Shown here in pieces: positions 1 to 64,000 of a stretch of 64,000 nucleotides of DNA. Under the pieces are notes generated by a model. The model was not told the DNA's origin and did no database searches. It was given only the letters and a program-made list of their open reading frames with translations. Within the stretch, counting starts at the first letter, position 1. Each line of letters starts with the position of its first letter. The DNA comes from Rhexocercosporidium sp. MPI-PUGE-AT-0058 (Eukaryota > Ascomycota > Leotiomycetes > Helotiales): NCBI GenBank assembly GCA_020746875.1, contig JAGTJL010000002.1, positions 2,852,001-2,916,000 on the forward strand, in the 5' to 3' direction. The position numbers and the translations under genes are program-made.

Positions 1-183
1 TGAGTGCTCGAGCTGTACATTACAATGTAAACAGCTATGCCTTTGTAGGAATGCGACCCATCATCTGATCAGCAACGAGAGCTTTAGGTACCCGTCACAT
101 GTGCGTAAAGTAATAACCTCTGAATACTTCGAAAGATTACAAGCCGTTGCCAAGTGAATTAAACAAGATTAAAAGTGGAAACG

Positions 184-191
184 TGACGTCA
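184..191. promoter_or_regulatory. CRE/ATF-like palindrome upstream of the 2EXR gene
   Basis: TGACGTCA, a perfect 8-bp palindrome matching the binding site of CREB/ATF-type bZIP factors, lies about 210 bp before the start codon at 401. Nothing else in 1-400 was recognised. An 8-mer can occur by chance, so a regulatory role is inference. Confidence 0.3.
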
Positions 192-400
192 TTTAATTTC
201 TTATTCTCCAAAAATAAATGGAAATCTTTGTATACCTTCCCTTTGTAGCTGCGCAGCCGTTACTTCCTGCTTCTTAAGACCTAGCTCGAAGAATCAAACT
301 CTCTTTAAACGAGATTTAAACGAGAGACTAAAGAATCAACTATCGTTCTCTTCTTAACTTTAACGTCACTCCGTTTATCGTCGAAAATACCGACTCAATC

Positions 401-1108
401 ATGGCTACCTTCCACCCTTTCCCACGGCTCATCCCTGAACTTCGCGCGCAGATCTGGGCACTCGCAATAGAAGATCGAGTCGTTAAGGTTAACGGATTTA
501 GTTCGTCGAGTAGGTCAGGCTATTGGTCACCTACCTTACCACCAGCTGTAACGAGAGTATCCCGAGAATCTCGTGAGCTTTGCAGCTACCAAAAGTCGTT
601 CGTCTCTTTGTCTGGGTCACGATATATTTGGGCAAACTTTGATTACGATGTTATTTATATTATTAGTGAAATGCTCTGGTGTCATATGGGCCTCCCTATC
701 AACGACATCAGGCATTTGAGAATCGAGCTTTTAGACGTCACAGATTATGAAGAAGAAGATTGGTGGAATCATCATATAAAAACTTTCGACGACTTTTCGA
801 AGCTCGCTCGTGTCGATCTCCTGGTGGTCGAGGACCTGCTACACTGCGCGCGGTACATCGAAGATGGATACTTCGGATCGTGTCCCAAGTCGAATGTGAG
901 GATCATATCTAGGGCAACGGGGGAGTGGCTTGATCAAAAGACGATGGGGACGTACCAGGACTGGTGGGACACCGATAGAGGAACGGGGGACCTCGATTCT
1001 ATAATGAGGGTGGTGCATGACGAGGATGATGAGGATAGGGAGGAGAGGATAGAGGATATCAAGCAGTTTCAGATGCCTTTGCCACGACTTGATTTGAATC
1101 TTCCATAG
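401..1108 (+). CDS. 2EXR domain-containing protein
   Basis: Uninterrupted 235-aa ORF starting at ATG 401. Residues 5-60 fit the 2EXR domain, which is named for its two E-x-R motifs and is expanded in ascomycetes: an F-x-x-F-P start, then PELRAQIW, ending in a VSRESREL segment. The biochemical role of this family is not known. The C-terminal part is strongly acidic (many Asp and Glu near residues 200-222). No signal peptide or membrane segment is visible. The ORF ends at TAG 1106-1108 and no intron is needed. It is one of the few undamaged genes in the left accessory region. If the Starship reading of this region is right, it would be cargo. Confidence 0.8.
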   Translation: MATFHPFPRLIPELRAQIWALAIEDRVVKVNGFSSSSRSGYWSPTLPPAVTRVSRESRELCSYQKSFVSLSGSRYIWANFDYDVIYIISEMLWCHMGLPINDIRHLRIELLDVTDYEEEDWWNHHIKTFDDFSKLARVDLLVVEDLLHCARYIEDGYFGSCPKSNVRIISRATGEWLDQKTMGTYQDWWDTDRGTGDLDSIMRVVHDEDDEDREERIEDIKQFQMPLPRLDLNLP

Positions 1109-1476
1109 ACTCGTTGGTTGCCTGGAAAGTAGGAGATGGTTTAGGGGACTGAAATGGGGGTGGGCAGAGCTTGAAATAGGAGGTCTTTGTATTAGAATAG
1201 AGACGGATTTTGGTGGAATAAAAGGAATTAGATCTCAAGGGGTCAATACTTCTACTGCAATGTTTCTGGATCTTCTCTCCCCGTTCCTCCCCCCAACCGC
1301 CGCCGCTCGATTTCGTCAAAACGGACTAGGGCTTCCCATGTCATTGGATTTGGTTGGTCAAAGTATCGTATCAGACTCCTTATACTAGAGCTGTACCACT
1401 AAGCCTGCACTGTCTCCGAAACTCATTAAAGGGTCCAAGCCAAGTTCTTCGGCCTCCCCCACTAGGCGGGAGATCG
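1109..1476. other. intergenic, no feature recognised
   Basis: Lies between the 2EXR stop and the degraded 3' end of the patatin gene. Coding-like minus-strand sequence may run on from the phospholipase C-terminal region into 1385-1476, but I could not match it to the family. Confidence 0.4.
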
Positions 1477-2481
1477 TCAACAGCGTTCTACAAACACCTT
1501 CGCGGTATCCTCTGTCTGCGTCGCAATGCCGACTAGAGTCTCGGTGAAGAATTTGAAAGACCCCACAGCGATGGGCTTCTTCCCAGGATTGCCCGTCCCA
1601 ACCGAGATAACGCATTTCAGCAGCACACTCAATTCCGTTTCGCCGCTGCTACACCAGATGTGCTGGGCCTCGTTCTATAGTTGCTCGACTGGGTTATTCG
1701 CGCCTAATCCTCCGTCGACAAATTTGCGCCCTCGTTGCCCGATTATGACTGGTTCGAAGAAGCTGGTGGCAGCTGCGGTCGCTCGTGCAGCTTCGCAGAT
1801 GGTAGCCGGAGTGTTGTTCAGCGCGTCGTCGGAGGTATAGGATCGCAGGAGAACAGTGGTTGTGATTTCGAAGGCTTTCGCGCACACAACTCTGCAAACA
1901 CGTTAGATCTAGTACTTTAGTAAGAGATCCGCATACACTTTGCATCTCTCATTTCCATCGTTAAGCAACGCATCCTCTGCCAAGCCACGCTTCTTGAGAA
2001 TTCCTTTGATGTATTGCTCTAGTACTGTAGAATCAAACCGGCCTTTGATCCTTCCCCACCGATTCACAGGCAACCCTTTCTTTCCGAAGATTGTTTCGAA
2101 CATGCTGGTATACTCCTCGATACATTCATCGACATCCATTTCAAGGCGCCCTAGCATAATAGCAATGATACTGGAAGGTTAGCTTGGCCTTCCTTGGGTG
2201 GCAAGAGCGTACCCTCCAGTACTCGTTCCACCGATCAAGTCGAAAAGCTCGCAGGGCTTCACCACGGCCTGGCCTTCCTTCACCCGCTCCGCATTCACCT
2301 TGCCCATCAGTGCCTTCAATATTAGCAACGTCGAGAGCCCGCGGATTCCTCCACCATCTGTATTTGCGTGTTAGCACATCGAAGCCTGGGGGCAGTTATA
2401 CCGACCAAGTGACAGTATGCAGAGCCCATCACGATCGAGAGGGCTTTCTGAGGCCACCGGCATGACCTGTGCCTGCGCCAT
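1477..2481 (-). pseudogene. patatin-like phospholipase, broken by an in-frame TAG
   Basis: Patatin-family lipid acyl hydrolase with a Ser-Asp dyad. Start ATG is 2481-2479. Joining exons 2406-2481, 2213-2357, 1937-2170 and 1891 downward across GT-AG introns of 48, 42 and 45 nt keeps one frame. That frame carries the oxyanion motif DGGGIRG (split by intron 1), the nucleophile elbow GTSTG (just before intron 2) and the catalytic DGG in KFVDGGLGANNP. At 1675-1677 a TAG stands where the following residues (NEAQHIW) suggest the family's Trp. After it the frame stays open, with family-like residues, to TGA 1477-1479, and the remaining C-terminal domain is not recognisable. TGG to TAG is the kind of change RIP makes. 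Patatin-like genes are common accessory genes of Starship elements, and this one shares its strand with the DUF3435 recombinase at 7.7-10.3 kb. A truncated but catalytic protein remains possible. Confidence 0.8.
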
Positions 2482-3130
2482 AGTTGTTACAAGAACAGAA
2501 CGCGAGGAAAGAGAAGTTTGGCACTCTTCGACAGTGATGCTGCGCAGCAACTGTTGCAAGGCTGAATCGCCTGACCTAAGCTTTGCAGACTTCCCTACAT
2601 GTTATATGGAAGGTACCGAATCGCGCTTGATTGGGACAGTGTAATAGCAGACAACGGGATAGAGATGGAAAGATGTTTTGTTTGGGAGTGGTCACAGCTG
2701 AGTCTCGTCGCGCCGCCTTTCTTGATTGAAGTGGTCTCGATGACAGATGGGATTCGAGTACTATCCTTGTTTACGATCGCTGTTGGTACTGGTCCCTGGT
2801 GGGGCTGGCGGATCTCCCACGATATGTGGAGACAGCCGGCGCGAACCGCCAGAACTAACTTCGAGCGCTTTAGCACAATTATGTCCCTGCAAGTCCCAAG
2901 GTCGACGGCTGGATACACTTACGCGACCGGGACCCCTTATTAATCCACCATGATGCCGTCAAGAAGAGGGCATGTCTTTACATGAAACGTATATTTGATT
3001 CATTATTAATCTTTAATTAGGTTCTGTAAACAATCAGTTGGTTACTACTTCTCTTTTGAGCGTTCAATTGAAAGGGTCTTACCGTTGTAGCCACTACATC
3101 ATGTTATACGAGAGATAGAGGGCAAGTCAC
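2482..3130. other. intergenic, no gene recognised
   Basis: Short ORFs on both strands overlap one another (2599-2943 plus, 2595-2918 minus), and none shows a domain. Presumably holds the divergent promoters of the patatin gene and the gene at 3269. Confidence 0.4.
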
Positions 3131-3193
3131 CCACATGCGAAAAAGTCGAGTTCGGAGGCCCCTGCCCACCTGCGAAAAGTCGAGTTCGCAGGT
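3131..3193 (+). promoter_or_regulatory. tandem hairpin-forming repeats in the promoter of the 3269 gene
   Basis: Two copies of a roughly 36-bp unit lie just upstream of the TATA box. The second is a perfect 9-bp inverted repeat, ACCTGCGAA (3168-3176) and TTCGCAGGT (3185-3193), with an 8-nt loop AAGTCGAG. The first (about 3131-3158) has the same loop and imperfect arms. This could be a paired dyad operator or a transcribed stem-loop. Confidence 0.45.
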
Positions 3194-3203
3194 CCCCGCA
3201 ACC

Positions 3204-3210
3204 TATAAAA
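3204..3210 (+). promoter_or_regulatory. TATA box of the 3269 gene
   Basis: TATAAAA lies 59 bp before the ATG at 3269, immediately after the hairpin repeats. The spacing would give a 5' leader of about 30 nt. Confidence 0.5.
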
Positions 3211-3268
3211 TCTGGCGCCACCCCGCTTCTCCCATCTTCATCATTAACAATCGCGCCTTCAAGTCATA

Positions 3269-4494
3269 ATGGAGATCCCACCCTACCTGCAGGAGCGAAC
3301 GAATGATCTACTTCAAGAGCTCGAATCCGAGCTAGGTAAGGATACCGCGAATCAGTTTCTTTCAGCACGCTCTGCGATATTTTATGGAAATAACAGCCTT
3401 CCTGGCATTGATCCCCGAGCAATCATAGGTCCTGATAACCCTGGTGGAGACGACTCTTGGAAGTACATCTTTACGCAGAATAATGACTACATCCCAGGAA
3501 ACGTATCGTTATCGTCGAACAATGACCTGGATGAGATCTTAGACTACTCGCTGGAGTCAACCAGGAGCGTCGATTACGGGTCGAGCCCTCCTCTGGATGA
3601 CAAGGGTTCCCACGACCCGGACCTCCCCATATGCAAGCGCTGTGACTGCGAGAAGTGTAAGAAGCTCCGGGAGCGTGCCAAACGAAAGAGAGGCAAGACT
3701 GCCTCCATAGCGACAGTTGCTAGCCTGTTTCCCCGGCCGGACCTCATTAATATCCTTGACAAGTATTGGGAGATCTTAAAAGTCCATGGCCTCTTCGCAG
3801 ATCGATCGCGCGAGGCTTTCCAGTGGGCCAATGCAAACAACGGCCCGGTTCATGTTCAGCGTCGCGAGTATCATTTAATCTTGCGGAAGTTAGAGAAGAA
3901 TAATGACCTCCAGCAGTGGCGTCGATTTGTAGCAGAATACCGAACCCTCGAAGGCTACAATGAGTTTCACCGACAAGCAACCAAGCAGCGGATCAACGGC
4001 ACGCAGGCTCGCGGAAGTGGTGAGAATGATAACAACAAAGCCCACAAAGAATACGTGAAACACATGTTTCCAGACGGTGATCCAGAAACTCTGTCAGCAG
4101 CCCCGGCGGCGCTCAAAAAGGACCTCCAGCTTGCCCGGCGATGGGCAATCTGAGTAGAAGGTTACGATGAAAAGAAAAACGGTCTGGTACCTGGTTTAGG
4201 CGTCGGGATTGGCCTGCTTGTTGGGCCAGAGATCAAAAAGAGAATGTGCGAATAAATCTAATTGGGGATTATCAAATGATTACTTGTGCTGACGTGTGAT
4301 CTAGTTACTCGACTGCCGATTACGACCATGCATACCTCAAGTCACTCCTCAAGCACATTCACGAAACGCGTCCGAACATTGTAGGCATGTGCCGGATATT
4401 GGAACCAGTTGCTATGAGCCTGGTCAGAAACCATCAACTCAGCAGTCATGATAATTGGGATACCATTTCGAAAGAATTAGGAGAGCATCTCTAG
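3269..4494 (+). pseudogene. unknown protein with a Cys cluster; probable nonsense codon at 4151
   Basis: ATG 3269 opens a 294-aa ORF ending at TGA 4151-4153. I do not recognise the family. Visible features are a CxxCxCxxC cluster near residues 122-130 followed by a Lys/Arg-rich stretch (possible metal site plus nuclear signal), and a charged helical C-terminal half. Past the TGA the same frame stays open for about 30 codons with a Gly-rich hydrophobic stretch (GLGVGIGLLVG). It then meets a GT-AG intron (4246-4304, branch-like GCTGAC) that joins in phase to a further 62 codons ending at TAG 4492-4494. The simplest reading is a gene of about 390 aa cut by one nonsense mutation. Alternatively the 294-aa protein is complete and the tail is chance. 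It has a strong TATA promoter and lies between the patatin and recombinase relics. Confidence 0.55.
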
Positions 4495-5482
4495 CCATCG
4501 ACACTGCGGCGTCGTCTTGGAGACGGCAGCACCTGTAGAACATCTATAGTAGATATGCCCATAATTGTTCCTCCGTACTGCACTTCCCTGCATTAATCTG
4601 CTACGATTACAGTTAGAATATAGGAATTGGCCGCGGAGAGGAATAGAACAGGGCCTCGGTCAAAACGAACGAAACACTAGTTTTGACCAAAGAAACAAAA
4701 CTAGATTCTATAAAGGATCTTGCAGCAACACAACACCGAAGTTCCGAGAGCTTGGTGGGGTGTAGTGGTGGTCGTTATTTACGGACGTGGGTGGGTGAGC
4801 CAGATCAGTCTAGGACTGCGCATTGCCGATCTCAAATTGCGTGGTTAAGGATAGCTTCACGTTGTGAGGTCGTGCTAGTGAGCTCTTACGCGGGGTTGTG
4901 GTGAAGGCGCCTGGCGTCCAGCATCGATCGACCTCTTCTGCTTCTCTGATCCCAGTTCTTGATTCTCTGACTCCATCCACCCTTCCCCCCGTTTTGGGGG
5001 GCCTTTGGGTCGGTCATCATGGCACTGCCCATCGTTCCTGCTCACATACATCCCCATCCCCATCCCCATTCCCATTCCATTACCACCCTCCTTCTCCCTC
5101 TCGACTCAGACGAGATCCTGCTCTCAGCTACCCCGCCACAGGACTGAACAATCCTCCTCCCTTCGCAATAGTCGGCAGGCACTAATTATGCCACAGTCAA
5201 TCCGCGGCTGCCCCCAACCTCCAAGCCGAATCTCGCACGCCTCAATGATCGTATTGAACGTCGTCGTCCTAAATCGAAGCTATTTGTTTGTAGCGAATTC
5301 ATACCCTGAAGCGTGGCGCCTTTAGTTTGGTGCTCCTCTAGGCGTGGAAAACGAGTTTGTCGATGAGACTTCATGAGTTGATAGACTTGATGCAGGACGC
5401 CATGTATTTGATTAAGAAGAGGGCAATTGAATAAAGGTATCGCTTAGCAGACCACCTCGCCCCACAGTGACCACTCAACTCA
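4495..5482. other. intergenic, with a short CCCCAT tract
   Basis: Short overlapping ORFs only, none with a recognisable domain. A small (CCCCAT)n-like tract lies at about 5051-5079. Confidence 0.4.
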
Positions 5483-5720
5483 TGTACTTCTAATTTAATT
5501 GTACTTCTTTTTTAATTGTACTTCTATTCTAATCGTACTTCTAACCTAGTTGTACTTCTGATATGATTGTACTTTTGATATGATTGTACGTCTGATTTGA
5601 TTGTACTTCTGATTTGATTGTACTTCTGATTTGATTGTACTTCTGATTTGATTGTACTTCTGATTTGATTGTACTTCTATTCTAGTTGTGCTTTTGGTTT
5701 AATAGTACTTCTACTTTAAA
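5483..5720. repeat. 17-bp minisatellite, array A (14 units)
   Basis: Fourteen head-to-tail units of exactly 17 bp (238 bp). The central units are identical (TGTACTTCTGATTTGAT) and the edge units diverge at the third to last positions, the usual pattern for an array that expands in the middle. Each unit carries a GTAC core, altered in a few edge units. See array B at 7050. Confidence 0.9.
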
Positions 5721-7049
5721 TTCACCTCCCTGTGGCCTGGTATTTTCACGTCATAGATATGACATGGATTTATATCATTTGCACATTTTAGATTCTATAT
5801 TATTCAAAGGCTACGGATATAACAACTAGCAATGGAAACCCATGAATATATTCTGTCACAGTAACCAGTTACAGAGGCAAAGTCTAGACAGTGAGGTTTT
5901 TTGGCGGGTTACCATCGCCACCACGCTTGAAGTCTATCTCCACACTAGGTCGTCACCTTCCCCACCTCGCTTAGCTTTGTTTTGAACGATGGTCACAGAA
6001 CCACACCGCCCCCTCACAGACACCCGGGAATACTACCAACCTTCATTGTCCAGTAGAGATAAAAATCACTCTCTATTTGCCATAATCTCCGTACAAACTA
6101 CCTAAGAGCTCGAATCTTGAGAAAAGTAACCCCTCCTAGACCCTCTTCTTTCCGCGGCTCCCCTCGCTCGACTCAATTGTACGCTCAACCCCTGCCTCCC
6201 GCATCCGGCTTTGGCTCAAACCGAACTCCCCTTTTAGAAACTCAACTATTCGTTCAAACCTTCCATTAACCATGTCCGACCAAATACTCAGGCAAAGATA
6301 GTCCAGCTAGATCTTCTTTGGGTACTTTCTCGTTTGTCTGGTACGGCGATTCGCCATGTCTTCAGGAAGTATGTTTTTAGGGAGTGGATAAGTATTTTGC
6401 TAAACTGTATTAATATTGCCGTATATCCCAAATATGCAGCCAGTCCACTTACTAGCTCTGCGAACGAGGGTTGCCATGATATATAGTCCCTGGACCTGTA
6501 CGTAGTATATCGGCCATGCTTGCAGATGATCAAGGCTACGTTGATACTATCAAATTCCCCTAATTCAAATGCCTTCTTAACCAATGTGTCCTTCCTCCTA
6601 TTTATTCCCTCATTCTCTCTCTTTCTTCTCCACCGCTCGCCTTTGAGTTTAGCGTTTGTAGTATCCATATGTGTCTTCATACTTAATGTTCAGGGTCGTC
6701 AGCTATGAAGGATGCCATACTGGTGGCTACAATGTGAACTTATAGTCCAACGTGGAGGAGTTTGGTTCTTCACCACTAAAGCGACGAGGAGTCACATCCG
6801 AACCTACCATCCTCCAGCCGACCCTCACCATCTAGTGGTAAGACCCTCAGTATCTAGGTGGTTATACACCATCTGAGTTGCAGGTTACTTTCTAAGTGGG
6901 GGTATGGGGTGGGATTACCGAGATCGCAACCATCAGGAATCAGAGGGATGTGACCTACTCATTCACTTGCTACGTCACTAAGCCTCTTTTCTGCACAAGT
7001 AGTGTTTATGTAGTCCATGACCATCTCGATATTGAGGGTTCGACCACTT
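5721..7049. other. region between the minisatellite arrays, no gene recognised
   Basis: A short start-like segment at 6271 (10 codons, then stop) and a minus-strand ORF at 6288-6680 show no domain. Pyrimidine-rich stretches occur around 6120-6260. No repeats comparable to the flanking arrays were seen. Confidence 0.35.
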
Positions 7050-7381
7050 GTACCGAAAACGTTTTTGTACTAATGATTTGATAGTACCAGTAAATCGTTA
7101 GTACTAATAATTTGTTGGTACTAGTAATTGGTTAGTACTGAGACGAGTGCTGTAATGCCCACGGTGCTGTAAGATATACAGTACCGTATAGAGGACGGTA
7201 CCGTAGGATGAACGGTACCGTAGGATGAACGGTACCGTGGGTGTTGCGGTACTGTGAAGAGCACGGTACCATAGGATGAACGGTGCCGTGGGTGATACGG
7301 TACCGTAAGATGTACAGTACTGTATGGAGGACGGCACCGTGAGTGTTACGGTACTGTGACGAGCACGGCACCGTTTGCTCG
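7050..7381. repeat. 17-bp minisatellite, array B, with palindromic cores (about 20 units)
   Basis: GTAC-type tetramers recur every 17 bp at 7050, 7067, 7084, 7101, 7118 and 7135. After a 12-bp step they continue at 7147, 7164, 7181 and so on to 7368, a few drifted to GTGC, GTGCC-type or GCAC cores. The first units (GTACTAATGATTTGATA) match array A at 14 of 17 positions, so both arrays are one family. From 7161 on, each unit has a 10-bp core around ACGGTACCGT, itself a palindrome, separated by 7-bp spacers that recur in a partial higher-order pattern (AGGATGA, GGGTGTT, GAAGAGC and variants). The minus-strand ORFs across this array are by-products of the repeat. Confidence 0.9.
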
Positions 7382-7682
7382 TAGAATTGAAAACCATCAG
7401 CATCCTGCGGAATAAGGGCCATTCACAGGGATGGAGAGGTGATTGGGGAGAGATGATTGGGATGAACATGTAGCTTTTGCAAATCACCCTTTTGCGATAC
7501 GAAAAAAAGTCTTTTATTTCAATCAATCTCACCTATGCAACTGAATCCCCCTTTAATCTATACATTCTAGAAAATAGTGGAAAGGAAATGTCTATGTAAT
7601 ATATGAGAGCACGAAAACGAAAACAAAAGACAAAAACAAAGTCGGCTAAGTAGCTGTACGCTTTTCGTAAAGCATCGAAGGG

Positions 7683-10346
7683 TCAAGAAACCGTCCCGTG
7701 GATGCTCTTTGCGTGATTCTGGAGATGCTACTTGTGCTGCAGCCCCATTCGACAGACCTTGCACTGGAGCCGATCCCCTTCTTTAATATGGGCCAGATGC
7801 TTCCGCTTAAAGTGCTTTGTTAAGTCTCCCGGCCTGGCAAACTTATAAGTACGCTTTTCGAACGGCAAGCTCTACTCCCTTAAGTAGAGGAAGCAGGTAG
7901 TAGTTCGCTTCTCTATAAACACCAGTAGCATAACGTCCTTCAACGCTTACTTTTCGGCCTCCGCGGCTGCTAGCTGCGGATCGGTCTCCTTCGCCGGCTT
8001 CGGGCTTGCCTTCTACGTAAATGGCCTCTCACGTAGCATAGCAATAGCTCCGCCTTCTTGGAAGTGGCAGTAAGCCGCGACGGCATCGATCGCGTCGTTG
8101 CGTCGGCGAAACTCCTCCATTACGATTATCCCTAGCAAGGTCATCACCGTCTCGGCTAAGCGCTTCTATATTAGAGGCATCTCGTCGATAATATATACAC
8201 TAGTACTAAGGTCATTGCAGAACTTAAACCCAGCGAGCTACAGCTCGACGTCGTTCACAAGGTGTTTTATATCCTACTTGTCTCGGAGCTGCTTGAGTAG
8301 CGCAGCCCTTAATCGCTGCCGTAGATTAACAATTTCGCTATTAAGCCTTTTATACTCCGGATGTTTTATTATCGCGCCCTTATAGCGGTAGTTCTATTTC
8401 GCGCGTAGCGCGAGAAGCTAACGGACTCGGCGATTTTTATTAACGGAACGGGACTACTCAATCGTAAAGGCGTGCGGGCGCCCGGGATCGATCTATCACG
8501 TCATCCGAGAGGCAGCACGCATGAGGTCCTTCTAGGGCTCATAGCTAGACACGATAGCCTGGATATCGCCGGACCGCCGCGGGAGGTAGTATTTAATAAA
8601 AGTGTCGACACTCGCATGTTATAATATTATATTCTGGAGGGCGTCGGTCACGTCACTTATGTCGGGGTGGTCAGCTCTCGACTATAAATATAAGTGTAAA
8701 AACGTAAAGTACTCACCGCTTTAGTTAAATTCATTCGCAGCATTATAATAAAGACAGTATGGGCGTGTGGGCTATAGGAGCCTAAGGATAAGACCGATAA
8801 CTTTTATTAGCGATAAAAGGGTTAGATATATAAGAGGCTTGTATAGCGAGATTTCGTAGCCGTACCCTGTCTTAACCGACTTCTTAAAGATGGGGACATC
8901 GAGCATACTCGGCTTAAAGAGCAATTCTAGCTATTAATAGCTAAGTCGGATATTTAGTCCGCTTAATTATAACGTACACTTAAGATTTGGAGCCGCAAAT
9001 GCAGTGTTAGCAAAGATAAGGCCTAAAAGAAAGACATACGGGCTAAGGATTAGAAAAAGGTTAAAGATAATCTTAAGGAAGACGAATTTAACCTTAAAAT
9101 ATATATGAGTAAAGCTTAAGCAAGAGACGATCAAGAAGGAGACGTGGGAAAGAGTATAGGCTACTAAACTTACGCATCCTTTACGCCGAGGAATTGCTTC
9201 GTAAATTCGCATATAAATTTAATTAGGATTCGATGAGGACCGCTACTCGGGTCCTAAAGGAGGGTCACGATAATATCTTAGTAGCGGAGCTTAAGGAGCG
9301 CTAAAGGGCGGTTTTTAGAAAACCCAGCGAGTTAATAGAATAAAGTAAGCTAAATGCGTTGCCGGCCGTACGTAAACCGCTTCTTCGTTATAATTAAGTT
9401 AATCTAGAGGTATTCTGCGAGATCCTCGACGTACATTGCCGTCTTCTCGCGCTTCTTCGTCGATAGGCGGTACTTTTTCGCTAGTTTCTTAAGGACCTGC
9501 AATAAAAGACGTTCGTCAGCTTCTTAACTGCGATCCTTTAGGCTGGATTGAGGGAGTAAACGAAAGAGCGGTACTCACTCGGTGTATATGACGGTTCATC
9601 TTCCCCTTAATCTTCTCCTCAGTTTCTCGTTCGTGTACGAGCCGGAAGACCTTCCAGTATGTCCCGAGGGTGCTGGCAGACTTAATATCGGTAAGCCTCC
9701 TCCCACCCTTCCCCTGACGTTAATTTAATATTTATTCGAAGAAGGCTTTAAAGGTACGGCGAGAGATAGCTTACATTAACCGGGCAGGATCCTTTCGTAT
9801 ATATTCGCAATACCTTTAAAGCGAGTCAAATCAGCGATTCGATAGCAATAGACGGCAGGCAAAAAGGGAATAAGGTACACACCGCTAGAACTGCCCCTTA
9901 ATCATATTAAGGAAGAGGAGACTATTATTACTATAATCTTCGTCTTTATCCTCGGATTCGTCGGAGCTGTCGTCTTAATCGAGATAATACTTTGGCGGGT
10001 AAGCGTTCTCTTCTCCAGTAATCCAGGCTAGATTTGTCTCGTTATCTCCGTTAATATCGGCATTAACGTCCATTAGCACGGCGCTAGTATAACCCTCCTT
10101 ATAAGTGAGCTACTTTAGATTTATTAGGTTTAGCTTATCGTCTCCGTCGACATCGGTATCGGTATTAGCATCCGTCGGCTCGGTATCGACGTCAGTCTCC
10201 TCTTGCTCATCCCTTGTATTAAAGCAACTCTCGATGTTTAATTTATCGCTATCGGAGGACAAGGAAGAGGAGGGAGGGCTTAGTGTTAATTGTTGGCGAC
10301 GACGTATTACAAGTGGATCAATCGAAGGAGACGGCGGCGATGACAA
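7683..10346 (-). pseudogene. RIP-degraded DUF3435 (Starship captain-type) tyrosine recombinase with a C-terminal zinc finger
   Basis: Reading the minus strand through many TAA/TAG codons gives an almost continuous protein of up to about 890 residues, so the length is right for the family. In order: a Ser/Asp/Glu-rich N-terminal part (10.35-10.1 kb); a central block at about 9.5-9.2 kb with YVEDLAEYL, a GRQRI segment and NRPLALLKLRY, the segment that carries the first catalytic Arg of tyrosine recombinases; then FLGVKDA and SPYVFLLGLIFANTAFAAPNL near 9.2-8.97 kb, typical of DUF3435/'FluG-domain' proteins. The C-terminus (8.0-7.68 kb) has LPFEKRTYKF, GDLTKHFKRKH and CKVC...HLQNHA, a C2H2-like finger, ending at TGA 7683-7685. 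Stops sit where CAA, CAG, CGA or TGG are expected, as RIP produces. The start codon is lost: a TGA lies just above 10,346 and no ATG is clear. Confidence 0.8.
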
Positions 10347-10790
10347 TCAGAAGCAAGGTCAAAGGTATGAAGGAGGAGCTTACTATCCAAGTAATAGCAG
10401 CGGAGGAGTAGGGGAGGAGTAGAGCGAGGGGGAAGTGATAGTTGAGTATGCGAGGTCTAAAGGAAAGAAGATTGAGAAAGGAGGGAGAAAAGACGAACTA
10501 ATATAAGGGCTGCCATCTTAAGTCACGACGAGATGGAGGGCGGCCGTTTTCTATTCTCCTTCTTAATAGGTATTAAACGAGGATAAGGGAAGCGGTTCTC
10601 TAAATAATGACTTGACCCACTCGCTCTTGTTAATATTCTTGTAGCAGAGTAAGATCCCAGGGCCATGCCGCCTTAGCCATGAGGTACGCGAGCGTTAAGG
10701 CGGCGCGAGATTTTAGTAAGTCGGCTGCAAAAAGCAGCGATCAAACCCCCCGAAAACAGCAGCCAGTTTGCCGTTTGGTCGTTAAATAGA
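10347..10790. other. less mutated stretch upstream of the recombinase; sharp border near 10,785
   Basis: CpA and TpG are common here (for example the CAGCAGCCAG area at 10,756), unlike the DNA to the right of about 10,785-10,790, where they vanish. A 9-bp inverted repeat GCCGCCTTA / TAAGGCGGC lies at 10,667-10,675 and 10,696-10,704. This is the expected position of the 5' end of a captain-bearing element. Confidence 0.45.
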
Positions 10791-11162
10791 GTATTATATT
10801 AATACTTATCCCGCTTATAAGAGTCTTTAAGTATAAGTCAAATCTAAAGGAATACATTTTAAAATATAAATCCCGAATTATTATATAAGGTAATCTTTAA
10901 AGTGAATTAACGATCGTCTTTACATACGCTAATACGCTTTTAATTAAATCTTTCTAAATCGTTCTAGCGCTCGCAACTTATTTTAACTTAAAAGTTAAGT
11001 GCTCCGACGTAATTAACGCGTTTATTAACGCTCTTTAAAATATAAACGGCGAAACCGTATATTATAAATTCCCTTTAAGTTTTAATAAGCCTAAATATAT
11101 ACTATAAGTTAATCGCGCTTTTTACGGGATACGTGACTTTCCGTACTTATAATATAAGCATA
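10791..11162 (+). mobile_element. Ty1/Copia reverse transcriptase, left part (RIPed)
   Basis: Plus-strand translation through stops gives the start of a Copia RT: RVFKYK, KYKSRI, then DVINAFINAL, FNKPKYILQVNRAFYG and RDFPYL. The copy begins abruptly at about 10,790, so integrase and gag are missing from this side. It is interrupted at 11,170 by the MULE and resumes at 13,517 in the same frame. Confidence 0.8.
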
Positions 11163-11170
11163 TTAATAAA

Positions 11171-13516
11171 GGAGACAGCTAAATCGACACACGGAAATAG
11201 TTAAATCGACATACGCTAAAAATATATTGACTTAGCGAGTGTTATCTATTAACCTCGCTATGCTATACTAATTTGTATTACGTGGCAAAAGAGCCTTATA
11301 TATAGCATAAATGTTCATAATTATATAATAACCCCTGGCAAAGAATGAAAATTAAAGTTATTTAAACTACTTAAGTAAATATTATTATTATTATTATTAT
11401 TACTTTTACTATTATTATAACTTTTATTCTTCGACTTTATAGTCCCGCGCCTCTTACAGCGATTTATAGCGACGTTGCTAATGCTTTTGCTATATTCCAG
11501 GCGCATGCTAAAGCTAATAGTTATACTCTCCGGCAACGGGATTTAAGGCTATTCCGTATATTATTTATTTGCGATCGCGTAAGTAAACACGACGCAAAAA
11601 GAAAGTAAAAAGATATACACTCTTTTAAGAGACGCTAGAATATAAGTTTAAAAAAGTATAAATGTTTAATAAAAGTTGTTCTTATATAAGATAAAGTTTT
11701 AAGGCAATAAAAAGTAAAGGTCTTAAAGGTAATATATAATTATACGGCCTCTATAGATTTTATAACTTATTTAGTATATAAAATTACTTCTGCCCTTATA
11801 GAGATTCGTGCTTTTATTAATACTTTAGTTAAGGCTAGTCTCCCGAATACATAAATCTTTTAGCCTTATGAAAAAAGAACTTAAGTATTATATTAGTTTT
11901 TAAAAATATCTCGAATCTTATATAAAAGAAGCGAAAGAAGTAACTTAATAAGAAGACTTCTATTTAATAGTTTATAAAGGTACTGTCCTTAATAATTCCT
12001 GTCTACTTATTATTAATAAATCTTATAAGAATTATAAGTTAATGATTTTCACCCTTAATATTACCTTTATATCGGTATCTTACAACGACTCTTCTTCATT
12101 TATTTTACTTCACTCGAACTTTAAAAGCAGTATTTAGATATTTTATTCTTTAATTATATATATAAAATAAACCGATTTAATATACCGTTACTAAATATAT
12201 ATAAAATATTAAGGAATAATATAATAATTTAACTTAGATTAGTATTTTTATTAGGGGAAATATAAAGAGATTATAATTGGACTATTATTTAGCTTCGTTC
12301 CTTAATACTTAAGAACACTATTATAAAGCCAGTTTTTATTATAATAAATAAAGAGCTTACTTTAATAAAGTATTTAAATATATAATTCTTTACTTTTCGA
12401 CATATTCTCTGCCGGTAGCATATTAATATGAATATATTAGCAAAGACTAAGAAGTACTTTTTAAGTCTTATTAAAAGAGAGAATAAGAAGTGGGCATGCC
12501 ATCCGAAGTTCTAGGCATTTTAAGCTATTAGAATATATTAGTAGCTAATATAATAAAGTAGGCGTACAATAAATTACTTAAGGAGATAAAAATCCGGTTC
12601 TCGTTGTAGGCAATAAGTTACTATAAAAGCACTTAGCTCTTATAGAAGAATAAGCTAATAGCTTTTTAGGTCGATTAATTAAATTACTTCGGGGTCACTA
12701 TTACGAGCCTTATTAAAGGTTATTATATTACTTTAAAGTTATATTTATAATATATGCATACAGACCTTAAGAGTGTATTCTTTAAAATATAACTCTTTTA
12801 GACCGCTTAATATACCGGCATTTATATAGTTATTACATAGTAATAATTACGGCCTAAATACAATATAAATACCCCTCTTTTTACTATTATACTTTAATTT
12901 ATTTATAGCCATACCCTTTTAAGGATTGCTTAGGAGGAGAATAAGCTCCCTTATTAATGGCCTCCTTTAAATAGCTATATATATATTATATAATAAGCCT
13001 TTAGTTTACCTTATTAATATATAATTTATAAGAGAAAGCAAGAAGGCGGCGTAATTCTTTTAAGCGATATTTATCTTTATTAATATTATAATAAGCTTAT
13101 TTTAAGTGCTTTTCTTAAGCCGCTATTTAATCCTTAGCTTCTTTTACTGTTTATAACTGCTTTCGCAATATAAAGGCTTGAGCTTAGGTATCGTGATTTA
13201 TACGAGCCTAATACTCGTCGCAAGGGGGCTTATATATAAGGCATTTCATTAGTTTATTAAATAAATAGTATTAAAGATACTACTATAATTGCTATAATTA
13301 TAATATAACGATAAGTAATTAATAGTATTAAGGTATATACTTAGGATGTAGACTTTAAAGCAGATATGATTTTAATAAGCTAATATAATTTCAATAATAT
13401 ACTATACATAAGTATTTATACAAATTCTGGTGGTAATAAATGCATACTTTATTTTCGGCTCGCTTGCTTAGCGTATGTTGATTTAGCTATTTCCGTGTGT
13501 CGATTTAGCTGTCCCT
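11171..13516 (+). mobile_element. Mutator-like (MULE) DNA transposon, RIPed, inserted in Copia pol
   Basis: 2346 bp, with terminal inverted repeats of about 45 bp (left 11,171; right end 13,516) whose intact form, seen at 17,335, begins GGGGACAGCTAAATCGACAC. It is flanked by an exact 8-bp duplication TTAATAAA (11,163-11,170 and 13,517-13,524). Taking out the element and one duplication restores Copia reading phase, which confirms both ends. Plus-strand translation shows a FAR1-like N-terminus (AIFQAHAKANSYTL, then FICDR and HDAKRK) near 11,440-11,620. MULE-transposase pieces follow: IYKINRFNIPLLNI near 12,160, HINMNILAKTKKYF at 12,419, then a CHPKF segment. Many stops show it is dead. An ATT microsatellite lies at about 11,381-11,405. 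Confidence 0.85.
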
Positions 13517-14592
13517 TTAATAAAACGTTAATAAATTTAAGGTTAATTCCATATTCAAAGGAACCGCATATATTTATAAACCTTAATTATAAAATCCTTA
13601 TTCTCTTTTACGTGAATGACATTTAAATGTTTTATTATCGAGACGACTTAAAGCTCGGATAAGATTTTATTAAGCAATTAAATTAAGCGTACGACTTATA
13701 TAATCTTAAAAATATTAAATAATTCCTAGGAATTAAAATAATACGCAACAGAAAGCGTAAGACTATTTCCTTAATTTATAACTAATATATTAAGAAAATC
13801 ACTCGAAAATTTAAATAAATTAATAAGAGGTGTCTTATGACACCGCTCTCTTAAATTAATCTTATTAAATATAAAAGACAAGTTTTAAAGAAATATATTA
13901 AAGTTTATTAAGAAAAAATTAAGTCGGTATTATATATAGCGATTATTATAAAATTAAACGTAACCTTTGCAATCGCTTAATTCTTATAGTTCGCGACAAA
14001 TCCTAGTCTAAAGTATTTTATAATTATATATTAACTTATTCGCTACTTATTTAATACGCGCTTTTTAGGGATTATATATAAAAGTAATTTAAAAAAAGCG
14101 CTTTATATTATTTTAAATATATTTTTTATAAATAACGTCGAAACTCAGAAGTTATCTTAAGATTATATAATTTTATTATTTAGCGGGCTAATAATTTAAA
14201 AAGCATTAAGGTAATTTATAATTATTACGTCGATTATTAAAGCGGAATTATTAATATTAAAATATACTAGAAAAGAAGTTATAGCTCTTTAACGATTCTT
14301 TTAAAACTTAACTTTTAATATTAATAAGACTTAAGAGATTTTCTATAATAATTAATAAACAATTAAATTAATTATAAATAATATTAAGAAGATTACTATT
14401 AAGAAGATTACTATTAAGCTTTATTATATAAATATTTAAAATATATAATTTAAATAAAAATATATTTATAGATTATTTAAAATAATATATTTTTTAATTA
14501 TTAATATATTTATTAATAAGTTCATAAAGAATCTGTCTCGCTAGAAATTCGAACTTTTTAAAGTACTTTTAAACTTTAATAATTATTAATTA
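13517..14592 (+). mobile_element. Ty1/Copia RT and RNase H, right part (RIPed)
   Basis: Continues the Copia protein past the MULE: KEPHIFIN, LFYVNDI (the RT active-site DD changed to ND), YHRDD-like YYRDD, a FLGIKIIR segment, ITTSIIKAELL-type RNase H, and the C-terminal NLSR*KFELFKVLL. Stop codons interrupt it throughout. A recognisable 3' LTR was not found next to it. Confidence 0.8.
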
Positions 14593-17334
14593 AAAGTTAA
14601 GAAGCTTTAAATATATTTATTAAAAGTATATTAAGAAAATCTTTATATAATCTTTTATTTATAAAACTTTTTTAATTTAATATTTTAAGTATTCGCGCTT
14701 TAAAAACGCTAAAAATAAACGCGAAATCTAGCTTAAGCTTAAGTAAATTCTACTTAAATCTAGCTTAAGCTTAAGCAAAGACTATTTAAATCCGGCTTAA
14801 GCTTAAGTAAAGTCCGTTTAAATTTAGTTCGAGCTTATAAATAATTTATTAAAAGCGTAAAAAGAATTTACTTAAGCTTAAATTAACGAGTAATTATTAT
14901 TTTTAAAACCTTCGCGAACTTCTTTAAACCTTATATAAAATTATTAAACTCCGCTAAAGATTTCGCATTAATATTAATATTATTATTAAAGTTATCTTTT
15001 TTATTACGTTTTAGACTTAGCTTTTAGGAGCGTATTAAAAGATTTAATTTTATATTTTTATTAAATTCCTTATTACTTATTAAGACTTTTATTAAGGCTT
15101 TTAAAGTAGTTTTATACTTCTTAATGCTTTGTAAATCGGTTAGTGAAATGCTTAATTAATTATAGTGCGATTATTATACTTTTTTATTATTAAAATCCAC
15201 AATTATAATTAATTTTTTGCTATACTTAAGTATATCGCCCGTAACGGAATCGCACTTATAACCGGAGGTATAGTTATAGCATCGACTTTTAATAGCGAAA
15301 GTATTAGCGAAGTAGTGTTTATAATTACTATAGCTATAAATAGCAGCGCGAATGCATAATAAATAAGGATTCGTAAACTCCTTTCTTAAATCTTAATTAA
15401 TATAAATAAAATGAATTATTAATAAAAAACAAGCTTTAAAATAATATATATATACCTCGAGCGCGTTTAATAAGAGAGCGAGGCTTAAGTGGAGTACGAG
15501 ACGATTTACGCTTCTTTAAGATTAATAAAAAACGAATATAAGTCTTAAAAGTAAGAAGAAGGGCAAGAAAGGGAGTCGAATTAAGACGCGAGACGCGCGA
15601 AGCAAAATAAATATATTAAAAGCCATCTTTATTTAATATAATAACGCTTTTATTTAATATAATTAATAATAATAAAGTATTAAAAAAACGCGTAGGAGTC
15701 TTTTTAAATAATAAGTTTAATTTAACACAAGAAGATCGAGGGAGAATTAACTTATTATTAAAGTTATTAATAAGCGCATTTTCATTTTCGCGTAAAGAAA
15801 AATATAATTAATTATTTTTAAGATTTATTTTAACGACCGAACGAGTAAAAGGAAGATTATTAATAAGCTTATTAATAAGCTTATTATTAAATACTTTTAA
15901 TTATTAAACTTATCTTTAAGATCTTATAATATAATTATTAATAATTAATTTAACGGTATTAAAATTATTTAAAAATAAAATTAAGAAATTAAATTAAAAA
16001 ATAACTTACTTAACGAGTTACGATTTAATTATTAATACGCGCAGTCGCGGCTTTAAAAGCTTTAAAAGGCATGATTAATAATCGAGGAGAATTTATTAAA
16101 AGAAGTAAAAGATTAAAAGATAAAAAAAAAATAAGTACGCGAGTATAAAGTGCGTTAATATTAAATAAAGGTTAATTATAATAATATAAATGTTAATATA
16201 TATATATATTTTAAGGGTGATTATAATCGCGCTACTGCGGTACGGGACGCTTAAATTAATAATAAACCTATTAACTCGGGAGGCGGCGCATTATATAAGT
16301 TAATAAGAGGCTAGCATATACCGTTACGGCTTCTTATTATATATAATAATTACTTTAAAAGGATTAAATTTACTAATTACAGCTCAACAATTTAATAATT
16401 AACGGGACGGCACGAAATCTTAACTACAGACTAAACCTTGCTTTAGCTTTATTTTTAAAACCTGTGATTTACACACGTTAAATATAATAATTAAGATTTT
16501 GTTTATTTAATTATTATAGCTTAGTTATATATTTAAATTTTATTTATTTAATTATATATAATTTAAATGCGTGTTTATATTCTTATTTATTAATAATATT
16601 AATTACTTAATAAATTACTTATATCGATATGTAAAGTCTTTATATATTATATTTTTAAAACGCGTATTAATATTTTCATTTATTATAGTATTTTAAGAGT
16701 ATTAATTTATTACTTAATGTTATACTTTTATTAAAAACTAATATATATACTCGGGGAGCTTATATTATATCTCTCGACTGCTTATGCGCCTTAGCGTAGT
16801 CTATTAGTTATATATATGCTTTCGTAAGCACTTACGTATATATATACTCGAGTCACAGTCCTCTTTTATAAAGGGCAACGCTTACTTTAATAAATCTTTT
16901 AAACCCTTACTCTTTACGTTAATCGTAAAACTCTTGAATTATTAAAAGCCTACTCCACTTCTGTCCGACAATATTTAAATAAATATTTCTAATTAAATTA
17001 ATAAATAATATTTAATATTAAAAAATTTTAATCAAAAACTAAATAACTATTATTAAAATATATTAGCTTATTTTAAATTATTAAATATATAAATAATACA
17101 ACATATATTTTAAAATTATTAAGCTTATATAAAAAGCTTTATTTAATATTTTATATATTTTTATTAGAAGAATATATAATATAATCTAGCAAGTAATTAA
17201 AGAATTACTTACTTAATAAGCTTCTAAAGCTAAGCGAAAAAAATAACTTTTAAAAATAAGAAGTTAAAAGTATTTTTAATTATAAATAAAATAAAAAAAG
17301 TAAAATTAAGAAATATTTAATTAAATAAAAAAAA
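14593..17334. other. RIP-saturated AT-rich DNA, unassigned
   Basis: No protein family could be read on either strand. A patch at about 16,740-16,990 keeps CpA/TpG and contains promoter/LTR-like sequence, so it may be the end of the Copia or another LTR element, but no matching partner was found. Confidence 0.4.
14727..14854. repeat. 32-bp tandem repeat, four units
   Basis: Units start at 14,727, 14,759, 14,791 and 14,823, exactly 32 bp apart. The first three contain the palindrome CTTAAGCTTAAG or one change from it; the fourth is degraded. It lies just beyond the Copia pol end and may be part of that element's 3' region. Confidence 0.75.
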
Positions 17335-17883
17335 GGGGACAGCTAAATCGACACACGGAAATAGCTAAATCGACATACGGATTTTAAGAAAATTATAAAA
17401 TAATAGTTTTTATTTATTTTTTAATTTTATTTTAAAATATCTATTTAGAATAATTATTAATACAAGGTTTATTAAATATCTCGCTTAAATATTATAAGTA
17501 TTATTTAATAATAAATAAACAAAAATTAAGATTTTTCTTTTATTTTACGAAAATAAGTAGTAAATAATATATTTTCGCTTAACTTTTTAATTTTAAATTA
17601 TTTAATAATAGTTTTATATTTAAATTATTAAAGTTTATTAAATTTTATTATAAAAGTACTTTTTAATATAATATTGAAATATTATCGAAAAACTCAACTT
17701 TTAATATTATATAACTTTTTTTAAAATAAGTTAGTTTTTAAAAATAACTTAATAAATATCATTTTTAAGCTAAGATTTAAATATTTTATTAATTACTTTT
17801 TCTTAATTTATAATAATTATTTTGCCAAGAAATGCCAAGAGATGTCGATTTAGCTATTTCCGTGTGTCGATTTAGCTGTCCCC
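17335..17883. mobile_element. short MULE derivative (non-autonomous), 549 bp
   Basis: Its inverted repeats of about 45 bp are nearly identical to those of the MULE at 11,171 and start GGGGACAG. Flanks are TAAAAAAA on the right (17,884-17,891) and a T followed by eight A on the left, consistent with an 8-bp duplication plus one slipped or mutated base. The interior is AT-rich and has no transposase remnants. Confidence 0.8.
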
Positions 17884-19368
17884 TAAAAAAATTTCCTGAA
17901 AGATTATAATATTTAGTTTTTGATATACTTAAATCTCGAGAATATTAAGAAAACTCTTAATATATATAATAAAAATTATAATTTAAAAAAAATTAAAAAT
18001 TAAATATAAAGAAGTATAAAACTTTTATATAATTTATAAAAAAGCTAAAAAGATTATAAAAGGTCGAAAGGTTAAGAAGACATTACTAATTATAAATAAA
18101 TAAAAAATTCTGTTTTTATAAAAGTTTTAAAAATATATAATATTATATTAAAAAGAATAAACCTATAAAATATATTTAAATTATAATTTAAAGAATAACG
18201 AGATTTTATTCTAATTATAAAATAATAGCGTAACTTTATTATAAGTGCTTAAAGTATAAGATATTTATTTTATAAATTAAATTATTTGAAAATCTCAAAT
18301 TCTTTAACGCTAAACTTAAACTCGCACCGTAATATTTATTAAGCGCTAAAAAACTATAAAATATCTCTTAAAATAGCTTTAATAGTCTCGTTCAATATAA
18401 TATTACTTTAATGTAATATTAATATATATTAATAACAGAATAAATATAAAATACTTATAATAATTATTATAACTTTACGACATAATTAAACCTTCGTTAT
18501 TAATTCTTTTATTAAATTATACGTAATTTAATCAACCTTAAAAGTAAAAGTAATAATATAAACGTTCTTAAACTTAAATATATTATTAATTAAACGTATT
18601 ATATTTTTATAAAACTTCTCGAACTTTTTTATTTTATTAATATATTAATAATATTTTAAAAGAAAAAAATATAATTTATAAAAAAGATATTAATAAAAAG
18701 AAGAGATTTAATTAATATCTTTTTTATTGAACTTAAGGAATACACGCGATAAGGAATCGATTATACAGTACTTCTTAAATTAAATAATAAAGCTTTAAAC
18801 TCTCGTAAAAAGAGTAAAGTTATAATTCTTTAATGCGACGCTAGTATTATATTAATTATTTTTACGTGATTAGTTCTTAAAATTAAAAGTAAAATTCTTT
18901 ATAATATAAATATCTTTATAAAAAATATAAAAGAATTATTTATTTTATAATTAATATACAGTTTACTTTTAACGCACTTAATATTAGGGTTATTAATAAA
19001 CTTTATAAATATAAATACGCACGATAATATAAACGACCTTTTACTTAAAGTAATAATTATAATTCTTTTTACTTTTATTATTAATATAACTTTAAAGTAT
19101 TAATCGCAGAAACTTTTACGAGGCTAATTCGTAAAGTTATTAAATGCAATAACTTTAAGATATTAAATAAAAGATATAATAATAATAATAATATTAATAA
19201 TTAATTAAAGAAAAAAAGAAAAAGAAAAACGGGAAGATAATAACGTATAAATACGAGTATTATATATAAATAAACTAAAGAGAAAAGGTTATTATTAACG
19301 CGACGAAAAAGCTATTTATATATACGTCTTAATAAAATAACGGAGTCGTAATTATTACGTAATTATAG
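17884..19368. other. RIP-saturated AT-rich DNA, unassigned
   Basis: No family recognised. CpA/TpG are nearly absent and stops occur in all frames. Presumably old transposon sequence. Confidence 0.4.
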
Positions 19369-19376
19369 TATTATAT

Positions 19377-19918
19377 GGCCACAGCTAAATCGCTATAGTT
19401 AAATAGCTAAACCGTCATACGCTAAAATTTTAGTAACTTAGCGAGTATATTTAAAGACTTACTCTTCTTATATAAATTCGTACTAAAGGGCAAAGGCTAT
19501 TAATGTATAGTATAATATTCATAATTACTTAATCACCCCTAAGGCTAAGAATTAAAATTAAAGCTATTCAGACTCTTTAAATAATTACTATTACTTCTTT
19601 TTATTATGACGTCTAATCCTTAAGCTTGTGGCCCTGCGCCCCTTGCAGTAATTTACAGTGATATTACTACTGGATTTGCTGCTTGCCAGGCATATGCTAA
19701 AGCTCACGGGTATGCTTTTAAGTAATAAGACACTAAACCTATGCGAGCAGAGTTTAAAGAAGATTTAAATGAATTAATATAATTGTGGCGAGCCTGTAAT
19801 ATATTATATATAATTATGCATATAAATCTTAGTGGTGATAAATGCATACTGCACTTTCAGCTCGCCTAATTAGCGCATGGCGGTTTAGCTATTTAACTAT
19901 GGCGATTTAGCTGTGGCC
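19377..19918 (+). mobile_element. second short MULE derivative, 542 bp, with internal transposase remnant
   Basis: Starts GGCCACAGCTAAATCG and ends with the inverse; flanked by a perfect 8-bp duplication TATTATAT (19,369-19,376 and 19,919-19,926). The interior keeps the N-terminal transposase region of the full MULE (QAYAKAHGYAF, compare QAHAKANSYTL in the large copy), so it is an internal-deletion derivative of a sister family whose terminal repeats differ in the outer bases. It keeps more CpA than its surroundings and is less RIPed. Confidence 0.85.
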
Positions 19919-20165
19919 TATTATATTTATATTGTTTATATTTTATTTACTTAATAAATAAACGTAAATATACTACTAACGCGTAACTTATTTATTATTT
20001 CGCCGACTAAAGATAATTCTTTAATAATAACAATAATTGCAGCACTCGAATATAAGTATAAGAACTCTTATATATATACGTAAGGATTTTATAATTAAAA
20101 TAAATATTTTTTATTATTTTATAAAATTATTCTTATTTATTAAATTAAAAATATTAATATGACGG

Positions 20166-20367
20166 TGTCAGGAGTGGAATCTAGTATAAGAAGGGTCGGG
20201 GGTTCTACGGAAGGTTTGTAGGCTTGGCACGGATCACGTGTTAATATCTTTATTTATTTACTTCGGAGGAGAGTAGGAAGGATTTAGAAAGCTAGAGATT
20301 AGTTTAAATTATAATTAATATATCCTAAACGTTTTAAATAATAATTCCTTATTATTTAAACCTTATA
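20166..20367 (+). repeat. 5' LTR of Gypsy-1
   Basis: 202 bp, begins TGTCAGGAGTGG. Differences from the 3' LTR are mainly C-to-T and G-to-A, that is, RIP damage rather than age-related drift. Confidence 0.9.
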
Positions 20368-23300
20368 TTTTAATTTCTTTATTTATATAAAAATAGTTTA
20401 TTACTTATTCGAAGCTTTTACGAAACAATTATAATAATTAAAAATAAAAATAAAATAACTTTAGCGGCAAAGGAAACACTATAATTACCTTTACCTTATT
20501 CTATCGATTAACTATTAAATACTCTTCGAAATAACCTTAAAAATAATTCGCTTACGCATAACAAATAATTTTAATACTTTAATAGAAGTTTAAAGGATCT
20601 TATAAATAACGACGAAAGGGGCTCGGATGTCGAAGCAATTATTAAGGCTAAGCGATAATAAATTTTAAAAAATTAAATATAAATTAAGAGGAAGAAGGAG
20701 GAGAAGGCAATTTAAAACTAAATTAAAAAGTTAAAGGAAGTAATATAAGAGCGAGAGGATTTAAAAAAAGAGTTAGCGGATATATTGCGAAAAGAATAAG
20801 AAGAAGAAGAAAGCAAAGAATATATAAATAAAGGAAAGCGTCGACGCGCGAATATAACCGGGGATTATTATTATAATAAACTTATAAGACTTCTTTAAGA
20901 TAACTTTAATATGCGCTTAATATCGTATTAACGAATTCTAAAAATATAAGAGCTCTCGATATATAAGGGCAAGAGCGTTAAAAAGGCTTAGTCATTTATT
21001 TAAGGTATTAAGTAGAGGTTTTATTAAAATAAAAGGATAATATATATTATAAATAAAGATAAAATTAACGAGTGTGTCTTTACTTTTAATAAAAAGGTAA
21101 AACGGAAATAGATTAAGTTCGAATCGAGGGCCGGGATAAACTCATTTACTTAAGAAGGGTTTAAGTAGTAAATGCTAGACTTAATTATAGACCTTAAAAA
21201 TTAAGAGTTCGTAGTACTTAATTAATATAAAAACGCTTAATAACGCGAAAATGAATTAGTAAATAATTTTATATTCTTTTTTAATAGCTTAAAGTAATAA
21301 TTAAAGATTAAAGATAATATAATAAGATAACGGACTTTTTACGTTAAATTAAAGCTTAAATTAAGAAGAAAAATTATTAAATTTAATATTATTAAAATTA
21401 TTAAAACCTACGAAGAGTTAATATCTTTAGCTCGTCGCATTAAAAATATTAATAAAGTAAATAATTAAAATAAACCCCGAAAAGACACCGACAAGACTTT
21501 AAAAAAGGATAACGATTACCTTTATAATAATAAACCTTTTTATATTTCCTTTTTAAACTTAGACCGAAGGCAAAACGAGTTTAATAACACGAATTAAACC
21601 CTTATTAGTGTTAGGTCGAGGGTAAAAGAATTAAGTAATAAAGAATGCTTTCGTTATAAAAAGCTAGGTTATTTAATAGTAAAATGCCCGGAGATTACGT
21701 GTTATAATTATTAAAAAAAAGGATATATTTTTTTAAATTATATAAAGCTATAATAAATAGGAAACGGACTAGTCTAATTTTAATTTCTTTATTATTAATA
21801 AGATTAAGCGAAGAAGAGGAACGGTAAAGGATTATAATATTAATGGAAATTCGGACTTAAGACGGAAGAGTGCGGATCGAACGAGTACTTCTTGATAACG
21901 GTGCCGAAGGCAACTGTGTTTTTTAAGCGCTTATAATTAAATGCGGATAAAAGCTTATAATTAATTAAATTAATTTAATTATAATTGAAGAAAGAGAAGT
22001 TATTATTTACGGAACTCATTTCTTATAATTATATATTATTAATAGTAAAGGCATTACAAAAGGATATTAGTAATCGTATATTGCCTACGACTTCGAGATT
22101 TTAAGAGTTACTTTTATTTTAGGATTTCCTTAACTTAAGGAAATTAACTTTATTATTAGCTTTTAATTAAAGACTTGGCGGTTTTCTTTTAAAAGGAATT
22201 AAGTTAACGTTATTTTTATTAAAAAGTTTATAAAGAAAACTTAAAAGAATTAAATATATTACGTCGTATTTAACGTTAAGACTGTCGAAAGTGTTAAGTT
22301 ACTTCTGAAATATATTAATTATTAAGAGATTTTTAGCGAAATAAGTATTAAAACGCTACTTAAATATTATTTAATAAAGCATTAAATCGACCTCCAACTT
22401 AATAAGGAATTACTATAAGGACTCGTTTACTTATTTTTTAAATTAAAGTTAATAGTACTTTAAGAATACCTCGAAGCGAGTTTAAAGAAGGGTTAGATTC
22501 GAAGGTCTATTAGCCTTATAAGAGCGCTTATTTTATTTATGTTTAAGAAGGGCGGAGGACTGCGATTATATATTAATTATAAAGGGCTTAATATTATTAC
22601 GGTAAAGAATCGGACCCCTTTACCTTTAATTAATAAAACCCTTAATCGATTAAGACGCGCTAAAGTGTTTATAAAGCTAGACTTAAAGAATGCGTATTAC
22701 CGACTTTAAATTAAGTAAGGCAATAAATAAAAGACAGCATTTCGGACCTAATATAAACACTTTAAATATTACGTGCTTTCTTTTAGACTCTCGAATGCTT
22801 TAGCGACATTTTAAGCTTATATTAATTAAGCTTTAATTAGGCTAATAGACGTCACTTATATAGTTTACTTAGACGATATTTTTATTTTCCTTAAAAACAT
22901 TAAAGACTATACAGAAGCTATTCAGGAGGTCTTTAAAAGGCTTTACATTTATAAACTTTACGCTAACCTTAAGAAATGCGCATTCGACACTAATACTGTG
23001 GAGTTTTTAGGGTTTATAATAGGCCCGATAAGTATCCAAATAAACCCCTCCCGAATCGAGAGCATTTAAAAATAGCCTTTACTTAAGTCGTGGCGAAATA
23101 TATAAGTATTCTTAAAGTTTATTAACTTTTATTGCCGCTTTATTTATAGTTATATAAAGGTTATTTAATTTATTAAAAGAAATATAAAGAAAAAGAAAGA
23201 CAGAACCTTTTCGATTCTCTTACGGAATTATTACGACATTTTTAATCTTATAAAAAAGATTTTCTTAGGCTTTAATCCTTTATCACTTCGATTTTAAGCT

Positions 23301-25689
23301 AAAGATTTGAGTAAAAATAAATGTTTTAAAGTTCGCTATTAATAAAATTTTGTCTTAACTCTTCGGAGAGGGTGCGGAGGCTCGATGGCACCTTATTACA
23401 TTTTATTTAAAGAAACTCTCTCTTATTAAGTAATAGTATAAAGTTTATAACGGAGAGTTAATAATAATAATATATACATTTAAATAATAAAGTTAATACC
23501 TTTAAGGCGCTTTTAATATTATAATAATTTAAATAAATTATTATAATCTTAAATATTTTATAATAAAACAAAGGCTTACCGGACGGCAAGCAAGGTAAGC
23601 TAATAAACTAACTGAATTCGATTTTATTATTAAATATTAAACTAAGGTTATAAATCTTATTAATAAGCCTTTATAAAGACTTAACCTTAAAGACTCAGAA
23701 CTTAATCGAGGTAAAGACAAAGAAGAGGAGTAGTTATCGACGTTATATTAAAAGCTACGTTTAATTACGATATTATAAAAAAGAAGGCTTTTATTAATAG
23801 CATTTTTAAAGTCGGGGCTTAAATAACCTTATATTAATGAGTTATTAAAGCTAAATTAAGGATTGTTTATAAAGGATTTATAAGGCAGCGAAAAGTAATT
23901 AAAAGGGGTATAAGGGACCCCCGACGGGTTTATTATTAATGTTATTAATTATAAACAATATATATTACGGCGAATAATAATTATATAATTATAAACTAAA
24001 ATAATAAATAACGACTTTTTAAAACCGATTTAAAATATAATCCTTAATTTATAAAAAGTAAATCCTTTTATAATAAATAAGACGTACGAATCGATTCCGA
24101 GGGGACGTCGAGCTAAGTCCGAAGGACACTAAAAGATGTGCGAAAATAAACTATTATAATATTATAATAGGACTTATATATTATTTAAGAAATCACTTTA
24201 AAGTGAAATCTTAAGTGTTAATTATAATAATATCGTGATAAGACACTTTAGGTTCCGAAAAACCTTTAAATTGCTTTTAAGGAAATACTTTTAGTAAGGA
24301 TTATATATAAATATTAAAAAGTATATAAGTACTTACGTAAAATATTAAAAAAAGAAATTAAAAAGGCACCGACTTTACGGCGAGTTAATCTTGTTTTTTA
24401 TTCTTTTAAAACTTTAAAAAGAAATAACTATAGATTTTATTATAAACTTACTATTAAGTAAAAGAGTAAGTCGAGTGTATATTTTTATTTTTATAATCGT
24501 CGATCGATTTATAAAGTTAATTTAATATATCCCCGTAATAAAGACGATTATTATATTCGAGCTAGCCGAGCTTTTTATATAATATATATATAAGGACTTT
24601 AAAGGCCTTAAAGGTATTACTATTAATAAAGGCTTTATCTTTATAAGTAAGTTTTAGTTTTTAATAATATTTTACTTTTAGGTTTAATGCCGACTTAATA
24701 CCGCATTTTATTTATAAATTAATAGGCAAATCGAACGGCAAAACTAAGTCTTAAAATTTTATTTAAGGATATATTATAATTACCGTTAAAATAATTAAGC
24801 CTTTAAATTAGCCTTAGCGGAATTTATATATAATAATTTAGTATATATATTTATTAATTCGATACTTTTTTAAATATTATATGAGTTTAATTTAAAGTTT
24901 AATTTAAACGTCGAGGACGACGTTTAAGAAGGAGGGGCATTTATTATAATTAAGAGAATAAGACTCTTATAATAAAAAAGAGAAGTATTTACGGAGAAGC
25001 TTTGAATTGCTTTTAAATCTTATAAAAAGTTTTATAATATTAAATATAAAAAGATTAGGTTTTAAGTTAAAAATATAGTTTTATTAATTATAAAGTACTT
25101 TTAATAATTAAAACCTTCTTAAAAGCTTATTAATAAATTTTTAAGGCCTTTTAAAGTTAAAAGAGTTATTTATAATTATAATTAAGTATATTAGCTCGAA
25201 TTACCTCCGACTTACCGCATTTATAATACTTTTTATATATTATTTTTAAAACCGTAGTAAGGACGAAACGGAATCGAAGTTAAACCGGAGGTAATTTAAG
25301 GTTAAAAATAAAAAGAGTTCGAAGTTAAGTTTATTTAAGCTTATAAAAATATAAAGTAAAGTCGCTTATATTTAATTTATTAAAAGAGTTATTTTATTAT
25401 AAATAATACTTAAGAGCTTATAAGTCATTTTATATACGCTAAAGATGCGTTATAAGAATACTTAAGGAATATATTAAAAAAAAGGAAATCGGAATTATAA
25501 TAAAAGTTATAAAAATAAAAAGATTAAAAGTAAAAGTTTTTATTTAAACCCCGAAGGGCGCCGAAGGCAAAACAAAAAAGCCTAAAGGTATAAACCGTAA
25601 TATAATAAAAAGCTTAAAGGCGTTATTTATAATTAAAGGCTATCGCTAAAGGAGCGGAGACGGCGGCGGGCCTGAAGATTTTCTTTTAT

Positions 25690-25798
25690 ATTTTTATTTT
25701 TATTTTTATTTTTATTTTTATTTTTATTTTTATTTTTATTTTTATTTTTATTTTTATTTTTATTTTTATTTTTATTTTTATTTTTATTTTTATTTTTA

Positions 25799-25829
<31 letters not shown>

Positions 25830-26143
25830 TTTATTTTTATTTTTATTTTTATTTTTATTTTTATTTTTATTTTTATTTTTATTTTTATTTTTATTTTTAT
25901 TTTTATTTTTATTTTTATTTTTATTTTTATTTTTATTTTTATTTTTATTTTTATTTTTATTTTTATTTTTATTTTTATTTTTATTTTTATTTTTATTTTT
26001 ATTTTTATTTTTATTTTTATTTTTATTTTTATTTTTATTTTTATTTTTAATTTTATTTTTTTTATTTTTTTTTTTATTTTTATTTTAATTTTTTTTTTAT
26101 TTTTTTTTTATTTTTTTTATTTTTTTTAATTTTTTTTTTTTTT
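25690..26143. repeat. hexanucleotide (TTTTTA)n tract inside Gypsy-1
   Basis: About 360 bp (roughly 60 units) of near-perfect TTTTTA repeats to 26,049, with one 5-bp phase break near 25,825, then a degenerate T-rich tail to about 26,143. It lies between the integrase end and the 3' accessory region of the retrotransposon. Confidence 0.9.
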
Positions 26144-26149
26144 TCCTTT

Positions 26150-27103
26150 TTAACTTCGCCTTTAGGGGTTTATTAAAGTTAATATAAAGGAAATATAAAG
26201 GCATATTAATACTTATAAGGACACGACGTAATAACTCTTAAAAGAAAGCGTTAGTTTCGTTTTACGTAACGAAAAGCTAGTAAAGGAAGGCATTAGTAAT
26301 AGTAGTAGCGGCAGGAGTAGTAGTAGCGGCGGCAGGACGGGGGGTGGCGGAGGCGGGACGGAGGAAAGATAAGGCGTTACCGCCGGTAGACCGGGCGGCT
26401 TAAGCGAATCGGTCTACCGCGGCTACCACGGCAATAGCTAAGTCCCGAACCTCGTCGGCTAAGGTAAAGCTAAAGGCAAAGTTATTTTAAATTATAAGTA
26501 ATTTTAAGGTAAAGTCGTATACTTTCTTAAGGAGTTATTAAAGTTAATATAAATGCTTTAATATTTATTAATAATAAAAAGATATTAAAGTACTTACGGC
26601 GATATACCGGGACTTTTAATTGCGGTAGTAATTATATTTAATATTATTAGCCTTCGAAAAGGCATAGACGTGGTTTACTATGCTATTAATAAGGTGACGG
26701 GCGTAGCGGCAGTAAATCGAAGCCATAATAAAGGCAAGTGGAATATATAGTTTAATATAATATAATATAATATAACGAGGGGGAGACGGAGGGATAGCGA
26801 AACTAAATCGGAGGAGAGGATAATAATATTAATTAAAGATTAGATTTATTTAAGAGTTAAAATGTAAATAAATTACAATAAAACTCGCCACACCGCCTAA
26901 TTACATAAACTATTATTAATTTAAATTTATTTATATTCCGATTTAAGTCCGTAATATTATTATTTACTTTATAAGTAGACTACTTTTATTTTAAGGAATC
27001 GAGTCCGACTTAAGTCCGTATATATTTCGATTTACGTTTGTTATATTATATTATTATTATATTACTTTATATTTTAAAAATAAAATTTTAAGAGAAGGGG
27101 TAA
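26150..27103 (-). other. post-pol region of Gypsy-1 with a C/G-rich island and possible antisense coding trace
   Basis: At 26,290-26,480 sequence built of GGC/GGA units stands out from the AT-rich surroundings, but it too has almost no CpA, so it is what RIP leaves of a GC-rich stretch. Minus-strand translation reads ADEVRDLAIAVVAAVDRFA followed by an Ala/Pro/Thr-rich run, suggesting an old antisense ORF. No family match. Confidence 0.35.
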
Positions 27104-27305
27104 TATTAAGAGTAGAATTTAATATAAAAAGGGTCGGGGGTTTTATAAAAGGTTTGCAGGCTTAACACGGATTACGTGTTAATATTTTTATTTATTTACT
27201 TTAAAGGGGAGTAAGGAGGATTTAAAAGGCTAGAGATTAGTCTAAATTATAATTAACATACCTTAAACGTTTTAAATAGTAATTCCTTATTATTTGAACC
27301 TTACA
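27104..27305 (+). repeat. 3' LTR of Gypsy-1
   Basis: 202 bp, the RIPed partner of the LTR at 20,166 (begins TATTAAGAGTAG), ending CCTTACA before the GACGG duplication. Confidence 0.9.
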
Positions 27306-27310
27306 GACGG

Positions 27311-28610
27311 TCAAACTTAAAAGAATCAATTAGAAAGCTAATTAATAAGTGCGGGAGAGCCCCTTTATATGTATAAGTCATGTGACGTGGCGCTGATGCA
27401 GAGCAGTCGTCACAATAAATATATTATATAAAACAGTTTATAAAACAGTTTATAAAATAATTAAACGACGTCCGACGGATTAATCGCGATATAATATTAT
27501 ATATTTAACGTAATAATTTAAATAACCGCGTTAATTTAATTAATTAAACTCATTAATTAAAATACGGCTATTCGACTTACCACGGCTTAATCCTTACTTT
27601 AAGCGACGCGAAGGCGTACTAATATATTATTAATTAAAGTATTAATATCGCGGACGCTATTATTAAAAAAAGGAATAATTATTATATATATATTTATTTA
27701 TTTTATTTATACGGAATCGAGCCCGTAATATAAGAAAGCCGAGGCTTTTATAATATTAATAGAATTAATCTTACTTATATATTTAATTACGCTGGCGTTT
27801 TACTTCTTCTTATAAGTAATTCCTTTTATATATACGCTTATTTTTTAGACTTCTTTAAAAGCTAAATATTGATTTTTTAAATATATTTACACTGAACCTT
27901 TACGAAGCTTTACTTACCGTGAATTCCATCTGACAAGTTATATAGACCTAGAAATCCCCCGTATAATAGAATTATCATTTACACTAAATCTCTTTTTTTC
28001 ATTACGTGTACGTATATAAGAGCTTTAGTATAAGTATAATTTTTCTGAATTGTTACGTGCGCTTATTAAATTTTTTTAAAAAGAAAGACTTATAATACAA
28101 GATTTTTATTAAGAGTTATAAATCGGACGTATACGTTAGCGGCCGTTAAAGCGTATCGATTCCTAGTTATAATTCTTACGTTTTAAGCGTTTTAAGTTAA
28201 ATATAAGTAAATTATTACGTTTAACCGCTTAAGCTATAGATTATACTTTAGCTTAAGTGCGATTTATAACTTAAGCGGTTAAATGTCATATATAGCCGAT
28301 ACAGCTTTCATTCGCTAAAACTAGTCTTACTCCGCTGCCAAAACTTTTGCTAATGTAACCCTATTATAATACCAATACCTGCAAGGCTTTACTCACTACG
28401 ATTATTCAATAATATCTTACGAAGGTTGTACTTTGTATACAGTCGACGAACTAATTAGCACGTGGTCAAAATCAAAAGAATCAGATAGAAATTAATTCAT
28501 TGCAGTGGCCTTTCATCAGCCAATCCCATCGCTACTTTTCCTGGCTCTGCTGAAGCGCCAGGGAGGCAAATCTATTCTTCTATCGCTGAACCCCTCTCTA
28601 CCCCTTCCTT
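27311..28610. other. AT-rich flank between Gypsy-1 and the SDR gene
   Basis: 27,311-27,412 keeps CpA/TpG and is the original target side of Gypsy-1. From about 27,420 to 28,340 the DNA is again RIPed with no readable family. The last 200 bp are the 3' flank of the SDR gene. Confidence 0.4.
28220..28283. repeat. 14-bp perfect inverted repeat
   Basis: TTTAACCGCTTAAG at 28,220-28,233 and its complement at 28,270-28,283, 36 nt apart, inside RIPed DNA. Possibly the ends of a tiny TIR remnant or a stem-loop. Confidence 0.5.
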
Positions 28611-29348
28611 CTACTTGAGTGGTGCACCTCCATTGGTGCTCACGACCGAGCCAGTAGCGTCGATATTCTTCATCAAATAGACAAACGCTTCGGCGACATC
28701 CTCAGGCTTAGCAGGCTTGCCAAGGAGAGAGTTCTTGCTGGACATATCCCGCATGAAACTAGCATAGTCACCCCACATCTCCGTCTCGGTGGAACCAGGA
28801 GCGACGACGTTGACGCGTAAGGGCGCAAGGTCAACAGCCAGGCATTTACCGAGGTTGTGCAGGCCAGCAATGAAGGCTGACAGGACGCCGTAGCCCGGGA
28901 CAGGTTTCTCAGCAATAGCGCCGCCAGTGAATGTGATGCTGGAGGTGTAGCTGCTCTTGAGGAACTTTGGCGCGATCTTTCCGATCAAGATGGGTACGAT
29001 GACGGGCAACCTAGCCGCAGCAATGGCAGTAGCTACGTCCGTGTCGGCTAGTGGAGGAGACTGGCCTTTGCCTGCAGTGCAGACGACGTGATCAAGGGAA
29101 CCAGTCTTGGTGGCCTCAGTGAAGAGCTTTTCGAGTTGGGCTTCGACGTCATCACCGCCGAGGTTAACAGTGTATCCAGTAACATGAGAGTCACCCTTCA
29201 GGCGTTTGACGGCAGCGTCTACTCTGTCCTTGCTGGAAGACGCGATGATAACATTGGCCTTCTCAGCTAGGGCTAGCTTGGCTACGGCAAAACCCATGCC
29301 CGATGAGCCGCCGATAATGAGAATGTTTTGGCCGGTGATGGGAGCCAT
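28611..29348 (-). CDS. short-chain dehydrogenase/reductase (SDR), atypical active site
   Basis: Intact 245-aa single-exon ORF starting at ATG 29,348. It has a Rossmann fold with the dinucleotide motif GGSSGMG at residues 13-19, TAGK at 91-94 in place of NNAG, Ser near 137-138 and Tyr153. The catalytic motif reads YGVLS, so the Lys of YxxxK is Ser157. The following LAVDLAPLRVN and VVAPG segments are standard for SDRs, and the length is usual. Without the Lys the usual oxidoreductase chemistry is doubtful; a group of fungal SDR-like proteins is known to vary here, so it could use another base or be non-catalytic. Substrate unknown. Base composition is normal, and the gene lies between two RIP-saturated transposon blocks without any stop of its own. 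Confidence 0.88.
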   Translation of the reverse strand: MAPITGQNILIIGGSSGMGFAVAKLALAEKANVIIASSSKDRVDAAVKRLKGDSHVTGYTVNLGGDDVEAQLEKLFTEATKTGSLDHVVCTAGKGQSPPLADTDVATAIAAARLPVIVPILIGKIAPKFLKSSYTSSITFTGGAIAEKPVPGYGVLSAFIAGLHNLGKCLAVDLAPLRVNVVAPGSTETEMWGDYASFMRDMSSKNSLLGKPAKPEDVAEAFVYLMKNIDATGSVVSTNGGAPLK

Positions 29349-30168
29349 TTTGAGGATCCGAAATCTGTGATGAGGTGGTGGCGTATAGTAGCGCTGGCTG
29401 ACTTTCGAGGGAAGAGTCGTGGTTTAATTTTTTAGTGGAGTTTGAAGGGCTTGGTGTGCTCGTAAGAAACTAGTCGAGGAAAAATTTAAAGGTGACTTGG
29501 TATTTACTCTTTCTTTGTCCTTGCTCATCAAGTGATTGTGATCACTTAACCGGGGATAACGGTGTTTAGGATGGTGATAATGGACGGCATTAGAACGTCA
29601 GCCTTGCGGAGTAACTATAACTACGCAATTGGCCAACTCCTTTCTTAAAACCAACAAACACTGAACCTGGAAGATTAAATGCAGGTTAATCATTATTGGT
29701 CATAAGTATCCATCTTTCGAGGCCAAGGGGAGTGGGCGTCTGTGCAAGCCTTACAGGCCGGGCCCCATTTTTGTGGCTTTACCCCTTTACAGGTGGTGGC
29801 GGGAAGATCCGTGAGATTGGACGCTAATCCAATCCACTTCCCCTTGTTTTCACATCCGCTTGTTTTCACATCACCATGTAGCAATGCAAACACTGGGGAT
29901 GATTGATACATTTCACTCTTGCGGTCCTCACAAGGATTTTGGCCAGTTTTTGTTTATCACGATGCACCGTGATCTTCGGGGCAGATTGAAGGGACTATCT
30001 TCTTTTTCTTTTTTTTATTCTGTCTTTTTCTGCGGCACAGGTAAGTTTGGTGGAGCGCTGAGACTCACTTCTACTTCTACTCCCTGCGCTGCATGAATAC
30101 AACGTACAAATAACCCATAGCTCACAGCCTCTCGGCAAACTTTTGCCAGCCGGGATCTTGCTCTAAGT
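29349..30168. other. promoter side of the SDR gene; no other gene
   Basis: Normal composition. Short ORFs at 29,693-29,911 (minus) and 29,860-30,096 (plus) overlap and show no domain. The compositional border of the next transposon stack begins near 30,170. Confidence 0.45.
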
Positions 30169-30824
30169 CCCTACCTCCCCTCTTTCCGGCTACTATTTAC
30201 ACCAAAAATCGCGATTTTTGACCCTTGCAATTTCTATTAAATATTAATAAAAACGTCAGAAACTTTCAAAATATACTTATTATACTTTTCTTATTAATAC
30301 CACAATTAGAGAGCTAATTTCGATTACGTAATATTTTATGATTATAAAAACAAAAATTTACATACAAAAAGCGTAAAAAAAAACACTTCTATATAACCAC
30401 CAGTGGGTGTCAGAATTCGGTAACCACCGCCCAAAATAAGCGATTCTCACCTAAAATCCTCTACTTTAATATATTGTCTAAAAACGAATGAGATATAAAT
30501 ACTTTTGAAATTCCAGGACATTCTTTTTTATTAGTTTCTTTAAGATTTAAAGAGGATTATATCTTCGTATAATAAAACATAAATTAAGTAGCCAAGCTTA
30601 TTTTAAATAAGGAAATAGTAGTCTTTTTGGTAGTGTTTTCATTCTTATTATAAAAGCTTTTTATATAATCATTTTATATGAAAGAAAAGTAGTAAGAGTT
30701 TATTCATATATAATAACGAACAAGACTTTAATATCTATAAAGATTCTTATTAATTACTTATCATTTTATGTTAAGTGTAAAAGGGTGACTTTTGGTGAGG
30801 ATCGCCTAAAATTTAAGGTGTGGT

Positions 30825-31084
30825 TGTGACGATAGGTGCACTTAGGAGCTTCTTAGCGAGTCAGGGAATCCAGGGGTTCAGAGGTAACTAAGTCATACCG
30901 AGTCGGACTAATACCGGAGGGGTTTCGGAGGAGCCTATATATATATAAACTCACACTCCCTTTACTCCCTCTTTCCTTCTTTATCTTTTTATTTCCTTCG
31001 TATTAAACCTATTAGCTCTCGATAGCCTTAGTTAAAGTATTATTATATACCTCTTATACCGCTTTCTTAATTAATAACGTTATA
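30825..31084 (+). repeat. 5' LTR of Gypsy-2
   Basis: 260 bp, begins TGTGACGATAGGTGCAC. Contains a TATATATATAA promoter-like stretch and a CT-rich region. It retains more CpA/TpG than the 3' copy. Confidence 0.9.
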
Positions 31085-34000
31085 TTAAATAAGAAGATTA
31101 CTTCCGCTAAAGACAGCTTTATAATACCTTATTAAAGATTTAGTTACTAATATTTTAAAAAGTTAAAATTCTAAAGATCTCTTAATAATTAAGAACTAAG
31201 ATTTAATTTAATACTTCACAATTAATAACGCCTGGAGTAATCTTCGCTAACTACGCTTTAAATAACCCTCTTTATATAAAGGCCGCTATAAACAGATTTT
31301 AAGAAAGTGTTTTTATTATACCCGGAACCTTATTATTTAAGTACGAAACCCGCCTCGAATCTGCTCCGAGTCAAATACTTATTTCTATTAAGACTTATTA
31401 TATTTTAATTAATTATTAAAAAACTTATTAAATTAAGTCCTTTAGTTATTACGACCTCTTTAAGGGCGCCTTCTAATTTAAAAATACTTATTGCCTCGCC
31501 CCTTAAAACTAGCGTCGTTACTTAAAAGAATAAAAGCAAAGCTTAAGACGATATAAATTATAATAACCTTAACGTTTTAAAGGGACTCTTTTAAGCCGTT
31601 AATAATCGAACTAAAGATTAAATAAATAAGTAAAGAAAACTCTAATTTAATCTTATTAAAATTAAGGTTATACTCGTAGCCCTTATTACCCCTCGGCCTA
31701 ATTTAATACGACTTAACGATAATCCTAAAAAAGACCTTACTCTTTTTAAGCCTTCTAAACCACCTTAAAGTCGCTTACGAACCCCTACTCCTCCTTTACT
31801 TTAATTAATAGAATTTAATAAAAGTTTATTAAAAAGTTATGCCTTTCTTACTCCCGGAGCTTATTTAAGCTCGTTTCAGCTTCTTAAGATTTAATTAATA
31901 GAAAAAATTACTTTATTAAATAATAGCTTAAACCTTTTATTTAAATAATAGCGTGCTTTAATTCAAGACCGCTTAAAAGTTAACGCTAATCTTTACTTAA
32001 TAAAAAGAGCTCGTCGTGCTTTTATTTAAGAATTAATTACCGAAACGGCATAATTTTATTTAAAACCTTAATACCTTTCGAAAACTTATTCTTTTAAAAC
32101 CGCTAAAGAAATAATCACACTCCTAAAATCCTACTTTTTAACCGGCTATAAAGCGGACGAATTCTAATCTGTTTTTTACGATTTATATATAAACTCTTAT
32201 TTTAAAAAAACCTTTATTAAGTTTAAAATAAGATTTTAAAGCGCTATTATTTAAAATAACGTCGTTAAATCGGAATAATTCTTTTATATATAATAAAAAC
32301 TCTTTTTTAAATTATAAAACAAAACTTCTATTATTAAGTTAACTTAAGAAAATAATTATAATAAAATAGTTTTTCATTTTATCTTATTAAACTTAAAGAA
32401 CCGCCGGAATCGTATACTTAACTTAAATTTCATTTTAACTCGTACCTTAAATATAACTTAAAAGCCGTTTAATTTAAGTTAAATTACCTCTTTTATTTAA
32501 ACGCTTACTTAAAGAACTACTTTCGCCTGTTAATTTTCCTTAGCTTTATTTTAACGCTTTTTTACTCTTTAACGATAATCTATTCCCTTTTTATTACGTT
32601 AAAGCTTTATATATCTAAGGCCTTAAACTTTTATAAGTAATAATTTAATTAAATGTTATAATTACGGTAAATTTAATTATTATAAGAGCGACTGCCTTAA
32701 GACTCTTAAGGTTTAGCTCGTAAATAAAAGAATCGAGGAAAAAAGCGTAAAACTAAAAGAAGAATAAGAGGAATTATTAAAAAAATAAATAAAAGAAAAC
32801 GAAAAGGCCTAAAGAAAAACTCTTTTTTAAATTTACGTAAATATGATTTATTAAAGCTTAATTTAAACTCTTTTATAAAAAGAAAGTAATTCTTAGTCTT
32901 TTATATTATTAATATAAATAAATATAGCGTAATACTTTCCGCTTTAATAAATATTAAAGTAAACAATTACCTCTTTATGAATCGAACCTTTTTTGTGCGC
33001 CTTTTAAAAGCCTTAAAAGTAAAGATTCTACTCTTCTCTTATACTGTTTTAATTTGTAGTTTCTAGAATTCCGTACGAAGCCACGCCTTTCATTATATGC
33101 GTCTTTACTTAATAATAGACGGCAAACGCGTATATAATTGCCTTTTTATTATATTTAACTTAAGAAACTAAAATATAATAATTAACGTTAAATAAATAAG
33201 ACGCTTTTACGTCAAACTCGATTCGGTTAATAACCGTCTTATATAGCCTTTTATATATTCACGGACTTCTCGCTAAACGAAAGAATTAGTCATGTCGCTC
33301 CTTATTAAAGCTAAGGTAAGAATTACTAATTATTATTAATTAAATGCTAATCGACGTGACTTAATTATAAATTAAATTAATCGAAGACGACGATACTGCT
33401 AATTCGCTATTAATTATATATAAGTATCGACGTTATTAAAGAATCCCTTTAAGGAATAAGAGCTAAAAACAACTTTAAAACTCCTACTATTAAAGTCGGT
33501 CGGAAAACTAAAAGTAAAAAAGCCTTATTTACGACTACGCCGTCGCTTAAAACTTATTATAACTCCGTAAAAAACTCCCTTTTTTATTTATAAAATTAAC
33601 GCAAACGTATTTCATTTTAATATAAAGAATAAGAATATTAAGTTCTTTATAATTAATATTTATAAAGTAAACTGAGTTTTATAAGAAAAATATAAAAAAG
33701 AGGATTTAAATACCGTTTAAATCGTAGCCGAAAGGCTTTCGAAGTAATATTAACTTCTTAAGAAAGCATTTTCTAAGACGGAATTAAACGTTTTGCCACT
33801 TTATTAATATTACGATTATAAAATTTAATTAAAAGCTTTATTATTTAATTCTTATTCTCTTTTATATCGTTAATTAATAAAAGAGTTAAAAGTATTAAAA
33901 GAATACCTCTTAAAGAACCTTAATAAAGGGTTTATTAAGACGAATTAAAGTCCCTTTGCCTTTTCCGTCCTTTTTATAAAGAAAAGTAATAAAGGATTAT

Positions 34001-37000
34001 ATTTTTATATTAATTATTATTATCTAAATGCGCTAACGCAAAAGGACTTATATTTTATATTAAGAATCGACAAGCTCTTCTTTTACGTATCGAAAGCTAA
34101 AGTGTTTATTAAACTCGATATTCGAGCCGCATTTAATCGCATTTAAATGGACCTCGAGTCGGAAGAGTATACGACCTTCCGTATTAAGTATGGGATTTAT
34201 AAATATAAAGTATTACTCTTTAGACTTTATAATAAACTAAGTACGTACTAATACTATATAAACGACGTGTTATTAGATTATTTAAACGACTTCTATATAA
34301 TATACTTTAACGATATCCTATTTATTTAAAATCGATAAAAGAATATAAAAAACACGTTAAAATGGTTTTAAAACGACTTATAAAAGCTGACTTATAAGCT
34401 AATATTAAAAAGTATGAATTCCACGTTATTCATACTAAATACTTAAGTTATATTATAATTATAAAAGGAATTAAAATCAATTTAAAGAAAGTAAAGCCGT
34501 TATAAAACTAAAAATACTTAAAGACTATTATAATAATAAAATCTTTCTTAAGTTTTTACGGTTTTTATCGATAATTTATTCACAACTTTAGACTTATCGC
34601 GAAGCCTCTTTTTACGCTTACTTAATTTACAGTCCCTTAGAATTAGATGAAAAAGTATAAAAAGGCCTTTAAAGAATTATGGAATTAATTACTAATTATA
34701 TAAAAGATTTACTATTTTAACCCCGACTTATTAACGCGACTAAAAACCGACGCTTTTAATAAAGTAATTATAGGTATAGTTTCTTAATAACACGCTGACG
34801 GACTATAATACCCCTTAGGATTTTACTCCCACGTCTTAAATAATTATAAACTTAATTAGGAAATCTACGATAAAGAACTTTATATAATTATAAGATTATT
34901 TTATAAATAACGTCTTAAACTTATGTCTATTCAGACTAGACTCGGAGTATATTTGGACTATCGATTCCTAAAGTATTTTATAATAATAAAAGTCTTTATA
35001 AGTAAATAAGCTTAATAAATGAAATTCTTATTTAATTTCAATTTTTAAATTATATATACGCTAAATAAATAAAATTAAAAGGTTAATATTTTTAATTAAA
35101 AAAAGTAAAACTTAAAAGTCTAAGAAAAAGTAAAATTAAATAGTCGATTTAAAGTCTTATTTACGCCTAATTGCCTTAACTTTAAAATTAATACAGAGTT
35201 AGTAAATAAGTTTATAATTAACGTTATTTCTTTTTATTTTCTTTCCCTAAAAGCAGAAGACGCCGTTAATAATTTGACTTTAAAATTATTTAAAACCTTA
35301 TTTAACCTTATTAAAAAACTTTATTAAAATAACCGTAAGTCTTTTATAAAGGAATAGAAGTCTTTATTTAAGGATTATACGATAACGGACGGACTCTTAT
35401 GCTTTAAAAGCCGTTTATATATATAAAGGAATACCCCGTTATATATTAAATTAATTTAAAAGGCCTATAATTAGCTATTTATAACGCATTTAAGTGAAAA
35501 GAAGACTTATTAATTCCTTACTCTTAAGTATTATTAATTTAGAATAGGTTCGGACTACATTTAATATATAAGAAATTATAAAACTTATTAATATTCTTAC
35601 TTTAAATAAACTAAGTAGTAAGGGTTCTTATACCCTTTACTTATTTCCGCATATCTTATATAATATCTATATATAGATTATAAGGATTTTCTAAAGGATA
35701 AACACGGTTTTAATTAAATCTTAGTATTTATTAACCGCCTTAAAAAGAATTCCGTTATAATTCCTTATTATTAAAATATTAACGCTTATAGCACTATTTA
35801 ATTATTTATTTAATAGATTTATTAATTTAAACATACTTTAGAGACAATTATGTCTAACCGCGGCGCTTAGTTTATCTCCTTTTTTTAAAAAGAATTTTAT
35901 TATATTATCGGCGTTAAAATTAAGCTTTTTATAATTTATCATAAGGAGATAAATAAATAAACGGAGATTATGAATCGCTATATTAATTAAAGGCTTAAAT
36001 TATTCGTCACTTATTATTAAGATAATTAAAGTAAGTTAATACTTTTAATTAATAAAGCTTAAATATCCCTGCCTTACGAATCTATTGATATAATTCCGTA
36101 TTAGCTCAAATTCGATATAAAACTACGTAATAACTAAGACTAAAAGACGCTTAAGGCTATTATTTTATTAAAAAAGCTTAATTACGCTAACGTAAAGAAG
36201 TTAACTTAGCGTATAAAATAAGCGTAGAAAATTATTAAAGGAAATATATAAGCCGCTTAAGACTATATAGCTTACGTAATAAATTAAAAACGGAAGCCTA
36301 TCGACTAAGAAGTCGGAGAAGAAGTCTTTTTATTAATTAAGAACCTTAAGAGCTACTGTCTTAGTTATAAGCTTATAAATTAATAAGAAAGCCTTTTTAA
36401 GATTTTGGAGAAGGTAAGTTACTTTTATAAGCTAAAATTATTTATAAGCTTTTAAATATATAACGTATTTATATTAAAACTCTTTTTTAAAAACTTAAAG
36501 GACTTTTTATTAAGTTAAGAAACGCCGAAACCTCTTCCAGAGGTTATTGAGGGTTAAAAAGAATAAAAAATTAAGGAAATCCTTAGTGTTAAACTATATT
36601 ATAACGTATTTAAATATTAAGTAAAATAATTAGGCTATGACCCCGATCTATAGTGATATAATGCCTTTAATTTAATAAGGTCGCCTCATAAATTAAGAGA
36701 TTTCCATGTAACGTATTTTAATAAACTAGGACTACCTCAGAACTTATCCGAATAGCTTAAGGCTTAAAAATTAAGAAAAGATAATTATAATTACTTAAAA
36801 GATAATAAATTATAATTTCTTTTTAAAATAATAAAACGACGACGTTAATTAATAGCTATTTACCCTTTAATTTAAAATATTAACAGGGCTTTATAATTAT
36901 ATTTTAATAAGGACTTAGCCACCGATTTTATTATAAACGGCTACTTTTGTATAAGAATTTAAAAAAGGTAACGGCTATAAAAGACTATTAAAACTAATTT

Positions 37001-37099
37001 AAAATAAGGCCTCTTAATCTTTATTAAAGGGGTCCTCCTCTTCTCTTAATAGAGGCTCAGTTAGCTCGTTGTTTAACCTTTTATAAAAGGAGTTAAATT

Positions 37100-37835
37100 T
37101 TTTTTTTTTTTTCCTTTTCTTAATAATAATAGCAGTCGCCTTACGCTTAATACCACTACGACGTATACGGTAATAAGTCACACTTATATCTTTATCTTTA
37201 TTTTCCTCTCCCTCTTTATTATTAATATTATTATCACAGCGAGCTATTTTAATTATTAAAGTGGCAAGGACTCGCGAGAACTTTAGTAAGGCCTTTAAAT
37301 ATTAAATATTAATATTATTTATAATAAATTTAACGATTTATAATAACGTTATTTAATTACTTAAATATAATATAGCAGAGAGCCCGAGTCTCTTTTAATA
37401 CCGTAAACCTTAACTTTTCTATAATTTTAAGCGCCTCCGTAATCGCTATAAGTAATACCTCGTCGATCGACGAGGCGGCAACTTAAACTTTTATATTATC
37501 GGTAGCTATTAATAACGCGTCGTACTCCGGGCCTATAAACCACGGAAGCTAAAAAGTTAAAAGTATTAGTATTAGACTCGTTTCAGAGGTTTTTTAGACT
37601 TTAACTTACGAGGCGGTAAGATCTCTTTTAAATTATATAATAAGTACATTTCTTCGAGCCACTCTTGTCGAAGTAATAAGAGTGGCCCGACTCCTTCATC
37701 ATTTGACGCACGTAGCGCACGCAGTAATTACGATAAGCCGCCGCTAAGGCTCCCGATGGGGTTAAAAGAGGCATTATTATAATTAGAATTCGGATTTTAT
37801 TATAAAAATCACGGGATTTCACTTACTTATTATTA
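37100..37835 (-). pseudogene. antisense ORF remnant between pol and the 3' LTR of Gypsy-2
   Basis: The minus strand holds coding-like stretches opposite to pol: from about 37,770 PSGALAAAYRNYCVRYVRQMM, then SGSKKCTY (a Cys-containing segment that looks like a damaged zinc-binding site), and further on, in another frame, GPEYDALLIATDNIK and VAASSIDEVLLIAITEALKII. They are interrupted by stops and at least one frame change. I do not know the family. Antisense genes between pol and the 3' LTR are found in some LTR retrotransposons; the residues here suggest a former small DNA- or RNA-binding protein. Confidence 0.45.
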
Positions 37836-38228
37836 TTTATTTATTTTAATTAACTAGTTATACGTATTAATAATTACATAATATAAATCGATAATTTAAG
37901 GTAACTTACGAAGAAGTGTATATTATTAAAAGAAGAAGAATTAACTCTTTGGAAAGTTTAACGTATATATGCGCTAATATAAGTAAATAAATTAATAACG
38001 CTAAGGTAACACAATATAATAAGTAACGGATTAAATTCGAACGCTTATTCCATTAATTAAATAAATAAAAGCTCGCTCTCTTATAATATATTATTTATTA
38101 TTATATAAGACCTTATTTACGCTCGCGTAACTTTGCTTAACCTCGGATAAGAGCCTTTAGCACCGTAATAATATTAAACTATAATTAATTAAAGATTAAA
38201 GATAATCTCTTTTTTAAAAAAAGAATAA

Positions 38229-38488
38229 TATAATAATAAGTGTACTTAAGAGCTTCTTAACGAGTTAAGGAATTTAGGGATTTAAAAGTAATTAAATTAT
38301 GCCGAGTCGAACTAGTACCGAAAGGGTTTTAAAGGAGCCTATATATATATAAACTCATACTCCTTTTACTCCCTCTTTTCTTTTTCATTTTCTTGTTTCT
38401 TTCGTATTAGACTTATTAGCTCTCGATAGCCTTAGCTAAAGTACTACTATATACCTCTTATACCGCTCTCTTGGCTAGTGACGTTACA
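38229..38488 (+). repeat. 3' LTR of Gypsy-2
   Basis: 260 bp, begins TATAATAATAAGTG (RIPed from TGTGACGATAGGTG) and ends GACGTTACA before GTGGT. Confidence 0.9.
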
Positions 38489-38636
38489 GTGGTCACCGAA
38501 TTCTGACACCTACTGGTGTAATTGTTTATTAAAGAATAAAGGCACATGAAATTTATATTACTTATATATTAGATATATATAATCTAGTATATATAGAATT
38601 TAAAAGTTCTTATTAATAGCTTTTATATAAATAATT

Positions 38637-39097
38637 TGTTATTACGGTCCGTGTATTTACTCGGCGTAAATACGAGTGGATGTGGTTGATCTTAAAGATC
38701 GAAAACTTGGAAGTAGGTGTATCACGTACGGCGGGATAAACAGTGACTAGTATAAGTAAGATATTATTTTCAGTTGAGCACGAAGCTCTTATTTTAAAGG
38801 CAGACGTGCTAGTCTTATATAAAACTTTTATTCTCCTTAAATCTTCTTAGATCTTAAGATCCTGAAGATTTATTAAGATCCTGAGATCTATTACGTGACT
38901 TGAGTCGCGTGATCTTACGGTCTATACCGCAGTACTTAGATAACGTACTAAAGAAACCGCTAGTTTACATATAAGTTCCGGGAGCTCGACAGCTCTTATG
39001 GGCTATACTCCTAAGAGCCTAATAGTTCCTAAAACTACGCCGGCTCTTAGAACACTTCCTCTTAAGGCTTAGTGGTCGCCTGGGAGCGTCCGTAATA
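38637..39097 (-). repeat. solo-LTR-like sequence, 461 bp
   Basis: Has short inverted termini (TGTTATTACGG at 38,637 and CCGTAATA ending at 39,097). Read on the minus strand, its first 28 bases closely match the sequence at 63,223, including the GGCGACCACTA stretch, and then diverge. No clear 5-bp duplication is seen. Moderately RIPed. Confidence 0.5.
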
Positions 39098-39580
39098 TTT
39101 ATATAAGAGAATTTAATTACTTGTTTATATAAGAACTACTAATACAAAATATTCTAATTTATTAAATTATTATATTTAATATATATACTATTAGGCATTG
39201 AAATTTATAACCTTTTTGTAAATTACTGTAAAAGCTTTTTTGTATGTAAATTTTTTAAATTATTTAAAGTTAAAATCCTTTTAATCTGTCGCTAGAAGAA
39301 AGGTAATACACTTATAATTAAAATTTTATATGATTCTATAAATGTTTGGTGGAGATAAAAATCGAGTTTTTAGTGTAAAGAGTGGCCGAAAAGCACGGGT
39401 GGCCGGAAAAGGGGGGGCGGGGTAGTGTAACGACGCAAGAGCCTTGGTACGTAGAAGTTGACTTAATACTTAGAATACAAAAACTATAGAGCTACTTTAT
39501 GGGAGGGAGGTAATATATAGAGAGTCGGAGGAGAGTCGGATCTGTTCCGGACCCCTGACTTAGCCGAAGCATACCTGTCG

Positions 39581-40884
39581 TTACAGGCAGGGACTTATAG
39601 CAGCCAACTCTTCTGGCTTCAGACAAACTGCACGTCGATGCCACCGTCCGCGTACTGGGGCATCAGGTACACAGTACTGGTCATCCCGCCAAACAATGGG
39701 CGCTTTGCAAAGTCCGGGTCCCCAAAATGCCGTAGTCGTAACGGTACTGTAGTGTGGTGTCTGACGAGACACCAAAATCTCTCTCTGGATCGAAGCGCCC
39801 GGCGGACATGACGGTGGACTTATCCGGGGTACTGGAGATGAGCGTCGCGAAGTTGCGGACCAGTACTCCTTTATTACCTCGGACAAGCTCTTGCGCAGTA
39901 CAGAGGCGACGTAAGACAGGGACTTGTTGGCGATCTCGCCTACTGGCAGCAACGAGGCTGAGATGTAGATGCTGTGGCCCATGTACTCTTGGGGAACATT
40001 GAGGATGCCGTGAATGTCTAGCGACCTGCCAATCTTGCCGATGGCATCGCCCTTTTTGTTGAGCTTGTTGACACGCGCCTCTGCCACTTTTGCTGCCAGC
40101 AGAAGGCGCCAATGGCGTCGTTGCTTGAGATGAACTTGACGGAAGGGTCAAACTCCTCTTTGTTTGATGGAGGGCCTTAAGGCCTGCACCAGTGATGCGG
40201 TAGTCCCGCCACTCAAAAGATGACAGAGGCGGATTGTCACACTTTCTCAGGTAGCTATGATCCATCATGGGCTCGTCTGGGCCGAGGAAAGGGATTATAT
40301 TCCTGCGATCGCGGCTGCCCTCGACCAGGGCCACTTCATGAAACTCCTCTCCCCTAACGGCAGTTGCAACGAGCTTCATGGCCCGGGAAAGACCGCCGGA
40401 GTCCATGATGTTATGCTGCGTACACCAGTGAACGAGAATACCGCCCTTGTCGAGGTTTACTTGCACAGCAATCAGCGGAGCAGGGTTTGCCTCGTCTTCT
40501 TGGTAGCTCAGAGGAAAGGTTGTCTGCTCCGTCAAGATGAAGCCATCAAGAGTGCGAAAGGTGCCTCTGGTAGCCATGATGTCTTCATAAGATGGGCAGA
40601 GCTCCTCGCAGTCTTTGATTTTACGCACCAAGGTACCGTCAAACTCTGGGCACGGCGCGACACGAAAGAGGCCCGCATTGCCCGCGCCGCTCCTCTCATT
40701 GGTGATCTTTCCGGCGAGGAAAGGGAATGCTATCACCACCTTTGCGTACCGCCGCCTGGAACTCCTCGACAATCTTTTCCTTGGACACATCGCTAGGCAT
40801 GGCGAAACCTGAGGTGTAGTGAAGGTAGGCCTTTAGGGTGGGTATCTGCCCGATGACATCCCGAAATTTCTCGAAGCCGACCAT
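39581..40884 (-). pseudogene. BAHD-type acyltransferase (trichothecene 3-O-acetyltransferase-like), frameshifted
   Basis: Relic of a CoA-dependent acyltransferase of the fungal BAHD group, which transfers acyl groups to hydroxyls of secondary metabolites. Start ATG 40,884. The first about 45 codons are in one frame, then a 1-nt shift near 40,745 moves to the frame that carries PFLAGKI and the catalytic HNIMD (HxxxD) at about 40,402-40,416. Further shifts occur near 40,160 and 40,090, and others precede the C-terminus, where a DFGVSS segment (equivalent of the family DFGWG motif) and a terminal KPEELAAI segment are recognisable. At least four frame changes over a family-sized 1.3 kb mean it is non-functional. 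Unlike the transposons it is damaged by indels and is not RIP-saturated. The neighbouring monooxygenase and transporter are also broken, suggesting one decayed cluster. Confidence 0.8.
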
Positions 40885-41556
40885 CTCGAATTACGTTGAA
40901 TGGTGAACTTGCTCAATGAAGCTTGTGGATACTGGCCAAGTGGCGCGCTTCAGAGCATCTATGGGGTTGGTTAGCGGTGTAAATTTTGGGGAGAAGGGGG
41001 GGTTCTGGAGGCGTCTGGTTTTTGGTTTTTTTTTTAGGCAAAAGCTATACTGACAATATAGTACAGATAAGTGTGCAGCACAAGGACTGCATTCAGAGGA
41101 TACCATTGTCTCAGAGAGGCCTTCATGTCGGTGTGGCCATAAAAGGGCGAGAACGAATACCTTTCGGAGTTGAACGTTGAACGATAAACGCGGCAGCCTA
41201 CGCAGATGATACGAAGTAAGTCCGCTCTGAAACGTACTTCCTTCCAATTATCACATGAGGTTAGGTAAGGTTGCGGATAAGCGCAGATTCTCTACCTCCA
41301 CAACAAGCATATTGCAATCATCAATTAGCAATTTTGGTGTGATGAAGAGTGGAATGATCGGTACTCGGCATTACTTGGAACCAGCGCAAGTAGCGATGCT
41401 GGAGCGAGGTCTCTTACTTGGCATATTCAAGTATCATGCCGTCCGGGACAACGCTTTGGGCTATTTAGCTGCGGTTGCCAGGTATCGCTCGTAGCTTTAC
41501 TCGGTATATCTTACATCCACATACCTTCAGTATCTAATCTACGATAGTCGGTTAAA
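40885..41556. other. intergenic between the acyltransferase and monooxygenase relics
   Basis: Likely divergent promoter region. Small ORFs on both strands show no domain. Confidence 0.4.
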
Positions 41557-42965
41557 ATGCTTGCGCAGATGGTTTTCGAAGTAGCTATTGTTGGCGGCGG
41601 CATTATTGGTGTCGTCGTCGCCATGGGTCTAGCCAAGCGTGGCGTCACGGCCGTCATCTACGAGCAGTCTCGGAGCTTCCGCGAGATTGGGGCTGGCGTC
41701 GCCTTCACAGCCAATGCCATGAAACGTATGGACCTGATAGATCCCAAGATTGTCGACGCCGTCAACCTGGTGGCCAAGCCGAACGGCGACCCAGACAACT
41801 CCAATGACTATGTCCAGTGGCTGGATGGTGTCCACTACGACGCCGAGAGCCCTGCGGCCACCGAGGGCAAACTCCTGTTCAAGCTGTACACGGGGTATAA
41901 GGGCTTCCAGGGTTGTCACCGCGCCCATCTTCTTGACGAGCTGATCAAGGTTATCGAACCGGGCATGGTCCGGTTTGGCAAGCGGGTGGAAATGTACAAC
42001 AACCGCGGCGCTGGAGAGAGACTGCAACTCAACTTTCAGGATGGAAGCACGGCGGAGGCAGATGCAAGCAGGTCCTCAGTACTCGTATTGTACTTTCCCA
42101 CCTTGCGACTTGAGCTACTAACAGAACGAGATGCACAGGTATCGCTTGTGACGGCATCAAATCCAGGGTCCGGCACATCATTCTCGGCGAGTCGAACCCG
42201 GCGTCATATCCCCATTTTAACCGTAAGGTGGCTTACCGCGGTTTGATCCCGATGGAGAAGGCCGAACCAGTCCTTGGCCGGTGCAAGGACCGGAATCAAC
42301 ACATGCACACCGGCCCGGCCGCTCACTTGTTGCACTTCTGCGTCGCCTAGCAGACAGTCTTGAACGTTGTCGCGTTTGTCAACCATCCCGAACCGTGGAA
42401 GGACGTTGACGGCGCCAAACCCATGACTGCTCCAGCTACGCGTGAAGAGGTGGTGGATGCGTTTGCATCGTGGGGCCCGACAGTGCGCTCAATTACGGAA
42501 ATGCTGCCCGACAAGCTGGAAAAGTGGGCGATATTTGACACTTATGACTACCCGGCCTCCACGTATGTTGCCGGGCGAGTGTGTCTTGCAAGCGATGCCG
42601 CACACGCCTCGGCTTCTCATCACGGAGCTGGCGCTGGGATAGGCGTCGAGGATGCTCTCGCCCTGTGCACATTGCTGGAAAAGCTCTTGAAAACACCCTG
42701 GGGCTCGACGGCGGCGAGGGCAAAGGCCGTGGAAGAGGCGTTCATCATTTACAACGACGTTCGTCGGGAGCGAATCCAGTGGCTGGTGAACAGCAGTAGG
42801 AACGTCTGCGATATCTACGAGTGGATCTACCCTGAGACAGGAACGGACTGGGGGAAATGAGAGGCTGAGATCACTAAGCGTTCGCACAAGTTATGGTACT
42901 TTGATGTTGAGGGCATGCTGGATGAGCTGGATGAGAGATTCAAGCAGATAAATGTGACTGAATAG
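41557..42965 (+). pseudogene. FAD-dependent (salicylate hydroxylase-like) monooxygenase with nonsense codons
   Basis: Class A flavoprotein monooxygenase, which hydroxylates aromatic substrates using NAD(P)H. ATG 41,557 (or 41,569). N-terminal Rossmann motif VAIVGGGIIG at residues 8-17; YEQSRSFREIGAGVAF follows. An intron ends at about 42,138 (branch CTACTAAC, acceptor CACAG), but the donor side near 42,065 cannot be joined in frame with a GT as read, so a splice or indel lesion is likely. Exon 2 opens [11 protein letters not shown], the family DG motif, and continues to an in-frame TAG at 42,348-42,350. It resumes through GRVCLASDAAHASASHHGAG (second FAD motif, GD changed to SD) to a TGA at 42,858-42,860, after which 34 more family-like codons run to TAG 42,963-42,965. 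Two nonsense codons plus the intron defect make it a pseudogene. Divergent from the acyltransferase relic. Confidence 0.85.
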
Positions 42966-44707
42966 AAAGAGACAAACAAAAACTAGACATTGCTTCTGGC
43001 TATACAGTAATTTTACGGATGAGATAGAAAAATCGATACTTTATTTAACAGCCTGTTTTAGGTCTTCAAACGATGCGTGGCAGGCTTCATTCGGGGGGCC
43101 GCTCGCGTAGCTGCTGCACCCAAACATGTTGGCGAGCCCTCGTCCAGTTCTTACACCCAGCGTCAAGGGGGTTTCAGATCTGATAGCACCGTACGGTATC
43201 GGTGATAAATAAAACCACTTAATTCAGGCAATTCCACCAATCCATCGCGTAGTGTGGTTGGACTGGCCTTAGGCTTGGATTTGGGCGATGACATTGGCCT
43301 GCGCCTCCACTGTGGTCAAACTCGAGGACGAAAGCTTAACACCATGGCCATGTCTGTCGCCAGCTTAGGGCCCCGTTTTTGTATCGTCGTGAACATTATT
43401 CTGTCCGAGTTAGTCTCTGACGCCTCCAAAAGATGCAAGAAATCGAGGAATGGTATACCTGGATATCTCAAGACTCAAAGTGGCAGGGAGAGTAGAGGTT
43501 TTGACTGATTATGGCGTGATAAAATTCAAGTATATCCATCGCATGAAGCGCGGAAGTTCATTATTTATTGGGGAACAGACACTTTGGCTCCTCTCGGAAT
43601 GCGGAGATAGCAGAGGAACTAGAAGTCGAGGAAAGTATCCCTCGATCCCTGTCCCATAATTACCCCATGATGGAATTGAGGCGTAATTGAGAGGTAAATG
43701 GGGACAGTGCGCGTTGATTCCTTCTCAATCATGTATAGAAACGAACGACATCATGTCATGAGGCTTCTTTTATCAGCCTAATTGACGAATATAGGAGAAG
43801 CTTTTTTGGAGATGGTCGGAGGCTAGTGAATACTCACGGACATACTCCGTTCAGTTGTATACGGCGGGAGATTGAGGAGAAATGTGGCGTTCGCCCTTCT
43901 CGGCTACAAGTTTGTGTACAGGAGAAGAAACAGAATCGTATTGTTGATCTTCTCAGTTGGCTTAGCGACCTCCACAAAACCGGAATCTGACCGAGGCTAG
44001 AGGATACCCCTAGACACAGAGCGAGTAACTACTATGTATACAGCGGTGAATCTGATACCGGTAGGAGGAGTATGATCATGTTACTTACCCTGCCTAATGA
44101 TCTTCCTTGTCGGCTTGACGAAAGGCTTGAGAGAAGGACAAGCTTCTTCGGTAGTTGGCCGAGTCTAGAGGTTCACCACCCCTCAGTACGTATCCCCATC
44201 CTAGAGGACAGTAGATGAAAAACTTCAATTATGTTCTCTTGGGAGTAATGCTCCGTGTCTACGTGGCCATATGGTGCATTCCCCCATCTTTGCTTAGTCT
44301 CCACAGACGTGGTTACATTCCTCTTTTGGAGACTTCGTTCTCCCTCTCCCCCTTCGTCTCTACCTAACACACTCCTCAGTCCTCAAGATTCCTAGTACCT
44401 GAGCCATTCCCCCCTGCCTGACTGACTCCACATGTATCCCGATTCCCACACTACAACATTGCAAAGTCACAGCTAGGGTACGGAATCTTAGACTACATAA
44501 AGAAAGGCTCTCGCCCCCTAGACCGGGCAGCCTGCAAGGTCTCGTCCTCATCTTTCTTGATCTTCTGCTCGATCACTTTGCATTCTCTCTCTTCAAGACT
44601 CTTCAGTAGGCATCGCCTCCAAATCAGGAACAAGTCCGACTTGTGGTGGGGTGCCTGGTGTCATATATTTTGGAATTCTATCATAGCAACTAAATCCGAG
44701 CCCAACC
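42966..44707. other. 1.7-kb intergenic stretch, no gene recognised
   Basis: Ordinary composition. Short ORFs (43,254-43,659 plus; 44,173-44,551 minus) show no domain. Confidence 0.4.
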
Positions 44708-46216
44708 ATGACGTCTCTCATCAAGATGAAGCCGACCAACCTTGAAGTTTTCTACCCAGCGACCAGCAAGAGCGCGGTGTTGGAGAATAAACTTGTTCGC
44801 AAGTTCGACTGGAGGTTAATGCCGGTATTGATTGCCATGATTGTGTTGAAGGAAGTTTGACATCCGATCCAACGATGCCCGTGGATGTATTCAATTGATA
44901 CTGATGCTCTCGTCAGCTACTTCGATCGAAATGCCTTCTAGAATACTCGGATTCAGGGCATCGAAAAATATTTCGGCCTAGCAGAAGGAACACACTTCTA
45001 TCTCGGTCCTATCGCTGGATATCTGGCGCTCCAGATTCCCTCCAACAGATTGCTCATGCGCGTGCGCCCCAGCATCCACCTACCCGTCTACATGGCGCTC
45101 TAGGGTGTCGTATCTGCTTCCACCGCTGCCATCAAGAACTTCCAGGCCCTAGTAGTGTGTCGCTTCTTTCTCGGCTTCCTCGAGACAGCCTTTCCCCCCG
45201 GTGCCCTGGTTCCTACGATAGTACAGCGATTAAGTGTTACCCCTAGTCGACAGGGGGGTGTATTTTTCAAACGTACAACTCTCTTAAAACACAACATAAA
45301 TTTATAAAAAAAACTTGAGAATGTATCAAAAGATAAGGGGAATACATAAAAAGGGTTTTCCTCAAATTTTTAGGACTGTGGTGGTGGTATTACAAAGGAA
45401 ATAAGTTGTGCACTAAAATGACTAGGGGTAACACTTAACCGCTGTACCTCCGTATTGTCCAATTGATACACGCTCCAGGAGCTCGCAACCCACACAGCGG
45501 TGATGTACCGTGGTAGTCTACTGTTCTACTGTCAAGTGCCTTTGGAGGCGTCGTCGGCACGGGTGTCCAGTATGGCTTGGATGGTGTCCACGGCCTGGCA
45601 GCACCGTGGCAGTGACTCTTCATCATTGAGGGTGCCGTCACCGTGGTCGTCTCTCTCTCTATCCTCATGCTACCGGGCTCCCCTCGACGATCCGCTGGCT
45701 CTCGGATCAGGAAAAGGCCATCACCGTCCATCGTTTCGCTGACTGTCTCTATCTCGTCCAACGGGCGCGGCGAGCGGTACTTTTATCACGTCGGGCCGCT
45801 GGCGTCGTGTTACTTCTTGCTGTTCCTCATGTCTGGTGGTGCCTATGGAAGCTTTGTTATTTCCTATGTCTGGATCTCATCGACGGTATACAAAAGCCTC
45901 CCTGCTTGACTCCCTGACAGTACACCCCTTGTGATACATCTGCGGTTGAGTCGATGCTCATATGGACCTTTTCCCCCACCCAATTGAAAAATGTGCCGCC
46001 GCTTTCCTCCTTGCCAACATGGTTGGCAACATTGCATATATCTACTCGCCTTACATGTACAGCGACGAGCTCTTCGCCCCGCGGTACGTTGCCGCTATGA
46101 CCTGTAATATGCTTTTTGTATTTGCTGCCATTTTTGCCGCGACCCTGCTTCGCTTGTTCCTCAAGCGCGAGAATGGCAAACCTGAGGGCCGCCCAGGTTC
46201 CGCAGTCCGCCCCTGA
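44708..46216 (+). pseudogene. MFS transporter of the allantoate permease (Dal5) type, broken and split by a MITE
   Basis: Starts ATG 44,708 with the family N-terminus (NKLVRKFDWRLMPVLIAMIV). An intron with acceptor at about 44,918 leads to YFDRNAF, where TAG at about 44,940 stands inside the usual NALxNARIQG segment. The coding sequence goes on through GIEKYFGLAEGTHFYL, a TAG replacing Trp near 45,102 in MALWGVV, and the signature VCRFFLGFLETAFPPG. A 221-bp MITE is inserted at 45,224. After it come YTLQELATHTAVMY, a frameshift, GTGVQYGLDG and APWQ, then TGA for Trp near 45,614. The last part, IEKCAAAFLLANMVGNIAYIYSPYM and the terminal helix, is in the frame ending at 46,216. The product would have been a 12-helix plasma-membrane anion or organic acid/vitamin importer. 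Part of the decayed cluster with the two preceding relics. Confidence 0.85.
45224..45444. mobile_element. 221-bp mariner-type MITE inside the MFS relic
   Basis: Inverted repeats of about 25 bp: left CAGCGATTAAGTGTTACCCC, right its complement with one change. Flanked by TA on both sides (45,222-45,223 and 45,445-45,446), the Tc1/mariner duplication. The interior is AT-rich, non-coding and not RIPed. Confidence 0.9.
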
Positions 46217-47344
46217 CCAGAACACTGACCCCAAAAAGCCCGACGAGATCATTCAGAGCGCGCCAGGCGGACTTTTGAGGCCGAGCCCAGGTTTCCGTTA
46301 CAAGCTGTAGTTTGCATGTATATTTTGCGTGATGGACACTTCGGCAGGCAATTATTCTTGAACGTAGAGCGATACTGAGGAGAGTAGGCGAAAGTGCGAA
46401 ATAAGGTAGAGAAGATGCGAATAGGAGATCTGTGTATCGAAAGGAATATATATATATATTTTTTTGATGCACAAACTTTAACTCCAGAACTCTAATATCG
46501 TGCTGTACATAGCCTTTGGCTTCCTGCAAAATGTTGAGAACGAGCCCTCGAAGCTTATGTATTTGGTGATCTAGCATTCGCTTCACCCAATATGCTGACA
46601 TACTTCTCCACGATTTTACGCACCTACACGCAACCCTGACCGAGTTACACACACACATGACTCGCATTTTCGCTCCTGGTCGGGACTCACTATAAAATTC
46701 CGGGGTAATAATCATCGAGACCGTGAGAGTGTAAAGGTGGTGCGACTACTACAACACAATCGACTCTCAGATCAACGGTAAGATTAGACGGCTGGTCATA
46801 TATAGACCGCTCATGTTTCATAATTTGGGACTGGTTAAGATTGCACGTATACTCGAGAGCATGCCACTTGGCGTTTATCAATCCTTGCAGGTCACCAAGT
46901 CACCATACCAGACACGCTAGTAAATTGGAAGGATTGTTTACACAGGCAATCATCATATAATTTGCCCCATCAACCACCACCTCTACTAGGATCGCAAGAT
47001 GCAGTTCCATCCAAGCCACTTCGATCACCAAACAACACTTCCTGTTCTCTTCCTGTTTGAAGACCCTTTCGCTGCCTCATTTAACTCCAGGATACTAGCC
47101 TACCGGCCCAACGCCGAAGCAGAAAACCTCACGAAAAAAATATTTCATGCCAAGGGAGGACAGCTGGTCCCCCTTTAACGCCAACGCAAAGCAACCCAGA
47201 AAATGATAGCAGAACGTATCTCAGAAGTAGAGAAATAAAAAATTGTTCCTGCACTATCATAACCCCCGCTCAAGCCAACGCTATGCTCCTGCTTCCATTG
47301 TGTTTCTTTATCTGCTGTGATTACTCGTACCAGCACGCCCCTGA
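46217..47344. other. intergenic, no gene recognised
   Basis: Lies between the MFS relic and the 3' end of MED14. A 184-aa minus-strand ORF at 46,161-46,715 overlaps the MFS tail in antisense and shows no domain. Confidence 0.4.
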
Positions 47345-50300
47345 TCAATCGATTTCTACGATCTCTCTTTTTAGCGAAATATTCCTCCCCTGGCTCTGGT
47401 TTTGACTTTGGTTTGGTGTGGGTTGCTGCTGTCTCTGCTGCTGCTGTCGAGGATTTGATACTGGAGTTTGCTTTTGAAGTACTGGCACCGGTACCTGAGA
47501 AGTTGGCACAATGGTGTCCAGGCTTCTCCCACTCAATACAAAGGTTCGAACAACCTCGTCCGTCTTCAGCAGTAGAGTTTCTGCACCACTTCCTTGCGCT
47601 ACCCCACTGACACTCATGCCTTGCCAGCCCGGGCCTGAAGACCTCCAAAGAGCCTTCAATGATTCGTCAAGTGCATCCTCTCCCTTGTTACGAGCTACGC
47701 TATCAGTTCGCCGGATGTACCACCACGGCACCCCTCTCCTTTGCCGCAACCTAACCTCGAAGGTAATCTTCCGAGACATCGAGGGTGCGTTGGCGGTCGG
47801 CGATTGATTAGTGAGGCTGTATCTAATAAGGTATGAGTCTGACGCTCTGACGTTGATAAAGACCTCTCCCTTGGCATTCATCTCGTCCGAGAACCATGTC
47901 GTTTCGATGATATCGAGACCCCGCAAAACAGGAAGAGTCAGCGGGAGGAAAGTCGCGATCCCATCAAGCCCTTCTAATCCGTTCAAAATCTTCGCTAGAG
48001 TATCCGCAATTCGAAGATGTGGATTGCCCCTCTCTAAGACTAGTACCATAACATTATCAGCAGCGCTGAAATCGATTGTTGCCCTGTACATGCTAGATGT
48101 CGGATCGACATCCGTAGAATCTGCACTGAGCGTTCTTGGGTGGTTGCGATAAGTGAAAATAATCTTTCCAAGAGAGACCATCTCACATTCCAGAGTCTTC
48201 TCATGTCTGTGTAGCACCTGAACGAACTCGACTAGGCGTTCGACGCGGACCAAGCGCTCGATAAGTACAGGAATGACTGATTCGCCAACCCTGCTGTGTA
48301 AACGGATGGCAAAGGACCCATTTTGAGCATTAAATACGATGTCCTTGTCAACTTGCTCATTGATATTTAAAAGAGCTTGTGGAAGTGGGACAATCATGTG
48401 GGCTTCTGTGACCAGAACAGAGCGCTCGCCCGCACCCAATGACCGCTGGGGAAGGATGCTTGGAGGTTGACTGTTTGCTACCGGCTTTTGCATTGTTTGG
48501 GTCTGCTCGGTGCCGTTGAAATCGGAAACATCGCGAGAAATCTGCTGAACCATCTCGACACCCTGAAAGGTGATTCGTAGAATATCTTTTGCCCAAGGTT
48601 TCCCAGTACGTGGAAGTCTATTTCTCGACGGTATGAGGTCAGAGAATCGGGCATAAATAGACGGTAAAGCAACAGCTTTTGAAGGTCTGCCTTTGCCTAA
48701 CATATGATGGACATGTTTGACGTGGAGTGCCTTCATATTGGTGTAATGAGAAACAACTCCAGCAGCGAAGACATTGAGCGTGGACAGGAAAGAGTAGGTG
48801 GGTTTGGGCGAGGAAGATTTGATCGGTAGTCTGATAGCACAAGCCACTTCTCGATTATTGGGCTGAATAGGACTTGGCACCGATGTACTGTACAGGTGAG
48901 CCAATGAAAATCATTTCAGGTGAGGGGACTAACGTTTTGACCAAGTACCACTTTTCTCCAGTCATGCTCTGCGATACGGCAAGATACCAATCCTCAACCC
49001 AACCAGATCGCCTGAACCAAAGAACCGCCAAATGATCCTTGCCAGCAAATTGTTGCACTTTATCCAGTTGTAGCTCTGGGTTGGCGACCCTGTTCCATCC
49101 AACACTCGGAGCACGGGTCGAGAGGTCTTCTGCTACTAACATTAGACGAAGGCGTTCAATCAAGGAGTGGCCTTCTTTCGCCGGATCTTGCAACCGGTTG
49201 AGTGCTGCTTCGAAGTTGGCAAAGGTACGACACATAGGGCCAAAAACAAATCGTCCACTAATAGGGTCGATTTTGATCGATACATGATGCTCACTTGTCA
49301 ATTGAACCTTGAGTTCCGAATCTGCTGGATCATCTTGGGAGGTACTCAGAGACAATTCCAGATCGCGGTTGGCGAATAAAGGCTTGATCGCTAAGGCGTG
49401 ATATATAGACGTTAGGATGTACTCTATGTGCTTTGAAATGACTGTCTTCAAGAGCGATTCTGTGGAAATATTGGAAGTATCGAATGGGATATCGACATCC
49501 TTGATTTCCTTAGACTCGCGGAACCATCTGATGAATAAGCGACTCGTGGCCTTGGGATCCTTGCGACTGTCCTTCTGTCTGCCACTGTGCACCCCTAAAA
49601 TAATCCAACTTTTCGTGCCCTTGGTGAGGATGCCCTTTTGATTGCGAAGGTCGGGGTATCGATGAAGCCAGTATTGTATTGAAATAGGCCTATTGAGTAT
49701 CTCAACTCGCAGTGTGTCTATCCAGGTGGACCTGGCTAGCATCACAGCCTGACGTCGAAACTCGTTGATCTTGTAAGTCAAAACAAGCTCATGCAAGTAC
49801 TTGTAGCACTCAGAAAGGCCATCTTTAAGAAGGATCTCGTTGACTTTGTTCTCCAGGTGCCACCGGATTCCAGGACTCATATTTGTCGATGATGGCTGGA
49901 AAAGAAATCGGAAGTCAATGAACCAGTATTGAGATTCGGGTTGTTCGTCCGCAATGGTGAGATCTATCTCAAATTCTCCCGGTACCGTGAAAGTTGCACG
50001 GCCGGACTTGATTGTGAAATCCTTGAATTGCAATGGAATGATTTCATAATCATTCAGATTGAGACGTATCGAGAGTAGGGTGTTGAGCTTTTCAAGAGAT
50101 CCCAGGACTTCTTTGGCGGTTAATGGTGGAGGTGGAATGTAATTTAGCTGAACTGGTTAGCATGCATAAATCTAACGGATGAAATGGTAGAACTTACGTC
50201 TGGCATCCAGGAGGCCGTCCCAGTCGTCAAAACCTCCAACGCCGTCTTGAGATCCGGATTCGGCAGTCGAAAATTATACAGTGCTCTCTTGTTCTCAGCC

Positions 50301-50920
50301 ATCAAGTCGATTGCATCTGTGTATAGCTTCTTCTGAGCTTCTACGTGGATCCTCACATCGATCAAGTGGGTCACCTCTTCAGCTTTCCGACTCCAGCCTG
50401 TGATTACCAAAGCTTTTGTCCATGCTTCATGCGACGAGGTAGCAAAGTTCATCAAGCGAAGCTTTTTGTTGATATTTTCTGAGGATGAATCTTCCGGTAT
50501 ACTGTGATGGGACGCATTGCCATTGACTGCCGATGCAGGACCTGGCATCTGGCCCAGCTCTTGGATGGTGCTGAGAACATCCGCGTGTGTCTTTTGCGCC
50601 AATCGAGAGATCAGCGTCTGAAGGGGAAAGTAATTCTCCGCGATATGAGCAATCTCTTCAGGCAGTTGGTTCACACGCGCTTGCATGTCCCGTGAATTTC
50701 CAATACCTCCTTCGCCATGCCGCGAACCCTCGGGCAATTTTCCGTTCAGTCCGTTCGATATCGCTGGGCCCACTGGCGCAGTGCTTTGATGCAGTTCTCT
50801 CGCTTTTCCCTTGTCTTGCGTCTTGTCTGAAGCCCCGTTGACACCGTTCGGCCGTTGGTCTCTGTCGTGATTCGTGTGTGAGCCATTCCTGCTCCCGTGG
50901 TCCATGATGACGCCAGGCAT
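47345..50920 (-). CDS. MED14: Mediator complex subunit 14 (Rgr1 homologue), three exons
   Basis: MED14 is the scaffold that links the head, middle and tail modules of Mediator in RNA polymerase II transcription. The first in-frame ATG is 50,920; an upstream open stretch without ATG follows a possible acceptor, so an extra 5' exon cannot be excluded. Exons 50,198-50,920, 48,934-50,147 and 47,345-48,830 join in frame across introns of 50 and 103 nt (donors GTAAGT and GTTAGT), giving about 1140 aa, normal for filamentous fungi. The conserved N-terminal domain begins LPEEIAHIAENYFPLQTLI and continues with ISRLAQ; SWMPD joins LNYIPPPPLT exactly at intron 1, a hallmark MED14 segment. The C-terminus is a Gln/Asn-rich tail ending KREIVEID. 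Intact, with no stops. A housekeeping gene, so this part of the window is core genome. Confidence 0.93.
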
Positions 50921-53368
50921 GCTCCCTCGAACTAGATCCTCTTCCGGCCTCTCAACCCCCCTCACTGCCTCCGCTCCGACTTTTGCCCTCTCTGTCGACT
51001 CTATCTTGGCTGATGTTTCTGGGGGTCAGAGATGGACGCGGTTCGAGGAGGGCTCAACGAGCAGAGCCTGCGCTATCGTTGAAGGCCAAAGGGCATCGGC
51101 GCGATCGAATGCAAGCAACTAGACTGGCGACTGCGATGCTCGCCGAGGTTCTGGGGGAAATGATAGATCAAGCGGCTTTGCGCTACGCTGCGCTGTAGGA
51201 GGGGAATGCAGAACGCGATCCGCGATCTTGCATGCAAGGATGGGTGGCAGATTGAGCTGAGACTGCGGCTGTAGGTGTAGGTGTAGGTGTAGGTGTAGGT
51301 GTATGTTCTATCTGCTGGCGAGGCAGGGCAAGTGGTGAATTCTTGAGGGAGGAGAGTCGCTCTGAACTCGCAGTCGCAACCGCAATCCCAATCCCAGTCG
51401 CAACAGCAGCCGCAGTGGTCTGGTATGGGGTTTGTTTGTATCGACGATGACGATGAGCTTGATTGGGTTGATTTGGGAAGTAGAGTATGGGAGTGTAGAG
51501 TAGAGTAGTAAGGCGGCGGGCAGCAGATGATGATGATGATGATGATGGTTGTCTGGTCTGGTCTGGTCTGATCTGGGCTGGTCTGAGGTGGTCTCGGTTG
51601 TCTGGCTAGCTGTTTGGTTTGGTCCGGTTTGGTCTGGCTGATCTGGTCTGGTCTTGTCTTGTCTGGTCTGGTAGTAGTATCAAGAGATCAAGAAGGCTGG
51701 CGGGCGCTGAGGCGCGATGACCATACCATGGCGCTACTGGCTGGCTTGCTGGGCTGTTTAGCCGTGGCGGCATCACGTGGAGTGACATTAGTCAGCTCGC
51801 AGACTGTAGACCACAGTATTGAGTGACATAGCTATCTTAAATCATAGCTATCTTAAATCATATCTAGCTGCGCATTTATGTACAGTACAGTACAGTACCA
51901 TCCTACAGTACAGACTAATAATGTACTTCAAAGGTCAACTACCCTCCTACCCCATAATACTACTTCCATGTTCCTTCTCCCACAGTGCCGTACCTCAGCC
52001 TCAGCCGCAGCCTCCACCCGAGCCACGCCAGCTTTCAACTTAACCTCGACCTACGGTACAAGTATCGGTCTCCCAATCAGTCTCCTGTACCCTATGGAGG
52101 ATGGGAGGTACTTCCATCATGGTCGTCATTAATTCCAACCTATCTTTCATCGGCTTGGGACACTGAGAAGTGTAAAACTTACTGACCTCCTCATTGGTGA
52201 CCTTTGCCTATCAAAGCAACCTTTCTTGCTTTAGCCCCAGCAAATACATTCATTTTTGGCAATGCACGGCCCCCAAAAGACATCTTCTGAGGTTCTGGAT
52301 TGGGCTCATAGTCTTAGGTTCATCAGAGATGTGATATCGCATTGACATGCCCTGCCCTACCCTTATCCTATCCTGTTCTACCTGTCACAAAGAACTGGTG
52401 GTAGAGCTGACTGCCTATGAGCAGAGCAGAGAATCTAGCTATCTAGCACTCGTGGCTTGGAGGTCTCAAATCCAAGGCTTTCGTGATTATTCGTGAAACG
52501 GGTTTGGCAAACAAACAAAGAAAAAAGTACTCGTCAAGACTGTATGATTCTATGACTGTTCCAATCTAGACCTAGCAGAATCTCAGCGGCAGGTATTCTA
52601 GACATTTGACTATTAATGTTTGTTGGATGAGAGGGTGTAGGAATTGTTCGTACTAGAGTGAAGTTTGAAGTTAATGCTACAGCTGAGTGGATGTTGCGGT
52701 TGAAGGAATCCTCGATAACATTGAGTTAGGAAATACTGCGAACGCAATGCAATGAACGCAATGCACAATGTCCTAATTGACTGATAGAGTGAAGAAAGCT
52801 GTTGTTCTGGCTCAATACTATTGCAACCAGTACTCCTCAAGAACGGTATCTCAAGATTCCAGCCTTTCGAATTTTGAGCTTCAATTGGAGGTATGCACAA
52901 AAACAAAAAAACAATTGGGGTGCCAAAGACCCAGGTCGCCGCCGCCTCTGCCTTTGTTAAGGAAAGATGGACTGACAGGACCCTTGTTTTGTTGTCACAA
53001 CTGAGGGGAAACCGGGGCCTGGTAGGCGTGACCCTGGTTGAGGTAATACTCTCTCTCTACTCTCTCTCTCTGTCTCTCTCTCCATCTCCGCCTCACCTCT
53101 CTGCCTCCCTTGGAGTTGTCTACCTGCGCACGCAGCACACTGCTCTACTTTATAATACTCCTCTCTACCCCCTCGGCCCCCTCTCCAGCAGAGCAATGTC
53201 CCAGCTGCAACCCCAGCATTCACGATTCGCGTAAGACGCATGATGCTCTAAGGCCTTGCTTACTGGTCGTACCATCCATCCCATGCTGTCCTATTCCATT
53301 CTATCCCATAGCCCAATCGCCAGCCTGCCAGGCACCTTTGCTCGCACCTCTCTCCCTCCCACCCTACG
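50921..53368. other. divergent intergenic region between MED14 and ATG22
   Basis: 2.4 kb rich in simple repeats: (GTAGGT)n at 51,271-51,303, (GAT)n at 51,526-51,547, GGTCT-like tracts at 51,550-51,673, and a CT-rich stretch at 53,048-53,100. Also a short CAGTA run near 51,887. No gene seen; presumably both promoters and 5' leaders. Confidence 0.6.
51550..51673. repeat. degenerate TCTGG pentanucleotide tract
   Basis: About 120 bp of CTGGT/TTGGT-type 5-bp units, strongly G+T on this strand, upstream of MED14. Confidence 0.7.
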
Positions 53369-55589
53369 ATGGTACCAGGACACGAATCCCAACCTCACCC
53401 CCAAGCTCTCCCGCGACCACATCAACCGCAACGCGCACTGTCCTCGAACAGCACAAAGCGATCATTCCGCTCCTACACTTCATCCTTCGAGGCAGATGAC
53501 GAGCGCTCAAGCTCCGACAACTTCGAGAGCATGGGACCGGATCAGGGCTTCAGAGATGGCCCGTCTCAATACGACGGGGAGGATACGCGCTTGACGAGCC
53601 GCAAGGAGCTGTCGGGATGGTATGCGTACGGCTTTGCGGCAGAGGTTTTTGTGATCTGCGGAATGGGTGAGTGAGGCATTGTCAGGAAACGCTTCATTCG
53701 AGCTACACGGAGCTTCTAGGCAGATCGAGCGTGCAGCTGCCTAGATCCACACTGCTGGTCAATTTGAGTCTTCTACAAGCGTTGGATACTGAAATGGAGC
53801 TGCTGAAGTATTCGACATCTACGCTGTTCGAAACTTCCGACGGCAAGACTTAGTTGGAGCCCTTATTGTCGCAGAGCAGTGCTGTGCAGTTACGTTTACT
53901 GGCTTGGTTTGCTAACGAATTGTAGGATCCTTCATCCCAATAACTCTCGAACAGTTGGCACGCGAGAATGGCGTCCTACTCTCTGATCTAACTTCACCAT
54001 GCCCTTCGAGCTCCTCCCATCCAGCACCCAACTTCCCTGGGCCAAATGCCGTCAAAGACTTGGGTCAATGTGTGGTCTATGTGCTGGGAATACAAATCAA
54101 TACTGCGAGCTTTGCTATGTACACATTCTCTCTGAGCGTCCTATTTCAAGCTCTTCTAGTGGTGTCCATAAGTTGCGCTGCAGATCATGGCAATTATCGA
54201 AAACGACTCTTGCTGTTCTTTGCTTTCACTGGCTCGATAGCGACTATGCTCTTCTTACCCATCATCCCCAAGGTATATCTTCTGGCGGCACTCCTCGCCA
54301 TGATAGCCAATACTTGTTTCGGTGCAAGCTTTGTGCTTTTGAATTCATTCCTGCCTTTAATGGTTCGGCATCATCCAAGAACACAGTACCAGAGTCCAGA
54401 TTTCACGCCTGATTTGCCATCTACAATTCTAGAGAGTCAGCCATCAGATGCTTCACTAGACGCGCCGGAAACCTTACAAACCCCGACCTCGCCACTTCTT
54501 TCGCCAGCTCCAGACTCAACCCGGCCAATGCCACCCGCTAAGAACTTCACGTCTATCGAATTGCAACTATCTACACAGATATCCTCCACGGGCATTGGTA
54601 TCGGTTATAGTGCAGGACTATTCCTACAATGTGTTTGTATCGTTATTATCTATGCTCTTCATAGCTCAACATTCTCACTTCGATTGGCATTGTTTCTGGT
54701 AGGCGCATGGTGGTGCATCTTTACGATTCCTGCAGCACTCTGGCTCCGACCTCGACCGGGTCCTCCCTTACCAGCAAATGCCAACGGAAGAAAGAAATCA
54801 TGGAGTGCATATATCGTATATGCATGGATGTCCTTGTGGAGGACTGTCAAACTTGCACGCCGGTTGAAGGACATCACTCTATTCCTGGGGGCATGGTTTC
54901 TCCTGTCGGATGCGATTGCTACTGTCTCTGGTACGGCAGTTCTATATGCTAAGACCCAACTTCGCATGGAAGCAGCATATCTAGGACTCATCAATGTGAT
55001 TGCAACGACAGCGGGTGTCCTTGGCGCCTTTTCGTGGGCTTATATCTCTCGGAAGTTTGGCTTACGGCCCCACCAAACAATTCTAGCATGTATCTGTATC
55101 TTCGAGATTATCCCCTTATACGGTCTTTTAGGCTACCTTCCATTCGTGAAGAACTGGGGCGTGATTGGTCTCCAGCAACCATGGGAGATGTACCCACTCG
55201 GGTTCATTTACGGATTCGTTCTTGGCGGTTTAAGTAGCTACTGTCGCTCCCTTTTCGGTGAGCTTATTCCACCAGGATCAGAGGCCGCTTTCTACGCTCT
55301 GTATGCCATAACCGACAAAGGCTCAAGTGTGTTCGGTCCAGCTATTGTAGGCGCAATCGTGGATCGAACTGGCGAGATCAGACCGGCGTTTTGGTTTCTG
55401 GCCGTGTTGGTGGGCTTGCCTGCGCCGTTGATCTATTTCGTTAATGTGGATAGAGGCAAGGAAGAGGGTGCCAAACTGGCGGAGATCATCGAGGGCTTCA
55501 AGAGTGCGGAGACAAGTGAGTCCCAGAGCTTACACGAGGAGCAAGGGCTACTGGCTAGCGACAATGAAGAGGAGGAATCAAGGAGATAG
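53369..55589 (+). CDS. ATG22: Atg22-type vacuolar amino acid efflux protein, two exons
   Basis: Atg22 belongs to an MFS branch of vacuolar membrane exporters that release amino acids after autophagic breakdown. ATG 53,369; exon 1 53,369-53,666, intron 53,667-53,925 (donor GTGAGT, branch GCTAACG, acceptor TTGTAG), exon 2 53,926-55,589; 653 aa, usual length. Exon 1 encodes a polar Ser-rich N-terminus, then [20 protein letters not shown], the conserved first membrane segment, which continues across the intron into [15 protein letters not shown]. About eleven further hydrophobic segments follow, with a long polar loop rich in Pro and Ser near residues 255-300, and a closing [17 protein letters not shown] block that is highly characteristic. 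The acidic C-terminal tail ends in an EEEESRR segment. Undamaged. Confidence 0.93.
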
Positions 55590-56290
55590 GGGTATCTTGT
55601 ATTTACTGTGTTTTGGTAAAGCGTTGGATAATTGGGTGCACAGCGATGGAGTTGTGGCTTAACTCGGGTTTTGAGGAATGCAATCTGATTCTCCCCATGC
55701 TCTATTTACTTGCAATATCCTCCTTTTATCGCGTGTCTGATGTACTCAAACTTGTTGTGTACTGCTTCTACCCAAACGTCAGCCTTTCATCGCACTCAAC
55801 CTAGAGTGCCATCGACGCCAACCGTGGGGTGTTATACTTGCACTCTCCAGACCCTCAACCAAGTATCTCGGCAGCTTCGATCCTCGCCCACTTAAGACGA
55901 AGTTACCACATGATGACAACATTATCGCATGCATCTCGCTTTGGCGTCTCCTACCTACTCTTAGACCGCCATATCGCTTTCGCGTTACAGGACCCTCCCG
56001 GCAGCCCGTCAAAGGATCTGTAACAGTAACATAAACCCTTGGCAGCGGGATCCATAGCCTCACATTTCAAAGAATTGGAGATGGTGGCATGAACACAGAT
56101 GATGCGGTGTTTACTTGGCGGTGGAAATAAGGTAAGCCTTGGTACCTTTGTTGAGACCTAGGCAGTTATATTAAAACATTGGAATGTCCCCACGGGTTCG
56201 ATCTTCATCTCGACAGACGCATTGTCTCGATAAGAAAATTACTGAAATCAACCTGTCAATCAACATCATACCACATTTTCTGTCTATCAC
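55590..56290. other. intergenic downstream of ATG22
   Basis: Overlapping short ORFs on both strands, no domain. Contains the ATG22 3' UTR. Confidence 0.4.
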
Positions 56291-56648
56291 ATGTTCTTCG
56301 ACATGAGTTCTAAAGCTTTCACTTTCCTCCCACTTTTGCCTGTCAATACTACACCTTATTCCGATCGTTCGGATGTGAGTTGTCTGCACAAGGAAGATAA
56401 AGAGTCGATTTCAAGACCTAACCTAAGGCGCTTCATAGACGGCTACATCCGAGTCTCATACGAGCAGCAACCCTCATAATTCCCATGGCTCGACGGATAC
56501 CAATGGTACATTAGAGTCCAATACCCACCGACGAGGATCTCGCTTACTCTCACCAGTCAACAAGACTCTCGAAGTCGAGGTCAAGCGCCTCCAGGAAGAG
56601 ATTAAAAGGCTACAGGAAGACATGAAGAGCGTGAAGAGGAGTTCGTGA
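56291..56648 (+). CDS. possible 97-aa protein with a C-terminal coiled coil
   Basis: Not recognised. ATG 56,291; exon 1 56,291-56,374 ends at a GTGAGT donor; intron 56,375-56,438 (64 nt) has CTAAC 18-22 nt before the acceptor CATAG; exon 2 56,439-56,648 is in phase and ends at TGA. Exon 2 is rich in Ser, Thr, Asn and His, then has a heptad-like stretch LEVEVKRLQEEIKRLQEDMK (residues 73-92), a clear amphipathic coiled coil. No signal peptide. It could be a small dimerising regulator or a fragment of a larger gene with unseen exons. Support rests on splice signals, phase and the coiled coil only. Confidence 0.4.
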
Positions 56649-59600
56649 AGATCGATGATCGATGTTCACTTCTAATTTCGCCTGAAGAATTATGCCTTGG
56701 TGTTCCGATCGTGTGGGCATTCTATAGGAGTCCTGTCGGTCGGATAGGTACTGCCAATTGCATTCACAGCTGAGGCTTGCTCACAGCTTGGGATTCCATT
56801 TGTCAAGAGTTTTGCTCCGCATATGTATCAGGCTTTCGGTAGTGACAGGACAGTATACCATCATTTATCTCAACCAGTCATTCCACTATCTCCTCTCTCT
56901 CACACACACATTCTCTCTCTGATCCAGCTAGTGCGTTCCTGGCGCAGATCACGCTGTCTTGTGGCCTAGTGCAGCTTACAGATAATGAGTCCCGGTGACA
57001 TAATTTGGTTCCAAATCTGATGACATGAAGCCCAGCAGTATAAATAACATGAGACCCATGAATTCAATAATCCTCTGCTATATCAGATCTGTGCAAAGCA
57101 TCCAAGAAAGCTTGACAGTCCAAATCGCTCGCTGGTTGGGCCCAGTGCAGGAAAGTCACGGACTTTGCGAGTGCCATTTCTTGTACCACCCAGATTCGTT
57201 GCCACCACCGACGCAATAGAAGTCCTAGAGGTCTGCAAAGAGCTTGTTACCCCAATATAATATCCACTCCCGTGTTTCGCTCGGTAGATCTTGCTACAGG
57301 CGAGAAGATGTCGGGTCCTTCCATCCTGTCGTAAATGTCGAATTTCTGTAGCGACGCTGCCTAACAATTCCATGAATAGAACCGAGATAGACTTTCCATT
57401 CTCGACAACATCTGTTCATGCCTCTACGAGCCAGACTACAACCTTGGAAACTTTTGAATAGATGTTGCCCATTATTTCCACCTGAAGTCCGCGCTCGGTT
57501 TTGCCACTTTGCTTGATACATATAGAAACTATCCATAAACATCGATCTCGGTTCTGACACCTCGAATATTGCAGTGCCAATTCGCAGTTACATGTGACAC
57601 CGACAGTGCGTCTTTGACACCTGATCGAGGCTGTTGATTCGACTATGTTCTCGTTGTGCCTTGTATACGAAAGTGCTTCGTATACAGGATTGCCAAAAAG
57701 CCTGGTTTCGGTGAGGCTTACCTCAATTTCATCTTATCATACCCCACGATGAGAAGCTTTGGTACTCGCAAAGGGTCGTGGCACTCAGGTGGTCTGTATG
57801 AGAAGGGAAGGTTTACATTTTTCAGCAGTAGCTTCAACGCCTTAGGTGAACAGAAAGAATTAAGCCAATAAAACTCGACAGGCACAAAGAGTTTATTCCT
57901 ATTACCCATAAATGCTTCTTAGTTTGCAACCATTTCTTTTGCAAATTAGATTTCATCCTCGAAGCACGTTTCATGAAGAAGCGTCGATAACAACCAGACA
58001 CCTCCGAACTCCAATCTAAACACCATATGTGGCATGAGTGAATTGTAGACGCCCCATTCGTCACTTATAAAGTATTTCGTGGAGTAAACTGCGATTCCGA
58101 TGACTTTCCTCGTTCAAAGCTTAGAGTGCTAAGACGAATGCAGGAATTTTTTTGGACGATTTTGAATTGAGCAATGATTGCTGCACACATGCAATAGTCG
58201 TGTCAAGATCTCGTAGATTCATGCGTTCTGTTTACTTATTTCTGCAAACAAAACTGCCAGATCCCTACCTGTCATGCGAACCTCACAGAATAATGCTTTT
58301 TTTTTTTTTGGAAAGTCCCTCAAGCAGATCTGGTCTCGATTCCAGTCCAAGTGGTCAGAAAGCGGCCCCTCGCCCGTCCAAGTTAGTATTCCCTACGGTC
58401 GTTATGATTTTCTCGTTTATGTGGTAAAACAGCGCAGTAATTATCATATTGCCCAGGAATGCCGACCCTAATCTCTTTGTTAGCTCGTAAGTTATGCTAT
58501 GAAGTTACGATGGTAGTTGGAAAAGACGGAATGCCGGGTACTACATACTCACATGCGCACTACAAGTCTTTAGTGCATCCATTCCATGACCAACTGCAAA
58601 CAACTTGAGGTTCTGTCTATAGGCAATTTGACGAGGACCATCGCTTATACTCATTAAGCAAGACAGGAAAAGGGCTTACTCTGCGTTTTCAGAATCGTCC
58701 TTGATCCAGAACAAAGCCAATGTCATTACTCAATCGAACGCAACTTTAGTGATGGTACCACATGAGATTTGGAAGTGAGTAACGGGTCCTTCTCGAAATT
58801 TGTCAGTTCTAGGATTAGAGTAAGTTGGACCGGGTGTACAGCTGCCTTTGCAGCTCTTTCATGAAAGAGCTAAGGGGGTATGTGTGCTCTGAAACGTCCA
58901 ATCATGCAGACAATGCCGTGCTGGAGCCAACTATGAAGCCGGATTAAATTTGTATCGATGCCTATATACAGCAGAGAAATTACGTTTTCACGGGTCTTAT
59001 CAAGGATTTCCTTGTCCCACTATAGCAGGGCATTGAAAGGATCTCTAATACTATTGTGTACATTAGAGCAAATATGAAATTAGGTGAAGATGGGATAATG
59101 TGTGGTAATAGGTATCCGATAATGGCATCTATAATGCGAATAATATACATCTTTGTCCTCCAGCCTCCTGTCGATAAGACGATGGTATGAGTGAGTGAAT
59201 GTGTAAGCAAGCCATAATCAGAACATTCCAAACTCGGAGCTGTGAAATAAAAAAGGTTGACGCTGCCGATTGCGACGCAGCACAGTAGATCCCGAACCCA
59301 CCAGGCTCTCCAATGAAATTGCATGAGTTTTCGTTGTCCGGCCCAGTAAGTCTTTCCGTGCCCCCTGCCACTGGAATCAGTGAGCGATCTGCCTTTGGAT
59401 GTCACTTGCATGTAAATACATACCATTTCGGAGGACTTGGGCTGACTAGACGGCCAAACATGACGAAGACAAGTAGAAAGATCATGACAGCGGGGGATGA
59501 TGTAACCACGATGTGAGTCTAATGTGCGTAGCAGAAATAATGCTTGGCTTTCTAGGTAAATATCTCCTCCGTAATAGCCAAAGATGTAAATCCGGAGTCC

Positions 59601-60858
59601 GTGGCGTACATGTGAATAATGTAGTGCTATGGACAACTCAATATCGCGAAATTTTTCTGAATACAGGGACAGCGTAGGACGGATGCCGATCTTCGTATGT
59701 CGATCTTTGTGTATATGTCTAGGTGCAGGGAACAAGGTTCGTAATACTTACCGACAATATATCCTTGGCATCTATTACTTTATCGTAAGTCATGAGAACA
59801 GTGCTGTTGTGAGATTGGATTGTTGAAAGCAGCAATACCAGCCGGTGTCAGTTCTGCCGAAGCTGTATTAAGGGTGGATACATCTCAGTGACAGTAGACG
59901 GCGACACGGGCCTAGTTTCGTTGTGTGGGAGATCTCCAATGCCCAAGCCACCGGGCTCTCTAGTGAGAGGTTACCATAGAAGTTGTGTCGATCTAGTCAC
60001 ACTGAGCATGCAGGCACCCGATACGAGGACCTTTGTACTGGTATCGAGTTTAGAATCGATATCTAAAGCCACATTTGTGCCATTAACACAAGCGCCACAA
60101 GAACAGCTGGTCGTACACCAAGGGAGTAATGAGTTAAGATGATTGTTCTCAGCTCGTACAATATTGATTAAACACCATGAGGCATGATTCTGCTTTCGTG
60201 GCGGAAATTTGCCCGGGACACGGATTGTTTGTGCCACATGCTTCCGTACATTCCATTGATTTAGCCAAAGTCATATTGGCATGTAACTTTTGCCAAGTGC
60301 TCTGACAATTTAACTTTGGACTCCCCTCAACGTCCTATGTCCTTTGTCACGATTGATTCTCGTATAATCGTGCTGCTGAAGTCATCCATTCCCCCAAATA
60401 GTAATCCTTTGATAGCAACTTGAATTTCAAGACCATATGGACCTAATACCCGGCGAATATAGATCCTCAATATAATAGACCGGTTGAAGTACATGTATGA
60501 CTTTTTCGTCACACAACAGGCGTCAGAGTGATCAACGAAGGCTGGGGAAGAGAGGGTAACTTATGAATGTGACCTGGTATGTAATTCTGAGGTATGACCA
60601 AGTCCTCGCACGAACAGACGATCTAGACGGCATAGAATACAAGCGAGGTCGATCTTCACAGACGTGTAGATCGAAAAGCGTGTGCATATTCTCCTGCTTT
60701 GGAGAGTATACTTCAACAGTGACTGGAGACAGATCGGGATTGGCACATAAGTAACCGTTTCCCTCCTCTCCATCCCAGTCTTTTCATCACTGACTTCTCT
60801 TCATCCAGACTATTACGGCAATCCCAAAATCACTGAAACCCTCACCCATAATACCACA
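56649..60858. other. 4.2 kb without a recognisable gene
   Basis: Scattered short ORFs. The longest is a 251-codon minus-strand ORF at 58,980-59,735, Tyr/His/Arg-rich with no domain and no matching splice context. A minus-strand stretch at about 60,130-59,975 reads Cys-rich (CTTSCSCGACVNG) but no full gene could be built. Poly-T at 58,298-58,309. Confidence 0.4.
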
Positions 60859-61530
60859 ATGCATTTCTCAGCAACAGCTCTTGTGCTCGTCCTTCGCCTG
60901 GTCGCTGCAGCACCTCGACATCAAACTTACAATGGCAACATTCCGGCCAAAGTGCTTTCTGTCAGTAGTAAGTGTGCCTCTACCCATGTTTTATTGTCCA
61001 ACTCGGTTGCTCATTGAGGCAGCGTCGAATGAGCTTGCTCCTCAGAGCATCGAAGCATACATCCATACCTCCGAGAGTCACAAGCAGGGCATCAGTAAAG
61101 CAATCATTCAGGTGGATATAACCACCCCATCTCACTCAAACCCCGGAATATCTGCCCCAGAGATTTCAATCACGGTAAGATCATGCCACTGCATTGAAAA
61201 GAGCTGGGTTGATCATATGGCCCATAGCAGGAACGGATTCCAGGATGGCTCTATTTCGATGGGAAGAGACTTCAAGGGCGCATTCACGGCAATACATTTT
61301 GGAACATCAAAGGCGAGCTCGCAAAAGACTTTCCCATTCATGAATTTCTGATGGATCCTGTTATTTTCACTCTCAATCATCCGACTGATTTTGATGGCGC
61401 TTTCACGGGCGAGATTGGCCGAGGTGAAGTCAGTCTGAAGTGGGAGAAATCTGGTGCTACTATCACGGGCAGAAGTGGAGCTGGTGATTACACTGTTGAG
61501 GGTAAGACGCATGTCGACTGGTCTCCATAA
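60859..61530 (+). CDS. small secreted protein, three exons, 186 aa
   Basis: Family not recognised. ATG 60,859; exons 60,859-60,967, 61,023-61,174 and 61,231-61,530, with introns of 55 and 56 nt (donors GTAAGT and GTAAGA, acceptors GGCAG and AGCAG). All junctions keep phase and the stop is TAA 61,528-61,530. The first 18 residues form a signal peptide (LVLVLRLVAAA core, cut probably after the Ala run). The mature protein of about 168 aa has no cysteine and alternates polar and hydrophobic residues as in a beta-sandwich: PGWLYFDGKRLQG, then GNTFWNIKGEL, HPTDFDGAFTGE and VSLKWEKSGATITGR. No membrane anchor. It is probably exported; a carbohydrate-binding or host-facing role is possible but only inference. 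The joined frame is invisible to single-ORF searches because each exon is short. Confidence 0.72.
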
Positions 61531-62521
61531 TGTGATAAACAGGGACTGAAGCTTCGTTCCTCGAAGAAGGTCTTTTTTCCTCTCGTGGTTTTGGCCTTTC
61601 TAAGATACGATCAGTTCATAGGTAGTTTCTTAGCTCGGTCTTTCTATCGTACTAAATCAATGTGATTTTATCCGATTCAGTTCCTTATAGCACACTACAA
61701 TGAAACCCATTTTTATTGGGGACAAAATTGAAGTGGAGTGCTCTTTTTGTTCCGGGGAGGGGTGCCTGTTCCTTTATTGAAGACAACCTTCTACTGCCAT
61801 ACTGAGGATTGCATTAATCCATAATCTCCAATTACATCAACGTCTTCTAAATGAGAGTACAACACTGCCCAATGTCATTGATAGAATAGCTAGTCCAAAC
61901 CTGAAGACTGCACAAGGAATGAAGAGAGTGGGTAGGTAAGGAAAAACTGTATGGTGTCGTCTGAGGTCATGTCGGGATGGAATAATCCCTGTGAAAAGCT
62001 CTGAAACCCTTGACAGAACTTCCGCAATGGTACTGAAAGAACCGATGACACAATTTGGTAACAGTTTTTATATCGGACCAAGGACTAGTAATTATACGAG
62101 AGTACTTGTGTTTGATGTGGTGCGCGGACAGCGTAGACTACGATGTTTCATGGGGGAAAACCTTTCCGCTTGTGGTAAGAAAGCTAGATTGCGTTACTGT
62201 ACTGAGCGTGAAGCACTTTATTATAGAATCACCGTATAGTAGAGAAACAAAGAATCATTGGGTAGTTACGAGTAGTTACGAGTAGCATCAAAGACCGTTT
62301 GGGTTTAGTCTGGGCGAGGCTCTGGCTCTCAGTGAAGGTTAGGCTCAGTGGGGTGGATGAAAAGTGGGATACTATAGTGGCCCAGCCCAATGGCAAAGCA
62401 TGGTCTAAGTTCGTAAGCGATGCCACAAGGAAAGGATCGGGCTGACCAAATGCAAGTTATTTTTGACTAGGATATAAATTGAAATAAGTACACCGTCTCC
62501 ATCGTTCAAAGAAACTACCCT
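61531..62521. other. intergenic, no gene recognised
   Basis: Contains the 3' UTR of the secreted-protein gene. Minus- and plus-strand ORFs under 85 codons overlap and carry no domain. Confidence 0.4.
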
Positions 62522-62612
62522 GCCCGGGTAGCTCAATCGGTAGAGCGTGTGGCTCTTATGATTTCTTCACTAGAACACCTCAAGGTCGTGGGTTCGAGCC
62601 CCACCTCGGGCT
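62522..62612 (+). tRNA. tRNA-Lys (CTT) with an 18-nt intron
   Basis: Cloverleaf: acceptor GCCCGGG/CTCGGGC (one G-T pair), D arm TAGCTCAATCGGTAGAGC, T arm GTGGG-TTCGAGC-CCCAC. Anticodon CTT at 62,555-62,557, followed by A37 and an intron at 62,559-62,576, one base 3' of the anticodon as in other nuclear tRNA introns. The anticodon stem TGTGG/CCTCA has a T-T mismatch at its middle pair. A T5 run at 62,653-62,657 can terminate RNA polymerase III. Confidence 0.92.
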
Positions 62613-62674
62613 CAAATCCCGAGGTTTCCATCATTGGAAGCTTCTTCACATCTTTTTGGCCCGGTGTTGATAGA

Positions 62675-62698
62675 GGGGGAGGGAGGGGGAGGGTGGGG
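62675..62698 (+). other. G-quadruplex-forming tract after the tRNA gene
   Basis: Five G-runs of 3-5 separated by single A or T (G5 A G3 A G5 A G3 T G4), a textbook quadruplex motif, continuing less regularly to 62,708. Confidence 0.75.
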
Positions 62699-62708
62699 AA
62701 GGAGGGGG

Positions 62709-63222
62709 TGTTGGGAAATCTCAAGGATTATGAAGCTCTCTAAGGCACGACGACTATTCCCACCAGTATTCAACTGCCCTGCTGGCTTCCTAGGCATATT
62801 TGCTATCATTCACGACTTACGACGTCAGAAGCTTCTTCTTGAGGACTTTTTTTTACGTCGAAGTTTGTCGAATGATCGGGACCCTGGTTTAGTGGGAGTG
62901 CTTCGGTGCATTTAGTAGCTAAGCGAGCATTAGTGGCTTGGCGAACTTGGATAACACAAAATTTTGCATAGTAACAGAAGTATATAAAGTATATTAATCA
63001 TTTAATTTCTATTCCTTTCAGTTATTAATACAAAAATTATAAAAACATAATTTTATATTTATTTTTTAATTATTCTTATAAACTGTTAAGTAATGTAAAA
63101 TAAATTTCTTTCTTAGTAAGATAATAAATAAAGAGTAATAAGCTTAATATAGAAGTTTCAAAAGAATCTATTAATATTTGATAAAACTTACAAAAGTCGA
63201 AACTCGCTTTTTTTAGTATAAA
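62709..63222. other. intergenic, becoming AT-rich
   Basis: No gene. From about 62,960 the DNA becomes AT-rich and transposon-like. Confidence 0.4.
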
Positions 63223-64000
63223 TGTTACGGACGCTCCTGGGCGACCACTAGGTCCCGGGATCACGTGATGGACCTAAGGGATCCTAGGGAAACGAAGGTT
63301 TTATCCGAGGGGCTGCTGCCAGGGTTGACTTGGCTAAAGCGTAGGGTTGCCTCGGCTAATTCTGGCTAATTAGAGAGCCGTATTTCGGTCGAATTTATTT
63401 AAATTCTAGTTACTCGCTATGAAATCTATTAAAATAAGGCTTATTTTTATATAAATAGATGTCGTATTATTTACACTTAAATATTGTTTATTTCTTTATA
63501 AAAGACCGACTTTAATTTATTGATATTTGACTTAATGTAACCCGTTTTGTAGGCCTGTCTTTAAACCTCCCTCTTTGAAATGTAATATATTAACTCTTTT
63601 TAGCTATTTTAATTTATTAATAGAGATGTGGCGGTCTAAGGTTAGCTTTTTGATTAATAATAGAGACTCTTATTTTTGGGCTCCGTTGAAAAGCCTTATT
63701 TGTTATAGTAAATAGCTTTTTAACGAGTACTCGTCGAAACTTTTATTAGCTTCTGAAAGACAGCTTTCGCGGCTCTTTAATTTCAGATCGCTTAGCTAGT
63801 AAGTAATAGTTTATTAGAATAAGCTTAAATAATTAGTGCTTAATAGCTTGGTGGTCTCCTCGGCGTACTTCTTTTAAACTAGGCTTTTGAGCAATTAGAT
63901 GATCCTTTTAATTTATAGCTCTTATATTATGATTATAGTTATTAGCTATTATCGAAATAAGTAGTATTTTAGTAGCTCTTTTCGTAAAGAGTACTCGGGA
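63223..64000. mobile_element. start of an LTR-like transposon running off the window
   Basis: Begins TGTTACGGACGCTCC, with the TG start typical of LTRs. The first 28 bases recur inverted at the edge of the solo-LTR-like piece at 39,097. Composition switches here to AT-rich with few CpA after about 63,400. No coding sequence could be read in the 778 bp available. Confidence 0.5.

Follow-up and report, generated by a model that had tools for sequence, protein, structure and literature searches.

The sharp sequence border at position 10,790 of this locus raises the question of whether it represents the end of a Starship and, if so, where the other end is located and what lies between. The window, i.e. 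the whole stretch of 64,000 nucleotides that was analysed, corresponds to C12:2852001-2916000 of Rhexocercosporidium sp. MPI-PUGE-AT-0058 (Helotiales, Leotiomycetes), the genome of which was searched as 62.7 Mb on 60 contigs. A previous sequence-only reading had proposed that the left 10.8 kb form the head of a large, decayed and cargo-carrying Starship that extends beyond position 1. This extension was borne out, as a further 10,358 bp lie left of position 1 and end at C12:2841643, and the whole, which spans 21,148 bp on the minus strand (C12:2841643-2862790), is most probably a single and complete Starship insertion with its 5' end at window position 10,790. It has the head of a Starship and carries cargo, as proposed, but at 21.1 kb it is not a very large element. 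The following features (window positions) are referred to below.

1-10790, minus strand: 5' half of the Starship, delimited by the common 5' end, the second border and the RIP and GC contrast with the flanks
332-1108, plus strand: open frame encoding a 2EXR domain (59.5 bits)
1487-2847, minus strand: relic of a patatin-like phospholipase (domain at 1678-2358, containing stops; 77-78% identical in DNA sequence to two paralogs)
3159-4497, plus strand: repeat unit that contains a 292-aa open frame (3275-4150); several of its copies end together at 4497
4915-5279, plus strand: probable relic, read by eye, of the leader and first exon of a second captain-type gene
5282-7410, unstranded: repeat with 17-bp tandem arrays (5483-5712 and 7195-7340) and many partial copies in the genome
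7687-10318, minus strand: captain gene relic (approximate limits, from the open paralog on C4; DUF3435 domain at 8070-9430)
10661-10790, minus strand: conserved stretch of about 130 bases at the 5' terminus, which also occurs without a captain, for example at C4:502841-502968 and C3:1603573-1603701
10791-10794, minus strand: remnant of the target site immediately beyond the 5' end (ATAC when read on the element's strand)
10791-11162, plus strand: Copia fragment interrupted by the Starship, continuing past a nested TIR element at 13,524

A search with the 5' end (window 10790-7600, minus strand) identified 46 places, many of which are pieces of the same copies. In 14 of these, counting the window itself, the match begins within the first 20 query bases, and in 13 of the 14 within the first five. 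When 309 bases from outside the border were added to the query, the nine further fetched copies reaching the 5' end aligned outward by 18 bases at most. With 14 of the 46 places beginning there and the outward alignment stopping, chance alone does not account for the border at 10,790, in agreement with its earlier interpretation as an insertion end. A 23-base pattern near the 5' end, with up to three mismatches allowed, matched the genome 14 times, compared with no match for the reversed control, and GC falls at the border, from 0.42 on one side to 0.28 on the other. Many sister copies lose homology near query base 3104, and the last open frame of the C4 paralog stops at element base 3097; homology thus ends at the coding end of the captain, and the part that the copies have in common is, as predicted, the 5' end together with the captain gene. 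That only about 3.1 kb are common to the copies would also suit a captain-only, Crypton-like unit of this length beside host genes, the remainder being host DNA between two unrelated Copia insertions. We regard this reading as highly improbable, as no common 3' edge was seen beyond the coding end of the captain other than that end itself, and further evidence from the second border is given below. Such a unit should carry a 3' end of its own straight after the recombinase, yet homology ends at about query base 3104, and no 3' terminal sequence was seen beyond.

The gene at the 5' end is a relic of a DUF3435 tyrosine recombinase. The PF11917 profile matched at window 8070-9086 (187.4 bits, 16 internal stops) and at 9119-9430 (82.6 bits, nine internal stops), both on the minus strand; as the scan is blind to introns, some of these stops may be intronic. 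Both peptides that had led to the recombinase assignment, FLLGLIFANTAFAAPNL (window 8982-9032) and NRPLALLKLRY (9281-9313), were confirmed on the minus strand. Compared with the C4 paralog, the coding start is located about 0.47 kb inside 10,790, which places the captain, as had been claimed, just inside the border and pointing inward. As in Starships, the recombinase, here broken by stops, precedes all other genes at the 5' end and is oriented inward. The DUF3435 stretches of the C4 paralog are free of stops, and at E <= 0.001 at least 99 DUF3435 matches at exon level were counted in the genome as a whole. Starship is not mentioned in any of the names seen for the C4 paralog's homologs, of which 120 were listed.

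Read from the 5' end, the captain is followed by the repeat with 17-bp arrays, the probable relic of the second, different captain-type gene, the 292-aa unit, the patatin gene and the 2EXR frame. Among the 34 relatives of the 292-aa frame, the six rows with organism names belong to Cadophora, Leptodontidium and Halenospora, all of which are Helotiales. The patatin gene was detected by a six-frame whole-genome scan (PF01734, window 1678-2358, minus strand, 73.6 bits, three stops; 18 matches genome-wide), while an hmmscan of five single open stretches gave no patatin. Its predicted position further in on the captain's strand was confirmed, at a distance of about 5.7 kb from the captain. Patatin is listed, along with NLR, ferric reductase and DUF3723, among Starship accessory genes (PMC12506042, in excerpt), and one such recurring gene is hence present; the other three were not seen in the selection of ORFs scanned. 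Left of the window, the cargo comprises GH18, chitin-binding and LysM stretches as well as a WSC protein, the chitin-binding stretch scoring 27.7 bits at a cut-off of 27.8. Based on their order and strand, the former three probably represent a single predicted chitinase gene, which may resemble killer-toxin-like chitinases. Elsewhere in the genome, the leftmost 10 kb of the cargo gave no more than 18 matches, all of them short or weak.

The composite RIP index, computed in 1-kb windows, separates the two parts of the element. It is negative in 17 of 17 cargo windows (-0.89 to -0.01), rises to +0.28 in the next window and amounts to +0.51, +0.95 and +0.46 over the captain; eight listed windows wholly within the flanks range from +0.63 to +1.15. 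Within the element, the RIP signature is limited to the captain end, and most cargo genes look spared. The earlier description as a decayed Starship holds for the captain end, which is RIP-marked, and for the patatin gene with its stops, but not for the element as a whole, as the signature is not element-wide.

The second border that had been predicted was found at C12:2841642/2841643 within the 50 kb examined left of the window, so that a large and variable cargo is bounded by a second end, as in Starships. Both borders lie in the sequence of an old Copia retrotransposon. For the right flank, this assignment, already part of the earlier reading, is borne out by the overlap of several copies with RVT_2 (PF07727), e.g. 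at C12:685776-686465 and C3:2311058-2311750. The eight longest open frames listed from the Copia copies appear unlike Copia by eye; identity was settled by RVT_2. The Copia query (window 10791-11170) yielded 40 scored matches out of 108 candidates, and 19 of 19 fetched copies besides the window's own pass uninterrupted through the 5' junction point, which reads, on the element's strand and with the junction marked by a slash, AATAC/TTAAATTA in the Copia consensus versus AATAC/TCTATTTAACG in the window. The missing 5' part of the cut Copia, which was to be sought across the element, is located at C12:2841008-2841642; it belongs to the same family, is collinear and in the same orientation, and ends at the 3' border, where the 19-copy consensus TTATAC/TCAGGCTA compares with TTATAT/TTAAGCTA at the occupied locus. 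In uninterrupted Copia copies, a WTAC(N7)A site is present at each border. The four of 19 copies that were counted contain 16-20 such sites in 3.38 kb of one strand, or at about 0.5% of positions, and a chance match at both borders is thus unlikely, though possible. The short target duplication that had been anticipated is imperfect today, with ATAC flanking the 5' end and ATAT the 3' end, while the consensus of the empty Copia copies has ATAC at both. The notion of a single Copia cut by the element stands in so far as both pieces are of one family and in order; the halves are, however, not contiguous, as about 897 bp of Copia are absent between the two borders. The distance between the junction points is 865-909 bases in 17 of the 19 copies, most often 897. 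Of the two remaining copies, one is longer between these points (1216) and one is rearranged.

These findings also bear on the Crypton-like reading. In its favour, Copia is very common, with at least 152 RVT_2 matches genome-wide. Yet the left border coincides with WTAC(N7)A, a motif that takes up about 0.5% of the positions of a strand in the four of 19 copies counted. This border is also the edge of a repeat whose paralog is TTAC-flanked, and the two Copia pieces are collinear.

This paralog of the 3' end is located at C16:461197-461516 (82% over about 320 bases); its homology stops at the same place as the element's 3' end and is followed by TTAC. Searched in the whole genome with up to three mismatches, a 23-base 3' pattern matched only the element and C16 (control: 0). 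No captain of the family lies beside the C16 paralog, the one match of the 5' query on this contig being a 194-base piece about 109 kb away. A 3' end with a single genomic relative that is unlinked to a family captain counts against the reading as one Starship. It might instead be considered that the locus is composite, with the left cargo and the 3' end derived from another or older element than the Starship that supplied the 5' end and captain, and the two fused by a deletion; the locus would then still be Starship-derived, yet not one transposition unit. Such an origin, which we judge rather unlikely, would be in line with the probable first-exon relic of a second captain inside the element (4915-5279), with the missing 897 bp of Copia, and with the 3'-end search, in which no other copy pairs these two ends. 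It is opposed by the 17 cargo windows, which are uninterrupted by any RIP-rich stretch, and by the fact that both ends face Copia in the orientation of a single insertion. Further points count against one complete Starship, among them the imperfect direct repeat, the missing 897 bp or so of Copia and the incomplete fit of two empty sites described below. In addition, no terminal inverted repeat was found when the first 60 bases were compared with the last 60, the score being equalled or exceeded by 752 of 2000 shuffles, and outside the 13 aligned 5' ends, the window included, WTAC occurs in six cases and TTAT in two, while five have neither. One of these five, on C10, is diverged at its very end. 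TTAT is what a C-to-T change would leave.

Outside the 5' ends found on C4, C5 and C3, the flanking sequence again belongs to this Copia family, at differing positions. Their empty sites, inferred from other Copia copies within this one genome, read ATAC/TTTAATATTA for C4, TTAC/TTAAGTTA for C5 and ATATT/CTTTTAAA for C3. Together with the window, three of the four 5' junctions in Copia show WTAC and two the full WTAC(N7)A, the C4 and C3 empty sites being without the full fit.

In excerpts from the respective sources, TTAC is given as the consensus Starship target (PMC11623449) and TTAC(N7)A as the canonical target of the Hephaestus family (PMC12153272), whose members, e.g. Nebuchadnezzar of Aspergillus fumigatus, share with the element a DUF3435 captain at the 5' end that is transcribed inward and a cargo of variable genes. 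The WTAC(N7)A borders resemble the Hephaestus target, a likeness by target motif rather than by captain tree, and the size falls within the 16,357-443,866 bp reported for Starship type elements (PMC12153272, in excerpt). Unlike Hephaestus elements, as described in this excerpt, the element spans 21 kb, its captain is RIP-broken, its targets are often ATAC and a terminal inverted repeat was not found between its ends. Such repeats are present in 18 of 20 A. fumigatus Starships (PMC12153272, in excerpt) but are elsewhere described as only 'sometimes' present and are thus non-obligatory (PMC12134995, in excerpt). Compared by description only, the cargo is similar to that of Gnosis h1 (Prometheus family, A. 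fumigatus), which includes GH18 and lysM (PMC12153272, in excerpt), while Gnosis h1 has a different target motif and a size of about 82 kb versus 21 kb. RIP also occurs in the type A Starships of Gaeumannomyces tritici, but according to the excerpted source it is element-wide there, with an average CRI of 0.2-0.3 (PMC11905480), whereas in the present element only the captain end shows it. Within the open-licence literature, a scope that leaves out subscription journals, no paper linking Rhexocercosporidium and Starships was found. The locus provides a small Starship with both ends resolved in one genome, the empty sites being taken from repeat copies and not from a second strain.

As to its history, the DUF3435 tyrosine recombinase of the element itself or of a sister element may have joined the element ends to WTAC(N7)A in a Copia copy. 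The 897 bp could have been lost later by recombination of the 3' junction with a second WTAC(N7)A site, or the deletion might have pre-existed in the target copy. RIP would then have mutated the part common to the sister elements, i.e. the 5' end and the captain, and largely spared the single-copy cargo, leaving the element presumably stranded unless a sister captain, such as that on C4 with its stop-free domain stretches, acts on its ends. It might tentatively be speculated that this Starship family reuses one Copia family as a landing pad, that its recombinase can delete DNA between two WTAC(N7)A sites, and that RIP disarms the captain end and cargo turns into resident genes. The RIP-mutated captain versus the spared cargo suggests a testable route to the fixation of Starship cargo. 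RIP targets duplicated DNA and shows threshold behaviour; with nearest captain copies at 82-88% identity, patatin paralogs at 77-78% and a left cargo almost without matches, the pattern fits RIP hitting the well-matched repeated part. The patatin relic carries stops despite the negative RIP index in the cargo.

A sister captain resides on another contig of the same genome (C4:550899-553994), where its three DUF3435 stretches are all free of stops; its 5' end, like that of the Starship studied here, lies inside the Copia family. When the genome was searched with the 5' end and captain of the Starship (window 10790-7600), four places matched the first 70-130 bases only, with no captain match after them:

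C4:502841-502968, 5'-terminal match without captain match
C3:1603573-1603701, 5'-terminal match without captain match
C34:860632-860717, 5'-terminal match without captain match
C8:1412699-1412764, 5'-terminal match without captain match

Possibly, these are solo ends, or ends belonging to elements with other captains. Sequence matches also identified, inside the Starship itself, the following stretch:

Window 4915-5279, similar to the upstream DNA of other DUF3435 genes

Its counterparts, C12:994872-995215 and C1:2718319-2718710, are each located immediately upstream of another DUF3435 gene. Because the stretch ends abruptly where these counterparts continue into coding-like sequence, it may be the start of a second captain which was truncated by a repeat.

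A metagenome captain near the captain family of the Starship is 92% identical (362/393) to a protein of Trichoglossum hirsutum. As Trichoglossum is a member of another class, this near-identity may reflect horizontal transfer or, alternatively, contamination of the Trichoglossum assembly.

To the right of the Starship, the Copia fragment harbors a nested element that has two inverted arms, each roughly 57 bases long (window 11163-11219 and 13468-13523):

Window 11163-13523, DNA element nested in the Copia fragment

The AT-rich stretch of the window contains a long array with a 12-base period (25583-26143 and beyond) and an island of normal GC content (0.42-0.49; 28001-30000), in which the following frame is located:

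Window 28611-29423, minus strand, short-chain dehydrogenase frame
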